From: Balneolales bacterium ANBcel1
Lineage (GTDB): Bacteria > Bacteroidota > Rhodothermia > Balneolales > Natronogracilivirgulaceae
Direction of reading: 5' to 3'
DNA length: 64,000 bases
Assembly: GCA_029688905.1 (NCBI GenBank)
Contig: JARULB010000004.1
Location: 1 to 64,000, forward strand
Part shown: positions 1 through 64,000 of the stretch, one piece after another
Numbering within the stretch: position 1 is the stretch's first letter
How the letters are laid out: the number at the start of each line of letters is the position of its first letter
Translations under genes and position numbers: made by a program
The notes under the pieces: model-generated
Told to the model about the DNA's origin: nothing
The model's database searches: none
What the model saw: only the letters and a program-made list of their open reading frames with translations

Positions 1-20
1 TGCGGGGCAAAGCTTATACA

Positions 21-893
21 ATGGAAATAGGTCCGCAGTACAATAAAGACAGTTTCTTCAAAGCTGCTGCACGGTTGCACCAGTCAAACTATCGTGCAAG
101 GATACTTAAAGTTGATTATTTAGAATACGGCAATCGTCTTACAGAGCATGATGGACGAGCGCTAATGAACTACTATGATGGGCTTGGAGTGAAAGAAGCT
201 TTGAGGAAAAGATATCCTCACTATTCTCAAAAACGAGATGCCGACCTTCTCAGAAGTGAACATATCCCGTTTAATATGCTTGCACCTCTTGTCCACAAGC
301 CAGTCCTGATGAAAAAAGTACTGAGTGAAGTTTTCGGGTTAAAACTAATCGATCCAATTGAATTAAAGCTTGAATGGGCTCCATTCCCAGCAGATAAGTA
401 TTTAGGTGATTTGACCTCATTCGATACCTATATTTGCGGGAGAAATCAAAATGGGGAACGTATTGGACTGGGAATTGAAGTAAAGTACACGGAACGTGGC
501 TATAGAATTGGAGCATCGGAAGCCAAACGAGTGCAAGATTCAAATTCAAGCTATTGGATTGTAACCAGGGAATCGGGAGTTTTTTCTTCAAATAGTCACG
601 AAGAGTTGGCGTCAGATAATCTGAGACAAATTTGGAGAAATCATTTACTCGGTCTGTCTATGGTGAAGAACAATGATATTGACAAGTTTATTTCAGCCAC
701 GTTGTATCCTGCGGGTAATGATCACTTTCAGCATGCATTGAGCGACTATCAAAATCATCTTCAAGCAAGTGCCCGAAGGGATTTTTTTGGCTGTACTTTT
801 GAACAATACATAAGCAGTTTAAGCGGAGATAGCGAGATTGAAGACTGGAAAGAATATTTAAGTACGAGGTATCTTTTTGAAATGCCCGCATAA
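21..893 (+). CDS. Cassette-borne PD-(D/E)XK-type nuclease-like protein
   Basis: A 290-aa soluble protein of no named family. Around residues 137-155 it reads TSFDTYICG, then IGLGIEVKYTE. A lone Asp followed about 15 residues later by E-x-K on a beta strand is the core of the PD-(D/E)XK nuclease fold, and the EVKYTE form resembles PGN_0703-like restriction-type nucleases. The rest is charged with no membrane segment. It is the sole gene of the first cassette. Its stop codon lies inside the R'' core of the cassette's own attC, so almost no sequence is wasted. The start at 21 leaves only 24 bp from the cassette border, so the promoter is probably supplied from upstream. Nuclease assignment is inference from the D...ExK spacing. 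A role in phage defence is possible from context but not shown. Confidence 0.6.
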   Translation: MEIGPQYNKDSFFKAAARLHQSNYRARILKVDYLEYGNRLTEHDGRALMNYYDGLGVKEALRKRYPHYSQKRDADLLRSEHIPFNMLAPLVHKPVLMKKVLSEVFGLKLIDPIELKLEWAPFPADKYLGDLTSFDTYICGRNQNGERIGLGIEVKYTERGYRIGASEAKRVQDSNSSYWIVTRESGVFSSNSHEELASDNLRQIWRNHLLGLSMVKNNDIDKFISATLYPAGNDHFQHALSDYQNHLQASARRDFFGCTFEQYISSLSGDSEIEDWKEYLSTRYLFEMPA

Positions 894-1019
894 CAAGCAT
901 TTCAAGCGAATTTTGCCGTATGTTGGTGATTTTGGGCTTCAGTGCTTGAAGATAGTCCGGTTTTTTACCACTTTATTAATCAGAAATGGCAAAATCGCTT
1001 AAATGCAAGACCGTTACAA
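888..1019 (+). other. attC1 integron recombination site
   Basis: R'' end GCATAAC and R' end GTTACAA enclose a 132-bp imperfect palindrome. The left arm GCATTTcAAGCGaATTTTGCC pairs with the right arm GGCAAAATCGCTTAAATGC except for two unpaired left-arm bases (lower case). These extrahelical bases are the hallmark of folded attC sites. Length is in the range of Vibrio repeats. It ends the nuclease cassette. Confidence 0.85.
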
Positions 1020-1043
1020 GGCAGTTTTAGCCAATAAATAGTC

Positions 1044-2156
1044 TTAGAGATTTACACGATAACTTGTACTTCTTCCTCCTGCTTTTCCGTAGCGTACAAA
1101 TGCTCCCATTTCGACTAACTGCTGAATATCTCTTGTTGCTGTAGCTTTTGAAACCTTGGTTATCCCTACATACTTCCTGGCATTCATTCCGCCTTCAAAT
1201 CCGTCCGGTCCCTCGTCCAACATCCGGTTAATTACTTTCTCCTGACGTTTGCTGAACTGATCTTTATATTTATCAAAAAACTTGACTTTTCGCAACGTAA
1301 ATTCTATCTGTCGTTCGGATTTTTCCTGCGACTGGAGTAAAAGATCAATAAAGTAATGGATCCACTTAGTCACCTCATTCGATCGCTGTCCGACTTTCAA
1401 CGCATTGTAGTAAGCCTTTTTATTGGACTCTATGGTTTCAGACAAACTTAATAATACCGGACGACCTATACTCTGAGACAGTGCCTTTTCTGCAATGGCC
1501 CGCCCGATCCGTCCATTTCCATCTTCAAATGGGTGAATCGATTCAAAATACAAATGCGCAAGCCCACTACGAATCGGTGCATTCTGCAATTGCTTTTTTC
1601 CGGCCGGGTCGGTTTTATTGAACCAATCTATAAATTGATCCATCTCTGAAGGTACCTGCGAAGATGGCGGAGCTTCAAAATGAATTTTTTCTTTACCCAT
1701 GGCGCCAGATATCACCTGCATAGGCTCATTGTGTGTTCGCCATTTTCCGACCATGATTTTGTCGCTATCACCAAACAACATCCGGTGCCAACGAAAAAGC
1801 ATCTGCCTGGTAAGTGGCTGTTTAAATGATTTTCTCACATCGATCATGAGTTCACCCACCCCTTCGGCTTTGGGATCCTTTATCACCGATGGGGAAACGT
1901 GTAGCCCCAGATTTTTTCGAATGGACGATAATACATCTTGCCGGCTTACAAACTCCCCTTCTATTTCAGAGGTTTTGACAGCTTCCTCCAGCATCAGATT
2001 AATGAGGGTTTCTTGCTGGATGTCTTCTGGCAAGGATTCCAGTATTCCCGATATGCGTCCAACTTTTTCGGCAAACGTAAATAGTTTATCCTCAAGTCCT
2101 GAAAGACTATAAGTAAAATGTGGCCAATCGGTTTGTTGCCAGTTATATTGTCTCAT
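1044..2156 (-). CDS. Fic family protein with N-terminal DUF4172-like part and C-terminal winged helix
   Basis: A 370-aa Fic-domain protein. The Fic signature HPFEDGNGRIGR lies at about residues 206-217 and is intact, so AMP transfer (or another nucleotidyl or phosphoryl transfer) to a target hydroxyl is expected. Upstream, TSEIEGE near residue 60 fits the class II self-inhibitory motif (S/T)xxxE(G/N). The N-terminus MRQYNWQQTDWPHF matches the DUF4172 start found on such Fic proteins. The C-terminal 70 residues look like a winged helix (VSKATATRDIQQLVEMGAF), as in Fic proteins that bind DNA. I chose the ATG at 2156, not the longer frame to 2246, because of that family start and because the only good promoter ends six bases before it. 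The gene runs against the direction of its cassette. A target protein cannot be named. Confidence 0.85.
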   Translation of the reverse strand: MRQYNWQQTDWPHFTYSLSGLEDKLFTFAEKVGRISGILESLPEDIQQETLINLMLEEAVKTSEIEGEFVSRQDVLSSIRKNLGLHVSPSVIKDPKAEGVGELMIDVRKSFKQPLTRQMLFRWHRMLFGDSDKIMVGKWRTHNEPMQVISGAMGKEKIHFEAPPSSQVPSEMDQFIDWFNKTDPAGKKQLQNAPIRSGLAHLYFESIHPFEDGNGRIGRAIAEKALSQSIGRPVLLSLSETIESNKKAYYNALKVGQRSNEVTKWIHYFIDLLLQSQEKSERQIEFTLRKVKFFDKYKDQFSKRQEKVINRMLDEGPDGFEGGMNARKYVGITKVSKATATRDIQQLVEMGAFVRYGKAGGRSTSYRVNL

Positions 2157-2230
2157 GAGCCAATTATAACACACATTCGGCTCATTATCAACATATTTTA
2201 TGAGCCGCTTAAGTAGTTTATTCGGCTCAT
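2154..2230 (-). promoter_or_regulatory. fic promoter with two paired operator repeats; predicted leaderless mRNA
   Basis: On the minus strand TTGATA (2186-2191) and TATAAT (2163-2168) are exactly 17 bp apart, and TATAAT ends six bases before the ATG. The transcript would have little or no leader. Four copies of the 7-mer ATGAGCC/GGCTCAT at 2155-2161, 2179-2185, 2200-2206 and 2224-2230 form two identical inverted repeats, each ATGAGCC-N17-GGCTCAT, 45 bp apart. One overlaps -35, -10 and the start codon. This looks like a repressor site; autoregulation by the Fic protein's own winged helix is an inference. Confidence 0.75.
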
Positions 2231-2259
2231 AACCCAATAATGTCAAATGAAAGTCTGCC

Positions 2260-2382
2260 TTGTAACAACGGTTTCAACCTGACAGCGGATCATGTTTCTA
2301 CAAAATTCACTGCTGGAGAGAATGCTTCTCGCATTCTCTGAGTGCAGCGTAGCCGCTGCAGGTTAAACCTGAACCGTTAGAG
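2260..2382 (+). other. attC2 integron recombination site
   Basis: R'' TTGTAAC and R' GTTAGAG enclose a 123-bp palindrome. GGTTTcAACCTGaCAGCGG pairs with CCGCTGCAGGTTAAACC, again with two unpaired left-arm bases. The 12 bases at 2255-2266 (CTGCCTTGTAAC) are the exact reverse complement of 1013-1024, as expected if both came from one circular fic cassette. Confidence 0.87.
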
Positions 2383-2488
2383 CAACCCATAAATTTTGCT
2401 CTTAAACACCTTAAGCCTCAATAATAAACGCACCTTCTTCCCGGCAGCAGTCTCTAGCCGATCCTTTTTTTTTATTTGGTGAATGTTC

Positions 2489-2498
2489 GCATATATGC
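2489..2498. promoter_or_regulatory. Candidate HigA operator upstream of higB
   Basis: The 10-bp perfect palindrome GCATATATGC, inside TTcGCATATATGCtAA, lies 12 bp before the higB start. Position and symmetry fit an autoregulatory site for the Xre-type antitoxin encoded second. No binding data; inference only. Confidence 0.4.
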
Positions 2499-2510
2499 TA
2501 ACTTCTCTCC

Positions 2511-2870
2511 ATGCGCGTTATACAATTCTACCGAACAGAATCCGGGAAAGTACCTGTAAAGGAATTTCTGAGAAGTCTTCCAGACAAGTTCTCCAAAAAA
2601 ATTGCCTGGACACTTCGCGCTGTTCGTGAAACGGATCCAGTTCCTACTCAATACCTTAAAAAACTCACTAATTCAGATGATATTTGGGAAATCCGGGCAA
2701 CCTTGGGCAATAATACCTTTCGATTGCTCGGTTTTTTTGACCACTCCAAACTTATCATACTTACCAACGGATTTGCCAAAAAGTCTCAAAAAGTACCAAA
2801 ACAAGAAATCATCCTGGCTGAACAACGAAAACAAGATTATTACCGGAGAAAATCTCATGATCAAAGATGA
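2511..2870 (+). CDS. higB: HigB-like RelE-superfamily toxin (Gp49 family)
   Basis: A 119-aa protein of the phage-Gp49/HigB branch of RelE toxins, which cut mRNA on the ribosome. The family pattern is clear: [18 protein letters not shown] at the start, the core [21 protein letters not shown] near residues 60-77, then a hydrophobic strand [17 protein letters not shown]. The final 30 residues are basic. The toxin gene comes first and overlaps the antitoxin by 14 bp, the order typical of higBA and opposite to most type II pairs. It is the first gene of its cassette and reads with the array. Confidence 0.87.
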
Positions 2871-3138
2871 CCTTGAAATCTTCATTGAAGAAAAAAAAGC
2901 CGAAAGTCCGGAATTTGCTGAGAATTTCGAAGAAGGATATCTGAATTTTAAAATTGGAGTACTTCTTCGTCAGGCTCGCGAAGAAATGGGTGCCACCCAG
3001 GAACAAGTGGCCAAAAAGCTGAATACGACCAAGTCGGTGATTTCCCGAATGGAAAATCATGCCGAGGATATTCGACTTTCCACCCTTACAAAGTATGCCA
3101 AAGCACTCGGTAGAAAAGTTAAACTCGAAATTCAGTAG
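2857..3138 (+). CDS. higA: HigA-like Xre-family antitoxin
   Basis: A 93-aa protein beginning [13 protein letters not shown], with an Xre helix-turn-helix at about residues 35-90 ([20 protein letters not shown] then [19 protein letters not shown]). It should neutralise the upstream HigB and repress the operon. The ATG at 2857 was chosen over the frame's longer reading back to 2602 because it gives the family N-terminus and has a CGGAGA motif about 8 bases upstream. It overlaps the toxin end, so the two are translated together. The cassette's attC begins 125 bp after its stop. Confidence 0.87.
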
Positions 3139-3263
3139 ATAATGATTTCCGCTGATTCTTGACCAATTCCCATAAGGTTGTTTGACATATTTGCATGGAA
3201 GTGTGGCCTGATCTCAAGATAGAATCCATCAAGAAATTCTTTACACTTGGCAAGTTACGGTTG

Positions 3264-3351
3264 CTCTAACAATCGCATCAACCGGGCGTGTGTGGGGCTT
3301 CTGCCCCATTATAACCGGCTGCCACGTCGGTTATGCGCGGGACCGTTAGCG
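3264..3351 (+). other. attC3 integron recombination site
   Basis: R'' CTCTAAC and R' GTTAGCG enclose 88 bp with arms GCATcAACCGG and CCGGCTGC...GGTTATGC and a GGGGC/GCCCC inner stem. The 12 bases at 3259-3270 are the exact reverse complement of 2376-2387 at the start of the higBA cassette. The stem also sits right behind arsA and could act as its terminator. Confidence 0.85.
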
Positions 3352-3378
3352 TTCAGCTCAAACCATATCCTTCTTCAT

Positions 3379-5160
3379 TCAAGATAGTTGCTGAGGGATT
3401 TGCAGCATCTGAGTGAGAACCGGATCATCAACGATAAAAGGGATGCTGTACAGCTTGCTTGCCTCTTCTTTTTTAACGCGTTTCAGAAGCGGCTTCTCGG
3501 CAGCGGCCCGCATTTTCAGAATCGGGTCTGACAGCTCTGAAGAGGATGCATTCATGCTTTGATTCGCTATCCATGCATATGGCTCAATACCCGACCTTCT
3601 CAAATCGTCCTGCAGTTTTGAAGCCTCCGATATGGGTGTTGTTTCGGGCAGTGTTACCAACAGTAGTTTTGTGAACTTCGGATCCTGAAGATAACGTAAA
3701 GGCGTTTTCAGATTTCCAGTGTCTACATTGCTGTTTCTCATCACTTCCCGGTGATAGCTTCCTGTGGTATCCAGCAGCAGTAAGGTATGGCCTGTTGGAG
3801 CCGTATCTACCACCACAAATTTTCGTTTAGCCTGGTGTATCGCTTTCGAAAAAGCATGAAATACGGCGACCTCCTCTGTGCAGGGTGATTCCAGGTCTTC
3901 CTTCAGAAGGCGTAGTTCCTCATCCGTCTTGTCCTTTCCTTTTTGCCGGAGTACCTTTTCGATGTATGCCTGCTTTTCGGCTTGAGGATCGATCCGGTTC
4001 AGTTCCAGATTTTCCGGCAGCGTGATCTCTTCAAGATAATCTGTTAAATGCGCAGCCGGATCAGTCGTGGTTAGGTGAACCGGATACCCTTGTTCGGCAA
4101 GTCTTAATGCAATGGCCGCAGCAACCACCGTTTTACCGACTCCGCCCTTACCCATGGTCATAATCAGTCCGTGATCTGAGCTTTTCGCCAGGTCTTCTGC
4201 CAATTGGTTCAGGTCCGGCAGCGCTGTTTCCGGCTCAGCCGTAAGACCATTCTCACTTACCCGTGCTGCTTCTTTTTTGTCAAGCGGTTCAAAAACCTGC
4301 CTGAGCCTTTCGATTCCAAGCAGATTCCACGGACGCAGCGGAAAGGTGTGATGCTTCAGGTTCTTCAACCGTTTCGGCATTTGGTCAATCGTCTGCTTCA
4401 TCATAGCAGACAATTTCACAGCGAAGGGATCGGTCTCGTCAGCCGGTTCAAACAACCCATTGATCAGCAGTTCCTGGTTGGTCAGCCCCATGTCAAGCAG
4501 CTCTCTGCCGGAGCGATCAGCTTCCCGCAGTGCGGTAGTTTCCGGACGTGTAACAAGGTAGATGGTGGTTGTTTGCGGATCCTTCAGACGCTCAACCACT
4601 TTCCGGTACCGCTCCTGGTTGGTTTTCAGGGCAGAAGACGGCCCAAGACAGGAGGCTCCATCCGGGTTTTCATCAATAAATTTACTCCAGGCAGCCGGCA
4701 GCTCCAGAAGACGGAGCGTGTGTCCGGTTGGGGCCGTATCAAAAATGATTACATCATACGGCTTATTGTCCCCATCTCCGGCGATGTACCGTGCGAACTC
4801 ATCAAAAGCGGCGATTTCCGTGGTGCAGGCCCCGGACAACTCCTCCCGGATACGATCAATATCCTGCTGAGTCAAAATATCTTCCAGCGGCGAAATCACA
4901 CGCTGCCGGTATGCTTCGGCTGATGTTTCCGGATCAATATTAACGACGTGCAAATTTGATACGCCATTTACCGGGGCAACTTTTTCGGTTACCTCTGTTT
5001 CAAGCACATCCTTGAGATTAGAGGCCGGATCGGTACAAATCAGAAGCACAGATTTACCGCTGTCGGCAAGCCTGATAGCCGTTGCGCTGGCGAGTGATGT
5101 TTTACCAACCCCGCCTTTTCCGGTGAAAAAGATGAAGGGAGTAGAGTCTGAAATATTCAT
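3379..5160 (-). CDS. arsA: ArsA arsenite-pump ATPase, two-domain form
   Basis: A 593-aa tandem ArsA. Each half carries a deviant Walker A GKGGVGKT (near residues 15 and 335) and the switch motif DTAPTGHTL. Cysteines occur in the matching places (GACTTEIAAF and SPCTEEVAVF), as in the metalloid-binding site of E. coli ArsA. The enzyme hydrolyses ATP to drive arsenite or antimonite extrusion through ArsB and receives metalloid from ArsD. The ATG at 5160 gives the standard N-terminus just before the first P-loop; the reading frame continues upstream to 5361 inside arsD, but that part has no family match. It lies 40 bp after arsD. No ArsB, Acr3 or ArsC gene follows: the next feature is attC3. Confidence 0.93.
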   Translation of the reverse strand: MNISDSTPFIFFTGKGGVGKTSLASATAIRLADSGKSVLLICTDPASNLKDVLETEVTEKVAPVNGVSNLHVVNIDPETSAEAYRQRVISPLEDILTQQDIDRIREELSGACTTEIAAFDEFARYIAGDGDNKPYDVIIFDTAPTGHTLRLLELPAAWSKFIDENPDGASCLGPSSALKTNQERYRKVVERLKDPQTTTIYLVTRPETTALREADRSGRELLDMGLTNQELLINGLFEPADETDPFAVKLSAMMKQTIDQMPKRLKNLKHHTFPLRPWNLLGIERLRQVFEPLDKKEAARVSENGLTAEPETALPDLNQLAEDLAKSSDHGLIMTMGKGGVGKTVVAAAIALRLAEQGYPVHLTTTDPAAHLTDYLEEITLPENLELNRIDPQAEKQAYIEKVLRQKGKDKTDEELRLLKEDLESPCTEEVAVFHAFSKAIHQAKRKFVVVDTAPTGHTLLLLDTTGSYHREVMRNSNVDTGNLKTPLRYLQDPKFTKLLLVTLPETTPISEASKLQDDLRRSGIEPYAWIANQSMNASSSELSDPILKMRAAAEKPLLKRVKKEEASKLYSIPFIVDDPVLTQMLQIPQQLS

Positions 5161-5200
5161 GGATTGTCTCTCTGAAAGTGATCGTTTTAAAAATCGACTG

Positions 5201-5776
5201 TTAGCAGCAACCGCCGCCGGGCGTGCAACCGTTTTGGGGTACTCCCAGCAGTTCATTTGCCGTTTGAACCAGCTGCTGTGTAGTCGCTTGTCGCTCATTA
5301 AGACCGGATTGCATCGCCTGAACAATATCCGGCAGGTCAATGCCGTGCGCCTGCCCTTCACGGAATTTCACTGTCATCTCTGCCGAATCACCCATTATTA
5401 CTGTGTGCCTGATATTTTCTAACAGGTTGTTTTTAAATGCTTCCAAATCATTATTGATGGCAGTCTCACTCTGTATTCCAAGCCATGCACAGAGCTGATT
5501 GCGGTCGGGGTAACCACCTTCAGATGCAACTTCATTGTTGACCAGAATTACCGGCAGTACATTCGTCCCCTCTTTTTGCAGTCGTGCCAGCACGTGAGCG
5601 TTGCTTTTAAACGCTTCCGGCTCCTGCCCGAGATTAAAGCGTTTCACTTCAATCCCTTTGCTTTTCAGCCATTTCACATCGTTGGCAAAATCGGCAAGGG
5701 TATCATCTACGTCGGTACCGCATACGCCGGTGCTGCAGCACATGGCAGGGTCATATATTTCAATGGTTGTGTTCAT
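5201..5776 (-). CDS. arsD: ArsD arsenic metallochaperone/repressor with a C-terminal extension
   Basis: A 191-aa protein. Residues 1-110 are a typical ArsD: EIYDPAMCCSTGVCGTDVD at the N-terminus carries the conserved Cys pair plus a third Cys that binds As(III), and the thioredoxin-like fold follows (NVLPVILVNNEVASEGGYP). ArsD hands arsenite to ArsA. Ordinary ArsD is about 110-130 aa; here some 70 residues follow (KFREGQAHGIDLPDIVQAMQ...), faintly like the helical repeat of AhpD/carboxymuconolactone decarboxylases but without their CxxC. The protein ends in CTPGGGCC, a probable soft-metal site. It has its own operator and promoter and is followed by arsA after 40 bp. Confidence 0.9.
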   Translation of the reverse strand: MNTTIEIYDPAMCCSTGVCGTDVDDTLADFANDVKWLKSKGIEVKRFNLGQEPEAFKSNAHVLARLQKEGTNVLPVILVNNEVASEGGYPDRNQLCAWLGIQSETAINNDLEAFKNNLLENIRHTVIMGDSAEMTVKFREGQAHGIDLPDIVQAMQSGLNERQATTQQLVQTANELLGVPQNGCTPGGGCC

Positions 5777-5805
5777 TTCTAAATGTGTTTGATAATAGGG
5801 TTTAT

Positions 5806-5843
5806 TTAATCGTAAAATTACGATTAATAAGATCGGGTTCCAA
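5806..5843 (-). promoter_or_regulatory. arsDA promoter with ArsR operator
   Basis: TTAATCGT-N6-ACGATTAA (5806-5827) is the same inverted repeat as in front of arsR. On the minus strand a TTGGAA (5838-5843) and TAATTT (5815-5820), 17 bp apart, form a promoter whose -10 lies in the operator. This gives arsDA a start of transcription independent of the arsR-phosphatase unit. Confidence 0.72.
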
Positions 5844-5868
5844 CCTCATTTGTTCTTATGATTTGATT

Positions 5869-6633
5869 TTATCCACCGTTTCGCAGCATATCGGCAAACT
5901 CACCGGGCAATGGGCTCTCCTCAACGGCTTTAGCAGCTTGTTCAACATCATACTCTACCCTGATGAATTCGACCTTCAGATCGTTTTTATCGTTCAGATC
6001 CAGATCACCATCCCACTCAATCATGGCATAGCATGCGCGGGGATCTCCGTCTTTGGGCTTACCGACTGATCCGATATTAATGGCATGTCGTATCTCTCCG
6101 CTTTCATCCTCTATGGTTTTATGATAGGGCTTGTGCGTATGGCCAAACGCCATCACATGGGTATCAGCCTTTTGCATCATTCTAAGCATGCTTTTTTCGG
6201 CGCGATCTTCAAATAGGTACTCGTTGATTTTCCGCGGACTCCCGTGCACCATCAGGAAGTTCCAGGGATTACCGTTCACGCCGAACTCAAGTCTCAGATG
6301 TGCCGGCAGTGAGCGTAAGTAGGCCCGGTTCCCGGAACTAATCATTCGGTTTGTATATGTGATTGAGTCAACACCCCTCGCCTCATCCTCCGGCGTTTTG
6401 TACGCGCAGCCGCAGTCGTCGCTGGAAAGCCCGACGCCCTGATCGTAATTCCCGGCAATGACTGGAATTCCTTTCGAGCGAATCAGTTCAACCACTTCGT
6501 TTGGATAGGGTGCATAGCCAACCAGGTCACCGAGGCAGTACACAGCGTCAGGTTTCCTTTGTTCAATGTCTTTTAATACGGGAGTGAGAGCGTCAATATT
6601 TGCGTGGATATCACTAAACAGGGCGACTTTCAT
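5869..6633 (-). CDS. Calcineurin-like metallophosphoesterase in the ars operon
   Basis: A 254-aa cytoplasmic phosphoesterase of the YfcE/MJ0936-like group. The metal-binding motifs appear in order: DIHAN (residues 8-12), GDLVGY (36-41), GNYD, VHG, and GHTH near residue 165. The reaction is hydrolysis of a phosphomono- or diester with a two-metal centre; the substrate is unknown. The CGC pair in SSDDCGCAYKTP sits beside the active site and is not a general family feature I can name. The gene starts three bases after the arsR stop and is therefore co-transcribed with it, suggesting arsenic-induced expression. A link to arsenate or organophosphate chemistry is inference. Confidence 0.85.
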   Translation of the reverse strand: MKVALFSDIHANIDALTPVLKDIEQRKPDAVYCLGDLVGYAPYPNEVVELIRSKGIPVIAGNYDQGVGLSSDDCGCAYKTPEDEARGVDSITYTNRMISSGNRAYLRSLPAHLRLEFGVNGNPWNFLMVHGSPRKINEYLFEDRAEKSMLRMMQKADTHVMAFGHTHKPYHKTIEDESGEIRHAINIGSVGKPKDGDPRACYAMIEWDGDLDLNDKNDLKVEFIRVEYDVEQAAKAVEESPLPGEFADMLRNGG

Positions 6634-6635
6634 AG

Positions 6636-6959
6636 TTAGCAGCAGGTTTGTATAAGTTCGGTTGATAATTCGGAGAGAACGGATTGAAGCTCACGGATTC
6701 CCTCCGGATTGAGGCAGTAGCAGGTTTTCACTCCCTCGACTTCTCCGGTAATCAGGCCGGCATTTTTCAATGCTTTCAGGTGTTGAGAAACCGTTGATTG
6801 AGCCAAAGGCAGGAATTCAGTAATATCTCCGCAGAAGCAGGTTGTTCTTTGAGCAAGAATTTTGAGAATGGTTATCCTGGCAGGATGCCCGATGGCTTTT
6901 GCGATTTCGGCAGATCGCTGTATGGACTTCTCATTAATTGAGATATCTTTGAGTTTCAT
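6636..6959 (-). CDS. arsR: ArsR-family metalloregulatory repressor
   Basis: A 107-aa winged-helix repressor. The recognition helix LAQSTVSQHLKALKNAGLI lies at about residues 52-70, preceded by TTCFCGDITEFL, where the CxC pair on the alpha-3 helix is the classical As(III) sensor. Further Cys residues follow in GVKTCYCLNPEG and at the very end (QTCC). It should repress its own unit and arsDA through the TTAATCGT-N6-ACGATTAA sites and release them when arsenite binds. It is the first gene of the ars unit, with the phosphatase almost touching. Confidence 0.93.
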   Translation of the reverse strand: MKLKDISINEKSIQRSAEIAKAIGHPARITILKILAQRTTCFCGDITEFLPLAQSTVSQHLKALKNAGLITGEVEGVKTCYCLNPEGIRELQSVLSELSTELIQTCC

Positions 6960-6970
6960 AATTAGGAATT

Positions 6971-7020
6971 TTAATCGTCGTTTTACGATTAAATGTAACA
7001 GTAGCTTTTATTGTTTCCAA
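6971..7020 (-). promoter_or_regulatory. arsR promoter with ArsR operator
   Basis: The inverted repeat TTAATCGT-N6-ACGATTAA (6971-6992) ends 12 bp before the arsR start. A TTGGAA (7015-7020) and TACATT (6992-6997), 17 bp apart on the minus strand, form the promoter. The -35 hexamer, spacer and operator arms are identical to those before arsD, so one repressor is likely to govern both. Confidence 0.72.
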
Positions 7021-7046
7021 ATAATAAAGGCGTAACCTGAACCTTA

Positions 7047-7836
7047 GTATCAACTTTGAAGTGCAACAATCAGAAACGGTGTTCATAGCATTCCTTCGGC
7101 GTTTTGAAGCCCAGAACCTTTCGTGGGCGTGAGTTGAGTTTTTCACTTATGGCGTTACAATGATGCTGATTTATGTGGGCCATACTTTTTCGTTTCGGCA
7201 GGTACTGGCGAATCAATCCATTGGTATTTTCATTGGTTCCCCGCTGCCAGGAGTGGTACGGGGTGGCAAAGTAGAATCGAACACCAAGATGCTCTTCGAT
7301 GTCCGCGTAACTGTGAAACTCCGTCCCGTTATCACTGGTGATAGTCTTAAATCGCCTTTGGTGCTGCTTAATGAGCTGTATGGCTCGCTTTTTTGTTTCC
7401 TGCTTGCTTCGATTCGCCAGCTTTCCGATCAACGTGTACCGGGTTTTGCGTTCCACAAGCGTTAAGATACAGTGCTGATCCCCGCTTCCAACAACGGTAT
7501 CAACTTCCCAGTGGCCAATCGTCTTTCGGGTTTCCACAGAGGCCGGCCGCTCCGAAATATGGTGTTTACCGGCAAGACGTCCCCTGCTGTCTTTGCTGTT
7601 ATGGCGTTTTCGTCGCTGTTTCTGTGCTCCGCGAAGATGGGTGTAGAGCTTGCCGCCCGCCGCCTTATCGGCCCATATATACCGGTAAATCGTCTCATGC
7701 GAAATAGAAAGAAGCTTTTTGCGGCTCAGCCATGCCGAGATCTGCTGTGGGCTCCATTGCTGTTTGAGAAAGTACCACACCTTGAGTTTATCCCGGTCAC
7801 TGAACTGTTCGTTACGCCGAGATCGCGAGCGGCGGC
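7047..7836 (-). mobile_element. IS30-family insertion sequence, copy 1, lacking its 5' part
   Basis: The element starts with the terminal sequence GTATCAACTTTGAAG at 7047, identical to that of copy 2 at 12820. It holds most of an IS30-type transposase gene but no second terminal repeat: at about 7836 it runs straight into a group II intron reverse transcriptase. It follows CTTA, the remains of an attC R'' end. Confidence 0.8.
7070..7836 (-). pseudogene. IS30-family transposase, N-terminus missing, fused to RT fragment
   Basis: About 255 residues. The second helix-turn-helix (WSPQQISAWLSRKKLLSISH) and the DDE catalytic domain are present: GHWEVDTVVG with the first Asp, TSDNGTEF with the second, and NENTNGLIRQYLPK with the Glu. 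The family's N-terminal helix-turn-helix (about 60-80 residues) is absent. The frame is open and continuous with the intron reverse transcriptase, so a single 478-residue chimeric ORF results. Without its own start and first DNA-binding domain it is unlikely to transpose. The catalytic part itself has no stop, unlike copy 2. Confidence 0.82.
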
Positions 7837-8506
7837 CGTTGGTCTTCTCCATCCACTTGTCAAACACGATATCCATGAAAATATTGGCCAGTACAGGGCT
7901 GATAGCCCCACCCTGTGGCGTACCTTTTCCATCGGGGTGTTTGTGCGTTCCGTCAGCCAGCTCCACAGGGGCTTCAAGCCATCGCTGCACATACATCAGG
8001 ATATGCTTCTTCCCGGTGTAGTGATGCACGGCTTTGATCAGCAACTCATGGTCTATATGGTCGAAAAACCCTTTGATGTCCAGGTCAATGACCCAGCTGT
8101 ACTTCAGACAGTTGCTGCGGCATTGCGCTATGGCCTGATGGGCCGACCTGCCGGGTCGATAGCCATAGCTGTTCGGACTGAAATGGGGATCGACGATAGC
8201 TTCCAATTCGGTTGCTATGACCTGTTGGGCTGTTCGATCGATTATGGTCGGGATGCCCAGCGGGCGCATCTTGCCATTGCCTTTGGGTATCCATGTCTGG
8301 CGGACCGATTTGGGAAAGTAGCTTCCGCTTGCCATTCTGTTCCACAATGGATACAGATATTTACGCAGGTTTTGATCCACCTGCTTTATGCTCACTTTAT
8401 CTACGCCCGCAGCTCCGCCATTGGCTTTTATTTGCTTAAAAGCCTGCATGATCTGCAACTTGCTTATCGGTTGCGTTCTGTGTTCATTTTCAAAAATCAT
8501 CCTCAA
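7837..8506 (-). pseudogene. Group II intron reverse transcriptase/maturase, 5' part only
   Basis: About 223 residues of a group II intron-encoded RT. Finger and palm motifs are clear: RPLGIPTIIDRTAQQVIATE, SYGYRPGRSAHQAI, DLDIKGFFDHIDH and GTPQGGAISPVLANIFM. The frame leaves RT sequence just before the catalytic YADD block; maturase (X), DNA-binding and endonuclease domains are missing, replaced by the IS30 transposase. The likely start is the ATG at 8500 (or TTG at 8506). The catalytic half is gone, so no RT activity is expected. Confidence 0.88.
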
Positions 8507-9158
8507 TTTGCATCAAGTTGTTTTGTGATCCATGAACTTGTTAAGTGAAGTCCTTCGCTCGCTCCGGTTTTTCCCCGAAGCTCTGTTGGGTATGGTCGCT
8601 ACTACGACTTCATCCGCCCCGGAATCCACACTTCGCTACTTTCTGCCTTACCCGCTTCGGGCTTGCGGCATTTTGGCTTGCCATTGTGGTTCCGGTTCTC
8701 CTGTTCCCTGTCAGAGCCCGGATACGGGTCTTGCCCTCTAAATGCCGTGTGCCGCGTATGCACTATCACAGGTTCCGTCATACACTTGGTCTCGCAGGGT
8801 CACACACCCCTTTGATTTTGACACAGTAACAGTTATTTCGACACGTCCACAAGGGTTCACTTGCGTTCAACTCCCGTATCCCCACCATACATACGCTCAC
8901 CGTTTATTCCGATGGCCCTTGCTTTGACCTTGACGCTCAGTACCGGCCCTTTTAAGGCAAGCACCTCAAGGCGGTTTGGTAAATACGCCTGTACATCTTT
9001 ACCGACAGTCCGACTCCCCTGTCTCACCGGGTTGCATCCGCACTGTTATCATAACCTTAGGATTAGGTGCAACAGAAGTCTGTCATCTCTGGCAGAGTTT
9101 TATTACCATTTTCAAAGAACTTATCATTCTTCGTACCCTGTGGTAATTCAGGACACAC
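8507..9158 (-). ncRNA. Group II intron RNA, domains I-IV 5' part (truncated intron)
   Basis: Read on the minus strand, the 650 bp before the RT have the layout of a group II intron ribozyme. They include a GTGTG start at 9158 and the conserved TGAACGCAAG element about 290 nt later (near 8865), the same distance as in the Lactococcus Ll.LtrB intron. A GC-rich stem follows just before the ORF, as in domain IV. Domains V and VI, normally after the RT, are absent. The exact 5' end is inferred from GTGYG and spacing only. Confidence 0.6.
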
Positions 9159-9162
9159 GGGT

Positions 9163-9253
9163 AGCTAACAAGGCGTTTCATACGGACTCGTTTTAGGTTC
9201 GGGACTTTAATTTGAACAACTCGGTTCGCCGCTTAAACGCTGGGTCGTTAGAT
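9163..9253 (+). other. attC4 integron recombination site
   Basis: R'' AGCTAAC and R' GTTAGAT enclose 91 bp; GGCGTTTc pairs with AAACGC and the inner arms pair imperfectly. Its R'' is not complementary to the start of the ars cassette (GTTAGCGTTC), so it probably belongs to another cassette whose body was lost. The group II intron ends four bases to its left. Confidence 0.75.
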
Positions 9254-9431
9254 ACCTCATAATCACTACCAGGTTAAATTCATACCCCTTCTCTGATACT
9301 GTACCATTCTTCACTTCTTCATCTATGATGAACTGGGACCATACTCGTATTTGTCCCTACTCGTTCTTTATACTGATGACATTGTTCCCTTTTTCGTTTT
9401 TTTTTACCACCTTACTGAGTAACTTCTTTAT

Positions 9432-9653
9432 ATGATTACTGATAAGCCAAATAAAATCATTTCTCGTAACAAAGACATTCTCGGTGGAACTCCCGTCTTT
9501 CATGGCACTCGTGTCCCCATTAAAACGCTTTGGGATTATCTGAAAGCCGGTGATTCTCTGGAAGACTTCCTCGAAGACTTCCCTTCCGTGAAACGAAAGC
9601 AGGCTGTTGCCCTTATTGAGCGAGCTCAAAATCGTCTTACCAAAATTTCATGA
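9432..9653 (+). CDS. DUF433 antitoxin-like protein
   Basis: A 73-aa DUF433 protein. The family core ILGGTPVFHGTRVPIKTLWDYLKAGDSLEDFLEDFP fills residues 17-52, with a helical C-terminus. DUF433 proteins have a helix-turn-helix-like fold and are usually found as the antitoxin-like partner in front of a PIN-like DUF5615 protein, as here. The stop overlaps the next start by 4 bp (ATGA), indicating translational coupling. About 180 bp separate it from the cassette border, enough for its own promoter. Confidence 0.85.
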   Translation: MITDKPNKIISRNKDILGGTPVFHGTRVPIKTLWDYLKAGDSLEDFLEDFPSVKRKQAVALIERAQNRLTKIS

Positions 9654-9985
9654 CTCGCATTCTCCTTGACGAATGTCTACCGGTCAAACTTCAGCATCGC
9701 TTTTTGGAACTCGATGATTCTTTTCATGTTGCAACCGTCACCGGGAAAAACTGGAATGGGATTAAAAATGGGAAACTGCTCGAATTGGCTCAGGAAAGTT
9801 TTGATATTTTTATCACTATCGACCAAAATATCCTATACCAGCAATCAGTTTCCAAGTTTTCCATTGCATTAATTGCCTTACAAGCAAAATCAAATCGATA
9901 TAACGACCTGCTTCCTTTTCTAGAGCCAACCGTTAAGATCATTAAAAATTGCAAACCGGGTAAGTCTTATACCGTTTCAATATGA
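9650..9985 (+). CDS. DUF5615 PIN-like protein, probable toxin
   Basis: A 111-aa protein opening with MTRILLDECLPVKLQHRF, the DUF5615 signature in which D and E replace the usual PIN acidic pair, and a later acidic pair in FDIFITIDQNILYQQ. PIN-like folds of this family are predicted ribonucleases. It pairs with the upstream DUF433 protein, with overlapping ATGA. Toxic activity is inferred from the family and the pair arrangement. Confidence 0.85.
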   Translation: MTRILLDECLPVKLQHRFLELDDSFHVATVTGKNWNGIKNGKLLELAQESFDIFITIDQNILYQQSVSKFSIALIALQAKSNRYNDLLPFLEPTVKIIKNCKPGKSYTVSI

Positions 9986-10021
9986 TAACGGGTATTATGC
10001 CTGTTCACTGGGAGTTTCGGT

Positions 10022-10109
10022 ATCTAACATACGCATCAACCGGTCGTGTGGGGCGTTTCCGCCCCATTATAACCGGCTGGCCACGCCGGTTATGCGTTTG
10101 GCGTTATAC
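10022..10109 (+). other. attC5 integron recombination site
   Basis: R'' ATCTAAC and R' GTTATAC enclose 88 bp. GCATcAACCGG pairs with CCGGTTATGC leaving one unpaired C, and GGGGC pairs with GCCCC. Positions 10019-10028 are the exact reverse complement of 9247-9256. The core differs from attC7 at one base. Confidence 0.88.
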
Positions 10110-10134
10110 CACACATAATCACCCCAGCCGTAAG

Positions 10135-10506
10135 TTATTTCTCTGGTAATTCAGATAGTTTAATTCGAGCATATGCACCATGTTTTTTGTCTTCCGGATG
10201 TGGTTCAATTCCTAATATGGTAATCTCTTTGCGATTTGGGCCATATGCCCAATAAAATCGCCTGGCTGTTTTCCCTTGATCCAAATACGATTGCCATATT
10301 TTGATCCCATATTTTCTACTCAAGGGTTCAATTTCGTGAGTTTTTAATCCCGGATGTTTTGGATTCACACTCAGATTTGTGATGGCTTTACCCAAGCGAT
10401 TAAATAGCTCATTCTCGTCAGAATTCAACGAATTGGCTTTGCGCTTCTCTAGCAACGAGCTCCAAAACGCTTCCATCTCAGGAACTCCCATACGAATTGT
10501 AAACAT
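10135..10506 (-). CDS. RelE/ParE-like toxin
   Basis: A 123-aa basic protein following the small antitoxin-like gene after four bases. The middle reads LGKAITNLSVNPKHPGLKTHEIEPL..YGIKIWQSYLDQGKTARRFYWAYGPN..ITILGIEPHPE, the strand order of RelE/ParE toxins, with the shared ITxLGIxPHPE type end. The target (ribosome-bound mRNA or gyrase) cannot be told. The gene is antiparallel to the cassette array. The assignment rests on this layout and on the pairing. Confidence 0.7.
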   Translation of the reverse strand: MFTIRMGVPEMEAFWSSLLEKRKANSLNSDENELFNRLGKAITNLSVNPKHPGLKTHEIEPLSRKYGIKIWQSYLDQGKTARRFYWAYGPNRKEITILGIEPHPEDKKHGAYARIKLSELPEK

Positions 10507-10510
10507 GGAT

Positions 10511-10768
10511 TTAGTCCAAGAGTTTATTCAGTTCGTCCAAATCAACCGGGGCGGAGACGCTCCCCTTTTTCAAATGATCAACCGATTGGTCGATCATTTT
10601 CAAAGTCTTCTGAGAAATGGCATCAGGATGAACTAATACTCTTGGGCTAAGCTCAATGGTCCCATCTTGTTTTTCACGAACCCGATAATACATCGTCTTT
10701 GCTCCCCGAAGAGTCAATCGCTTCTTGGAGTCGAGTCGGGCATCATATTCTTTAATTGCTCGTGCCAT
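10511..10768 (-). CDS. Probable antitoxin, AbrB-like N-terminus
   Basis: An 85-aa acidic protein, MARAIKEYDARLDSKKRLTL at the start, then strands (YYRVREKQDGTIELSPRVLV) and a short helix ending in VDLDELNKLLD. The looped strand pattern resembles swapped-hairpin AbrB antitoxins. I use the ATG at 10768, because the longer frame to 10852 would run through the palindromic operator. It precedes the RelE-like toxin by four bases and probably binds both the toxin and the upstream palindrome. Confidence 0.62.
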   Translation of the reverse strand: MARAIKEYDARLDSKKRLTLRGAKTMYYRVREKQDGTIELSPRVLVHPDAISQKTLKMIDQSVDHLKKGSVSAPVDLDELNKLLD

Positions 10769-10813
10769 AATTTTCACGTCATTTATATTATCACTAATCA
10801 AAGATAGCGATAT

Positions 10814-10829
10814 GTGGGATTTCCCACAA
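10814..10829. promoter_or_regulatory. Palindromic operator of the reverse toxin-antitoxin pair
   Basis: TGTGGGA-TT-TCCCACA, a perfect 16-bp palindrome 45 bp before the antitoxin ATG. On the minus strand TTGTGG and TATCTT stand 17 bp apart around it, a plausible promoter. This would place the antitoxin on its own -35 region. Confidence 0.55.
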
Positions 10830-10908
10830 TAGGTGTCGCAAATTTTTACCATGAGCTTTATACTGGCATGGATGTACTCCTACGCACTTAGTTAATATAT
10901 TCTGTGTG

Positions 10909-11003
10909 GTATAACAACCGTTTCGTGCGTTCGTGTATATACCTGTTGCTGTTGCCCTTGCACTTAAACAAAGCCACGCCGCACAAACGGGTGGCCGTTA
11001 GCG
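10909..11003 (+). other. attC6 integron recombination site
   Basis: R'' GTATAAC and R' GTTAGCG enclose 95 bp. CCGTTTcGTGCG pairs with CGCACAAACGG leaving one unpaired C. Positions 10903-10915 are the exact 13-base reverse complement of 10103-10115. Confidence 0.87.
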
Positions 11004-11094
11004 CTCATTTTCAATACCAGCTTATCATTTTTTCACGTTAAGTAATTATTTTGTACTTTAATTGTACGACATATTGTCCCCTAATTGCAAAACA

Positions 11095-11388
11095 ATGGCT
11101 ATCTCCAATTTTTCTTTAGAGCAAGATATTCAACCCCTTTCTGAATTCAGGAAAAATGCTGCTGATTTTATTGGGCGTCTTAAGCGTGAAAAGCGATCAA
11201 TAGTGCTGACTCAGCATGGCAAAAGTGCTGCTGTTCTTGTTGATGTTTCCGAATACCAACAAATGATTGATAAAATTACTCTCATGGAAGAACTCATGGA
11301 AGCAGACGGCCAAATTGCTCGTGGAGAAGTGATTGCTCATGAAGATGCTAAACAACAAATCCGTGAAAACCTGGCCAAGTGGAAGTAA
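11095..11388 (+). CDS. Phd/YefM-family antitoxin
   Basis: A 97-aa antitoxin with the Phd/YefM fold: PLSEFRKNAADFIGRLKREKRSIVLTQHGKSAAVLVDVSEYQQM at about residues 14-58 is the DNA-binding domain, and the C-terminal third is the acidic toxin-binding tail (EDAKQQIRENLAKWK). The ATG at 11095 was chosen over the frame start at 11062 because it gives the usual short N-terminus. It overlaps the toxin start by 10 bp. A direct repeat TTGTAC-N5-TTGTAC at 11051-11067 just upstream may be its operator. Confidence 0.87.
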   Translation: MAISNFSLEQDIQPLSEFRKNAADFIGRLKREKRSIVLTQHGKSAAVLVDVSEYQQMIDKITLMEELMEADGQIARGEVIAHEDAKQQIRENLAKWK

Positions 11389-11684
11389 TCTGGACAAAAC
11401 TTGCGATCCAAAGAGTTAATTCTATCGTAAACTATATCGCTCAGGATAATTTCCAAGCCGCACATAAGTGGTCTGAGCTTATTTTTGAGAGAACAGATCA
11501 GCTCATTGAGCATCCTGAATCAGGTAGAATTGTACCTGAATACAACCATCCCGATCTAAGAGAAATCATTGAAGGAAATTACAGAATCATATACCGGATT
11601 CGAAAACCAAAGCGAGTAGTATACATCACAACGGTTCTCCATGTCCGGCAAAAACCGCCCCAATCCGGCAAGTTCTTACGATAA
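11379..11684 (+). CDS. ParE/RelE-family toxin
   Basis: A 101-aa toxin of the ParE group: VIWTKLAIQRVNSIVNYIAQDN..AAHKWSELIFERTDQL..HPESGRIVPEYNHPDLREIIEGNYRIIYRI. The PDLREI..GNYRIIYRI block with Arg-Glu is the family signature. It is coupled to the Phd-type antitoxin upstream. The class ParE poisons DNA gyrase and RelE cuts mRNA; sequence alone leans to ParE. Confidence 0.87.
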   Translation: MEVIWTKLAIQRVNSIVNYIAQDNFQAAHKWSELIFERTDQLIEHPESGRIVPEYNHPDLREIIEGNYRIIYRIRKPKRVVYITTVLHVRQKPPQSGKFLR

Positions 11685-11712
11685 GTTACTATATCACTCA
11701 GATACTCAAGTA

Positions 11713-11937
11713 ATGAAGAAAGAACCGTTCGACGAATTTATCGAGAGCATCAAACAAGCCGGCAAAATCCAAGAAGGTGAACTAAATGCTTCTCAAAGAA
11801 TTGTAATTACCGATTCCGATGTCGCTGAAACCCGCAAGAATTACAATTTGAATCAGCAGGAATTTTCTTCTCGCTTTTGAATCGGTGCTAGCAAATTTCA
11901 CAAATGGGTACAGGGTGAAGAAAGTCACTTGCACTAG
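11713..11937 (+). pseudogene. Xre-type antitoxin gene broken by one nonsense codon
   Basis: From the ATG at 11713 the frame reads MKKEPFDEFIESIKQAGKI..IVITDSDVAETRKNYNLNQQEFSSRF, then TGA at 11878-11880. The same frame goes on as IGASKFHKWVQGEE to a stop at 11937. Together this is the start and DNA-contact part of an Xre helix-turn-helix like those of HigA/MqsA-type antitoxins, and a single base (GGA to TGA) would explain the stop. It lies at the end of the Phd/ParE cassette and could be a remnant of an older gene. A 55-aa truncated product might still be made. Confidence 0.6.
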
Positions 11938-12008
11938 CCAGAGTAGTTTAAAAAGTTGTAGATAGAATGATCAAAGCAATTTTTGATACCCTATCAACCT
12001 AAATTTCG

Positions 12009-12096
12009 CGCTAACATGCGCATCAACCGGTCGTGTGGGGCGTTTCCGCCCCATTATAACCGGCTGGCCACGCCGGTTATGCGTTTGGCGTTAAGT
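12009..12096 (+). other. attC7 integron recombination site
   Basis: R'' CGCTAAC and R' GTTAAGT enclose 88 bp. Arms as in attC5, from which the core differs by one base. Positions 12008-12015 are the reverse complement of 10997-11004, at the start of the same cassette. Confidence 0.88.
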
Positions 12097-12131
12097 GGCT
12101 ATCATAACTTGCAATAATCAGTCCCCTATAT

Positions 12132-12161
12132 TAGTTTCATTACTATACCACAACGAAACTA
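12132..12161. promoter_or_regulatory. Candidate operator of the FitA/VapC pair
   Basis: TAGTTTC (12132-12138) and GAAACTA (12155-12161) are an inverted repeat spaced by 16 bp, ending 7 bp before the antitoxin ATG, with TATACC between them as a possible -10. Ribbon-helix-helix antitoxins bind such sites. Confidence 0.5.
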
Positions 12162-12168
12162 TCGAGCC

Positions 12169-12408
12169 ATGCCAAGCATAACTGTCAAAAACATTCCTGA
12201 GCCAATTTACCAGCAGCTCAGAAAGCGTGCACAAGCTCAACATCGCAGTATTAATAGTGAAATTATTGCGTGCTTGGAGCAAACTACACTACCTCATCGC
12301 CCCTCTCCGGAGGAATTTCTTCTACAAGCTCAAAAAATTAGGAAACAAGTAAAAGGTAGTCTCTCTGCTCAACTCATTCAAAAAGCCATTGATCAGGGTA
12401 GGCCGTGA
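12169..12408 (+). CDS. FitA/VapB-like ribbon-helix-helix antitoxin
   Basis: A 79-aa antitoxin. MPSITVKNIPEPIYQQLRKR..QHRSINSEIIACLEQT over residues 1-45 is the ribbon-helix-helix DNA-binding domain as in FitA. The remaining tail should wrap the VapC toxin. It is coupled to vapC by a 4-bp GTGA overlap. Confidence 0.9.
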   Translation: MPSITVKNIPEPIYQQLRKRAQAQHRSINSEIIACLEQTTLPHRPSPEEFLLQAQKIRKQVKGSLSAQLIQKAIDQGRP

Positions 12409-12806
12409 TTGTAGTTGATACCAATATCATTGCACATTTCTGGCTGCCATCTGATCATTCTCAACTCTGTGACCAGGTTTTTGAACAGGATCCGGAATGG
12501 ATCGCCCCTGTCTTATGGATCAGTGAATTCAGAAATGTAGTGAGCTTATATTTGAGGAAACAGTTGATCGATTTGAGTAAGGCCTTACAAATTTCAGAGA
12601 AAGCCCAGGAGTTGATGAAAGATCGGCAGTTTCATGTTCATTCATCGCAAGTATTTGAATTTGTAAACAAATCCAATTGCTCTTCTTACGATTGTGAGTT
12701 TGTATGTCTTGCTAATGACATGTCAGTACCACTGATTACTTTGGACAAAAAAGTACTGAATTCATTTCCAGATATTGCGACACACCCCACAAATTTTTTA
12801 TCCTGA
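12405..12806 (+). CDS. VapC-family PIN-domain toxin
   Basis: A 133-aa PIN ribonuclease. The acidic residues are in place: MIVVDTNIIAHFW (first Asp), WISEFRNVV (Glu near residue 45), and SSYDCEFVCLAND (Asp), then LITLDKKVL. The family cuts tRNA or rRNA in a metal-dependent way. It starts with GTG overlapping the antitoxin stop. It is the last intact cassette gene of the array; its attC starts at 12812 but is interrupted by an IS. Confidence 0.9.
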   Translation: MIVVDTNIIAHFWLPSDHSQLCDQVFEQDPEWIAPVLWISEFRNVVSLYLRKQLIDLSKALQISEKAQELMKDRQFHVHSSQVFEFVNKSNCSSYDCEFVCLANDMSVPLITLDKKVLNSFPDIATHPTNFLS

Positions 12807-12819
12807 TTTCCGCCACTTA

Positions 12820-13505
12820 GTATCAACTTTGAAGTGCAACAATTAAAAACGGTGTTCATAGCATTCCTTCGGCGTTTTGAAGCCCAGAACCTTTCGTGGG
12901 CGTGAGTTGAGTTTTTCACTTATGGCGTTACAATGATGCTGATTTATATGAGCCATACTTTTTCGTTTCGGCAGGTACTGGCGAATCAATCCATTGGTGT
13001 TTTCATTGGTTCCCCGCTGCCAGGAATGATACGGGGTGGCAAAGTAGAATCGGACGCCAAGGCGATCTTCAATGTCGGCGTAACTGTGAAACTCCGTCCC
13101 GTTATCACTGGTGATGGTCTTAAATCGCCTTTGATGCTGCTTAATGAGCTGTATGGCTCGTTTTTTCGTTTCCTGCTTGCTTCGATTCGCCAGCTTTCCG
13201 ATCAACATGTACCTGGTTTTGCGTTCCACAAGCGTTAAGATACAGTGCTAATCCCCGCTTCCAACAACGGTATCAACTTCCCAGTGTCCAATCGTCTTTC
13301 GGGTTTCCACCGAGGCCGGCCGCTCCGAAATATGGCGTTTGCCGGCAAGCCGTCCCCTGCTGTCTTTGCTGTTATGGCGTTTTCGTCGCTGTTTGCTAGC
13401 TCCGCGAAGATGGGTGTAGAGCTTGCCGCCTGCCGCCTTATCGGCCCATATATACCGGTAAATCGTCTCGTGCGAAATAGAAAGAAGCTTTTTGCGGCTC
13501 AGCTA
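12820..13505 (-). mobile_element. IS30-family insertion sequence, copy 2, truncated
   Basis: Starts with the same terminal GTATCAACTTTGAAG as copy 1, after GCCACTTA (12812-12819), the first eight bases of the VapC cassette's R''. It is about 95% like copy 1 by eye and ends at 13505, where the IS3-like element begins. No second terminal repeat. Confidence 0.8.
12843..13505 (-). pseudogene. IS30-family transposase fragment with internal stop
   Basis: The same transposase as copy 1, starting at LSRKKLLSISHETIYRYIW and ending in the same C-terminus. At 13230-13250 the GGATCAGCAC of copy 1 is GGATTAGCAC here, which turns Gln (CAG) into an amber stop (TAG). So the gene has lost its N-terminus and also carries a nonsense mutation. 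No activity is expected. Confidence 0.8.
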
Positions 13506-13509
13506 AGAT

Positions 13510-13929
13510 GGTCGGGAATGGTTGGACAGCTTTTTGAGGATTGTTAGTTTGATTTCAAGCTGCCGGAAGGTACCGCTTTACCGGAGGAATCTTTCCAATC
13601 CGGGAATGAGACCGCCTGGTATTATAAAAGGTTATGAGCTCAGAGCAAAGCGCATATAACTGTTGCCCGTTCTCCGGCAAGTGAAGATAGATTTTGTCGT
13701 GTTTAATGGTTCGAAAGAATCGCTCAATATGAGCATTGTCTGTTGCACGGCCCTTGCCATCCATGGAGATTTTGACCGTTTTAAGATCAGTTATGTAATT
13801 GATCGTCTGGCGTTCTTTGAGAGCTTCCAGGACTACTTTGGTCTTGAAGCTCGGCCTGAAGTGCCTGCGTTTACGTTTCATTTCAGGCAAAGTAACAGTC
13901 TGGGTTTAACTGTCCAATTTCACCCGACC
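13510..13929 (-). mobile_element. 420-bp deletion derivative of an IS3-family element
   Basis: Terminal repeats GGTCGGGAATGGTTGGACAG (13510-13529) and, inverted at 13910-13929, GGTCGGGTGAAATTGGACAG match at 15 of 20 bases. Between them is one short ORF made of the two ends of an IS3-type transposase gene pair. No flanking direct repeat is visible. The size and intact ends suggest a non-autonomous, possibly mobilisable unit. Confidence 0.72.
13555..13890 (-). pseudogene. Fused OrfA start and OrfB end of an IS3-family transposase
   Basis: The first 27 residues (MKRKRRHFRPSFKTKVVLEA) are the helix-turn-helix start of OrfA. From about residue 30 the protein switches to the end of OrfB: VKISMDGKGRATDNAHIERF, the region around the last catalytic residue, then FYNTRRSHSRIGKIPPVKRYL. 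Roughly 900 bp that would hold the rest of OrfA and the first two catalytic acids are gone. The reading frame stays open across the junction. Confidence 0.75.
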
Positions 13930-14086
13930 TCTATAACTACTAGTATTTATTAGTACTTATATGTAGATTATTATTAGCAATCTACCTGCATAAAACCCTT
14001 TTGTTTTCACCATCCTGATTGGACAAGTTTTTTTCAAGGCTCGATGCACAGGATGCCACGGAAATTAAAACCAAGCATAGAGAGCA

Positions 14087-17000
14087 ATGAAACATCTTTA
14101 CAGAGCTGTTCCGATACACATCGTTGGTTTACTCTCACTGGCTTTTTTGTTGACCGGTTCTTCGATACAGTATGAGGTCACCGGTGTTTTGGTGGACTCG
14201 GACCAAACCCCTTTGGACGGTTTGTCCGTTATGCTGTTCAATGAAATGGACGAACAAATTGCTTCTGATGAAACGGATAGCGAGGGTCGGTTCTCGCTTG
14301 TCTATCAGCTGGAGCCAACATCCGCAGAACCACAGACCGGGCAGGAGTTACCCTCATTTTTCCAGCTGGGATCTCCATATCCCAACCCATTCAATCCGCG
14401 CAGCACCGTGCCCTTTTATGCCCCGCAAAACACCCAGGCAAACATTTCACTATACAATATTCTCGGACAGTCTGTGCTGAGCAGGCAAGTCAACATAAAT
14501 GCCGGCAGTCATGAAATAGTCATCCAACTGGGTGGCCGCCTTGCTCAGGGGCAGTACATTCTGAGAGTACTGGGGGAAGGTTATGCTCTTTCAGAAAGCA
14601 TGACTTTTCTGAGTACAGGAATCGGAAGCGGTAGTCCGGAAATACGGCTTCAGTCCGGCACCCAACCTACGGCGCGTATTGAATCCAATGTGCAACAAAC
14701 GGATAACAGCGATACCTTCCGTGTTGTGGTTGAAGAGTCGGGGCAGTTTAGCGGTAAAGAGATAAGCGTCACTCCCATGCAGAATGTAAATCTCGGCTCT
14801 CTGATATTATCGGTACATACAACCGAATCCTGTGACGATCTGACCTTGCTTGCTTCCTCTTCGATGCCCGCGCACATGATTTCCCTCGAGGGTATACCGG
14901 AGTCGCTCGGCGACTATCCCCTCGGATGGCTGTATGATGCCGACTACTACCAGGATCATATTGAAACAGCATCCACCCAAACAGCCGGCTCCCCGGAATC
15001 AGAGAATGCACTGCGACATCCGGTATATATCGAACATCATGGAGACGGTGAGGGCCAGGTACTTGTGCCGGTGCATCCGGCCAACTACATGGAAGGTGGT
15101 GATGCTGTTTTGGTCGTTAAGAGTGGTAACGACCAGATACAATGTCCGGCTCTGCCCCTGCAAGTTGAAGCGCTGCCACCCGCTGCCGGTACTATCGAAA
15201 AAATGATCATAGATATCGAAAGTGCCCTGGAAGAAGTTGCAAGTGCTTATGGAAAAGATCCGGAAATGCTTCGCGCAGAACCCCTTTCTGATTTCGATTC
15301 TCATCTTTGGCATATTGCGGCCGGACTTCAAATGGCAAGCGGTCCCAATAATCCCGATAATCTTCGTGCCATTCTGGAAGGCGACTCGCCTTTCCTTGAG
15401 GAACAGCTCCCTGATGAAGAGATTCTGGAAGTGGTGGATGCGATTTTCGCGGTAACCGGTATTGCGGATAATATAGGGGCCATCAGTAATGACCTGAAAA
15501 ACAATACAGTTGCCTTTAAATCGGCCAGCTCTGCAGCCAAAGCGAATCCGGTTAGCCTTGCTGACGTACCTCAGATCCGCACCCCGGAAGAGTTGGATGC
15601 CATGTTGGATACCCGACAGCACATCGCTTCCATGAATGAAGGACTCGCCAGTGAAATGCGTGATATAACAGGACTTGCACTGGGAAGTGTGGCGGTAACA
15701 ACCGGAGCCGTTGGTGCAGCACCCGTTGCAGCTGCCTGCGGCCTTTCGGCTCTTGCCGTTTCGTTAATGCAACTGGTTATCGATCTGGGTGAAAATACGT
15801 TGCCCTCACAGTTGCAAGCACTGGATCTGAATGCCTCCCCAACTACATACAATGAAGATAACTCTGATATTGGCGAATGGAAAGCGACCCTTGAAGCTGT
15901 CAGCAACGGCTTTACGCTGGATACACCCACCGCAATTGGATTCGTGCCGGGTATGGGCAAACTTACTTCCATTCTTACCAATAACAACTTAATTCGTAAC
16001 AGCACCGGGTATGTTACCGATAATATCGTTGGGATTATTCAAACACATATGACGGCAATCTGGGATGAGCCCACCGGGCCGGTTACCATCGATCCCATGT
16101 CATGGGTCATAAACATCGATCCCGAGCGTGATGAAGCCTACTTTGACTGGAGTCTCCAGACGCAAACAAGCGAGATTGGGGATGATCCCTTCAGATTTGT
16201 TGAAAACAATGACAGACACTTTTATCCCAATGCCGTCGGCACGTCCTACCTTCGTGTCAGAACCAGCCTTGGCGTGTTTCAGGATCAGTTCAGGGAGAGT
16301 ATCGAGGAACTGGTTGTAAGACCGATTCAGGTGAGTCTGCGGCGGCTTCCAATCGATGAAATATGGTTTTTTCCAGAGGATCCACCATTTTATATACGGT
16401 CGGATGATGAAATGGACATACGTGCCGATGTGTTCAATGCCGATGACCAAACCGTTTCGTGGGAGATATTCCAGGACGGATTTTTTACGGAGTTGGGCTC
16501 CAATGATGTTACCTATTCCCCTCCGGATGAGCCCGGAACTCATGTTATTATTGTAAGAAGCCAAGCCACCGGCGGTGCGCGTGATAATAGCAATGCTCCC
16601 GTGCGATCCGCTACCGCCCGGGTACATGTTACACAAGACGAGCTAATCGTTTACCCCGACCTGGCCTGTCTTGAGATGGACGATACACATCAATTCAAGG
16701 CTGTATTTGACGGGATGCCTGTCGATTTCAGTGATCTTGAGTGGGATATGACAGGTCCCGGTTCTGTTTTGCCAGGCGGTGTGTACGTTCCGGTTGTGGA
16801 AGGAGATGTCACCATGACGTTTTATCATCCGGATAATCCGGATGATGTTCAGGAGATTTCTTTTACCGTGCGTGATATTTGCAGCTATATGACTTTGAGT
16901 TCGATCTATTTTAATCACGAAAGCAATTGCCTGAATTTCATTGATGTTCCTCCTGATATGGAAGGTGTTCCGATTTATGGCAAGCTTTCGAACAGTATGA

Positions 17001-17392
17001 ATGACCCGTTTTTATTCTATCTGGATATACATGGCAATGTTCTTCAAGAATCCGGAGACTGGTCCGGACAAATCCCGTGGGTTCCTGAAGGTACTGAGAT
17101 TCATGCTCCACATTGGATTTCCATAGGACTGCATGAAGATGGACAGCTCATTCCCGGGATCCCCCGATGGATTATTTCAGAAAGCATTTCCGCAGCCGGC
17201 TGGCCGCTCGGATTGGAACGAAAAACCCGTACTGTAAACGGAGAAGAGGTAGGGGCCTGGTATGGCTCGTTTTTACTTCCTGTTTTTGATCATGACCTGT
17301 ATGTAATGACTGAGGGCGAAGTGCGCAGGGAAACGGTGATGCGCGGTGAATTTTCGGGGGTACTGCCCGGCCAATACGGGTGCTTTGATTAG
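14087..17392 (+). CDS. Large exported protein with N-terminal sorting-type domain and Ig-like modules
   Basis: A 1101-aa secreted protein. An N-terminal hydrophobic segment (IVGLLSLAFLLTGSS) is the signal peptide. Residues 30-75 look like a carboxypeptidase regulatory-like beta domain (VTGVLVDSDQTPLDGLSVML). Residues 88-175 contain YPNPFNPRSTVPFYAPQ...ISLYNILGQSV, the beta domain that normally sits at the very C-terminus of type IX secretion cargo; here it lies near the N-terminus and nothing like it occurs at the end. A Gly/Ala-rich hydrophobic stretch (about residues 525-570) and Ig-like strands (WEIFQDGFFTELGS) follow. I recognise no enzyme domain. It is the first chromosomal gene after the mobile region. 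Confidence 0.7.
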   Translation: MKHLYRAVPIHIVGLLSLAFLLTGSSIQYEVTGVLVDSDQTPLDGLSVMLFNEMDEQIASDETDSEGRFSLVYQLEPTSAEPQTGQELPSFFQLGSPYPNPFNPRSTVPFYAPQNTQANISLYNILGQSVLSRQVNINAGSHEIVIQLGGRLAQGQYILRVLGEGYALSESMTFLSTGIGSGSPEIRLQSGTQPTARIESNVQQTDNSDTFRVVVEESGQFSGKEISVTPMQNVNLGSLILSVHTTESCDDLTLLASSSMPAHMISLEGIPESLGDYPLGWLYDADYYQDHIETASTQTAGSPESENALRHPVYIEHHGDGEGQVLVPVHPANYMEGGDAVLVVKSGNDQIQCPALPLQVEALPPAAGTIEKMIIDIESALEEVASAYGKDPEMLRAEPLSDFDSHLWHIAAGLQMASGPNNPDNLRAILEGDSPFLEEQLPDEEILEVVDAIFAVTGIADNIGAISNDLKNNTVAFKSASSAAKANPVSLADVPQIRTPEELDAMLDTRQHIASMNEGLASEMRDITGLALGSVAVTTGAVGAAPVAAACGLSALAVSLMQLVIDLGENTLPSQLQALDLNASPTTYNEDNSDIGEWKATLEAVSNGFTLDTPTAIGFVPGMGKLTSILTNNNLIRNSTGYVTDNIVGIIQTHMTAIWDEPTGPVTIDPMSWVINIDPERDEAYFDWSLQTQTSEIGDDPFRFVENNDRHFYPNAVGTSYLRVRTSLGVFQDQFRESIEELVVRPIQVSLRRLPIDEIWFFPEDPPFYIRSDDEMDIRADVFNADDQTVSWEIFQDGFFTELGSNDVTYSPPDEPGTHVIIVRSQATGGARDNSNAPVRSATARVHVTQDELIVYPDLACLEMDDTHQFKAVFDGMPVDFSDLEWDMTGPGSVLPGGVYVPVVEGDVTMTFYHPDNPDDVQEISFTVRDICSYMTLSSIYFNHESNCLNFIDVPPDMEGVPIYGKLSNSMNDPFLFYLDIHGNVLQESGDWSGQIPWVPEGTEIHAPHWISIGLHEDGQLIPGIPRWIISESISAAGWPLGLERKTRTVNGEEVGAWYGSFLLPVFDHDLYVMTEGEVRRETVMRGEFSGVLPGQYGCFD

Positions 17393-17648
17393 AGCACCCG
17401 GCTCTGGTATGTCCGCGTTCCCATTCCGGTTTTCAGAATTCTGGAAAACTTGGGAGGGCGGTCTCAGGTTTTCAAATTGGCAGAATTGACCGATGACATT
17501 CCTCCGGGCTTTTTCGCTGAAACTTGTCATAAAAAAAGGCCACCGGCCAAATAGCCAGGCGATCCCGCTTTTTCTTTTTTACACGCTGAATTCGCTGAAC
17601 TGCTTGATTGCGAGGCCGTTGTTACTTATATATTTCGAATACTGAATT

Positions 17649-17780
17649 ATGGAATACCATTTTTTGAAGAAGTTGAAAATTCAATTATTTGTTATCGCAA
17701 TACTTTTTTTCTTGCCGCCCATCGCATCGGCTCAGCTATCATCAATTTTGCCAAATGGGCTTGGTATTGAAGATGTATAA
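17649..17780 (+). pseudogene. Remnant: signal peptide of a lost exported protein
   Basis: A 43-codon ORF, MEYHFLKKLKIQLFVIAILF then a Pro-rich hydrophobic end and ASA-QLSS, is a textbook signal peptide with a cleavage site, followed by only 17 residues and a stop. Nothing in frame continues it. I read it as the front end of a deleted gene. The 150 bp behind it hold no convincing ORF. Confidence 0.4.
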
Positions 17781-17933
17781 AGACCGATATCGCTTTCAAA
17801 ATCTGGAAACCGGATTTTTTGGTTTTTACCGTATTTCCGCCGTAAAACTTGGTTTACTCTTTTTAAACAAAGGCTTAAACGCTTATTTGGCAAGCCATAA
17901 GGGTTGGAATACATTTAAGGGCAGGGTGCAAGA

Positions 17934-19325
17934 ATGAACAGACAAGAATTACAGGATATGATTACCGAACTGGCCAACGAGTTCGGCGTACCAGGAACTG
18001 CCGCGGGTCTCTGGTACCGGGGAGAAGCGACATACGCCTGCCACGGAGTAACCAGCATCGAGAACAGGTTGCCGGTCGATGTTCGTACACTCTTTCAGGC
18101 AGGTTCCATAGGTAAAACCGTTACAGCAACCGCGCTGATTATTCTGGAGGCTGATGGACGTGTAAACCTCGAGGCTCCGGTGCGCAGTTATGTGCCGGAC
18201 CTCACCGTGAAGGATGCTGCAGTTGGCGACGAAGTTACTCTGCTGCAGTTGCTTAATCATACGGCAGGCTGGGAAGGCGACTTCTTTCCGGATACGGGCG
18301 AAGGTGATGACGCGCTGGCACGCCTGGTCGATCGTCTGAATGAACTTGAGCAGTTGACCAGACCGGGAAGAGTGTTTTCATACAATAACGCGGCCTTCTG
18401 TCTTGCCGGCCGGGTTATCGAGAAGGTCACCGGTAATACCTATGAGTCTGCGATCAAAAGCCTCATACTGGATCCTCTCGGGCTTCGCGAATCGTTCTTC
18501 TTCCGGGATGAAGTGATGACGCGGCGTTTCGCCGTAGGTCACAAGCCCAAGGATGATGACACAATGGAGGTAGCGAGGCCCTGGGGGCTGCCTCGTAATG
18601 GCGCCGCGGCCGGTGGACTTGTTTCCAGTATCGCCGATCTTCTTGCTTGGGGGAAATTTCATTTGTACGGCGCTCGTCATGATATTTACAAGCAGCAGAT
18701 GCCCAGTAAATTACGCCTGGATGCGATGCATGAGCCCACGGTGCATATGCCCGGTTGCGCATTTGGCGATGCGTTCGGTATTGGCTGGTTCCTGAGCAAG
18801 GTTGGTAATGCCTGGTTGGTAAGTCATGGTGGCAGCACGCATGGACAAGAGGCCAGTCTGTCGTTCCTCCCGGAACATGACTGGGCATTTGCTCTTCTGA
18901 CCAATTCAAGTCCCGGCGGTATGGCGCTTAGCCAGGTCGCGACGAAGCGCGTGCTGGCAGCTTGTACCGGGCTTGCAGAGGAAGAAATGCAACCGGTTTC
19001 TGCAGCACCTTCGGATCTCGAATCTTATTCGGGAGTGTATGGCGCACGTGGGATGCGGTGTACGGTGACCGTCAGTGAGTTTGGAGAGCTTGTTTTCACG
19101 GTTTCCGACGAGCCGGAATTACTCGCGCTGATGTCGGAAAGCGCAGAAGTGCCACAATCGGAGCCCACGGTCCTTCATGCCTCGCTTGCGAGTGGAGATG
19201 CAGGTCGGTATGTCTTCGCAAACGGTCCATTAAAGGGAATTACGGGATATTTTGAGCGCGACAGTCATGATCGGGTCCAAGCGCTACATCTGTTTGGGCG
19301 GTGGCTCCCACGTATGCGGGCGTGA
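17934..19325 (+). CDS. Serine hydrolase of the class C beta-lactamase/penicillin-binding family
   Basis: A 463-aa protein with the SxxK motif (AGSIGKTVTA, Ser near residue 58) and the YxN motif as FSYNNAAF near residue 150, in the class C/EstB arrangement. A C-terminal 100-residue domain (YSGVYGARGMRCTVTVSEF) resembles the lipocalin-like DUF3471/3887 tails of such hydrolases. No signal peptide is visible, so it probably acts in the cytoplasm as an esterase or peptidase rather than in beta-lactam resistance. It starts 150 bp after the remnant signal peptide ORF, with no operon partner. Confidence 0.85.
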   Translation: MNRQELQDMITELANEFGVPGTAAGLWYRGEATYACHGVTSIENRLPVDVRTLFQAGSIGKTVTATALIILEADGRVNLEAPVRSYVPDLTVKDAAVGDEVTLLQLLNHTAGWEGDFFPDTGEGDDALARLVDRLNELEQLTRPGRVFSYNNAAFCLAGRVIEKVTGNTYESAIKSLILDPLGLRESFFFRDEVMTRRFAVGHKPKDDDTMEVARPWGLPRNGAAAGGLVSSIADLLAWGKFHLYGARHDIYKQQMPSKLRLDAMHEPTVHMPGCAFGDAFGIGWFLSKVGNAWLVSHGGSTHGQEASLSFLPEHDWAFALLTNSSPGGMALSQVATKRVLAACTGLAEEEMQPVSAAPSDLESYSGVYGARGMRCTVTVSEFGELVFTVSDEPELLALMSESAEVPQSEPTVLHASLASGDAGRYVFANGPLKGITGYFERDSHDRVQALHLFGRWLPRMRA

Positions 19326-19545
19326 TGTTCAATTGTACCGACACCCTGCGAACCCTGCGATCCGGTCGGTAGTGAGCAGATACAACAAGTCATAATGGTG
19401 CGGAATTCACTTGCACGCAGATTATAAACTTCAATCATCAATTAAACACAATAACTTTTCGCATATAACTTCTATTCCTCCGTTTATTGCGAAAATGGCC
19501 CTCTCTTGCACAAGCAAAAGAGAACAATCTTATAAATAGATAATT

Positions 19546-21021
19546 ATGGCAGATTATAATGGTGCAATGATGCAGTATTACCACTGGTACTCTCCTGCCG
19601 ATGGCACGTTATGGAAGCAACTTTCCGAGCAAGCTCATGAGCTTGTCGAAGCCGGCATAACCTCTGTATGGCTTCCTCCCGCCTACAAGGGTACCGGGGG
19701 AGCTGATGATGTAGGCTATGGAGTATATGATCTTTTTGATCTGGGTGAGTTTGACCAGAAAGGTTCAGTGCGCACCAAGTATGGAACCCGCGATGAATAT
19801 CTTGAAGCCATTAAAACAGCACAAAAGGCAGGATTACGAGTTTATGCCGATATTGTTTTCAATCATAAACTGGGCGCTGATCATCAGGAAGAGTTCAAAG
19901 CGACTCCCTACAATCCTGAGAACAGGCACGAAGTCATTGGCGAGCTGCAAGCCATAAAAGCCTGGACAAACTTTACCTTTCCGGGAAGAAAAGGAAAATA
20001 CTCTGAACTGCACTGGCACTGGTGGCATTTTAATGCCGCTGATTACAATGCCCTGGATGAAAAGAGTGATGCCATTTATCTTTTTGAGGGCAAGTCTTTT
20101 GACGAAAACGTGGACCTCGAAAAAGGCAACTTTGATTACCTTATGGGTTGCAATCTCGATTTTAACAACCCTGATGTACAAAAGGAATTGTTCTACTGGG
20201 GTGAATGGTATCTTGAAACTACCGGTATCGATGGTTTCAGGTTTGATGCGGTGAAGCATGTGAAATCAAGCTTTTTTCTGGACTGGTTGAACCATATGCG
20301 TAACCACAGCAAACGCGATCTTTTTGCCGTAGGCGAGTATTGGTCGGGAGAAAGTGAAGCCAAAAACCGTTTCATAAAGCAAACCGATGGCGGTATGATG
20401 CTGTTTGATGTGGGATTGCATTACAATTTTGCTGCTGCAGGAAAGCAGGGAAAGGATTATGACCTGCAAAGAATTTTTGACAATGCACTGGTGGCAACAC
20501 ACCCTACCCTTGCTGTTACTCTGGTAAGTAATCATGATTCACAACCACTTCAATCCCTTGAATCGGTTGTTGAGCCCTGGTTCAAACCGCTGGCCTATGC
20601 ACTGATTTTGTTGCGCCGCGACGGTTATCCCTGTGTGTTTGCCGCAGATTATTATGGCACTTCGTATAAAGACATCGGAAAAGACGGCAATGAGCATGAG
20701 ATCCATATGCCCAGCCATAAGTGGATGATCGATAATTTTTTAAAGGCCCGCAGAGATCATGCATGGGGTGAGCAGCATGACTATTTTGACCACCCAAACT
20801 GCGTGGGATGGACACGAACCGGTAACGATGAGTATCCACGGGGAATGGCAGTGCTGTTAAGCAATGGTGAGGATAGTAAAAAACATATGGTAACCGGTGC
20901 TCCCGATACTTCATACAGAGATATTACCGAACACATCTCAAAACGTGTTAAAACCGATAAAGATGGCCGGGGTGAGTTTTTGTGCAAAGGGGGATCTGTT
21001 TCTGTTTGGATTCCTGAATAA
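19546..21021 (+). CDS. Cytoplasmic alpha-amylase, GH13
   Basis: A 491-aa glycoside hydrolase 13 protein of the GH13_5 type (Bacillus AmyA/E. coli AmyA). Conserved blocks in order: GITSVWLPPAYKG, DIVFNHKLGAD, GFRFDAVKH (nucleophile Asp near 231), FAVGEYW (acid/base Glu near 262) and LVSNHDSQPLQS (Asp near 329). It hydrolyses internal alpha-1,4 bonds of starch or glycogen. With no signal peptide it is likely to work on storage polysaccharide inside the cell. Single transcription unit; the upstream 60 bp are AT-rich. Confidence 0.93.
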   Translation: MADYNGAMMQYYHWYSPADGTLWKQLSEQAHELVEAGITSVWLPPAYKGTGGADDVGYGVYDLFDLGEFDQKGSVRTKYGTRDEYLEAIKTAQKAGLRVYADIVFNHKLGADHQEEFKATPYNPENRHEVIGELQAIKAWTNFTFPGRKGKYSELHWHWWHFNAADYNALDEKSDAIYLFEGKSFDENVDLEKGNFDYLMGCNLDFNNPDVQKELFYWGEWYLETTGIDGFRFDAVKHVKSSFFLDWLNHMRNHSKRDLFAVGEYWSGESEAKNRFIKQTDGGMMLFDVGLHYNFAAAGKQGKDYDLQRIFDNALVATHPTLAVTLVSNHDSQPLQSLESVVEPWFKPLAYALILLRRDGYPCVFAADYYGTSYKDIGKDGNEHEIHMPSHKWMIDNFLKARRDHAWGEQHDYFDHPNCVGWTRTGNDEYPRGMAVLLSNGEDSKKHMVTGAPDTSYRDITEHISKRVKTDKDGRGEFLCKGGSVSVWIPE

Positions 21022-21395
21022 GTTTTGTGGAATGAAAATCTGACATCCTCAGACAGAAAGTGAGGTACGCCATTTTCGTCTGATCGAATACTCGCTCGCG
21101 AAGTAAATCCGCCTCTTTATACTCCCTTCCCACCAGGCAACAGAGGTGTGTCCAGGCTCACCGCGCCGCTTTTTGATTATGGCAGAGAAGCCTCTCGCTT
21201 TTATCCTGATTTACTCCCATTTTAACGATACCAGTCAATTGACCAATTCAGGGAATGCCATTGCAATTGAAACACCTGGAAATGCCAGGTATCCGTACAA
21301 ACTCATAAAAATAATTACGCCCAACGTTTGTGCGGCAAACCATAAAAAATTCAAAATGCCCGGTATCCATATAAAACCAAAAGAAGGAGTTTATA
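21022..21395. other. Intergenic stretch, no gene seen
   Basis: 374 bp between amylase and the next ORF. Short frames here have no family look. On the minus strand near 21,130 a 40-residue frame (MGREYKEADLLRERVFDQTK) could be the end of an old gene, but it cannot be named. AAGGAG at 21384-21389 is the ribosome site of the next gene. Confidence 0.5.
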
Positions 21396-22556
21396 ATGAA
21401 AATCGGTAAAGACAGCAATTGGGGAGTGAACCTTGAAACCGTATTCTGTCCACAGTGTGATGAAGAGATGCCCAATTACAGAATCCCGGAAAACTTGCAT
21501 CAAATCATGACAGGTGGATGGACGTGCCGGGAGAACGGGAGCAACATGGACAAGTGGAGACACCCTGTTGCCATGACGGATGATTTCCCAAACCGGATGG
21601 TTTCATCCCTGCTCATCCTGCTACTGGCATTATCCTCAGCCGTGTTCCTGTTCCCCGCCAGCACCGAGGCGCAAGACGGAACCATTTATCCCCTTGAAAC
21701 CCCCGATGAGCCGAATGCCATTCCGCTCGGCACCGGAGGTGTGGAAGGTCAATCCGCGCCTGAAACCTGGTTCCGCCAGTGGGGCGACCCCATGGCACGC
21801 AATATTTCAAAGGCCACCCTCACTCCGTTCCTGCCTGATCCCGACAAGGCAAACGGCGCGGCCGTCATCGTAGCTCCGGGTGGTGCGTTCAGATGGCTCT
21901 CGATGAGCAATGAAGGATGGCAGGTTGCTGAAGCGCTTGCGGAGCAGGGAATTGCTGCCTTTGTACTCAAATACCGACTTCACCCGACTCCGGAGTCACT
22001 GGACGACTTCAGGGATTCGATGAACCGCTCCTTTGACGAGGCTGCCGAACCCTCCGACCCTCCCCGGGATAATGGAGCACCGCAACGACCAGGCCCGAAT
22101 CTGTCCAACCAGCTGGAGGATGCCGAGGCCGCCTACGCCATGATTGTGGAGCGGGCCGAAGAGTGGGGCGTCGATACCCGGCGGCTGGGCATGATCGGCT
22201 TCTCGGCCGGTGCCGGACTTACCATGCATGCCACCCTCAATTCGAACAGTATGGAGCTTGCCTTCATCGGACCAATTTATGGCGGCATGGGACCGGTTGA
22301 AGTACCTGAAAACGCCCCTCCCATGTTTAATGTCATCGCCACGGATGATTTTCTCTTCCAGGGCCAGTTCGGTGTTATCTCCTCATGGTTCGAAGCTGGA
22401 GTACCGGTAGAGTTTCACCTCTATCAAAATGGCGGACACGGCTTTGGCCTCGGAAACCCGGACCGCACCAGCAATCGATGGTTTGAGGCGTTTATTCACT
22501 GGCTGGATGTGAACGGTTTTCTGACCGCCGGCCAAAGTGACCCCGATGCTGGGTAA
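21396..22556 (+). CDS. Exported alpha/beta-hydrolase esterase with an N-terminal zinc-ribbon piece
   Basis: The C-terminal 300 residues are a BD-FAE/xylanase-esterase-like alpha/beta hydrolase: oxyanion block VIVAPGGAFRWLSMSNEG, nucleophile elbow GFSAGAGL, Asp in ATDDFLFQ, and His in NGGHGFGLG. The preceding segment MVSSLLILLLALSSAVF...STEAQ is a signal peptide starting near 21597. Yet the ORF begins 67 residues earlier at 21396 with a strong AAGGAG ribosome site, and that front part holds CPQCDEEMP...GGWTCRENGSNMDKW, the pattern of small zinc-ribbon proteins. Either a fusion, or a short zinc-ribbon gene that lost its stop; the exported enzyme may be made from an internal start. Confidence 0.75.
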   Translation: MKIGKDSNWGVNLETVFCPQCDEEMPNYRIPENLHQIMTGGWTCRENGSNMDKWRHPVAMTDDFPNRMVSSLLILLLALSSAVFLFPASTEAQDGTIYPLETPDEPNAIPLGTGGVEGQSAPETWFRQWGDPMARNISKATLTPFLPDPDKANGAAVIVAPGGAFRWLSMSNEGWQVAEALAEQGIAAFVLKYRLHPTPESLDDFRDSMNRSFDEAAEPSDPPRDNGAPQRPGPNLSNQLEDAEAAYAMIVERAEEWGVDTRRLGMIGFSAGAGLTMHATLNSNSMELAFIGPIYGGMGPVEVPENAPPMFNVIATDDFLFQGQFGVISSWFEAGVPVEFHLYQNGGHGFGLGNPDRTSNRWFEAFIHWLDVNGFLTAGQSDPDAG

Positions 22557-22828
22557 TGAAAAGTCGGCTGCGGCTTGTTTTCTGTATTCGCACAACACAA
22601 TGCCGCACATAATCTTCCCTGGGTGGATTTCGTGCCGACCGGTTTTTCCATAAGCAGAGAATGGCTCGGCATGAACGGCCGGATAAATGAACGCATCTGT
22701 GCAAATACAGGTTGCTTCTGATATTCCCCGGTACGAATTCATCCCTTCCGATTGTTCTTCTGTACGGTGCAGATAACTGCGGGCACATCATGGTGTCCGC
22801 CTTTTTCAACATGAAACAGAGGGCCGTC

Positions 22829-24235
22829 ATGTCACAATCAACAAATCAACCCAGGCTCCACTCCAGGAAGGATTTTTTAATCGGGGCCGGCGCCGGAATC
22901 ATCCTGCCGTTTATTCCCGGTTCATCCGGAAGCGCACAGCCGAACGCCGTACCGAACAGCGGCCGTTACCTGCTGAAAGGCGGTACCGTCCTCACAATGG
23001 ACGATGACCTGGGTGATTTTGATTCGGCGGATGTTCTTGTGGAAGATGGCGTTATATCAGCAGTAGCCGCATCCGTCAACAGCGATGCGGAAGTGATTGA
23101 CGCGGCCGGACACATTGTATTGCCCGGCTTTGTCGATTCACATCGCCACATGTGGCAGGGCTGCATTCGAAACATGCTGCCGGATGGGCTCCTCAGCGAC
23201 TATGTGCGGGTTGTACTTGGTCAGGCGCGACCCGTTTACCGTCCCGATGATGCACACATCGGCACTCTGATCAGTGCCCTGGGAGCCATCGATGCCGGTG
23301 TTACCACGGTGCTTGACTGGTCGCATATCGGCAAATCCCCGGCACATACCGATGCCGCCGTCAGAGGCTTGAGAGATTCGGGAATTCGGGCGCTCTATGC
23401 GTACGGATCGGGCGATGCAACCCCCGAAAACCGATATCCGGATGATCTGCGCCGTCTGCGTGATGAGGTTATTCCGCCGGATGATCCGCTTCTCACCCTT
23501 GCGCTGGGAGCCGGAATCAATGCCGGACAGTGGGAACTTGCGCGGGAAACCGGTGTCCGTATTTCCGTGCACGTGAACGGCACGGGCGATTTGCTCCCGA
23601 TGACCGAGTTGCTCGGACCCGATGTCACTTGCATTCACTGTTGCAATCTGTTGGATGAGGAGTGGGAACTGCTTGCGGCCAACAGGACAGGGGTATCCAT
23701 CTCCTCTCCGGTTGAAATGATTATGGGGCACGGTATCCCGCCAATTCAGCAGACCCTCGACTATGGCATTCTGCCCAGCCTCAGCGTAGATGTGGAGACC
23801 ACGGTCCCCGGAAATATGTTTACACAGATGCAATCGGTCCAAACACTGCAACGCATGCAGATTCTGGCTCGCGACCGGGCCGGAGAAAGCGATTTGCCCG
23901 ATTTACTAACCGCAAGAGAGATACTCCGGTTCGCGACTGTCAACGGCGCGATACACAACGGCCTGGATCATCTTACCGGTACGCTCACTCCTGGAAAGCA
24001 GGCCGACATCCAGATGCTGTCCCTCGGCCATATCAACACAATGCCGGTAAATTCCCCATATGGCGCCGTAGTAACGGGCATGGACCGCACCAATGTGGAT
24101 ATGGTGATGGTAGCAGGCGACATCAAGAAGTGGAAGGGCAAACTTGTGCGCACTGACCTGGATCAGATCGCATCACAGGCCCTTCGGTCCCGGGACGGCA
24201 TTTTCGAAAGGGCAGGATTGCACTCGGGCATTTGA
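22829..24235 (+). CDS. Exported amidohydrolase-superfamily protein
   Basis: A 468-aa metal-dependent hydrolase. The N-terminus has a Tat-like signal (SRKDFLIGAGAGIILPFIPG), only partly matching the twin-Arg motif. The catalytic domain shows LPGFVDSHRHMWQG (HxH metal ligands), VTCIHCCNL and SVDVETTVPGNMF near the end, the pattern of the cytosine deaminase/chlorohydrolase-like group; GTLTPGKQADIQML is the family's C-terminal signature. The substrate is unknown. The ATG at 22829 is the last before the signal; MKQRAVMSQ at 22811 is an alternative. It lies 270 bp after the esterase. Confidence 0.85.
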   Translation: MSQSTNQPRLHSRKDFLIGAGAGIILPFIPGSSGSAQPNAVPNSGRYLLKGGTVLTMDDDLGDFDSADVLVEDGVISAVAASVNSDAEVIDAAGHIVLPGFVDSHRHMWQGCIRNMLPDGLLSDYVRVVLGQARPVYRPDDAHIGTLISALGAIDAGVTTVLDWSHIGKSPAHTDAAVRGLRDSGIRALYAYGSGDATPENRYPDDLRRLRDEVIPPDDPLLTLALGAGINAGQWELARETGVRISVHVNGTGDLLPMTELLGPDVTCIHCCNLLDEEWELLAANRTGVSISSPVEMIMGHGIPPIQQTLDYGILPSLSVDVETTVPGNMFTQMQSVQTLQRMQILARDRAGESDLPDLLTAREILRFATVNGAIHNGLDHLTGTLTPGKQADIQMLSLGHINTMPVNSPYGAVVTGMDRTNVDMVMVAGDIKKWKGKLVRTDLDQIASQALRSRDGIFERAGLHSGI

Positions 24236-24327
24236 GTTTTTCGCCTTTTCGGCTTCGGGTCTCTCCTATGCCGCAATCACAAATGCCGCATTTCATGGAA
24301 GCCGCATACAGTCCCTTTGCGATGGCT

Positions 24328-26757
24328 CTAAAAATATACCCGGTAAAGCAACTTTACATTACGCCCCGGTTCCGGCATAACCGATTTGATTCGCGACAGG
24401 TGGTTACGGTATTCGGTGTCGGCCAGGTTTTCAACGGTAAGTGAAAACGTGTGCAGCATGTTGCCGCTGCTCAGATGGTATTGGCTGTAGAAATCCAGTA
24501 TGGCGTATGCGTCCGTGGGTTCTTCGAACTGATCGGTACGGGTTTGTTCTGCGGCAAGGCGTACGGCGCCTCCGATTTTCAGGCTGCTGTCTCCGAACTC
24601 CAGGAACAGGCGGCTGTTGAGTGGTGGCATCATGGGGACCGAGGCCTCGCGATCATCCAGCACCAGAAACGGAAACGAGGAGTCATCGTCGATGAAATCA
24701 CCCCGGACATAACTGACTGTTCCGCCTGTCAAAAGCCTGCTTTGCAGCCTCACCTGCCAGCTTGCCTCCGCCCCGGCCATCAGGACCTTGTTTTCCGTGA
24801 ACTGAAACGTATTCAGATCATCCCTTCGAATGGAAGGCTCTCCCGTGTCCTGTGGAAAAATGTAATTGTCCATCTGATTTCGGAACAGAGCCAAATACAG
24901 CTGATAGCGGTCACGGCTGGTCCGGAAGAACAGCTCACTTCCCCAGCCATGTTCACGTGAAAGCTCGGGATTACCGATTTCATAGGCGAAATTGGCCAGG
25001 TGCGGACCCTCGGCATACAGTTCCTCAATAATCGGTGAACGATGAGTCCTGGTCACCGTCGCCCCGATCTCCGTCCCGGGTCGAAGTGTCCAGGTTCCCA
25101 TCAGGGAGCCTGAAATCCCGGAATAATTTCGAGATGTGATATCGGCCGGCAGGAAAATGGATCGTTTCTCCTCGGGCGAAAGATGGCGATGATCGTACCG
25201 GAGCGCTGCCTGAAGATTGAAACGCCCAAAATCACGTTCCTGAAAAGCATAGGCGGCAGCCGAATACTCAACCGTCTCCGGCGTGTAGGTCAGGCCGCCG
25301 GAAGCGTAATCCCGGTGTTCCATCCAAACCCCGATCACTCCCCTGTCAAAAAAGGACAGGCTGTTGTGATGCAAGTGAATTTTGGCATTGTGCGTGAGTA
25401 CCCCGAACTCGGTTCCAACAGGTTGCCGGATGCTCGGGTCATCGGGTTTTTCAAGCTCTTTGTGCGAATAATAAGAGTAGTTCCAGGTGACATCCAGCCT
25501 CCGGAGCCAGCTGTCTGAGAAATTGCGCCTCAGCCGGCTCTCCAGATAGCGACGGTACATTTCCAGATCCACTCCATTCGGATGCGCTTCGGCAAGCCCT
25601 TCCCCGCCCGGCACACCGTACTTCATATCCATGATGTTGCCCGAAAAACCAAGCATGCCCCGGCTGTCGACATAGCCCAAACCGGCCGATGCATTCAATG
25701 TGGTTATCGCGGTATTCAATTGCATACCGGCGGGGGTGTTCATGTCGCTGGTACTTCTTCCGGACAGATCAAATCGAAACCCCATGCGATCGCCCAGGGG
25801 CAGCCGGTCACTGACAGGCCCGTATCCGCGCACACCACCTGAGAATCCGTTATTGACCGACTCTCCTTTCATGGTTCCGCTCCAGCTGGTACGGTCGGGA
25901 ATATCATGCGGGATCTGGCCGCGGATCACATTGATTACGCCGCCCATTGTGTTGGAACCGTGAATTAATGCCGATGGGCCCCTGATCAGCTCAATATGCT
26001 CGGCGGTCATGGGATCGATAGTCAAGGCGTGATCGGATGCGGTCGCCGATAGGTCTCCGGTCCGGCCGCCATCTTCGAGTATCAGCAACCGCTCACCGCC
26101 GAGGCCGCGCAAAACGGGCCGTGCCGGTGCGGGTCCCATGGTGCGTTGCGCCATACCCGCTTCATCTTCCAGCGTTTCGGCGATTGTACGCCCCAATTGC
26201 TGACGAAGACGCTGGCCTGTCAGTACGCGTTCGACATGGGTGGTGATCTCATCCTCCTGGATGTATTGGGAAGTAATTCGAATTTCCGATGTCTGAAAAA
26301 TGGAGGGACGAACTCCAATTCTCACCATTGTGGTGTCGTCCTTCTGTACCCTGACCACCTTCAGTGTTGTTTCGTAACCCACATGCTGTACGCGAAGTGT
26401 ATGTGAGCCTTCCGGGAGGTTGCGAAGCTGAAAATCCCCATCTTCACGGGTTACCGTTCCCCGGTTCAGGTCCTGGATCTGGACTGAGGCAAGAAGCACC
26501 GGTTCCCGATTCTCCACATCATATACGACACCGCGGATTACGCCCGTGGCTGAAACACCGGCTCCCCCCCCTTCCGTGGTTCCTGTCTCTGTCCGGATTG
26601 ATCCCGAGCTTCCGGTTGCCTCCGGCGCTGCGATTGGCGTTCCTGCCTGTACACCGCTGCCTTCTGGGAATGTTGCCCCGTATGCCACCGACACGCACAG
26701 TGCGGCAATGAGCTGAAAGCGAGCAAAAAACAGGATTAGCTTATGCATGGAAATCAA
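24328..26757 (-). CDS. TonB-dependent outer-membrane receptor, ZnuD-like
   Basis: An 809-aa receptor. A signal peptide (LILFFARFQLIAALCVSVAYG) is followed by a carboxypeptidase regulatory-like domain (GVVYDVENREPVLLASVQIQ) at about residues 70-150, the plug domain (EHIELIRGPSALIHGSNTMG near 260) and a 22-strand barrel ending in Phe. The plug reads LRGLGGERLLILEDGGRTGDLSATASDHALTIDP, the form seen in zinc receptors of the ZnuD group; the ligand is therefore perhaps a metal. It is the third gene of a minus-strand unit behind two lipoproteins, which end 40 bp upstream. Confidence 0.88.
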   Translation of the reverse strand: MISMHKLILFFARFQLIAALCVSVAYGATFPEGSGVQAGTPIAAPEATGSSGSIRTETGTTEGGGAGVSATGVIRGVVYDVENREPVLLASVQIQDLNRGTVTREDGDFQLRNLPEGSHTLRVQHVGYETTLKVVRVQKDDTTMVRIGVRPSIFQTSEIRITSQYIQEDEITTHVERVLTGQRLRQQLGRTIAETLEDEAGMAQRTMGPAPARPVLRGLGGERLLILEDGGRTGDLSATASDHALTIDPMTAEHIELIRGPSALIHGSNTMGGVINVIRGQIPHDIPDRTSWSGTMKGESVNNGFSGGVRGYGPVSDRLPLGDRMGFRFDLSGRSTSDMNTPAGMQLNTAITTLNASAGLGYVDSRGMLGFSGNIMDMKYGVPGGEGLAEAHPNGVDLEMYRRYLESRLRRNFSDSWLRRLDVTWNYSYYSHKELEKPDDPSIRQPVGTEFGVLTHNAKIHLHHNSLSFFDRGVIGVWMEHRDYASGGLTYTPETVEYSAAAYAFQERDFGRFNLQAALRYDHRHLSPEEKRSIFLPADITSRNYSGISGSLMGTWTLRPGTEIGATVTRTHRSPIIEELYAEGPHLANFAYEIGNPELSREHGWGSELFFRTSRDRYQLYLALFRNQMDNYIFPQDTGEPSIRRDDLNTFQFTENKVLMAGAEASWQVRLQSRLLTGGTVSYVRGDFIDDDSSFPFLVLDDREASVPMMPPLNSRLFLEFGDSSLKIGGAVRLAAEQTRTDQFEEPTDAYAILDFYSQYHLSSGNMLHTFSLTVENLADTEYRNHLSRIKSVMPEPGRNVKLLYRVYF

Positions 26758-26797
26758 TGTATTTCTGATCCTCGCCAGACGGCACCAGGGTCGGTTC

Positions 26798-27427
26798 TTA
26801 CTCCAGTTTCATTTTGACCGGTAGCGGGATGGACGTCATATCGTAGTGGTCCAGATGGAATAAATTTATGCGTAAACCACCCTCGCCGTGAGATTTTCCC
26901 CTGAGATGAAACTTCCAGGTCTCTTTTGTTTTATCATATACCGCTTCAAAGGGGCGCTCTTCGGGATCAAGTTGCTGCTCACGGCTTCGTGGCAGGAAGT
27001 ATTGAAAGTCAAGATTCCACTCACCGTCGGGACTCCTCACCCCGTCCCTGTAGAACTCCGGAACAATCAGTCGCTCCCGGTTTTCATCCAGGAAATAGAT
27101 GGTGAACTCCGGCGTCTTCCTGGAATTCGGATCCAGGTGGTGCTCCTGAAATACGACTTTGCCCCCAACAAGAAAGGATCCGGCATAAATATCCTGGTCA
27201 TGTACGATATACTCATCATGAGCGCCGGTCGGATCAAAAAGAAATTCACGCAGAAAATAGGAAACCAGGACCTTGCCATTCATCTCGAGTTCATAACCGA
27301 CAGCGGGCACATGGTCCCATCCCCCCGAACCCACCGGATTGTCTTCACATCCATTGAGCGGCAAGGCCAGTATCAGGAGTGCAAAAAGCAGCAGGAGCGG
27401 TTTTGGGTCAGATCGTGAAAGTAACAT
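26798..27427 (-). CDS. Lipoprotein of unknown function, with receptor
   Basis: A 209-aa lipoprotein: signal MLLSRSDPKPLLLLFALLIL then lipobox LPLNGCED. The mature part is rich in His, Asp, Glu and aromatic residues (YIVHDQDIYAG, EHHLDPNSRKTPEFTIYFLD, HLRGKSHGEGGLRINLFHLDHYD). No family recognised. The pattern of short strands and His-rich ends fits a metal- or ligand-binding surface protein. It lies between a related lipoprotein and the TonB receptor and should be part of the same uptake system. Confidence 0.72.
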   Translation of the reverse strand: MLLSRSDPKPLLLLFALLILALPLNGCEDNPVGSGGWDHVPAVGYELEMNGKVLVSYFLREFLFDPTGAHDEYIVHDQDIYAGSFLVGGKVVFQEHHLDPNSRKTPEFTIYFLDENRERLIVPEFYRDGVRSPDGEWNLDFQYFLPRSREQQLDPEERPFEAVYDKTKETWKFHLRGKSHGEGGLRINLFHLDHYDMTSIPLPVKMKLE

Positions 27428-27478
27428 TATGAATGGGATTTCCTTACTTGGTATTCCAGTGGATGGCCGGGCGGTCTC

Positions 27479-28192
27479 TTAGCGAATCCGGTAATCACGC
27501 CCGTGAGGATATCGTCCATCGTCAGTGAGCCCCTCATAATCGTCCACGTAGATCATTAAGGGCGTGCCGGCTTCAAAGACCTTTTGCTCGGCAACACTGC
27601 AGTGACGGATGGAATTTCTGGGATTATTCGGGTCCGTCATATCTCCGGTCTGGATCAGTTCGCGTTCTCCCTCGCAACGGTACAACTGGAAAATGATACC
27701 GGTTTCACCCGGTCGGTCGGCGCGCATATGAAACTGCCACGAACCATGGTCACTGTGCAGTTCAAGATTGGCATGCCGCTCATGGATGTCATGGATCCAC
27801 TCCCACTCAAGCCGGTATTCTCCCTTCGGGTTGATGTCTGCGTAGTCTTCACTCAGCCGCTCATCCGGGTACTCAATAACATGTCCCCTGGCATCATGAA
27901 AACGAATGTTAATGTCCGTGGTATAATATCGCGGCGGCATGAGAGTTCCACCCTCGTGGGTCGTGCTCAGCATCAGGCGCCCGTCGTATTCAAAATCGGG
28001 AGTCATACCCTCGGGATTGTACTCGTAGACCCCGTTCTCGTAGGTAGCGATTGTAAGGCCTTCGTTGACCAGGGAAAAGCCGGCAGGATCCGGAAACAGA
28101 GGGTCATCATTGCTGTCGCTGCATGCGGTTAAGCTCAGGGAAAATGCAATAATGGTTATCAGGGCGGCTGGTGCCGCAGAGTTTCTCTTCAT
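27479..28192 (-). CDS. Lipoprotein of unknown function, first gene of receptor operon
   Basis: A 237-aa lipoprotein with lipobox LSLTACSDSNDD. Its mature part shares the layout of the next gene: paired strands, then HDARGHVIEYPDERLSEDYADI and NLELHSDHGSWQFHMRADRPGETGIIFQLY, matching HFRGKSHGEGGLRINLF of the neighbour. The ATG at 28192 gives the signal peptide at once; the longer frame to 28297 has a charged leader. The two lipoproteins probably are paralogues. Confidence 0.72.
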   Translation of the reverse strand: MKRNSAAPAALITIIAFSLSLTACSDSNDDPLFPDPAGFSLVNEGLTIATYENGVYEYNPEGMTPDFEYDGRLMLSTTHEGGTLMPPRYYTTDINIRFHDARGHVIEYPDERLSEDYADINPKGEYRLEWEWIHDIHERHANLELHSDHGSWQFHMRADRPGETGIIFQLYRCEGERELIQTGDMTDPNNPRNSIRHCSVAEQKVFEAGTPLMIYVDDYEGLTDDGRYPHGRDYRIR

Positions 28193-28357
28193 AATACTAC
28201 TCAGTTGGGAGTTGAATAATTTTGTACTGCACAGCCTGCGGGAATAAACCCTTGCAAGCGGCTCTTCACCGATTCGTGTCCGGTGCTTCAGAGCCACAAG
28301 CCGGCATTAATGGTTTTGGCTTGTGATACCTGCAATAATGGCCGTGCGTTGTCGCGC

Positions 28358-28382
28358 CTTATTTAGACAAAGACTAAATAAG
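28358..28382. promoter_or_regulatory. 25-bp inverted repeat before the lipoprotein/receptor operon
   Basis: CTTATTTAG-ACAAAGA-CTAAATAAG, nine perfect base pairs, 166 bp upstream of the first lipoprotein start and 196 bp before the 1775-aa gene on the other strand. Size and symmetry fit a metalloregulator box (Fur/Zur or DtxR type), but it matches no consensus I can name. Confidence 0.45.
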
Positions 28383-28577
28383 CAGCAAAAACTATCACAT
28401 TTGCCGGCCATTTCCAAACGAGGGTAATGAAAAAATGCCCCTTCAGTGAATACCTGCCTCAAAAACCACATTATAACTTACTCACAAAGTCCTGATTTTT
28501 TTGACATCGCAATTGGTTTTTTTTACCCTTCACCCCCTTAATCGGAGAGCAATTATGGATCAACCCACATTCCCTCT

Positions 28578-31500
28578 ATGAGACAAAAAGCTATCGCGTC
28601 GCAAAGAACCGGATACACAAATAACGTCAAGATCATTCTAACCCTATGGCTCGCAGCATTGGCAACGCTCCCTGCCCAGGCACAACAGAGTTCCTTTGCC
28701 GGAGGATCGGGTACGATTGATGACCCCTGGCATATCGAAACCATCCAGCAGCTGCAGCAGATTTCGGACGATCTGGACGCACATTATCTGCTTGTCAATG
28801 ACATTGATGCTTCAGAAACCGAAGGATGGAATGACTCGGAAGGTTTTGAACCCATCGGATATTTTGAAGGAACCGGAGCAGGTTCGGATAACAAACCATT
28901 CAGGGGGACACTGGACGGTGACGGCCACACCATTTCCGGGCTGTCCATTCAGCGGCCTGACAGCGAGGGGATCGGCTTATTTGCCAAGACCAACGAGTAC
29001 GCACATATCAAAAATCTTCGCCTGATTGACGCCGAGGTCATAGGAAATTCTGTTACCGGTGTCCTGGCAGGCTACAACAACGGACTGATCTACAATAGCG
29101 AAGTATCGGGCTGGGTAGCCGGTGACCGTGAAATCGGAATGATTGCCGGTATCAACGCGCTGGTCATCGACCAGAGCCGGTCAGACGGGCTGGTCAACTC
29201 CATGAGTCGCGGAGGGGGCATGACCGGAGTCAACCACGGTGAAATCCATCACTCACAATCCCATGCGGAAGTTGACATTGAAGGGATTCAGGCCGGCGGA
29301 ATGGCAGCCAGAAATAATGGCATCATCCGCAATTCCCATGCCACGGGTGATGTCACTACCCAGGACAACATCGCAGGCGGTCTGGCCGCAACCAATACCG
29401 GTCAAATTTTTGACTCCTATGCGACGGGTAACGTCGAGGGCGGTGACCAGGTTGGCGGCCTCGTGGGAGAGAACGGCCCCAGCGACGTGATCATCAACTC
29501 CCATGCCACAGGAAACGTGAGCGGCGAGATCGCGGTTGGCGGACTGGTGGGATACAATGCCATGTTCGGCACCATCCTTACATCCTTCGCCGAAGGGGAT
29601 GTCTCCGGTACGGGAGCGGTCGGCGGACTGGCCGGCTTCTCGGACGGCATCATCAGGGATACCTATGCCCACGGCAACGTGACCGGCGGCGGAGAATATG
29701 GCACAGGCGGACTGGTTGGCACCTTTACTCCTGAAGGGTTCAGCTTTTTTTCAGTACAGTCAACAGATTCAAATAACCCGGAAACCCCTCTGAATCAGCA
29801 GATAGAGCAGCCATCTCTTCCCGGGTCGGATGAGGTGACGTGGATTTCTTTCGAAAAAAAAATCAGGAACAGTTACGCCACCGGCGAGGTCACAGGTCAG
29901 AATCACACCGGAGGCCTGGTCGGGGAAAACAATCTGGACGGCGACGGAATCATAACCAGTTACTGGGATATTCAAACCACACAGCAGGATCAGGGCATCG
30001 GCGAGGGAGAACAAGGCGATGTTACCGGACTGCAGTCCAATGAAATGACCGGTCCGGCAGCGGAAATAAACCTGGAGGGCTTTGATTATAACGAGCCGGG
30101 TGGATGGGAAGCCGTCGCAGACTCGTATCCCGGATTGATCAGGCTCGAGCTGATCGAAGATCCGCCCACAGGCCTTGAAATGGAAGCTGTTTTAAGTTCG
30201 GTTGATGCCGGTTCCGAAGCACCTGTTGTCCTTCAAGTCACAGGCGATAACAACGGAACCCTCATGAATCAAACCACCTGGTTTCGCCTGGAGTCTGACA
30301 GGGACGGGCAGTTTTTTGATCAGGATGGCAACGAAATCATCCGCATACCCCTCGGAACAGATTTGACCTCTTTTTCCCAGTCATTCAACTATATCAGTAA
30401 TGCCGGAGGGATGCACGAACTCACCGCGACCTACGAGAAGGGAGAGTCTACACTCGAAGGCGTTCAGGAGTCTGTCGAAATCCTCATTATGGATGAGGTG
30501 GAGGATCTTGTTCTGATCGGAAGCGACCAGGCCCTGGTGGGCAGGGTTCTTGACACGCCGTACAGGCTGATTGTGCGCAACCAGGAGGGATTCCCGTCCG
30601 CCCCTGAAGAGCCGACCACTTTTACGCTTTCCGCTGATGGAGAGCCTGTGTTTTATAACAGTCCGGAGGGAGATTCGGAGGATGAGATCACGACTGTGAC
30701 GATCGGCGACGATGAAACCGAAGCGGAGTTTTGGTACAGTAACAATGAGCCGGGCAACCATACCATCACCGCAGAGTTCCAGGAAGGAGACCAGGCGCTG
30801 AGTGGCATGTCCGCTGAAATCGAAGTGGAAGCATCCTTCCTGCAGGATGAAAACCTGGTACTCTCACCCGAAATGGCCAGCAACAGTGGTCCTTCCACGG
30901 TAAGCATATATGGCACTGATTTTGAAGAGGGCATGGAAGCTGTCCTGGTGCATGACGAACACGACGATATACCCGGCCAGGTGCTGAGTGTCTCCGGAAG
31001 CGGTCTGATGACCGTGCGTTTTAACCTGACGGATCAACCGGAAGGGGCAAGGGATCTGAGAATATTTTATCCCGACGGAGAGGTGATCGAATCACCGGAG
31101 GCTTTCACCGTGACAACGGTAGACGATGAGTTTCCGGAACTGTGGACCTATATACACGGGAAAAATCAACTTTCTCCCGGAGAGACCGCCCGAATTAACA
31201 TCAATTACGGCAACAGCGGAGATTTTGATCTATACGACATGCTGCTGTATGTCTACCTGCCTGCCGATCTGGAGTTTGAGATTGTGGAAAGCTCCTATAT
31301 TACGCCCCGGATGGAAGAGTCATTGGCATCGCCGGACTACGACGGACCCGAGGATCTTACCACGGCCGCTCCTTACTATGAGCTTGATGACAAAACCGTC
31401 ATCCCCCTTTGGATATATCAGCTTCAGGCCGGTTCCTCCCAGTCGCTGGAGTTGCGCATCGAAGTGCCCGACTTCACTGTAGAGCAAAACTTGTCAGATA

Positions 31501-33905
31501 TTTTCGGACGGTCGATCGAGGCGGAAATTGCCACGCTCCCTCCAGAGGCAAGCGAATTCACGCGAACCGGAGACTTTGAAACATCCGATCCCAATATGTT
31601 GCTCCATTTCACGACTCTGGTCTACGTTGCAGCATTGCAGGAGGAAGGCCTGATCGACAGCAACATCCCCGCATTGAAAGAAGCCATGAGCCTGCCCGAA
31701 ACCACCGGCGGCCCTTGCAACCCCGGTCCGCGTCAGCCAGATTTTTACACAGATAGTCAGAATCTTCAGCAAGAGTTAAGGGACCATAGTAACTCTGTTA
31801 AAGGGCAAGTGGGACAGGAAACCTCGGACTTGGTCGGAGGGCCGGAAGCGATCGGAGCAGGGTTTGTTGTGGGAGTCGCGGCAGCAGCAGCCTGCGCGTC
31901 AAACCCCATCGGCTGGGGTGTCTGCGCGACTCTGTCGGCAACCTCCGCAGCACTAACACTATCAGGCTTTAAAAACATACTTGACCGCTACGATGATCTG
32001 CAAAATGAGGATTGCAACATGCCCCAGCACCCGGATAACTATAATCCGGAGTTATGCGATGATGATTGCGATTATGATGGCGGCGGTCAGGGTGATCCGC
32101 ACCTGTTTACCTTCGATAACCTGGCCTACGACTTTCACGGGGCCGGAGAATATATCCTCGCCCGATCTGTGGACGGAGATTTTGAAGTCCAGGCACGGAC
32201 GGAAAAAATGGAACCGGGACGTGATCGCTTCACCATTTTTACCGCTTTTGCGATCGATGTGAACGGTGACCGTGTGGTGATTCTGGAAGACGATTCCCCG
32301 CCGTATCAAGCCTCCCTGGAGATCAACGGATCGCCTCAGGATTTGGATGAGCTGGCTGGTGAGCCGATGGAATTGTCAGGCGGCGCCACCATCGGCTGGA
32401 TCAGTGACATGTTTATTATCGACTGGCCCGGTGAGACAACGCGCATCATCGCCTGGCAGAGACCCACGGGGAGTGTAACCGGAAGCCGGGCGCTGGCAAT
32501 TGAAATCACTCTGGATGGACGATTCGATAGCCGGATGGAAGGACTGCTGGGCCGTAATGACGGAAGGAGTAATGTATTCACCGCCCGTGACGGCCGCGAA
32601 TTTATCCGCCCATTTTCTTATGCAGAGCTGTACCATGAATTTGGCGACAGTTGGCGCATCACACAGAGTGAATCGCTATTCGGAACCGAAACGTTCAAGG
32701 TTCCCGGTGTTCCAGGCTGGTTGGTGACCACCAGCGATCTGGACGAAGATGCCAGAGAACATGCCCGGCAGGTATGTGAAGATCGCGGCATATCCAATCC
32801 CGCCATCCTGGACAACTGCATATTTGACCTGGTGATGAGCGAAGATGAGCGGTTTGTCGAGGATGCCGCCGGAATGGTTTCCGTATCCCCCAATGAGCAG
32901 ATGCAGGAGTATCTGGCGGAAGACGAGGGCAAAATCCAGATTGACCTGAATGCCCCCGCAACCGATGGCGCATCTTTTGAGTTCAGCAGTGAACATCCGC
33001 AGATCGGCAATTTCAGCCTGACACATGGCGAAAACGGTGACCTGTCTGATACAAAAGTTTTCTATCCGCTGGATGCCGCGATTTATCGCATTTCTCTTGA
33101 ATCGTTACTGGACGGATTTGAACTGGTTGACATCGTCTGTGAACAAGGTGAGGCCGATGCCGACCTTGACGAGAAGACCGCGACCATTTTCATTGATGAG
33201 GGCGATGCGGTTCGGTGCGGATTTGAAATCATTCCCGAAAACACACTGGGAGCGTTTGCCCTTCAGGCACCCGGTGACCAGAGCAGCATGGAAATTGACG
33301 GCTTGAACGATGATGAGCTCCATTTTTCCTGGGAATCAGCGGCACTGTCGGAACATGATCCGGTTACCTATACGGTGATGATGGATACCGAACAGACATT
33401 TCGCGCCCCCTTCTTTGAGGAGCATTCGGACGACGAAGGAGCTGAGCCCACCCTGTCACTGAGCTTCGAGCATCTGGATCAGCTGCTTGAAGAACAGCAG
33501 GTTGAGATCGGCTCCGACTTCTCAGTATACTGGACCGTACTGGCAGAACGTGACAATGTCTCCCGCCGGGCCGCAAATCCGCATGAAATCACTCTCCTCA
33601 GGGGCGTGGTTACCGGGGCCTCCTCCCCCGCCGAACAGCCGGATGACTTTCTCCTCAAACAAAACTACCCGAACCCCTTCAATCCGTCAACACAGATCCG
33701 GTTCGCCCTTCCGGAGCAATCACACGTTAACATTACGGTGTACAACGTGCTTGGTCAGCGTATCACCACGCTGCTCAACGAAACCCGGGCATCGGGGTGG
33801 CATGAAGTGACCTTCGACGCCAGCGGATTGTCGAGCGGAGTATTTCTCTATCGCATCGAAGCCGGTGGCCATGTCGAGACACGGCAGATGATGTTCGTCA
33901 AGTAA
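28578..33905 (+). CDS. Giant exported protein with GLUG repeats, VWD domain and T9SS-type tail
   Basis: A 1775-aa secreted protein. After the signal peptide (IILTLWLAALATLPAQAQ) residues 40-510 hold repeated GGLVG/GGLAG motifs with a SYATGxVxGxxxVGG beat, the GLUG repeat of large adhesins and IgA1-protease-like proteins. Then Ig-like strands (600-1000), a Gly/Ala-rich hydrophobic hairpin (about 1098-1135), a von Willebrand D domain (GGGQGDPHLFTFDNLAYDF near 1167), and a C-terminal FLLKQNYPNPFNPSTQIRF...GVFLYRIEAG tail (1690-1775), the type A sorting domain of type IX secretion. An adhesin or surface polymer is the best guess. Confidence 0.88.
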   Translation: MRQKAIASQRTGYTNNVKIILTLWLAALATLPAQAQQSSFAGGSGTIDDPWHIETIQQLQQISDDLDAHYLLVNDIDASETEGWNDSEGFEPIGYFEGTGAGSDNKPFRGTLDGDGHTISGLSIQRPDSEGIGLFAKTNEYAHIKNLRLIDAEVIGNSVTGVLAGYNNGLIYNSEVSGWVAGDREIGMIAGINALVIDQSRSDGLVNSMSRGGGMTGVNHGEIHHSQSHAEVDIEGIQAGGMAARNNGIIRNSHATGDVTTQDNIAGGLAATNTGQIFDSYATGNVEGGDQVGGLVGENGPSDVIINSHATGNVSGEIAVGGLVGYNAMFGTILTSFAEGDVSGTGAVGGLAGFSDGIIRDTYAHGNVTGGGEYGTGGLVGTFTPEGFSFFSVQSTDSNNPETPLNQQIEQPSLPGSDEVTWISFEKKIRNSYATGEVTGQNHTGGLVGENNLDGDGIITSYWDIQTTQQDQGIGEGEQGDVTGLQSNEMTGPAAEINLEGFDYNEPGGWEAVADSYPGLIRLELIEDPPTGLEMEAVLSSVDAGSEAPVVLQVTGDNNGTLMNQTTWFRLESDRDGQFFDQDGNEIIRIPLGTDLTSFSQSFNYISNAGGMHELTATYEKGESTLEGVQESVEILIMDEVEDLVLIGSDQALVGRVLDTPYRLIVRNQEGFPSAPEEPTTFTLSADGEPVFYNSPEGDSEDEITTVTIGDDETEAEFWYSNNEPGNHTITAEFQEGDQALSGMSAEIEVEASFLQDENLVLSPEMASNSGPSTVSIYGTDFEEGMEAVLVHDEHDDIPGQVLSVSGSGLMTVRFNLTDQPEGARDLRIFYPDGEVIESPEAFTVTTVDDEFPELWTYIHGKNQLSPGETARININYGNSGDFDLYDMLLYVYLPADLEFEIVESSYITPRMEESLASPDYDGPEDLTTAAPYYELDDKTVIPLWIYQLQAGSSQSLELRIEVPDFTVEQNLSDIFGRSIEAEIATLPPEASEFTRTGDFETSDPNMLLHFTTLVYVAALQEEGLIDSNIPALKEAMSLPETTGGPCNPGPRQPDFYTDSQNLQQELRDHSNSVKGQVGQETSDLVGGPEAIGAGFVVGVAAAAACASNPIGWGVCATLSATSAALTLSGFKNILDRYDDLQNEDCNMPQHPDNYNPELCDDDCDYDGGGQGDPHLFTFDNLAYDFHGAGEYILARSVDGDFEVQARTEKMEPGRDRFTIFTAFAIDVNGDRVVILEDDSPPYQASLEINGSPQDLDELAGEPMELSGGATIGWISDMFIIDWPGETTRIIAWQRPTGSVTGSRALAIEITLDGRFDSRMEGLLGRNDGRSNVFTARDGREFIRPFSYAELYHEFGDSWRITQSESLFGTETFKVPGVPGWLVTTSDLDEDAREHARQVCEDRGISNPAILDNCIFDLVMSEDERFVEDAAGMVSVSPNEQMQEYLAEDEGKIQIDLNAPATDGASFEFSSEHPQIGNFSLTHGENGDLSDTKVFYPLDAAIYRISLESLLDGFELVDIVCEQGEADADLDEKTATIFIDEGDAVRCGFEIIPENTLGAFALQAPGDQSSMEIDGLNDDELHFSWESAALSEHDPVTYTVMMDTEQTFRAPFFEEHSDDEGAEPTLSLSFEHLDQLLEEQQVEIGSDFSVYWTVLAERDNVSRRAANPHEITLLRGVVTGASSPAEQPDDFLLKQNYPNPFNPSTQIRFALPEQSHVNITVYNVLGQRITTLLNETRASGWHEVTFDASGLSSGVFLYRIEAGGHVETRQMMFVK

Positions 33906-33926
33906 GGCATAAGCACACTGTGGGTT

Positions 33927-33944
33927 GGGGCCGTCCGGGGCCCC
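33927..33944 (+). terminator. GC hairpin after the giant protein gene
   Basis: GGGGCC-GTCCGG-GGCCCC 21 bp past the stop, then TTCCCCGG and a short T run. Stem is strong but the U tract weak, so it is a tentative terminator. Confidence 0.4.
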
Positions 33945-34051
33945 TTCCCCGGTTTTCAATCTGACATTGCAATTGTTTACTTTATGATCTGGCGGATAAT
34001 CATTCCGGCAACTACGGCAGGGGTATGTGCCACCACCCAAATACACGGATC

Positions 34052-34834
34052 ATGAAACGTTCTAAATGCCTTCTCCTCTTAATAATACTCCCGTTTTTTT
34101 CAGCTCCGGTTCTTGGCCAGCAATTTGAAGTGATGGTCTACACGAGTCCGGACCGCTGGCACGACGCCACCATTCCTGCCGCCTTGCAACGGTTTCAAAA
34201 GCTGTCGGAACTGCACAATTTTGGTCTGACCTGGGCTCAGCCCGACGGCAGCGGCAGTATCGGAGATCCGTTTTCAACAGATTTCCTGGCAGGAATTGAT
34301 GCCGTTGTGTTTCTGAACGCAAGAGGAAACGACCTTTCGGACGAACAGCTCGCCAACTTCAGGGAGTATATCCATAATGGAGGCGGTTTTGTCGGGATAC
34401 ACGCAACGTCGGTCGATGATGGCCAGGATGAGTGGCTACTGCGACTGACGGGCCGTGCATTCACCCATCACCCGGAAATCCAGACAGCGGTATATCATGT
34501 TATTGACAAGAAGTTTCCGGCTACCATGCACCTGCCCGACCGCTGGGTGTTCACCGGGGAGATGTACTCGTTTGGGGAAGAGCTTTCAGACAATCTCAAC
34601 TATCTGATCACCCTGGATGAGGGCACCTACGACACGGCCAAAACATGGGGCAGTGATCTGGACACCGCAATGGGCGAGTTTCATCCTGTCGCCTGGTATC
34701 AGGAATTTGAAGGCGGCAGATCCTTCTACACGGCGCTCGGCCACTTGCCGGCATCGTGGAACGACCCTCTTTTCTCCGCGCATATTTATGGCGGTATTTA
34801 CTGGGCGGCAACTGGCTACGGCATCACAGAATAA
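34052..34834 (+). CDS. ThuA-like exported protein
   Basis: A 260-aa protein with signal peptide MKRSKCLLLLIILPFF and the ThuA/trehalose-utilization glutamine-amidotransferase-like fold: FLAGIDAVVFLNARGNDLSDEQLANFREYIHNGGGFVGIHA, FTHHPEIQTAVYHV, then VAWYQEFEGGRSFYTALGH. The family includes sugar-processing and putative cell-wall proteins; the reaction is not settled. The start at 34052 (not 34025) puts the basic n-region first. A degraded copy of the gene lies 1.5 kb further on. Confidence 0.85.
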   Translation: MKRSKCLLLLIILPFFSAPVLGQQFEVMVYTSPDRWHDATIPAALQRFQKLSELHNFGLTWAQPDGSGSIGDPFSTDFLAGIDAVVFLNARGNDLSDEQLANFREYIHNGGGFVGIHATSVDDGQDEWLLRLTGRAFTHHPEIQTAVYHVIDKKFPATMHLPDRWVFTGEMYSFGEELSDNLNYLITLDEGTYDTAKTWGSDLDTAMGEFHPVAWYQEFEGGRSFYTALGHLPASWNDPLFSAHIYGGIYWAATGYGITE

Positions 34835-34892
34835 TTTGGAACAGCGGACTCTCAGGGTGTGTAGTGCTGCGTAATATTAATTGGAAAAAAAT

Positions 34893-36041
34893 ATGATGAT
34901 TATGCGTAAGTTATTGATGATCATGATCCTAGGGGCATGCTCATTTGATTCGTCAGAGAGTGGAAAATCTGGATCTTCACCAGACCAACTTGAGAAAATG
35001 GCTTACGCGGAGTTGCTGTTTTCTATTAATGACAATCCGGATGAAGCCGGTTTCGGGAACATGCTCTTTTTGGAAATGGATAAGGGGGGAAATTTTATCG
35101 TTACAGATGTGATGCGTAATTCGCTCGTCAAATTCACCAAAGAGGGGGAAAAGAAGTGGGAGTACAGGCAGACAGGCAGGGGGCCCGGAGAGTTTCAAAG
35201 CATAAACCTCATAGCAGATCCGAAATCGGGAAAAATTGCGGTGTATGATCCTTTATTATTTAGAGTGCAAATCTTCGATCCGAATATGGAGAACGTAATT
35301 AAGAATCTGCGCGTGGAGTCTCCCGATAATACCTCATTACAGCTTCTGGGGCTCTCAGATAACGGGCTCTATTTCAAGGGATTCAAGGGATACTCACTAT
35401 TTAACTATGAGGAGTCCAGAGAGCTTGAAGTCTTCTTTCAGGGATATGACCAGGATACACCGGTTCCTGTTTTTTCCGTTCCGAAAACCGAAATAAAGCC
35501 GATTGTAGATGAAAATGATCGTTCAATTTCGGTTTTCAATCGCCCTTTCGGAAGAAGAGTAAGCTTGACTATGCGGGACGATGAGTTTATCTACATTTCA
35601 AATGAGCGGTTCGGACTCAAACGCTTTGACATTGATGGTTCACTGATTTCGGAGCAACGTGTTTCCTGGCAACCAGCGCCTTTTGAAATTTCTGACGAAA
35701 TTTTGTCCGAATATATAAAAAGCTTTTTCCCGGAAAATTTTTCGGAAAACTTTGATCATCGGAAGACTATTATGGCGCTACGGTCATCTTTTGATCCTGA
35801 ACGTGAGGTTTATTTCCGGGATAGTTTGGTGGATGTCGAGGGGCGCATCTGGTTTGAGCTCTATACGGAATTCTTTGAAGATGAATCTCGGTGGATTGTC
35901 TGGGACTTATCAAGCGATGAGCTGTTTCAGGTTGTTTTCCCCGGTAATCATGTTCGTGTTCAAAATGCCAAAGACTCGTTCGCTGTAAGTTTCAAAAGAA
36001 ATGAATATGAACTGGAGTCGGTGAGGGCATTCTCGTTTTAG
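34893..36041 (+). CDS. Six-bladed beta-propeller lipoprotein
   Basis: A 382-aa protein, lipobox MIMILGACSFDS. Propeller blades repeat in the Bacteroidota 6-bladed family pattern: GGNFIVTDVMRNSLVKFTKEGEKKW, RGPGEFQSINLIADPKSGKIAVYDPLLFRVQIFD, and the fourth-blade DEFIYISNERFGLKRFDIDG. Such proteins are exported sensors or binding modules of unknown ligand. Start taken at ATG 34893; a TTG at 34881 is in frame. It stands between the two copies of the ThuA-like sequence. Confidence 0.83.
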   Translation: MMIMRKLLMIMILGACSFDSSESGKSGSSPDQLEKMAYAELLFSINDNPDEAGFGNMLFLEMDKGGNFIVTDVMRNSLVKFTKEGEKKWEYRQTGRGPGEFQSINLIADPKSGKIAVYDPLLFRVQIFDPNMENVIKNLRVESPDNTSLQLLGLSDNGLYFKGFKGYSLFNYEESRELEVFFQGYDQDTPVPVFSVPKTEIKPIVDENDRSISVFNRPFGRRVSLTMRDDEFIYISNERFGLKRFDIDGSLISEQRVSWQPAPFEISDEILSEYIKSFFPENFSENFDHRKTIMALRSSFDPEREVYFRDSLVDVEGRIWFELYTEFFEDESRWIVWDLSSDELFQVVFPGNHVRVQNAKDSFAVSFKRNEYELESVRAFSF

Positions 36042-36300
36042 GCTCATGTTTTAAATCTACCGCAGAGTTCTGTAATCATATTCGGCTGTCAAGCGTCGTT
36101 GCAAGTATCCATATACCACTCTGAATAATGGACTTCCTTCAAAACTCCGATCTTTCCATGGTTGGTTTTTTTATTCTTCACCACGATGGCAATGCTCCTA
36201 TCCCGCTTCACTTTACTACCGCTTCCTTATGTGGTGATACATAGCTTTGAAATAGTAATGGCCGTCTGCTGCAGGTCTGGAGTATTCATTTCTGCGAAGC

Positions 36301-36480
36301 GATGTGACCTGGGCTCAGCCCGACGGCAGCGGCCGTATCGAAGACCCGTTTTCAGCAGAGCTCCTGGCAGGAATTGATGCCGTTGTGCTTCTGAAGAAAA
36401 GGGGAAACGCCCCTCTTTTCTCCGCGCATATTTACGGCGGTATTTACCAGGCGGTAACTGACTACGGCATCACAGAATAA
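36301..36480 (+). pseudogene. Shrunken duplicate of the ThuA-like gene
   Basis: Reads DVTWAQPDGSGRIEDPFSAE...LLAGIDAVVLLKKRGN, then directly APLFSAHIYGGIYQAVTDYG-ITE and a stop. These are two pieces of the protein at 34052-34834: 36304-36409 matches 34226-34330, and 36410-36495 matches 34764-34852, so 430 bp are missing between them. Match also runs 15 bp past the stop. No start codon lies in frame. It dates a tandem duplication around the beta-propeller gene. Confidence 0.82.
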
Positions 36481-36552
36481 TTTGGAACAGCGGACTCCCC
36501 GGTTGTGTTGTGTTCATCAGCACAACAAAAGAACACAACCTTAAAGATTATC

Positions 36553-37275
36553 ATGGGAACATCCGCAAGAAATATTCTGATAGTGGGAGGCAGCTCCGGA
36601 ATCGGGCTGGAGCTGGCCAAGCGAATGAGTCAACAGGGAAATAGAGTCACGGTTTGGAGCCGATCATTTCCTGATGAGCTGAAAGAGGCAGGAATCGCGC
36701 ACAGTACCGTTGACGTCACACAACCTCTTGCCGAACAGAATCCCGAAGTACCCTCCCCTCTTCACGGACTTGTTTACTGTCCGGGATCGGTCAACCTTCG
36801 TCCTTTCAACCGGTTGAGAGAAAACCACTTCAAGGCCGATTACGAAATAAATGTACTGGGAGCCGTGCGGGTGCTTCAGGAGGCCCTTCCGTCATTCGGA
36901 TCCGAGGGCGGCAGTGTCGTATTTTTCAGCACCGTGGCCGTCAGTACCGGAATGGCCTATCATGCAAGTATCGCATCAGCCAAAGCCGCCCTGGAGGGCC
37001 TGACCAAATCCCTTGCCGCCGAATACGCGGCCAAAAATATTCGATTCAACGCAGTGGCTCCCTCCCTCACCGATACTCCCCTTGCGGAAAAACTGCTGGC
37101 TACCGACGAGAAGCGGGAGAAAAGCGCCCAGAGGCATCCGCTGCGAAGAGTCGGTACCCCCACCGACATGGCCGCCTCAGCCGCCTTTTTGCTTTCTCCG
37201 GATAGCTCCTGGATCACAGGACAGATACTCCCGGTGGATGGGGGAATGTCCAGTGTCCGGATGCTGGATGCCTGA
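36553..37275 (+). CDS. SDR-family protein lacking the catalytic tyrosine
   Basis: A 240-aa Rossmann protein. The nucleotide-binding motif GGSSGIG is at residues 10-16 and PSLTDTPLAEKLL and the C-terminal DGGMSSV block follow. At the YxxxK site the sequence reads HASIASAKAALEG, so the position four before Lys is Ile. A group of SDR proteins with this HASxAxAK form is known; they may bind NAD(P)H without the usual reaction. The start at 36553 gives the normal N-terminus; the longer frame begins in the repeat-derived sequence. Confidence 0.82.
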   Translation: MGTSARNILIVGGSSGIGLELAKRMSQQGNRVTVWSRSFPDELKEAGIAHSTVDVTQPLAEQNPEVPSPLHGLVYCPGSVNLRPFNRLRENHFKADYEINVLGAVRVLQEALPSFGSEGGSVVFFSTVAVSTGMAYHASIASAKAALEGLTKSLAAEYAAKNIRFNAVAPSLTDTPLAEKLLATDEKREKSAQRHPLRRVGTPTDMAASAAFLLSPDSSWITGQILPVDGGMSSVRMLDA

Positions 37276-37399
37276 CAGCTTCGCCGACGGCCACCCGGCA
37301 AATGCGGCATGGATATTTTCCAATTTTATGAGGATACTGACGAATAGCAGGATCCGGGTAAAAGCGGACTGACTGCATCCGTAAAATGGGGAGTCACCC

Positions 37400-37415
37400 C
37401 GGAGGGTTACCTCCG
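37400..37415. other. Small hairpin before rmlA
   Basis: CGGAGG-GTTA-CCTCCG is a perfect stem-loop, preceded by GGGG-agtca-CCCC. Two tandem stems in the 170-bp gap after the SDR gene could be a terminator or leader structure. Confidence 0.35.
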
Positions 37416-37448
37416 AAGCCGCCCCAAACAAAACCAGTAGCCATATTC

Positions 37449-38315
37449 ATGAAAGGTATTATTCTTGCCGGAGGCGCCGGAACACGGCTGCATCCCAACA
37501 CGCTCGTTGTAAGCAAGCAATTGCTGCCCGTTTACGACAAACCCATGATCTACTATCCGCTCACCGTGCTGATGCTCTCCGGCATCCGGGAGATCCTGAT
37601 CATATCCACCCCCGACGACCTTCCCCGCTTTAAGGAGTTGTTAGGAGATGGCACACAATGGGGCATTCGTCTGAGTTATGCCGAGCAGCCAAAACCGGAA
37701 GGGCTGGCTCAGGCATTTATTATCGGTGCGGATTTTATCGGAGATGACCCGGTCGCCCTGATTTTGGGTGACAACATCTTCTATGGGCAGGGACTCTCGG
37801 GGCTGCTTCAAAAGTCAGCGCAACTCGAAACCGGAGCGGTGGTGTTCGGCTACAATGTAGACGATCCGGAACGGTATGGCGTGGTTGAATTTGACCGCCA
37901 GGGTAACGTGATCAGCCTGGAGGAGAAACCGGAGCATCCCAAATCCAGCTATGCGGTCGTTGGCCTCTATTTCTACGATTATTCGGTGGTGGAACGGGCC
38001 AGGAACCTGAAACCATCGGTGCGAGGCGAACTGGAAATTACGGATCTGAACAATCTTTATCTCAAGGACGGCGAACTGGCCGTGGAACTGATGGGACGCG
38101 GTACGGCGTGGCTGGATACCGGCACGCACGATTCCATGTTGCAGGCGTCCAATTTTGTACAAACCGTCGAAAAACGACAGGGTCTTAAAATCGCAAGTCC
38201 TGAAGAGGTTGCATGGAGAATGGGTTTTATTGACACGGCGCAGTTAAAAAAACTGGCCGAGCCTTTGGTCAAGAGCGGCTATGGGGAATACCTGCTGAAG
38301 ATACTGCACAATTAG
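37449..38315 (+). CDS. rmlA: Glucose-1-phosphate thymidylyltransferase
   Basis: A 288-aa RmlA/RfbA. The start [20 protein letters not shown] is the nucleotidyltransferase GxGTRLxP loop; [42 protein letters not shown] and the typical [14 protein letters not shown] follow. It makes dTDP-glucose from glucose-1-phosphate and dTTP, the first step to dTDP-rhamnose. Length fits the family. Its usual partners rmlB, C and D are absent from the window, so it is a lone copy. Confidence 0.95.
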
Positions 38316-38640
38316 TACGGTATTTAAAGATCTGCGCACCCTCATTATTAGCGCGGGCTTTTGATCCTTCGCGCCCCCAATAGTTGAGCTTTTTTTCTAC
38401 CTGCACATCCTCAATAATCGCACGAACATTCTACCAGACGGAGCACCACCAATCCCTGCGGGGAATGATTCCCAGAAAAAGTATGTATTGTCTTGCGAAT
38501 ACGGCCGAAGCTTCTGCCTGGCGCGCGACAAATCAGAACATGGTCTGTCCGGTTTCATGGCCGGCTGATCGAGCCGCTTTCCACCGAATCCGAAACCTCC
38601 GGCAAGTTCCTCCGGATCTCCTTTTTCCCTCTCCGCCATC
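38316..38640. other. Intergenic stretch, nothing found
   Basis: 325 bp between rmlA and the SRPBCC gene. Only overlapping short frames without codon bias; no inverted repeat longer than 7 bp seen. Confidence 0.5.
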
Positions 38641-39144
38641 ATGGGTTTTTATCAATTCCACCAGACACAACACGTTCCCGCTTCCCTTGAAGAGGTTTGG
38701 GATTTCATCTCCTCCCCTGCCAATCTCAAGAAAATCACGCCCGATTACATGGGCTTCGACATCACCACGGAAAATCTGCCTCAAAAGATGTATCCGGGCA
38801 TGATTATCAGTTACAAGGTGAGTCCCCTTTTCGGCATAAAAACCACCTGGGTCACCGAAATCACGCATGTCAAAGAGCTGCAATACTTTGTTGATGAGCA
38901 GCGGGTCGGACCCTACGACATGTGGCATCACGAGCATTTTCTCGAAACCGTGCCCGGAGGGGTGAAGATGCGCGACATCGTCTCCTATAAACCCCCTTTG
39001 GGCTTTCTGGGATCACTGGCCAACGGAATCATCATCCGAAGAAAGCTGAATGAGATTTTCAGCTATCGTACCCGTGCCGTGGAACAGCTATTTGGGACAT
39101 GGGACCAGATCGATGTCCGGCAGACACCGGAACCTGCCCATTGA
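38641..39144 (+). CDS. SRPBCC-family protein
   Basis: A 167-aa protein with the START/SRPBCC helix-grip pattern: FHQTQHVPASLEEVWDFISSPANLKKITP at the start, YPGMIISYKVSPLFGIKTTWVTEI, FVDEQRVGPYDMWHHEHFLETVPGGVKMRDIVSYKPPLGFLG in the middle. Such proteins bind hydrophobic ligands or lipids; function unassigned here. No signal peptide. Not linked to an operon. Confidence 0.87.
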   Translation: MGFYQFHQTQHVPASLEEVWDFISSPANLKKITPDYMGFDITTENLPQKMYPGMIISYKVSPLFGIKTTWVTEITHVKELQYFVDEQRVGPYDMWHHEHFLETVPGGVKMRDIVSYKPPLGFLGSLANGIIIRRKLNEIFSYRTRAVEQLFGTWDQIDVRQTPEPAH

Positions 39145-39381
39145 CAATACGGTCCCGTGATGTAAAAACCGGATCTCATCCCTGCATTGTTGTCCAGGAA
39201 AAAACCACCGTTGCAGCGAATGTGACAAAACCCTGAATCCGGGCCGTCGGCTATCGCTGAAGGACGTGGGTGTACTTGCACTTGCCTGGCCAAATCGCGC
39301 AACCGGCGGATTCGCTCACCACCGGGCAACAGGTTGAGGCCGGCAGATGGTAATCCTGAGAATTTGCGGTCAAAGATCCGG

Positions 39382-41316
39382 TTACCAGTCATCGGTCCGG
39401 AATGGCGCAGCGGGTAATCCTTCCCTGTTATAGAGATTGGCGGAGTCGGGGTTGTCTGCCCATGCGTACCGCACAGCAACCGGATCCGGCACTTCGTCGC
39501 TCCAAACCACCACGTGGTCGCCCGAAATTTCGGCATCCGCCCAGACGAACGCACCATCATCGCCGGCAATTGCAAAATGGCGCAGGCGGTCATCTCCCCG
39601 CGCAACCAGTCCGCTGCCGACATGTTCGAACGAAAGCTTCAGTTTGGAGCCCTGTCTCTCCATGCCGCTGAAAACCGGTCCGGAGTATACCAACCCCTCC
39701 TCGCCGAAGGCCACTTTGCGCGCAGCGAGCGCAAGCCGGTCGCCCACATCCTTTTTGTTTAGCGGGTGGATGTCGTTCCATTCGCCGACATCAATGGCCC
39801 CCGCCATCGCGGTGTTAGGAACGGACAGGGCCTGCAACTGCGCCTCTCTGAGACGTGCCCAGTTGCTGTCCTGCGGCCGGTCATCCGCTTCCATATAGTT
39901 GGCCAGCTGCACGTAGAGGAACGGGAGCGCGCCCTGGTCCCATCCCGCTCTCCAGTCGGCAATCATGGCGGGAAACAGATCTGCATACTCTTGCGGCCGG
40001 CCCGTATTGGACTCTCCCTGGTACCAGATGACTCCTTTTATCCGGTAATCGAGCAGTGGGGCGACCATCGCGTTATAGAGTCCGAGCGGCTTCCAGCGAA
40101 TGAACGTTTCGCTTTCCAGCGGCTCCATAATCACACCCGGTTTGTATCGCCACTCGCCTTTCAGGTCAATGGTATCCCTCATTGACCGCAGTTCGTAGGG
40201 TTTGTCTTCAACAAAGCCGCCCCGCCCCTGCGTATTGACAGCCCTGACGGTGATATTGTTCGTGCCCTCGCGCAGCACCCCTTCCGGTATCTGGTACCAG
40301 CGCGGCGGATACTGATAGGTGATATTCCCGACAAACACTCCGTTAATGAACGTGGAATCGGCATCCACAACCCGTCCCACTTCGAGAGCAACCTCCTTGC
40401 CCGCCATGGAGGCCGGGACATCAAACTCCTTCCGGAACCAGACCACGCCATTCACGGGTCCGAGGTCTTCATCCGCCCAGTAGCCCGGCACTTCCATGGT
40501 CTGCCAATCCGAAACATCCAGGTCATCGGCATGCCAGGGCTGTTCCGGGTTCCCGTAACCGGCATCATTATCAACCGAGGCGCGATGCCAAGCCGAGATT
40601 CGCCTTCGGTCGGATTGCCTGATATCTTCCACCAGGTCCGCATCCCTGAACCTGAGCGCTTCCTCGTAATGAACGGGGAAAGATTTCAACGCCTCTTCAC
40701 TCATCCAGGCCTCTGCCGGGGATCCTCCCATACTGTTGTCGATGACGCCGACCGGCACATTGTGAAGCTCGTACAGATGACGGGCAAAGAAAAAGGCCAC
40801 CGCGGAAACCTCACTCACACCTTCAGGCGAGATGTGCTGCCATGCGCCTCCGGACAGATCCGTGTGCGGTTCGTCAAAGTCATAGGCATGCGGCACCCTG
40901 AAATAGCGGATGCGGGGATAATCCGCCAGGGCGATATCCTCCCCGTACAGCGGAAGCGTAAGGTGCATAGGCATTTCCATATTCGACTGGCCGCCGGCAA
41001 CCCACACATCGCCAACCAGAATATCATCTATGACAATCGTCTCGCCGCCTGCGATCGTCATGCGATAGGGTCCACCGTGCGGAAGATCTTTCATCACCAC
41101 CCGCCACTTCCCTGATTCAGAGGCGGTAGCCTCGTACCGGGTATCCAGAAAGTCCACCGTGATGTCGGAGTCGGCCGGGGCCCATCCCCAGACGGTCACT
41201 TCAGCATCGCGCTGCAGTATCATGCCGTCTCCGATGAGTTTCGGTAGAGTGATTTGAGCCTGAAGAGGGCTGAATGCAATAAACAGTACGATCAGAGTCG
41301 TAAAGAATGATTTCAT
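39382..41316 (-). CDS. Sialate O-acetylesterase-like exported esterase
   Basis: A 644-aa protein with signal peptide (MKSFFTTLIVLFIAFSPLQA). The SGNH-type blocks are clear: WVAGGQSNMEMPM with the nucleophile Ser near residue 105, IKGVIWYQGESNT, and DIHPLNKKDVGDRLALAAR with the catalytic Asp and His. A galactose-binding-like beta insert lies between residues 280 and 390. It removes O-acetyl groups from sialic acid or from carbohydrate. M5 of the frame (41316) begins the signal peptide. Followed at 290 bp by the phosphatase gene on the same strand. Confidence 0.92.
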   Translation of the reverse strand: MKSFFTTLIVLFIAFSPLQAQITLPKLIGDGMILQRDAEVTVWGWAPADSDITVDFLDTRYEATASESGKWRVVMKDLPHGGPYRMTIAGGETIVIDDILVGDVWVAGGQSNMEMPMHLTLPLYGEDIALADYPRIRYFRVPHAYDFDEPHTDLSGGAWQHISPEGVSEVSAVAFFFARHLYELHNVPVGVIDNSMGGSPAEAWMSEEALKSFPVHYEEALRFRDADLVEDIRQSDRRRISAWHRASVDNDAGYGNPEQPWHADDLDVSDWQTMEVPGYWADEDLGPVNGVVWFRKEFDVPASMAGKEVALEVGRVVDADSTFINGVFVGNITYQYPPRWYQIPEGVLREGTNNITVRAVNTQGRGGFVEDKPYELRSMRDTIDLKGEWRYKPGVIMEPLESETFIRWKPLGLYNAMVAPLLDYRIKGVIWYQGESNTGRPQEYADLFPAMIADWRAGWDQGALPFLYVQLANYMEADDRPQDSNWARLREAQLQALSVPNTAMAGAIDVGEWNDIHPLNKKDVGDRLALAARKVAFGEEGLVYSGPVFSGMERQGSKLKLSFEHVGSGLVARGDDRLRHFAIAGDDGAFVWADAEISGDHVVVWSDEVPDPVAVRYAWADNPDSANLYNREGLPAAPFRTDDW

Positions 41317-41602
41317 GAATCTGTCCAAAATAGGTTATACAGGATAAGCAAGGATCTCCGGGCGCACCCGATGCGAAACTTCAGATAAGCCGGTTGCTGC
41401 GGTGAGACAATATATATCCATTTTTTGAATTATTCGGTTCCGTAATATCCCTGGCACCAGGAGTATCATCAATGCGATATGATGGTGCAGGGTGTCAAAT
41501 CCTTTTGTGACAACCGGGTTTTATATCTCAAGATCGAGATCCCATCTGGCCGGTTGCCGCTTCTGCCTGATGTTGCCGGACCAGGTTATTGCGGCGGAGA
41601 GA

Positions 41603-42859
41603 TCATCCGCGCTCGGACAAGTTTGCCGCCTGCACCTCAATGACAATAAGCGTGGCATCATCCTCCCATTGGCCGGAGTGGTTGTCGTTTTTGACTTTTG
41701 TGATGATGGCCTCGGCCAGCTGCTTTGGTGTGCCGGAGGCGGCTGAGGCACACTCCCGGACGATCTGCTCGAAAGCTTCGGGATCCCTGACCTCCATGCG
41801 TTCGTCCCTGGTCTCCGTCAATCCGTCTGAATAGAGAATAAACCGGTCTCCCTGCTCATACGGGAACTCCATATTGGAATATTCGGCACTCTCATGAATC
41901 CCCAGTCCCATGCCCTTCCGGTACCGGTGGATGACCTCGCCGGTACGGCCGTTGACATGAAGCACCGGAAGGTGTCCCGCATTGCACAAAAGCGCCTTTT
42001 GTCGGTTGTGATCGATTTTGAGCATCACCATGGTGGCGTACATGGAGCGATCCGACTGTTTGAGGAACATCCTGTTCAGGGCGCTCATGATGCGAGCCGG
42101 ATCATTGTTATACTCAAAATGTACCTGAAGCGCACTTTTGGTCATGGTCATCAGCAATCCGGCGCCGAAGCTGTGTCCAGAGACATCACCGACCGTTGCG
42201 AACACTTCGTTGGCCCGTCGGGAAAGCTCAAAAAAATCACCTCCAAGTTCGTTGGCCGGGATGGAACAGGCATAGCCGCGGCAATCGCCTTCCGAGAGCG
42301 CCACATCATCAAGAATACGTTTTTGAACTTCCGTCGCAAAACGAACGTCCGCCTCGACTTCGGCCTTTCGGGTATACAGATAGCGTGACGCGCCGAGGAT
42401 CAGGGAGAGTCCGATGTGGGCCCAAATAAAAACACCGATCGTCCAGCCTATCCCGACGAGAAAGTATCCAAAATAGAGAATCGGTTCACTGTCCATGTCC
42501 CGGGTACTCTCAAACAGATTCACCCCGAAATAGTATCCGGCGCCACCGCCGACCACAAACAGGGGGATAATGAACCAGGGCAGGAACTTCTTGTAAATTC
42601 TGCGTGATTGCGGGAACAGATACGATGTTGTCTCCACAATCGTGGCGACATAGAGGAACGCGCAAAAGGCGAGGACAATCCACATTGACTGCAAATCGGG
42701 GAAAAGCAGATACCCCAGGACCACGATAATGACCGGCAGGAGATGGATCATCAGGTGGGCAGCAATGATTTTGATTCGGTATTTCGGATCGGCATCGTAA
42801 AACGCTTCGAGGTCGGCGTCGCGGTAGATCGAAATGAATTTGTTGTTCAGCAGGCTCAT
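41603..42859 (-). CDS. Membrane-bound SpoIIE-type PP2C phosphatase
   Basis: A 418-aa protein. Four or five membrane segments lie in residues 30-165 (IIAAHLMIHLLPVIIVVLGY and others), then a coiled linker (KAEVEADVRFATEVQKRIL) and the PP2C-like domain: ELGGDFFELSRR, VGDVSGHSFGAGLLM, LCNAGHLPVLHVN, ILYSDGLTET and WEDDATLIVI, with the metal-binding Asps intact. It dephosphorylates a partner such as an anti-sigma-antagonist. No sensor domain of known name. No STAS or anti-sigma gene adjoins it. Confidence 0.9.
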   Translation of the reverse strand: MSLLNNKFISIYRDADLEAFYDADPKYRIKIIAAHLMIHLLPVIIVVLGYLLFPDLQSMWIVLAFCAFLYVATIVETTSYLFPQSRRIYKKFLPWFIIPLFVVGGGAGYYFGVNLFESTRDMDSEPILYFGYFLVGIGWTIGVFIWAHIGLSLILGASRYLYTRKAEVEADVRFATEVQKRILDDVALSEGDCRGYACSIPANELGGDFFELSRRANEVFATVGDVSGHSFGAGLLMTMTKSALQVHFEYNNDPARIMSALNRMFLKQSDRSMYATMVMLKIDHNRQKALLCNAGHLPVLHVNGRTGEVIHRYRKGMGLGIHESAEYSNMEFPYEQGDRFILYSDGLTETRDERMEVRDPEAFEQIVRECASAASGTPKQLAEAIITKVKNDNHSGQWEDDATLIVIEVQAANLSERG

Positions 42860-43006
42860 GACAAGGCGTATTTAAAAATCTGTCAGCAAATCGTTTCTAA
42901 AGTGCCGATATTTCGGGAGAAAATGAAAGGCCGGAGCCCAAAAAGTTCCCTTATATCAAATGGATAGCAGCAACGGCCTGTAAACCCGTTAATTATTGTT
43001 ATCACT

Positions 43007-43720
43007 ATGAAAAAAGAAGTCGCCGATATCGCAAAACTGATTGATCACTCCATCCTCCACCCGACCCACACCGATGAGGATTTGATCCGGGAGTGTGAAA
43101 ATGCCAAAACCTACCAGGCCGCGTCGGTATGTGTGAAGCCTTACGGTGTGAAAATCGCTGCGGAGATTCTGGAGGGTTCCGGTATTCCGGTCGGATGTGT
43201 GATAGGTTTCCCGGCTGGGAACAGCGCGATCGAGGTGAAGGTATTTGAAACCGAGCAGGCGATTCGGGACGGAGCCATTGAAATCGATATGGTGATCAAT
43301 ATCGGAAAAGCGCTGGCGGGCGACTGGACCTACATCGAGGAAGAGATCGGGTCGGTGACCGACGCCTGCCACCGGAACGGGGCGATCGTCAAGGTCATTT
43401 TCGAGACCGATTATGTGACCGGCGAACAGGACAAGATCAAACTCTGCGAGATTTGCAGCAAAGTGGGAGCCGATTATGTTAAGACTTCAACCGGTTTCGG
43501 ATTTGTGAAACAGGCGGACGGCTCCATGAAAGCCCAGGGTGCCACCATCGAAAACCTGAAACTCATGCGGGAACATTCCGCCCCCGGCGTCAAGGTGAAA
43601 GCATCGGGCGGCATCCGCTCGCTGGATGAAGTACTCGCATTACGGGATGCCGGTGCCGACCGCATCGGCGCTTCCGGAACCGGAGCCATTCTCGAGGAGG
43701 CGGCACAGCGCTTCGGGTGA
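43007..43720 (+). CDS. deoC: Deoxyribose-phosphate aldolase
   Basis: A 237-aa DeoC of the short type. The Schiff-base Lys lies in GADYVKTSTGFG (near residue 158), and the other catalytic Lys in VKVKASGGIRSLDE. The start IDHSILHPTHT and IDMVINIGKAL are family marks. It splits 2-deoxyribose-5-phosphate to acetaldehyde and glyceraldehyde-3-phosphate in nucleoside breakdown. Divergent from the phosphatase, 150 bp apart. Confidence 0.96.
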   Translation: MKKEVADIAKLIDHSILHPTHTDEDLIRECENAKTYQAASVCVKPYGVKIAAEILEGSGIPVGCVIGFPAGNSAIEVKVFETEQAIRDGAIEIDMVINIGKALAGDWTYIEEEIGSVTDACHRNGAIVKVIFETDYVTGEQDKIKLCEICSKVGADYVKTSTGFGFVKQADGSMKAQGATIENLKLMREHSAPGVKVKASGGIRSLDEVLALRDAGADRIGASGTGAILEEAAQRFG

Positions 43721-43803
43721 TTCCTCAGTCCCGGGCTGCACAGGGATTGAAGCCGGCGTGTCTGATATCGGCTATCGACGGACCATACCAGAAAGCCGGA
43801 TCG

Positions 43804-43905
43804 TCGCACATTATCGGGTTTTCCGGCACATCATAGGATCATTCGGCACATATTTGGTCGGGTTAACCGGCACATTATCGGAATCTCCGGCACATATTTG
43901 CCGTT
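43804..43905. repeat. Five near-tandem 20-bp repeats (CGGCACAT)
   Basis: The word GCACAT occurs at 43806, 43826, 43846, 43870 and 43890, with spacings 20, 20, 24 and 20, within units of the form TNCGGCACATNATCGG. This is not a CRISPR (no spacers). Repeated ends of this size are known in IS21-family elements, so it may be a remnant of such an end; no transposase is nearby. Confidence 0.6.
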
Positions 43906-43943
43906 CCGGACATCCTCTGCCAAGCGGCGTTCACAATCGCCGG

Positions 43944-46172
43944 TCACTGCTCCGCATCCCCTTTCAACAGAATGTCACCAAAGGTGTTATCCTTTGCCGC
44001 CAGAACCAGAACGGTGGTAGGCAGTCCTTCCAGGTTTTTGTGCATCTTGTAATAATAATCGGCGAACTGGTCATGCGGTTCGGCCATCCCCAGAAAAATC
44101 AGATCGGCGTCACCGGAGCTTTCAGGCATGATCTCCCGGAAAGTTCGTCCATTGGCCAGCAAGACCATGGGCTCGGCCACAATTCTGATGTTCCTGATGA
44201 TATCCTCAAGGTTTTTCTGTGCCTTGCGGGCGCCCTGCTCATCCTGCACCACCATTTTGATGCGGACCGTGGCATGCCGCCAGCTTTGACTGCTTATCAG
44301 CAGGTGGGCCAGTACCATGAGCAATCCGCCGTTACCCTGCAATCCACCCCACCAGACATCAATTATCCGACGGTCCCCGAACAACCGCTCCTTGTTGTCA
44401 TGCACGATAACGACATTCCGGTTGAGCCGATGAAACGAAGCGATGATGGCGCTGTAGTGGTCGATCATCTCCTCATTTTCGGTATCACCCATGACAATGG
44501 TGTTTGGAACCAGCTCGCCCAACCCGTACGATTCCACCATGCGCTCCATCCCTTCATAGGGGTCGGGAGCCGAGGTGACCCTGACCAGGCAGTGGATCCC
44601 TTTTTTTGACAAAAACTCCCGGATTTGCCGCTCCATCCCTTTTCTGCGGTCGGAGGTCATTTCGTGATTCCTGAGGATGGTGGATAGCGTCAGGATTCCA
44701 CGATTCAATGTCAGTGATGAGGCAAACTCCACCAGATGGAACCGCTTGGTCGGCACACCGGAGAAGACCAGCGGATGCGGCCTCCAGGTTTTGGCATCCT
44801 CATCGGCATGCATCTTCATCAGTCCGGCACGGGTAAGTGCCATCCAGATACCGCGCCTCACATCCCCCCAGGCGGTCTTCAGTTCCCGGCTTCTGAGCCA
44901 GCTGAATATCAGGAACACAAATACCATGGCGATTGCCGTTGCCAGGGCGTTGATGAGAAACATCACACCGACACACCCCAAAGCACCCAGCAGCGATAAA
45001 CTCCAGTGCACACGGAACTTCGGCCGGAACGACGGGCTGTCCAGCAGCCGCTCGATACCGGCCGTCAGGTTTAGTACGCCGTAGGTTGTGAGGAAAAACA
45101 TGGTGAGGATCGGAGCGATCACATTCAAATTTCCGAGAAAGACGGCTACCAGTGCCACAACCATGGTCACAAGTGTTCCGATACGGGGCAGGTCGTCGGC
45201 CCCGTCGCCCCGGCCAACCCATCTCATCCAGCGGGGCAAAACGCCGTCTCTGGCAAGTGCCTGAAGTACCCTTGGGGCTCCGAGAATACTGCCGACGGCA
45301 CTGGAAAGTGTTGCACCCCACACGCCGATCAGGATGGCATCCCCCCACCATGCCATTCTGCGCATGATGAGCGGGTCTTCGATGAGGGTCAGGGCATCGG
45401 CGCGGGTTACCAGCAGGATGGGCAGCGTCATATAGATCAGGTATCCAGTACCAATTGCGGCAAACGTACCGCGGGGTATGGATCTGGCGGGATCTTTGAG
45501 GTCGCCTGACATATTCACACCCGCCATGATCCCGGTTACCGCCGGGAAAAATACGGCAAAGACGGTCCAGAAGCCCTCGGAGTGGCGGCCGTCGGCAGCG
45601 GGTGTATCGGCAGCTGAGGGTTCAACAGGTCCGCCTAAAATAAAGGAGAGCAGCGACAGGGCGATTCCAAACATGATAAAATACTGGGCACGGATCGCGA
45701 CTCTGGCCGATATAAGCGCCAGTCCCGCCACACCTGCGGTGGTGATGATGCCGACCATCCTGAAATTCAGTTCGGGGAACACCCCCACCACGCTTTCGGC
45801 AAAACCCACGGTATAGAGGGCGACCGACAAGGCCTGCGCCAGAAACAGGGGAATACCGATTGCTCCGCCGGACTCAATACCCAGCGACCGGCTGATCATG
45901 TAATAGGCACCGCCGGTGCGCACCCTCTGATCGGTCGCAATGGCCGCAATGGACATGGCCGTCAGAAAGGTGATGGAGGTGGACAATGTGACGATGATCA
46001 GCGTTCCGGTCAGTCCGACATTCCCCACGACCCAACCAAACCGCAGATACATGATCACCCCGAGGATGGTCAGGATCGATGGTGTGAAGACACCGCCAAA
46101 CGTACCCAGCCCTCCCTCCGACGGAGGAACAACATGATCGCTTTGGTGTGGCTTTCTGCTGAAAAGGTTCAT
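43944..46172 (-). CDS. SLC12-family amino acid/cation-chloride-type permease
   Basis: A 742-aa membrane protein. Residues 20-440 form about 12 membrane segments starting PSILTILGVIMYLRFGWVVG, with RTGGAYYMISRSLGIESGGAIG, the APC-superfamily SLC12 signature. The C-terminal 300 residues are soluble, with alternating strands (LLMVLAHLLISSQSW, ADLIFLGMAEP) resembling the universal-stress-like domain of bacterial SLC12 members. Substrate (K+, Cl- or amino acid) is not told by sequence. ATG at 46172 gives MNLFSRKP; the gene for the MDR protein starts 80 bp away on the other strand. Confidence 0.88.
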   Translation of the reverse strand: MNLFSRKPHQSDHVVPPSEGGLGTFGGVFTPSILTILGVIMYLRFGWVVGNVGLTGTLIIVTLSTSITFLTAMSIAAIATDQRVRTGGAYYMISRSLGIESGGAIGIPLFLAQALSVALYTVGFAESVVGVFPELNFRMVGIITTAGVAGLALISARVAIRAQYFIMFGIALSLLSFILGGPVEPSAADTPAADGRHSEGFWTVFAVFFPAVTGIMAGVNMSGDLKDPARSIPRGTFAAIGTGYLIYMTLPILLVTRADALTLIEDPLIMRRMAWWGDAILIGVWGATLSSAVGSILGAPRVLQALARDGVLPRWMRWVGRGDGADDLPRIGTLVTMVVALVAVFLGNLNVIAPILTMFFLTTYGVLNLTAGIERLLDSPSFRPKFRVHWSLSLLGALGCVGVMFLINALATAIAMVFVFLIFSWLRSRELKTAWGDVRRGIWMALTRAGLMKMHADEDAKTWRPHPLVFSGVPTKRFHLVEFASSLTLNRGILTLSTILRNHEMTSDRRKGMERQIREFLSKKGIHCLVRVTSAPDPYEGMERMVESYGLGELVPNTIVMGDTENEEMIDHYSAIIASFHRLNRNVVIVHDNKERLFGDRRIIDVWWGGLQGNGGLLMVLAHLLISSQSWRHATVRIKMVVQDEQGARKAQKNLEDIIRNIRIVAEPMVLLANGRTFREIMPESSGDADLIFLGMAEPHDQFADYYYKMHKNLEGLPTTVLVLAAKDNTFGDILLKGDAEQ

Positions 46173-46252
46173 AGCGAAACCAAAATAGCGGGATACGGTG
46201 TTCAATAAAAAGAGAAAATGGTAAGTTAATTCCGAAACCAATCCCTGAACGT

Positions 46253-47296
46253 ATGAAAGCTGTAACGATACCCAAAACCGGCGGTCCGCAAGTGCTTGAA
46301 ATCCGTGAATACCCGGATCCGGTTCCGAAACCCGGCGAAGTGGTCATCAAAGTGGCCGCTGCCGGCGTCAATTTTGCCGATATCCTGGCCAGGCGCGGAC
46401 TCTATCCCGACGGACCCAAACTTCCCGCCGTGGTCGGGTATGAAGTTTCCGGGTTGATCGCGGAAACCGGCGGCGGCAGCGAATCTGCACAGTTTTCGAG
46501 CGGCGACCGCGTTGTGGCACTGACCCGCTTCAACGGCTATGCCGATACGGTGGCGGTTCCGGCCGATCAGGTTTTTCCGCTTCCTGACAATCTTTCGCTG
46601 CCGGAGGCCGCTGCCATCCCGGTCAACTACCTCACCGCCTGGCAGCTTGCCGAGATGGGAGGCTTGCAGGAAGGCGACACCCTGCTCATCCACAATGCCG
46701 GCGGCGGAGTCGGACTGGCTGCCCTCGACATCGCACGAAAACGCGGAGCCCGGACCATCGGCACCGCATCCGCAGGTAAACATGAACGCCTGAAGGCGCG
46801 CGGACTTGATGTCGCCATCGACTACCGCACCGAGAACTGGGTGGAGCGCGTCATGGAACATACCGACGGGCGTGGAGTGGATCTGATTTTTGACCCGCTG
46901 GGCGGGTCCAACTGGAAGAAAAGTTTCCAGGCCCTGAGCGCCACCGGCCGCCTCGGGCTGTTCGGTGTCTCTGAAGTGACGGAGTCCGGCTTGATGGGTC
47001 CCCTCAAATTCCTGTCGGTTATGCGGAAGATGCCCTTTTACACACCCGTTCAACTCATGAATCAGAACAAGGGCGTGTATGGAGTCAACGTAGGACGGCT
47101 CTGGAATGAAAAAGCCAAATTGAAAAAATGGGCCGAGGCCATTCTGGACGGAGCCGGCCAGGGGTGGATTGCTCCGCATGTCGATGCGGCGTTCACCTTT
47201 GAACAGGCGGCAGAAGCGCACCGGTATATCGAGGAGCGCAAGAACTTCGGCAAGGTGGTCCTTACACCGATTTCCTCCGGCCCGTCAAACAGCTGA
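46253..47296 (+). CDS. Quinone-oxidoreductase-like MDR protein (VAT-1 type)
   Basis: A 347-aa medium-chain reductase. GroES-like N-terminal domain (PGEVVIKVAAAGVNFADILARRG, VGYEVSGLI), then the nucleotide fold with LLIHNAGGGVGLAALDIARKRG near residue 150 and DLIFDPLGGSNWKKSF. The zinc ligands of alcohol dehydrogenases are absent, as in quinone reductases and VAT-1. It reduces quinones or enones with NADPH. A 14-bp gap to the SDR gene suggests an operon. Confidence 0.9.
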   Translation: MKAVTIPKTGGPQVLEIREYPDPVPKPGEVVIKVAAAGVNFADILARRGLYPDGPKLPAVVGYEVSGLIAETGGGSESAQFSSGDRVVALTRFNGYADTVAVPADQVFPLPDNLSLPEAAAIPVNYLTAWQLAEMGGLQEGDTLLIHNAGGGVGLAALDIARKRGARTIGTASAGKHERLKARGLDVAIDYRTENWVERVMEHTDGRGVDLIFDPLGGSNWKKSFQALSATGRLGLFGVSEVTESGLMGPLKFLSVMRKMPFYTPVQLMNQNKGVYGVNVGRLWNEKAKLKKWAEAILDGAGQGWIAPHVDAAFTFEQAAEAHRYIEERKNFGKVVLTPISSGPSNS

Positions 47297-47310
47297 TCTG
47301 GTGATTTGCT

Positions 47311-48042
47311 ATGAAAGTACTGGTCCTTGGCGGCAATTCGGAAATCGGACTTGCCGCCGCCGAACAATTTGCCCAACGGGAATCCGCCGAAATCATCCTG
47401 GCATCGCGGAATCTTGAAAATGCCGAAAAACATGCCGCTGAAATAGCCGCCAAATATGGCGTAGCGGCAGAGGGGGTGGCTTTTGACGCAACGGATTTTG
47501 ATTCCCACCGGTCGTTTTACAATCGCATCACGCCGGCACCCGATGTTGTGATCCAGGCTTTCGGAGTTCTGGTGAATCAGAAAGAGTGCCAGGCCGACTT
47601 TGACAAGGCCCGCCTTGTGCTGGATGGAAATCTGGCGGGAGCGGTGAGCATTCTGGAGATCATCGCGGCCGATTTCGAGCAGCGTGGCAGCGGAACCATC
47701 ATCGGCCTCAGTTCGGTGGCCGGTGAACGAGGCCGTAAGAGCAGTTACATCTACGCCAGTGCCAAAGCCGGTCTCACCGTATACCTCGACGGGTTGCGGC
47801 ATCGGCTGCATCCGACCGGGGTGCGTGTGATCACGGTACTGCCGGGATTTGTGCCGACCAAAATGGTGGCCGGACGCACATCCAAATTCGGGGTTACACC
47901 GCTGCATGTCGCCGGAAAGGATATCTATAACGCCTGGAAGCGAGGCAGATATAAAATCTATACCGGCAGGAAAATGCGCTGGGTGATGGCTTTCATCCGG
48001 AACATACCGGAGCCGGTGATGCTGAAGATGCGCAATCTGTGA
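47311..48042 (+). CDS. Short-chain dehydrogenase
   Basis: A 243-aa classical SDR. The N-terminal LVLGGNSEIGLAAAEQFAQ is a GxxxGxG-like site with one Gly replaced, and catalytic IYASAKAGL with Tyr and Lys follows at about residue 148. The pattern (ATDFDSHRSFYNRI; GFVPTKMVAGR; RMRWVMAFIRNIPEPVMLKM) is close to decaprenylphosphoryl-ribose 2'-epimerase DprE2-type proteins. With the MDR gene it makes a two-gene redox unit. Assignment to a specific substrate is not possible. Confidence 0.85.
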   Translation: MKVLVLGGNSEIGLAAAEQFAQRESAEIILASRNLENAEKHAAEIAAKYGVAAEGVAFDATDFDSHRSFYNRITPAPDVVIQAFGVLVNQKECQADFDKARLVLDGNLAGAVSILEIIAADFEQRGSGTIIGLSSVAGERGRKSSYIYASAKAGLTVYLDGLRHRLHPTGVRVITVLPGFVPTKMVAGRTSKFGVTPLHVAGKDIYNAWKRGRYKIYTGRKMRWVMAFIRNIPEPVMLKMRNL

Positions 48043-48101
48043 TTGATGGCAGCATGTGACCGGCGCTTCTTCAATCCGGCCGGAAGAGAATGCTCGATTG
48101 A

Positions 48102-48521
48102 CTATCGGCTTCTGATCTGGTCCGGGGTGCGCACCCGTATCTGCGGCACACCATCGTGCATCCTGATCTCCCCGGTAACGCACACTTCGCGTGTCAGATA
48201 ACGCTCCTCCGGCGGATCAGGCCAGCGCTGCCGGTCATCCCCCCAGATCACAATCGTAAAGACCTGATCAGGATAGGGTTGCCCCAGATTCAGGAATGTG
48301 GGTTCCCCGCGGATCTGCCGGACGTGTCTTGCCGAGGCAACCCGTCCGCATACTTCAGCATACGAACCCGCGTGTTCAGCCGCGTCAAACGCACTTACCC
48401 TGACCTCCGGAGCCCGCCTCGATGGTTCCGGCTGATAGACTCTGGACAGTATGAGTCCGGCGACCATCAACACGGCCAGAACCGGCATCACTATCTTGAT
48501 TACTTTTCGAAATCCTTTCAT
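48102..48521 (-). CDS. Membrane-anchored OB-fold-like protein
   Basis: A 139-aa protein with one N-terminal membrane anchor (VIKIVMPVLAVLMVAGLILS) and an outer domain: SYAEVCGRVASARHVRQIRG, PTFLNLGQPYPDQVFTIVIWGDD, and REVCVTGEIRMHDGVPQIRV. The order of strands and VCVTGEIxxxxGxPQIxV resembles OB-folds of nuclease-associated or nucleic-acid-binding proteins. Likely periplasmic. Convergent with the SDR gene. Confidence 0.7.
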   Translation of the reverse strand: MKGFRKVIKIVMPVLAVLMVAGLILSRVYQPEPSRRAPEVRVSAFDAAEHAGSYAEVCGRVASARHVRQIRGEPTFLNLGQPYPDQVFTIVIWGDDRQRWPDPPEERYLTREVCVTGEIRMHDGVPQIRVRTPDQIRSR

Positions 48522-48589
48522 TGTCGTTATTTCATGCGAAACGGTCAGACACCGGAGTTGCTGCCGAACCCGGCCCGGGACGTTTCGGC

Positions 48590-48844
48590 TCAGTTTGTTC
48601 CGTTGGATGCGTGCCGTTGCCGCTGCACCGCCTGCCGAATGGGCCGGAGGATCTCATCCAGCCCGTTGGTCCGGATCTCGTGCATCGTCGACAGGTACTG
48701 CCCCAGCTCCCCCGCCGGAAACCCTTCCCGCGCAAAATACTCGAGGTAGTTCGTGGGGAGTGTCATGATTTCCCGCCCTTCGTATTTTCCGAAAGGCATG
48801 CGTGCCTGAACCAGCCTGATAAGAAATTGCCTGTCGTACTCCAT
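48590..48844 (-). CDS. DUF3820 family small protein
   Basis: An 84-aa protein. MPFGKYEGREIMTLPTNYLEYF at residues 16-37 is the DUF3820 signature (MPFGKYKGxxLxxLPxxYLxWF), a small domain also found next to exonuclease or quorum genes. The rest is a helical tail. Lies 70 bp upstream of the OB-fold gene on the same strand, possibly co-transcribed. Confidence 0.8.
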   Translation of the reverse strand: MEYDRQFLIRLVQARMPFGKYEGREIMTLPTNYLEYFAREGFPAGELGQYLSTMHEIRTNGLDEILRPIRQAVQRQRHASNGTN

Positions 48845-49019
48845 ATGTTGCTAACGTTCAAAGGGTCGTGTATATATAAGCGGCGGATTCGTTTTCAAGC
48901 GGTACACAATACCGGGGTTACGCTGCAGTCGTCAAGCTGCCGTCGTCAGCGGGTTCACTCATCAACGGCACACATTCGCTGTAAAAAGTATCAGATGAAA
49001 TAGTAAATTCCTAACCATC

Positions 49020-50306
49020 TTGAACCATTCAGACACCATAGTGATCGGTGCGGGAGCAGCCGGACTCACCGCCGCCATTTTTGCCGCTGCCGGCGGCAAG
49101 TCGGTAGTGCTGCTGGAACGAACCCCGCAGGCCGGCCGAAAAATCCTGATGTCGGGCGGAACGCGCTGCAACGTGCTGCCGGTTCGTGCTTCCATCGACG
49201 ATTTTGTGACAGATTCATCCAGGAACCGGTTGCGCAATATCTTCAAGTCGTGGTCGGTCGACCGCTGCCGCCGGTGGTTTGAGGATGAGATCGGGCTGGA
49301 GTTGGAGTGTGAAGCATCTTCGAATAAATGGTTCCCAAAAAGCAATTCGGCCAGGGACGTGCGTGACCGGCTGCTCCGGCACGCCGAATCGATTGGCGTT
49401 CGGGTGTGCTATCGCGCTTCGGTGGCCTCAATGCAGCGCCAGAACCAACTGTGGACGATTAAGACGACGAACGGAGAGCAATTTCAGGCACCTGTGGTGA
49501 TCATGGCCGCTGGGGGCAAGTCCATCCCCTCAACAGGCACCGACGGCACCGGATACACCATCGCAGAAGCGCTGGGCCACACACTGATTCCTCCCTACCC
49601 CGCCCTCACGCCGCTCACCGGACCGCATCCGGGCTCTGCCGCAAAGACATCCACCAAAAGAGACAAACGGGCGCGAAGCCGGCCTGCGAATGATTCTGCC
49701 CATTCTCTGGCGGGTGTCTCGCTGGATGTGCAACTGGATGCCTGGAACCCGAAGCATCAGCCTTTCAAAACATCCCGAAGCGGTTTCCTCTTCACACATC
49801 AGGGATACAGTGGTCCGTCTGTGCTAGATCTTTCCCATGTCGTGGTAAAGGCGCTTCAGGCGGGGAGTCCGGGGGATGATGACGCATCATTGCGTGTCAA
49901 CTGGACCGGCAAGAGTGCCGGGTGGTGGCAGTCACAGCTCGAAGGAAACCTGGAAACCACGGCGCTGCTCAGGCGTCATCTGCCCAGAAGGCTCGCGGAC
50001 AACCTGCTTGCCGATATCGGCCTTGCAGGGAGGAAAACGGCCGAGCTCTCCGGCAAGGACCGGAACCGCCTCGTCGGTAGCCTCACCTCTTGCAGATTGA
50101 CTCCCACCGGGCATTCCGGATTCGAGAAGGCGGAAGTCACCGGCGGCGGTGTTTCGCTGGACGACATCAATCCGGCCACCATGGAGTCCCGTATTGCGCC
50201 GGGGTTGTACTTGTGTGGTGAAATCCTGGATGTGTTCGGGCGGATCGGCGGGTTTAATTTCTACTGGGCCTGGGTCACCGGCCGCCTGGCCGGCATGAAC
50301 CAGTAG
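49020..50306 (+). CDS. BaiN/HI0933-family flavoprotein
   Basis: A 428-aa FAD-dependent oxidoreductase. The Rossmann motif DTIVIGAGAAGLTAAIFAAAGG is at the start, then LLERTPQAGRKILMSGGTRCNV, which is specific to the HI0933/BaiN group, and GKSIPSTGTDGTGYTIAEALGH and CGEILDVFGRIGGFNFYWAW at the C-end. Proteins of this group include a bile-acid reductase, but most have no known substrate. It begins with TTG at 49020, since no in-frame ATG lies upstream of the FAD motif. Confidence 0.88.
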   Translation: MNHSDTIVIGAGAAGLTAAIFAAAGGKSVVLLERTPQAGRKILMSGGTRCNVLPVRASIDDFVTDSSRNRLRNIFKSWSVDRCRRWFEDEIGLELECEASSNKWFPKSNSARDVRDRLLRHAESIGVRVCYRASVASMQRQNQLWTIKTTNGEQFQAPVVIMAAGGKSIPSTGTDGTGYTIAEALGHTLIPPYPALTPLTGPHPGSAAKTSTKRDKRARSRPANDSAHSLAGVSLDVQLDAWNPKHQPFKTSRSGFLFTHQGYSGPSVLDLSHVVVKALQAGSPGDDDASLRVNWTGKSAGWWQSQLEGNLETTALLRRHLPRRLADNLLADIGLAGRKTAELSGKDRNRLVGSLTSCRLTPTGHSGFEKAEVTGGGVSLDDINPATMESRIAPGLYLCGEILDVFGRIGGFNFYWAWVTGRLAGMNQ

Positions 50307-50327
50307 CCGGTGGCCGCGCATTTTCGG

Positions 50328-52727
50328 TTATTCGGCAGCAATGGTCAGGGACGCCGCCTCCAGCCCGGGACTGGTGGCAGTTACCGTAATCTCCCCCTGC
50401 CGGTCACCCGACAGGATGATCGCCAGAGCCCGGCCCTGAAAGGCCTCCATCACACTCCCCGTAAATGGTGTATGGGATGTGGGATCACCGTTACCCACCG
50501 CCCTCAGGCTCCCTTCTCCCTGCACGGAAAAGGTGATTCGGACGGTGGCAAACGGCACCCTCCTGCCTTCCTCATCGATGATTTCCGCTTTCACATAGGC
50601 GAGATCCTGTTTGCCTTTCTGAATGGATTCCCGATCCGGTGTTAGCCTGATGGCCGCCGGCTCACCGGCAGTCTCCAGACGAAAGCGCTGCTCGCTGCCA
50701 TCCTCCAGGCGTCCGACCGCCTCAACATAACCCGGTTCAAAAGGGACCCTCCAGGTGAGATAGGGGCGCTCTTCGAGACGCCAATGCTGCGACCCGTGGG
50801 GTCGGCCGTTAACCAGCAGCTCGACTTCCGGCAGGTTGGTGTAGGCATGGACGGTGATCTCTCTGCCGGGCTCGCTGTAATTCCAGTGTTCCAAAACGTC
50901 GGGCCAACCCCAGTCATGTTTGGCGCCCCAGGCCGGGATATCCTCATCGACCTGAACGGCGAGGTGCAGTACCGGCTCATCGCTCCACAACGCCTTGCGG
51001 AACCAGTAGCCCGGTTTTGTGAAGCCGGCCAGATCCACCACACCGGACACGGCACTGCGCCATGGCCATTTCGGCCAGTGGTTCCAGGGCTCCGGGGTGA
51101 ACGGAGCCGTACCACCGATGCCGGCCTCGCCCAGATAGTCGAAGCCGGTCCACAGAAACTCGCCGGCCACGAAGTCTTCGGTATACGTGGTGAGCCAGGA
51201 ATCGTAGTCGTATAGCGGATGGATCAGGGTTTCCGACCCGTAGATGACGCGATCCGGGAACTGCTCATGGTGCTCCCGGTATTGGGGCTCGCCGTAGTTG
51301 TAGCCTGCCAGATCCAGCAACTGCACGAATCCGCTCTCCTGGGCTGTGTCCACATGATCCATGCCGACGGTAAACGGGCGGGTGGTATCGTGGAGGGAGG
51401 CGATGTCGATCAGATCGCGCAGGATGTCGGCGCCGGATTCGCCCGTCTGCTGCTCGCCGACTTCATTGCCCAGGCTCCAGGCGATCACCGACGGATGGTT
51501 GCGGTCGCGGCGCATCCAGTCGGCGATATCCCGTTCGCGCCACTCCATGAAATGGGGTGCGTACCCGTACGGCCGTTTCGGCTCCAGCCATTCATCAAAA
51601 ATCTCGCTGATCACCACGAACCCCATGCGATCTGCCAGCTGAAGCAGCTCGACAGACATCGGGTTGTGACTCAGACGCAGCGCGTTACTGCCCATTTCCT
51701 TCAGAATGCGGAGCTGGCGCTCGAGCGCTGACTCAAGACAGGCGGCGCCCAATGGTCCGCAGTCGTGGTGATTATTGGTACCCTTCAATTTGACATGCTC
51801 TCCGTTCAGAAAAAAGCCTTCGGACGGATCAAACCGGAACGTTCTGATTCCGGTATCGGTCTCGTAGCGATCCATCAGGCGTCCATCGTCCATCAGACGC
51901 GCTTCAAACCGGTAAAGATGCGGATCCTCAATCGACCACATTTGTGGTTCCGCCACTTCCAGTACCTGCTCCACCATCACCGTGTCGCCGATCCCGGAGT
52001 TCACATTTTGTGAACTTTCTGCAACAATGCGGCCCTGGCGGTCGCGCAGGGTAAGTTCGAGGGTCAGGCTGCGGCTTTCTGTGGAACCGTTTGCGATTTC
52101 GGCGGTTGCCCTGAGAAGAGCGGACTCGCGGGTAAGCGTTTCGGTCCGGATAAAGACGCCGCCCGGTGGAAAATGAACCGGACTGGAAAACAGGAGATCG
52201 ACATTTCGGTAAATTCCCGCCCCGGTGTACCATCGTGAGTTGGGCTGGTCGCGTGTATCGGCTCTCACAGCCAGAATATTTTTCTGGCCGGGAGGATGCA
52301 AAAAGGGCGTAAGGTCATAGTGGATGGTTACGTAACCGTAAGGCCGGGATCCCAGATGGTGGCCATTCAGCCAGACGTCACTGTTGCGGTATATGCCTCC
52401 GAAGCGGATCGCAACACGTTGATCGGCGGTACTGTCCGGGAGTGTGAACGATTTGCGGTACCAACCCACGCCGGCAAACGTATAACCGCCATCGGGACCC
52501 GTGGCATATGCCGAGTCAAACGGCTGCTCTATGCTGTAATCGTGCGGCAGATCGACCATCCGCCATCCGCTGTCATCAAACCCCGGGGCTTCCGCTCCGG
52601 GCTGATCGTGCAACGCAAATTTCCAGTCGCTGTTGATCCGCTGTTCGCCGGGTTGCGGGTAATCGGTGGCGCATGCGGAAAATATCAGAGCCATGCATGC
52701 CGTCACAACGGTGTTCCTGTACCACAT
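50328..52727 (-). CDS. GH2-family beta-galactosidase-like lipoprotein
   Basis: A 799-aa lipoprotein (LIFSACATD). It shows the GH2 order: N-terminal sugar-binding domain (GWRMVDLPHDYSIEQPF), immunoglobulin-like domain, TIM barrel with acid/base in WSLGNEVGE (near residue 420) and nucleophile Glu in VIYGSETLIHP (near 497), then C-terminal DUF4982- and Ig-like domains (VELLVNGRPHGSQHW). It should release galactose or a related sugar from outer-membrane-bound oligosaccharides. The start is at 52727 with GGAGGAG eight bases ahead. The GH5 gene precedes it on the same strand. Confidence 0.92.
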   Translation of the reverse strand: MWYRNTVVTACMALIFSACATDYPQPGEQRINSDWKFALHDQPGAEAPGFDDSGWRMVDLPHDYSIEQPFDSAYATGPDGGYTFAGVGWYRKSFTLPDSTADQRVAIRFGGIYRNSDVWLNGHHLGSRPYGYVTIHYDLTPFLHPPGQKNILAVRADTRDQPNSRWYTGAGIYRNVDLLFSSPVHFPPGGVFIRTETLTRESALLRATAEIANGSTESRSLTLELTLRDRQGRIVAESSQNVNSGIGDTVMVEQVLEVAEPQMWSIEDPHLYRFEARLMDDGRLMDRYETDTGIRTFRFDPSEGFFLNGEHVKLKGTNNHHDCGPLGAACLESALERQLRILKEMGSNALRLSHNPMSVELLQLADRMGFVVISEIFDEWLEPKRPYGYAPHFMEWRERDIADWMRRDRNHPSVIAWSLGNEVGEQQTGESGADILRDLIDIASLHDTTRPFTVGMDHVDTAQESGFVQLLDLAGYNYGEPQYREHHEQFPDRVIYGSETLIHPLYDYDSWLTTYTEDFVAGEFLWTGFDYLGEAGIGGTAPFTPEPWNHWPKWPWRSAVSGVVDLAGFTKPGYWFRKALWSDEPVLHLAVQVDEDIPAWGAKHDWGWPDVLEHWNYSEPGREITVHAYTNLPEVELLVNGRPHGSQHWRLEERPYLTWRVPFEPGYVEAVGRLEDGSEQRFRLETAGEPAAIRLTPDRESIQKGKQDLAYVKAEIIDEEGRRVPFATVRITFSVQGEGSLRAVGNGDPTSHTPFTGSVMEAFQGRALAIILSGDRQGEITVTATSPGLEAASLTIAAE

Positions 52728-52740
52728 TATTCTCCTCCAA

Positions 52741-52776
52741 GGATATATTGCCGGGTTAGTGCCTGGCAATATATCC
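52741..52776 (-). promoter_or_regulatory. 12-bp stem-loop in the 5' leader of the GH2 gene
   Basis: GGATATATTGCC and its exact inverse GGCAATATATCC are separated by 12 bases, starting 13 bp upstream of the ATG and just ahead of the ribosome site. It may be an operator or an mRNA-level element. Inference from symmetry and position. Confidence 0.6.
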
Positions 52777-53046
52777 ACTCGGGAAGAGAAAAACCGCTTT
52801 TTGGGTCGAGATGGTAAATCCGTTCTGTCCCTTTTGGAGAAGTTGTTCCGGATGGTTCCGTTAATCACAGAAGTGGCCACTGCGGTGGATGGAGTGATGG
52901 CTCTCATTCAACACCGCATGCCACCGGATGGATTCAATGCATTCGCTTGTGGCTCCGGACCAGACCAGCACGCTTTGCCTGTCTCGCGATTTTCGGGCGG
53001 GGCGGGGCGGCGGCGGCGGCTCCTCCGTGCAGAGCCGTCAAATCGG

Positions 53047-54066
53047 TTAATCCAGCTCTTCGACTCCCCGCATCACATCCTTGAAAAACTGGCCGGAGCG
53101 TGACGGGGTGTAATCCCAATCGAGAATCAGCTGCGGCGACCAGACCGGATCGAATACCCAGGCCACCCAGGAAATCCCCTTATCCTGAAAATATTTCATG
53201 AGGGTTCGGCCGTATTCTTCATCGCCGATACAGGGGATATGCGCGCCGGGGTCATCTTCCTGCATGAAACCGATTTCGGTTGCGATAACCGGGTAAGTGT
53301 CGGCGGCAAAACCGAAATCAATCTCCCATTGCGGCACCCAGGGTTGGTCCCGTTTTTGCGGATAGGGGTGGCTGACATAGGCGATGCCCGGGATATCGAG
53401 CGGTGCGTAATTAAGCGGGGTGAGATCGTAGGCCCAGTCGAATCCGCCGACCAGCGGAATGGCGTCGGGATTGTTGGCCCGGATGACGGCGATGATATCG
53501 GTTACGATTTCAGACCACTCCGCCCAGGTCAGTCGCCCCAGCTCTCCGTTGTAAGTTGTCGGTTCATTGAAAATTTCGTAGAGTGCCACGGTGGGCTCAT
53601 CGGCATAGCGGCGTGCGATGATGTACCAGAACTCGAGGGTCTCCGCCATGGTAGTGTTGTACATTTCATGCTGGAACAGTTCGGTACGCAGGTTTCCGAT
53701 GGAATGCCAGTCGATAATCACATAGAGCTCATACTCCTTGGCCCATTCGACGGCCTGATCGAGCAATTCCAGGTAATTTTCGGGACCGCGTTCGCGCCAG
53801 GCGCTGGGGTGTACCGGAAGCCGTATCACGTTGGAGCCCCACTCCCGCGCGGTTCGGAACAGATCCTCTCTCCACTCTCCAATGCTCATCAACCGATCGG
53901 GATCGGAGAAATTGATTCCCTGGAATATGATGGTATCCCCATATTCATTGACAAAGCTGTTTCCTTGCACAAAAATCTGCGGAAGGCTTTCCGGGCTTCG
54001 GGCTTCGGCTACATTCATACCCGCGGCAAAGATCATCAGTGACAGCAACAAGACAAATTTTTTCAT
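53047..54066 (-). CDS. GH5-family glycoside hydrolase
   Basis: A 339-aa exported GH5 protein. Signal MKKFVLLLSLMIFAAGMNVA. The acid/base and nucleophile Glu are in ALYEIFNEP (near 166) and VIATEIGFM (near 262), and IIDWHSIGN and GNSFVNEYGDTIIFQGIN fit the endoglucanase/beta-mannanase-like subfamilies. It hydrolyses a beta-1,4-glycan. The GH2 gene follows 319 bp downstream. Confidence 0.9.
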   Translation of the reverse strand: MKKFVLLLSLMIFAAGMNVAEARSPESLPQIFVQGNSFVNEYGDTIIFQGINFSDPDRLMSIGEWREDLFRTAREWGSNVIRLPVHPSAWRERGPENYLELLDQAVEWAKEYELYVIIDWHSIGNLRTELFQHEMYNTTMAETLEFWYIIARRYADEPTVALYEIFNEPTTYNGELGRLTWAEWSEIVTDIIAVIRANNPDAIPLVGGFDWAYDLTPLNYAPLDIPGIAYVSHPYPQKRDQPWVPQWEIDFGFAADTYPVIATEIGFMQEDDPGAHIPCIGDEEYGRTLMKYFQDKGISWVAWVFDPVWSPQLILDWDYTPSRSGQFFKDVMRGVEELD

Positions 54067-54380
54067 TTTACCCATGGTTTGATTTGGAAAAGTTGTGTAT
54101 CCGTTTGGATGTCCCGCACTCGATCCTGCCACTCATTCAGATGCTACAAAACGATTTTGCGGAAATCCATCCGAACACATGGACAAGAATCCCCCCTCCT
54201 TTTATAGTAAATCCATTTGATTTAATAATTACTTCCTTATAAGTACGGCAGATCAAACCAGAAAAGCAACGGGGCGTAATAAAAAAAATCCGGTTTGTTC
54301 GTTAAACCCGGTATATTCCAGCCAATTCTTCCGATTGACCATATTTTATTTTTCTCTGCCAGCGCACATTCTGCCTTTTT

Positions 54381-56318
54381 ATGACCTATCTCTCTGTCGA
54401 ACAGCTTTCCAAGTCGTACGGCCTCAAGCCACTTTTCGAGCATCTCACTTTCGGGATTTCGAGAGGAGACAAGACCGCGCTGGTGGCCCCGAACGGAACC
54501 GGTAAATCCACGCTGCTGCGGGTACTGGCAGGCAGCGAAACTCCGGATAATGGTGAGGTGATGGTGCGTAACGGCATTCACCTGGGATTCCTGGAGCAGG
54601 AACCCGTACTCGACGACCGGATGACCATTCGCGAATACATTGCCGGTGGGGAATCCAAAATTCTGGAGGTGATTCGTGAATACGAAGCGGCCACCCGGGC
54701 GCAGGCCGAGACATACAGCGCATCCACCCACGCACGGTTTGAGAAGGCAATGGCAGCCATGCATGCCGCCGATGCATGGGACTACGAACAGCGGATGCAT
54801 CAGATCCTTAGTAAACTCCAAATCACCGAACTCGACCAGCCGATCGCTTCCCTTTCCGGTGGTGAACGCAAACGGGTGGCGCTGGGCTTCGTACTGCTGG
54901 ACAACCCCGATCTTCTGCTACTGGACGAACCGACCAACCACCTGGATGTGACCATGATCGAGTGGCTGGAGCAATACCTGGCTACCGCAAATACCACCTT
55001 GCTGATGGTGACACACGACCGGTACTTCCTGGATCGCGTTTGCAACCATATCATCGAAATCGACCACGGTAAACTGTATCAGCACAACGGCAACTACAGC
55101 TACTATCTCAGAAAAAAGGCCGAACGCCTGGAAGTGGAGCAGGTGGCGACCGACAAGGCGGGGCAGCTTCTGAAGAAAGAGATTGAGTGGATGCGGCGCA
55201 TGCCAAAAGCGCGCGGAACCAAATCGAAGTCACGTATTGCCGATTTCTATGACACGGCGGAGAAGGCAAAAAAGCGGAAAGAGGGTCCCGATTTGCGCCT
55301 GGAAGTGAATATGCAGCGCATGGGCAAGAAAATCGTGGAGGTCAGCGGACTGAAGAAGCGATTCGGTGACACCGTCATTCTGGACGGTTTTTCCTATTCG
55401 TTCAGCCGCGGGGAAAGGATCGGCATAATCGGGAACAACGGCACGGGCAAAACAACGTTTTTGAATGTCATCACACAGGAAGAACCGGCCGACGCCGGCG
55501 AAATCGATACCGGCAGCACCATTGTCTACGGGCATTACCGGCAGAAAGGCATCGACCTGGATGAAAACATGCGGGTTATTGATGTGCTGAAGGAGATCGC
55601 CGAGGTCATCGAGCTGGCTGACGGCCGCAGAATTTCGGCTTCGCAATTCCTGGAGCACTTCATGTTCTCCCCGAAAATGCAGTACACCCCGGTGGGCAAG
55701 CTGAGCGGCGGTGAACGCAGGCGGCTCGGCCTGATGATGGTGCTCATCAAAAATCCCAACTTCCTGATTCTGGACGAACCGACCAACGACCTTGATCTGG
55801 ACACCCTGAACCGCCTGGAGGATTTTCTGATGAACTTCGGAGGATGCCTCATCATCGTGTCACACGACCGGTTCTTCATGGACAAGCTTGTCCAGCACTA
55901 TTTTATCTTCGAGGGGAACGGGGTGATCCGTGATTTTAACGGGACCTATCGCGAGTACCGGGAGAAGTTGGAGATGGAACAGGCCGGCAATTCGGGCGAA
56001 ACCGACGGCGGCAAGCGGCAGAGTCCATCCGCATCCAAAGGAGAAAGCCGGTCAGACGCCGCCGATACAGCCAACACAGCATCCACCGATCCGAAAAAAA
56101 GAAAACTTACCTACAAGGAGCGCAAGGAATATCAAAAGCTTGAGCAGGAGATCGGAGAACTGGAGGCGGAAAAGGCGGAACTGGAGTCGGCCCTGAGTAC
56201 CGGCGACCTGGAGTACGATGAGCTGCAGCGCATGTCGCTTCGATACGGCGAGCTGGATGGAATCATCGATGCCAAAACAATGCGCTGGATGGAGCTGGAG
56301 GAGCGATCCTCCAACTGA
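54381..56318 (+). CDS. ABC-F family ATPase (Uup-like)
   Basis: A 645-aa soluble protein with two nucleotide domains. The P-loops are APNGTGKSTLL near residue 37 and GNNGTGKTT near 353; signatures LSGGERKRVALG and LSGGERRRLGLM and Walker B LLLLDEPTNHLD and FLILDEPTNDLD. The link between them is helical. A charged coiled-coil tail (KRKLTYKERKEYQKLEQEIG) from residue 575 marks the Uup branch. ABC-F proteins act on the ribosome or DNA and are not transporters. Its family name is firm; its function is not. Confidence 0.93.
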   Translation: MTYLSVEQLSKSYGLKPLFEHLTFGISRGDKTALVAPNGTGKSTLLRVLAGSETPDNGEVMVRNGIHLGFLEQEPVLDDRMTIREYIAGGESKILEVIREYEAATRAQAETYSASTHARFEKAMAAMHAADAWDYEQRMHQILSKLQITELDQPIASLSGGERKRVALGFVLLDNPDLLLLDEPTNHLDVTMIEWLEQYLATANTTLLMVTHDRYFLDRVCNHIIEIDHGKLYQHNGNYSYYLRKKAERLEVEQVATDKAGQLLKKEIEWMRRMPKARGTKSKSRIADFYDTAEKAKKRKEGPDLRLEVNMQRMGKKIVEVSGLKKRFGDTVILDGFSYSFSRGERIGIIGNNGTGKTTFLNVITQEEPADAGEIDTGSTIVYGHYRQKGIDLDENMRVIDVLKEIAEVIELADGRRISASQFLEHFMFSPKMQYTPVGKLSGGERRRLGLMMVLIKNPNFLILDEPTNDLDLDTLNRLEDFLMNFGGCLIIVSHDRFFMDKLVQHYFIFEGNGVIRDFNGTYREYREKLEMEQAGNSGETDGGKRQSPSASKGESRSDAADTANTASTDPKKRKLTYKERKEYQKLEQEIGELEAEKAELESALSTGDLEYDELQRMSLRYGELDGIIDAKTMRWMELEERSSN

Positions 56319-56356
56319 ACATGGCCATGCCGGTCAGCGCTCCACGCTTCGCAGCT

Positions 56357-56495
56357 ATCCCCGTTTGCTGCGGGGATGCGGCACCGGATTTTTTGCGCCG
56401 GACTTTTGCGGCGGATTTTAGCGCCGGACTTTTGCACCAGATATTTTCGCCGGACTTTTAATGCCGGCTTTTAACGCCGGATTAAAACGCCGGAC
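56357..56495. repeat. Hairpin and 13-bp degenerate repeats between converging genes
   Basis: ATCCCCG-TTTGCTG-CGGGGAT (56357-56377) is a perfect stem, possibly a shared terminator for the ABC-F gene and the gene below. It is followed by 8-9 degenerate copies of GCGCCGGAYTTTT up to 56495, with the first copies near perfect and later ones drifting into the Lar-like gene's end. Confidence 0.6.
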
Positions 56496-56506
56496 GGCCG
56501 CCGCCA

Positions 56507-56695
56507 TCAGCTCCGGCTGTTCCATTTATCGAGTGCGGTCTCCATGTTATCTTCCAGGGAGGTTGAGGCGTAGCACTCCTGGCATTGCACCCAATAGACC
56601 CCGACCAGCTCTGCGGCCATGGCCTGTTCGCTGCCGCAAAACGGGCACTGCTTCACTTCAACTTCTTCGGTAACGCTGCTGCCATTCCATTCCAT
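56507..56695 (-). CDS. Lar-like small zinc-ribbon protein
   Basis: A 62-aa protein with CPFCGSEQ at residues 17-24 and CQECYASTSLEDNMETALDKWNSR at the end, matching the Lar restriction-alleviation family (short Cys4 zinc ribbons near phage genes). The last gene of the minus-strand cluster, 27 bp after the PII-like gene. The family is often involved in protection from restriction, but its role here is unknown. Confidence 0.75.
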   Translation of the reverse strand: MEWNGSSVTEEVEVKQCPFCGSEQAMAAELVGVYWVQCQECYASTSLEDNMETALDKWNSRS

Positions 56696-56722
56696 CTTGC
56701 TCCTCCGTTTTATGCATTCGGT

Positions 56723-57019
56723 TCATCCCACTGTTTGTTCGACGCTCCAGACAAATGCCCGTATACCCTGCTGCCGTGCGCCTTTTTCAATCTCTTTGAC
56801 TGCATCCAGCAAGCCTTCCACCTCTCCCTCGGGAAGAACTACGAGAAACGAACTGTTGAGGCTCGGCCAGGCGTGCGTCCCCATATGGGGGTCGCCGTCT
56901 TCGGAGCCTTTCCCCTGCACTTCGTTCCACTGCGTAAACCCGCGGATCTTCAAAGTGGCCAATGCATCTTTTACTTCATCTCCCACAATCATGTTGCAGA
57001 TAATCATTACCGCTTTCAT
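56723..57019 (-). CDS. PII-like protein linked to RND efflux
   Basis: A 98-aa protein with the ferredoxin-like PII fold: MKAVMIICNMIVGDEVKDAL, TQWNEVQGKGSEDGDPHMGTHAWPSLNSSFLVVLPE, EIEKGARQQGIRAFVWSVEQ. The Tyr-loop of classical GlnB is absent. Members of this PII-like family are regularly next to RND exporters in Bacteroidota, as here. Start at 57019 (the longer frame has no family match). It lies 108 bp after the RND gene stop. Effector unknown. Confidence 0.78.
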   Translation of the reverse strand: MKAVMIICNMIVGDEVKDALATLKIRGFTQWNEVQGKGSEDGDPHMGTHAWPSLNSSFLVVLPEGEVEGLLDAVKEIEKGARQQGIRAFVWSVEQTVG

Positions 57020-57127
57020 GGTTCTATCGTTTTTTTTGGATGTCTTGTTACACATGGAAATAGCCGGCAGATGCCGGGGCTGCACTCAGGGGTCACACGA
57101 ACCCCGCCCCGGCACTGCCTTGATTGG

Positions 57128-60100
57128 TTACGCCACCAGTTTCTCCCTCTTCGCGTAGGTATAGAGCACCGGTACCAGATACATGGTGATGAAGGTGGAG
57201 AAAAGCAGTCCGCCGATCACCGCAATACCCAGTGGCTGCCAGGTTTCGGACCCTTCGCCGGTACTCAGAGCCAGAGGAAGCATCGCCAGCATGGTGGTAA
57301 AAGCCGTCATCAGAACCGGCCGCAGGCGATCCGTTGATCCTTCTATGACCGCCGTACGCAGAGTCATCCCGCGTTTCTTGAAAATATTCACATAGTCCAC
57401 CAGAACGATCGCGTTCTTCACCACAATACCGATCAAAAGGATGGCCGCCAGAAACGCCATAATGCTGAGCGGCAGGCCGGTAATGAGCAGTGCGAGAAAT
57501 ACCCCGGTAAAGGAGAACGGTATCGAGAACATGATGATGAACGGATCCCGGTAGTTTTCAAACTGGGATGCCATAACCGCGAACACCAGAAAGGTGCACA
57601 GGATCAGGAGTGTCAGAAGGTCGCCAAACGCGTCCATTTGTGTCTCGTATTCCCCGCCGAAGTGGATGCCGATCGTCCGGGGAATTTCCATCTCGGCCAG
57701 CATGGCCTCCATATCTTCCACGATTTCTCCCGCCGTACGGTCGTAGTTATCCAGCGTCACACTCACCACCCGTTCCTGGTCCACGCGGTTGATTTGCGGC
57801 GCTGTTGTGCTCTCTTCAACCGTAGCCACATCGCTCAGCCGCACCACCATCCCCTGGGCAGTGTGGATGGGAATGCTTTCCAGCCTGGAAATCGTGTTGC
57901 GGTACGATTCGGGGATACGAACGCGGATGTCGTACTCCTCGCCCGCCTCGCGGTACCGGGAAGTCGTGCTGCCCTGCACCGCCAGATTCAGCGAATTGGC
58001 AATGGTGGCGGTGTTGAGGCCGAGTTGCGATATCTTCTGCCGGTCGGGCCGGACGATCAGCTCCGGACGTTCCGGACGGATCGAGACCTCTACGTTACGC
58101 GCTCCCGGTATGTTCTCTGTCCGTGATGCGATTTCGTACGCCAGCGGAAGCGTCGTCTCCAGATCATCACTGCGCAACTGAAGCTCAATGGCGGCGGTTC
58201 CGGCGCCCATTCCACCGCCGTCGCTTACATTATAGCTGTACAGTCCCGGAATCCCGGCCACATACCGGCGCACCTCTTCGGCAATTTCAAATATGGATTT
58301 GTCCCGTTCTGTTTTCGAGACGAAACGAACGGAGATTTCCGCGATATTGGACCCGCCCGCCCCGAACAGGCTTGCAATCCCCCCTTCGTCGGAAGCGCCG
58401 GCTTCGGTCTGGATGATTCGCAGGATATCACCGTACTGCTCACGGATCCATTCCTCCACCTGCTGGTTGGCTTTGAGGGTTTCCTCCAGCCGCTGGCCCG
58501 AATCAAACTCCATGGTAATTTCAAGCTGACCGTCATCCGCCGCCGGAATGAATTCGGTTCCCAGCATCGGGACAATCGCCAGTGAGCTGCCGAAGATAAG
58601 CAGACATACGGCAATGGTGGTTTTGCGGTAATGAAGTGTTTTGATCAGGCTGTATTTGTATACCCTGTGCAGACCGTCGAGGAAGCGTTTCAGCGGACCC
58701 GTAATCCGTTCGAATTTTTTATCGGCTTTTTCCTGTTCCTCCCGTGGTTTCAGAAATTTCGACGCCAGCATCGGGATGAGGGTCAGTGCCGCAATGGTAG
58801 ATACCACCACCGTTATGGAAACCAGCGCGCCTATGGATGAAAACATGATACCCGCGATTCCGCTGAGGAACGTCAATGGCAGAAATACCGCGACTACCGC
58901 CAGGGTGGTGGCAAAAACAGCCAACCCGACTTCGGATGAGCCGTATATGGCCGCTTCGGTGACCCGTGAACCCCGCTCTATCTTGGTGGTGATGTTCTCC
59001 AGGATAACGATGGCATCGTCAACCACCATCCCGATGGCAATGGCCAGCGACGACAGGGTGATCATGTTCAGGGTATTGCCGGACAGATCGAGAAAAATGA
59101 ACGCCCCGATCAGGGAAAACGGTAGCGTCGATGCGATGATGATCGTCGCCTTGAGCCGGCGCAGAAAGAACAGTACAATCAGAATCACAAAGACTGCCGC
59201 GGCAACCAGCGCGGTGGCGAGGTTGAAAATGGCGTTCAGCACGAAGTCGGAGCCATCATGCATGACGCTGAAATTGACATCGGCCGGAAGCCGCTCCATC
59301 TGCTCCTCAATCACCCGCAACGCTTCCCGGGCGACCGTGACGGTATTCGCGTCACTTTGCTTCATCACAATGATGGCGGCGCCCTGTTCCCCGTTGATTC
59401 GCACCTCCTGGGTCACATCGCGGTAGCCGTCCCGGATGGTGGCCACATCCCGAAGGTAGAGCACCTCACCGTTGCTGCGTCCCAGAACGATATCCTCCAG
59501 TTCATGGACACTGTTGAACTCGCCGGGTACCCGGATGTTGTAGTCGGTCAGGCCCATTTTTATGTTTCCAACCGGCATGTTGATGTTCTCCGCGGCGATA
59601 ATCTGATTGACCATGGAGAGATCGAGGTTGTACGCTTCCAGTTTGACCGGATCCACTTCCACCTGGATCTCCCTGGTGGGGCCACCGGATACAAACACGG
59701 TTCCAACCCCCGGCAGCCGCCGCACGGCATCACCGACCTCCGTGTCGATCAGTTCGCGAATCTCGAAATAGGATTCATTGGCCGTGAACGAACCGACAGC
59801 TACGGGAAACAGCCCGGTATCGATCTTAAATATGATGGGGAAGTCAGCGCCGTCGGGCAATCCTTGCCGGCTCAACTCCAGCTGGTCACGAATATCGTTA
59901 GTGGCGATATCCAGGTTGACCCCCCAGTCAAACTCCAGGGTAATCAGTGATACATGGTCTTCCGATGTGGACCGGATTTCCTTGATATCGGATACGGTGG
60001 CCAGAACGCGTTCGAGCGGCTCGGTCACATTACGCTCCACATCTTCGGCGCCGGCGCCGGGATAGGAAGTGATCACCGAAATAATGGGGGGCTCAATCTC

Positions 60101-60214
60101 CGGAAGCAGGTCGACAGGCAGGCGAAAAAGCGATACCATCCCCAGCACAAAAATGGCGACAAATACCATGGTTGTGGTCACCGGCTTTTCTACGGCTATT
60201 TTAGGCAAGTTCAT
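57128..60214 (-). CDS. RND-family efflux permease (HAE1/AcrB-like)
   Basis: A 1028-aa proton-driven inner-membrane pump with 12 membrane segments and two big periplasmic loops. Marks: GAGAEDVERNVTEPLERVL in the porter domain, SSLAIAIGMVVDDAIVILEN carrying the paired Asps of TM4 (near residue 400), and GIVVKNAIVLVDYVNIF in TM10. It works with the adaptor and TolC encoded upstream to export drugs or lipophilic compounds. 128 bp separate it from the adaptor gene. Confidence 0.95.
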   Translation of the reverse strand: MNLPKIAVEKPVTTTMVFVAIFVLGMVSLFRLPVDLLPEIEPPIISVITSYPGAGAEDVERNVTEPLERVLATVSDIKEIRSTSEDHVSLITLEFDWGVNLDIATNDIRDQLELSRQGLPDGADFPIIFKIDTGLFPVAVGSFTANESYFEIRELIDTEVGDAVRRLPGVGTVFVSGGPTREIQVEVDPVKLEAYNLDLSMVNQIIAAENINMPVGNIKMGLTDYNIRVPGEFNSVHELEDIVLGRSNGEVLYLRDVATIRDGYRDVTQEVRINGEQGAAIIVMKQSDANTVTVAREALRVIEEQMERLPADVNFSVMHDGSDFVLNAIFNLATALVAAAVFVILIVLFFLRRLKATIIIASTLPFSLIGAFIFLDLSGNTLNMITLSSLAIAIGMVVDDAIVILENITTKIERGSRVTEAAIYGSSEVGLAVFATTLAVVAVFLPLTFLSGIAGIMFSSIGALVSITVVVSTIAALTLIPMLASKFLKPREEQEKADKKFERITGPLKRFLDGLHRVYKYSLIKTLHYRKTTIAVCLLIFGSSLAIVPMLGTEFIPAADDGQLEITMEFDSGQRLEETLKANQQVEEWIREQYGDILRIIQTEAGASDEGGIASLFGAGGSNIAEISVRFVSKTERDKSIFEIAEEVRRYVAGIPGLYSYNVSDGGGMGAGTAAIELQLRSDDLETTLPLAYEIASRTENIPGARNVEVSIRPERPELIVRPDRQKISQLGLNTATIANSLNLAVQGSTTSRYREAGEEYDIRVRIPESYRNTISRLESIPIHTAQGMVVRLSDVATVEESTTAPQINRVDQERVVSVTLDNYDRTAGEIVEDMEAMLAEMEIPRTIGIHFGGEYETQMDAFGDLLTLLILCTFLVFAVMASQFENYRDPFIIMFSIPFSFTGVFLALLITGLPLSIMAFLAAILLIGIVVKNAIVLVDYVNIFKKRGMTLRTAVIEGSTDRLRPVLMTAFTTMLAMLPLALSTGEGSETWQPLGIAVIGGLLFSTFITMYLVPVLYTYAKREKLVA

Positions 60215-60342
60215 TGATTTACAAAATTTTTATGATTAAGGGCGAATCAGAATCGAAAAACGGTCACCGGAATTGCGCCGAGCGCACAAGCTGCTGCAGC
60301 ATCATAATCCCGGGATCATGGAGTTGCGATGAATCTGCGTGT

Positions 60343-61401
60343 TTACGGCTCGTACTTCCGCTTCTCCACCTCCATACCGCTTTCCAGGCGCTGCCTTCCC
60401 TTGATGACGACAAAGCTCCCCGGCTCAAGTCCGTCTTCAATCGCGACCACATCGTCCAGAAATACGCCTGTGGTTACCACCTGCCGGGTCGCGCGGTTGC
60501 TTTCATCCACCAGAAACACCACATCCCGTGAGTTGGAGCTGGTGCCTCGCATCAGAGCTTCGCGCGGGATGAACAGGCCTTCCTGCGAGCGAGTTTCGAG
60601 TTCGGCTCTGGCAAACATGCCGGGTTTAAGGAGCCCTTCGCGGTTGTCAATCAGTATTTCCACACGGAATGAGCGGTTATCCGGGTTGACCGTAGGAAAG
60701 ATCCGCCATACACGGCTTTCGAACTCCCGGCCGGGGAGCGCGTCTGCACTCAGATATACCCGCTGACCTTCAGTGATGTACGGCAGCATGGATTCGTTGG
60801 CACGCACCATCAGCTTGAGTGTATCCAGCTGCATGACCTGAATGATGCCGGGGGAGCCGGATGCCGTCGGCGACGCGGAATAGAGCTCGCCTTCCTCGAA
60901 CCATTTTTCGGTAACCACGCCGTCCATGCGTGAACGGAGTATCGTGTTTTCCTCCAGCAGGCCCAGGTTCACCTGAGCATTCTCGTATTCGGTTTGGGCC
61001 ATATCGATCTGCTGGCGGGTCACCGCGCCCTCTTCACGCAGTGGAAGAAGCCGTTCGTACTCTCTTTTGGTGGTCTGGTAGGCGATACGTGCCTGCCGCA
61101 GCTGGTTGTCCACCATCTGCACCAGCGGATCACCGGCCTGAATCCGGTCACCCTCCTGCACATAAATTCGGTCGATGCGGCCCGGAGCATTTGAGCCTAC
61201 ATTCACCTGCTTCCAGGGTTCCAGCGTACCCGGATAGGTGACAAACAGTGAACGGGTGGATATTTGCGCCTCGACGCCTTCAACTACTACCGGGTCCCGG
61301 AACTCCTGTTCCTCCACTTCGGCAGTACATCCTGAAAGGATTGCGAAAAAGGCCATCGAAATTAACAAGCTGGGTATTACAGGTGCGATTTTCATTTTCA
61401 T
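60343..61401 (-). CDS. RND periplasmic adaptor protein
   Basis: A 352-aa membrane fusion protein with lipobox LSGCTAEV. Hairpin and lipoyl parts follow: QVNVGSNAPGRIDRIYVQEGDRIQAGDPLVQM, the coiled REYERLLPLREEGAVTRQQIDMAQTEYENA, then SRMDGVVTEKWFEEGEL and the beta-barrel/MP end. It bridges the permease and the TolC channel. It starts 47 bp after the TolC stop and is anchored by lipid. Confidence 0.93.
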   Translation of the reverse strand: MKMKIAPVIPSLLISMAFFAILSGCTAEVEEQEFRDPVVVEGVEAQISTRSLFVTYPGTLEPWKQVNVGSNAPGRIDRIYVQEGDRIQAGDPLVQMVDNQLRQARIAYQTTKREYERLLPLREEGAVTRQQIDMAQTEYENAQVNLGLLEENTILRSRMDGVVTEKWFEEGELYSASPTASGSPGIIQVMQLDTLKLMVRANESMLPYITEGQRVYLSADALPGREFESRVWRIFPTVNPDNRSFRVEILIDNREGLLKPGMFARAELETRSQEGLFIPREALMRGTSSNSRDVVFLVDESNRATRQVVTTGVFLDDVVAIEDGLEPGSFVVIKGRQRLESGMEVEKRKYEP

Positions 61402-61448
61402 ATTGTTTTGTGACAGTCGTTAAAAAATGGTTGAGGCAGCGAGATTCG

Positions 61449-62807
61449 TTACCGGGCCGCCAGCTCCCCTTTCAGCTGATCAAGGGAAACAAGCGTGATT
61501 TGGTACTCATAAAATGCCTGAAGGCGGTTGAACCGGCTGGTAGTGTACGCAAGCTCCGAATTGTGAATATCGGTCTGGGTCCCGAGTCCCTGTTCAAACC
61601 TTATCACCGACAGTTCATAGGCTCGTTCGGCCTGCTGCAGGGCGAGTCCGGATACTTCAATACGCTCCCTTATCTGTTTGAGCCGGTTGTTCACGGTTCG
61701 GATTTCGGTGAGGAGCGCTTCCTCGGCGGCGGCCCGCTGCTCTCTGGCCTGTTCCACACCGATACGTGCCTGCTGTACCCGTTCTCGGCGGCTGTTTCCG
61801 GAGAAGATGGGCACCTGGATCTGCAGACCGACGGCCGCGGAGTTGGCCCAGTTGTAATCCCCGAAATCAAACGAATCGTCCTGGGTTTCGTACTGGTAGC
61901 TGCCGAAAGCGGAGAGTGTCGGATACAGCGACGACCGCTCGATCTCCACATTGGTCTCCATAAGCTGAATCTGCCGATCGAGCATGCGGAGCAGATAATT
62001 GTTGGTGATCAGCTGCCGGTTATGCGGAGTGGCGGCTTCATGAACCGGACGCATGTAGGCCGGCTCCAGTTCGCCTTTGATGGTGATATCCCGCTCCCCG
62101 GTAATTCCCATGATATTTTTGAGTTGCAGTTTGGAAGCTTCCAGTTCGTCTTTTGCCTGCAGTAGCTCGGGACGCAGGTTTTCTACCTGAACCTCAGCCA
62201 CCAGTATATCGTACTCGGTGGCCAGGCCTTCATCGTGGAGTCTTCTGACTTCAGCGAGCCGCTGTTCGGCATTCCGCATGCGTTTCTGCGTGACGTCACG
62301 GACCTCGCGGGAGAGCAGCACCGTGTAAAACGCCCGCTTGACATCGGCCGTCACCCGATTCCTTGTATCCTGCAGCCCGACTTCCGTCAAGCCGCGTTGT
62401 TCGGATGCGGCCTGTCTGGATTTGATCAGCTGCCTTGAATAGAGCGGCATGGATGCGTTGAGAGAAGCCTGGTACGAGTTGTTATAGCCTATCTCTATAG
62501 AGCCACCGTTCTCCATTCCCGGGATGCCCATGCCTCCACCCAGAAAAAGAACAGGTTTTTTCACATTTCTGACATACTGGCCGCCGAAAGAGATGTCGGG
62601 AAGGAATCTTCCGGTCACTTCCCTGACAGATGACTCGGAAGCCTTGACTTCGAATTCGGATATTTTAATCTCCCTGTTGTTTTCCAATGCGATGTCAACG
62701 GCCTCTTGCAGGCCTATTGGCCCGGACGGTTCCGCCCGTAGCGGTGTGATGGCGATGAGTAATCCTGCAAGGAGGATAAAATGAAATACTTGATTCATTG
62801 CGGTCAT
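61449..62807 (-). CDS. TolC-family outer-membrane channel protein
   Basis: A 452-aa OEP protein with signal (HFILLAGLLIAITPLRA). The two repeats are each beta-hairpin plus coiled helices: GLQEAVDIALENNREIKISEFEV, and the second GNSRRERVQQARIGVEQAREQRAAAEEALL and RFEQGLGTQTDIHNSELAYT. First gene of the TolC-adaptor-RND-PII-like unit, which should be transcribed together. No regulator gene adjoins it. Confidence 0.93.
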   Translation of the reverse strand: MTAMNQVFHFILLAGLLIAITPLRAEPSGPIGLQEAVDIALENNREIKISEFEVKASESSVREVTGRFLPDISFGGQYVRNVKKPVLFLGGGMGIPGMENGGSIEIGYNNSYQASLNASMPLYSRQLIKSRQAASEQRGLTEVGLQDTRNRVTADVKRAFYTVLLSREVRDVTQKRMRNAEQRLAEVRRLHDEGLATEYDILVAEVQVENLRPELLQAKDELEASKLQLKNIMGITGERDITIKGELEPAYMRPVHEAATPHNRQLITNNYLLRMLDRQIQLMETNVEIERSSLYPTLSAFGSYQYETQDDSFDFGDYNWANSAAVGLQIQVPIFSGNSRRERVQQARIGVEQAREQRAAAEEALLTEIRTVNNRLKQIRERIEVSGLALQQAERAYELSVIRFEQGLGTQTDIHNSELAYTTSRFNRLQAFYEYQITLVSLDQLKGELAAR

Positions 62808-63341
62808 TGGTTTCGTTGTTTGGATCAGCCTGAACCGTTGTCACCTTTCAGATCCTTTTCGGGATACTGAAGGCCATGCGGCTGACGCCGGCAGTGATCC
62901 TTTTTGATGATGGCGGGGCCCAACACGTCATCGGCAATTCCCCGGTGCCATTCACCCCGACCCCACGGACCCAATTCCATAACCGCTTCAGATTCCGGGT
63001 GAACAAGCACGAAAGGAAACTAAATAAAATATTCAAGTTTCCAAAATAATCTTTTTCCCTTTTACCGCCCCCTAACCGGCCGACTATGAAAATCCAACGC
63101 AAACACCATCCGCCAAACACACACCATGCTGCACGACGGATCCCTCCGATATATCGACCAACAGAATCATTAATTCATTGTTTATGTTGTAATTGCACTT
63201 CCCTTAACAATTAGTCCACTACCCTTTCGTGCGATATCTTCCCCCACCTGATAGTACCTCAAATTCGCAAAGTTTTTTTTGCAATCCGGGTTTATATCTC
63301 TATTCAAATTGATGCAAAAGTACTAAAAACGGAATTTTTAG
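62808..63341. other. Divergent intergenic region
   Basis: 530 bp between the efflux unit and the barrel gene. It includes an AT-rich part with poly-T runs from 63,230 on and must hold the promoters of both units. Short frames here lack codon bias. Confidence 0.5.
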
Positions 63342-63370
63342 TTGACACAAGGAAACTTTTGTCGTATTAT
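63342..63370 (+). promoter_or_regulatory. Promoter of the PorT-like barrel gene
   Basis: TTGACA (63342-63347) and TATTAT (63365-63370), 17 bp apart, 61 bp upstream of the ATG. A near-consensus sigma-70-type promoter. Confidence 0.65.
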
Positions 63371-63430
63371 GAGTTCCCAAGAGAGGCACTCCTCTTGAAA
63401 CACAACATCCACACTTAACTCATTAAGACC

Positions 63431-64000
63431 ATGACTATGAACTCATTTTCCAACTACACCATGACCGCAGTTATTGCGGTGTTCTTTCTTTTCGGAGCTG
63501 CCGACACTTCACGCGCACAATATCAATTTGAACAAAAGCCCATAACCTTCGGGATCAGCACGGGACTGACCGTTTCCGATCTCTGGGGGGATGATGTCGG
63601 AGGCACTGATGTCCGGGCCGGCTTCACAGGGGGCCTGTTCATGAACTACCGGCTGACGCCCTATTTCTCGATCCAGCCGGAAGCCAACTTCGTGATGAAA
63701 CACAGCCAGGTCAACGACGGTGTACTGGGTGAGGGCGAAAAAACAAGGTATCTGTTCAATTACCTGGAGATCCCGGTTCTGCTGAAAGGACACCTCTATT
63801 CCGGCAGTGCATTGACACCCAACATTTACGCCGGACCCGCCCTGGCGATCAACCTCTCGGATGACGATGTGGATGACCTCAGATCCGTTGACTTCGGGTT
63901 TGCCTTCGGCGGCGGCTTTGATATTTACCGCACGGTGATGCTGGACCTGCGCTACACCCTTGGGGTCGTCGACCTCTTTGATGTACCCGCGGATCCATCC
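63431..64000 (+). CDS. PorT-like outer-membrane beta-barrel protein, cut by the window end
   Basis: The first 190 residues of an outer-membrane protein. A signal peptide (MTAVIAVFFLFGAADTSRAQ) is followed by alternating strands: ITFGISTGLTVSDLWGDDVG, VRAGFTGGLFMNYRLTPYFSIQPEANFVMK, and NYLEIPVLLKGHLYSG..TPNIYAGPALAINL. This is the OMP_b-brl_2/PorT pattern; PorT works with type IX secretion, but many paralogues do not. No stop before 64000. ATG at 63431; a second at 63437 is possible. Confidence 0.82.
   Translation, partial: MTMNSFSNYTMTAVIAVFFLFGAADTSRAQYQFEQKPITFGISTGLTVSDLWGDDVGGTDVRAGFTGGLFMNYRLTPYFSIQPEANFVMKHSQVNDGVLGEGEKTRYLFNYLEIPVLLKGHLYSGSALTPNIYAGPALAINLSDDDVDDLRSVDFGFAFGGGFDIYRTVMLDLRYTLGVVDLFDVPADPS

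Follow-up and report, generated by a model that had tools for sequence, protein, structure and literature searches.

The beginning of contig C4 raises the question of whether the repeats that separate its short genes are attC sites of a true integron and, if so, where the integrase is located and what the array carries. The window, meaning the whole 64,000-nucleotide stretch that was analyzed (64 kb), starts at the first base of C4, so that the left side of the array was cut by the assembly. The genome of this strain (G000) comprises 3.32 Mb in 23 contigs.

The original prediction had proposed seven attC-like sites in one orientation, with unpaired bases in one arm. Candidate sites (n = 7) were first picked by inspection and folding. 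Two covariance models were used. The first was built from the window's own seven sites, and re-finding them with this model is circular. The second, referred to below as the independent model, was built from 55 attC sites adjoining integron integrases, taken only from other genomes of the order. With the independent model, seven sites spanning positions 886–12098/12099 were detected:

886–1021, plus strand (bottom strand folds): attC1, closes cassette 1; 64.7 bits, E = 4.7e-13
2258–2384, plus strand: attC2, closes cassette 2; 42.2 bits, E = 6.6e-8
3262–3353, plus strand: attC3, closes cassette 3; 54.0 bits, E = 1.3e-10
9161–9255, plus strand: attC4, closes cassette 4; 63.1 bits, E = 1.1e-12
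10020–10112, plus strand: attC5, closes cassette 5; 59.5 bits
10907–11005, plus strand: attC6, closes cassette 6; 51.4 bits
12007–12099, plus strand: attC7, closes cassette 7; 55.1 bits

These were exactly the seven candidates, all of them scored well (E = 5e-13 to 7e-8), and no further attC was found in the 64-kb window at E ≤ 10. The sites share a single orientation and have lengths of 92–136 bp. In folding, the hairpin was formed by the bottom strands, and one arm contains a conserved extrahelical base, as had been proposed. In the training set, 92.8% of cells were paired and two-sided changes occurred in 11 of 15 pairs, counts that lean towards the structure of the first model, to which the training alignment was fitted; the observed covariation was reached in 0 of 500 shuffles.

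The individual sites are poorly conserved in sequence, which could be taken to mean that they are chance inverted repeats lying between unrelated toxin-antitoxin (TA) genes rather than integron attC sites. Against this stand the restriction of the model's matches to these seven sites and the fact that sites of the same model adjoin integrases in other genomes. Chance inverted repeats are refuted by the way the independent model was built, by its covariation and by its search of the window, and the probability left to them is vanishingly small. The window array was thereby confirmed as a real integron gene-capture array. Some of its sites have close counterparts in related genomes: attC2 is 85% identical to an attC upstream of intI in G001, attC4 about 82% identical to attC sites of the G021 and G054 arrays, and attC5 and attC7 are 92% and 93% identical, respectively, each to an attC of the G005 array.

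The genes and other elements associated with these sites are as follows:

21–893, plus strand: cassette 1 (cut by the contig start), PD-(D/E)XK nuclease (Pfam PDDEXK_13, E = 6e-58)
1044–2246, minus strand: cassette 2, Fic-domain protein, DUF4172 + Fic (Pfam Fic, 3e-18; PADLOC SoFic, 8e-47)
2511–3138, plus strand: cassette 3, TA pair, Gp49/HigB-like 2511–2870 and HTH_3 antitoxin 2857–3138 (Pfam)
3379–6959, minus strand: cassette 4, ars operon, arsR 6636–6959, phosphoesterase 5869–6633, arsD 5201–5776, arsA 3379 to about 5160
7043–7850, minus strand: IS30-family fragment, copy 1, fused in frame to the group II intron reverse transcriptase (RT) fragment (NF033563, 275 bits)
7850–9153, minus strand: group II intron, 5′ part, with N-terminal RT fragment 7850–8506 (Rfam group-II-D1D4-2 at 9018–8916, 77 bits; RVT_1, 111 bits)
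9432–9985, plus strand: cassette 5, DUF433/DUF5615-like TA pair (Pfam; toxin match just under the DUF5615 cut-off)
10135–10852, minus strand: cassette 6, two small genes, probable TA pair by gene layout only
11062–11684, plus strand: cassette 7, Phd/YefM antitoxin and ParE toxin (Pfam PhdYeFM_antitox, 9e-14; ParE_toxin, 4e-19)
12169–12806, plus strand: cassette 8, FitA-like antitoxin and PIN (VapC-like) toxin, attC missing (Pfam FitA-like_RHH, 2e-12; PIN, 7e-7)
12816–13510, minus strand: IS30-family fragment, copy 2, at which the array ends

Four TA pairs were recognized by Pfam (Gp49/HTH_3, DUF433/DUF5615, Phd/ParE and FitA/PIN). The pair of cassette 6, a probable fifth, gave no match in Pfam, NCBIfam or PADLOC and no significant match in PDB. 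The expected count of four or five TA pairs, and with it the TA-rich character of the array, was thus upheld; the ars operon, the group II intron and the IS30 copies had been absent from the earlier description. The HigBA-like unit of cassette 3 shares 74% DNA identity with a unit in the G021 integron array. Downstream of the Phd/ParE pair, positions 11641–11940 hold the remnant of a broken helix-turn-helix antitoxin with an internal stop.

The integrase had been expected to the left of the window. A single protein of the genome exceeded the integron-integrase cut-off (TIGR02249, 265 bits): it is encoded at C6:287502–288440 on the minus strand, scored 429 bits, is full length and retains the residues invariant among relatives. 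The distance from its gene to the end of C6 is 1.1 kb, and its orientation would run cassettes off that end. Upstream of the conserved integrase, the reading frame of intI continues without a stop for about 290 codons (L001 1495–3327, minus strand), and two 40-bp repeated stretches were noted there.

At the end of C6, a 36-bp attI-like block ending TTAATAAATAGTTATAG is conserved with G001, a genome of the same genus; the stretch common to both reads TTAATAA[A/T]TAGTTATAG, beyond which the sequences diverge and C6 then ends. A block followed by divergence is as expected of attI and a first cassette, and the end of C6 may accordingly be called attI-like on the strength of this one short block. 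A sequence in G005 also resembles the block, with a score no better than that of shuffles.

The expectation of an integrase to the left was borne out in part. The integrase gene exists, its orientation is right, C6 ends shortly after it and C4 starts inside the array; the junction itself stayed unproven, as no end overlaps joining C6, C12, C2 and C4 were found (C17–C23 read N). Given contig ends without overlap, the linkage of C6, C12 and C4 is inferred.

The same lack of overlap among C6, C12 and C4 would fit a different arrangement, in which the window array would be a CALIN (a cluster of attC sites that lacks an integrase of its own), a locus separate from the C6 integrase and either acted on in trans or inert. 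Cassettes with attC but no adjacent integrase do occur in this genome: two form a cluster at C2:406.8–407.9 kb, one stands alone at C4:307 kb and another lies at the end of C2. However, both C6 and C4 are interrupted where this would be expected, in compatible orientations, and in relatives intI is attached directly to arrays, in the same relative orientation, in G005, G021, G054 and G038. A separate, integrase-free locus was therefore considered rather unlikely, though still to be reckoned with.

The preferred reading, to which a probability of about 0.9 was assigned, is that the window holds the distal part of a sedentary chromosomal integron, with the integrase and an attI-like site on C6, maybe followed by C12 and then by C4. 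The contigs of 289 and 394 kb indicate a chromosomal location. Under this reading, cassettes would have been acquired singly by the IntI tyrosine recombinase, which would cut the folded attC bottom strand within the R′ box, at G/TTRRRY, and join it to attI. The array would run from the end of C6 through the gap, perhaps partly filled by C12, into C4, where IS30 would terminate it. TA pairs, present in most cassettes, would stabilise the array.

Comparable systems were observed throughout the order. Of 60 relatives, 30 encode an integrase above the cut-off; of 129 genomes of the order, 85 have attC sites at E ≤ 1e-5. When the nearest integrases from other phyla were included in a tree, the sampled Balneolales IntI proteins formed one clade (support 96/92), within which those of this genome's family were nested as a clade of their own (100/100). 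The single order-wide IntI clade indicates long residence of a sedentary integron in the lineage. Named Balneolota integrases clustered with those of the order, in agreement with the Balneolota-like host that had been surmised. Bacteroidota are among the many phyla in which integrons have been reported (PMC8618304, PMC9668308). The literature searched yielded no description of Balneolota integrons, which accords with the view that they are little described.

The four genes of the ars operon in cassette 4 were supported by profile matches (TIGR04291, 727 bits; ArsD, 141 bits; Metallophos_2; HTH_5). A permease gene is absent from the operon; Acr3 is encoded at C4:219465. Two near-identical 24-bp palindromes, at 5804–5827 between arsD and the phosphoesterase gene and at 6971–6994 upstream of arsR, are candidate ArsR operators. 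The arsR–phosphoesterase–arsD–arsA unit lies on the strand opposite to the attC sites and would presumably be driven by its own promoter.

The operon was also found in G010, a genome of a different genus, with 83% DNA identity. The homology starts at window positions 3343–3346, at CC|GTTAGCG, which is the cut point of attC3, and the sequence leftward is unrelated. A homology edge at the cut point with unrelated flanks is the trace expected from cassette movement. No attC was found next to the operon in G010, including by the independent model, and the target used there may therefore have been something other than an attC. At its other end, the unit is masked by IS30 and the intron.

That masked end, with IS30 and an intron fragment at the edge, together with ars operons that stand elsewhere in the order with no attC nearby, would suit an origin as chromosomal DNA placed between attC3 and attC4 by IS30 or other recombination. 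In contrast, the opposite edge matches G010 from the attC cut point onwards while the flanks differ, which is not expected of IS30, and an origin of the operon outside cassette movement was judged quite improbable.

At the attC4 edge, the intron domain and the RT lie on the minus strand, antisense to the cassettes and abutting attC4, as is the case for antisense insertion of group IIC-attC introns. Insertion in these introns occurs at TTGT/T in R′′ (passage on the insertion site in PMC7923331, which also describes a truncated intron in a TA-rich array); since the 5′ end, placed here from the GUGYG consensus, lies 9 bases past TTGT, the intron was not filed as group IIC-attC. Comparison with related introns of plasmids and of the order gave no alignment at that end. 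The RT fragment has 219 residues, and its best plasmid matches reached 52–56%.

The two IS30 copies are 95% identical over 688 bases. The RT fragment and the IS30 transposase are in frame in a 478-codon ORF at window positions 7070–8506; a true hybrid protein was set aside, and the fusion is probably a by-product of truncation. The group II intron would have been inserted antisense at the attC4 edge later than the cassettes, and its 3′ half would then have been removed by IS30 insertion or by a deletion.

Further attC loci were present outside the window. Contig C12 (24.5 kb) carries six attC sites and one more cut by its right end. Its last interval (C12:12628–24509; L032/L037), of about 11.7 kb and five genes, lies between two attC sites, the second being the one cut by the contig end, and is Druantia-like. 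Matches were obtained to DruE2 (1705 bits), DruM2 (526 bits), DruF/DruL-like and DruK-like proteins, together with a Vsr nuclease; a DruE helicase with partner proteins, the combination by which Druantia was called, is thus present. No close DruE homologue (E ≤ 1e-120) was found in the other genomes of the order that were searched. A restriction-modification (R-M) unit also lies between attC sites on C12.

Another C12 cassette, encoding an ion channel and a 459-residue protein, shares 87% DNA identity with a cassette of the intI-linked array in G005 (L032 10417–12720 versus L082 13848–16188). The two copies carry different attC sites in the two genera, and the switch falls just past a common R′′ sequence, TACCGTTAACA, which contains the palindrome GTTAAC. 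This pattern suggests that attC may have been replaced in a cassette common to two genera.

Cassettes with attC, single or in pairs and mostly TA, were also noted at ordinary chromosomal loci outside the main array, as if inserted at secondary sites. They comprise the C2 cluster mentioned above (L036 3457–5152) and single attC sites at C4:307 kb (L034 5034–5859) and C1:63.5 kb (L035 5013–5104). G004 was considered as a clean empty site for a lone cassette and rejected: a cystathionine-synthase-like gene, tRNA-Met and an aminotransferase gene stand there in order without the cassette, but a different small gene is present. At the wbqC locus of relatives no attC was found, a comparison in which one flank matched and the other did not.

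In several respects the system resembles the sedentary chromosomal integrons of Vibrio, Xanthomonas and others. An IntI-type integrase, a one-orientation attC array on chromosomal contigs, TA and defence cassettes and some minus-strand cassette genes are common to both. It differs in its Balneolota host, in an integrase clade of its own, in attC families common to several genera and in cassettes of four to five genes; cassettes generally contain one ORF, with two or none also seen (review PMC8618304).

With respect to the soda lake arrays TSL1/TSL2 of Tanatar-5 (PMC7923331), the passages on these arrays describe a 5′-truncated intron, whereas the present intron retains its 5′ part and has IS30 in place of its 3′ half; the same passages describe no ars operon, unlike the array reported here. 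Integrons as anti-phage libraries have been presented in Science 2025 (ads0768) and Nat Microbiol 2025 (s41564-025-01927-7), as cited in PMC12444791. As cited there, those libraries hold phage-defence cassettes; in the present genome, a predicted Druantia-like multi-gene system (11.7 kb) and the R-M unit lie between attC sites of C12.

Integrons and defence cassettes are already known; what is new is a lineage-wide Balneolota system and operon-sized cassettes. What is least certain is how the contigs are linked and whether the largest units are mobile as cassettes. It is proposed, tentatively and at somewhat less than even odds, that Balneolales possess an integron system which is ancient and specific to the order, and that its integrase moves cassettes the size of operons, among them the ars operon and the 11.7-kb Druantia-like system. 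If true, the integron would mobilise whole multi-gene systems and not single genes. The results add a bacterial lineage in which integrons appear to be common, and they provide evidence, at the level of the junction, that a metal-resistance operon of several genes can act as a cassette. The Druantia-like unit of C12 may be an example of a large phage-defence system that is carried in the same way. Both bear on how big and complex cassettes can get and on how cassettes arise.
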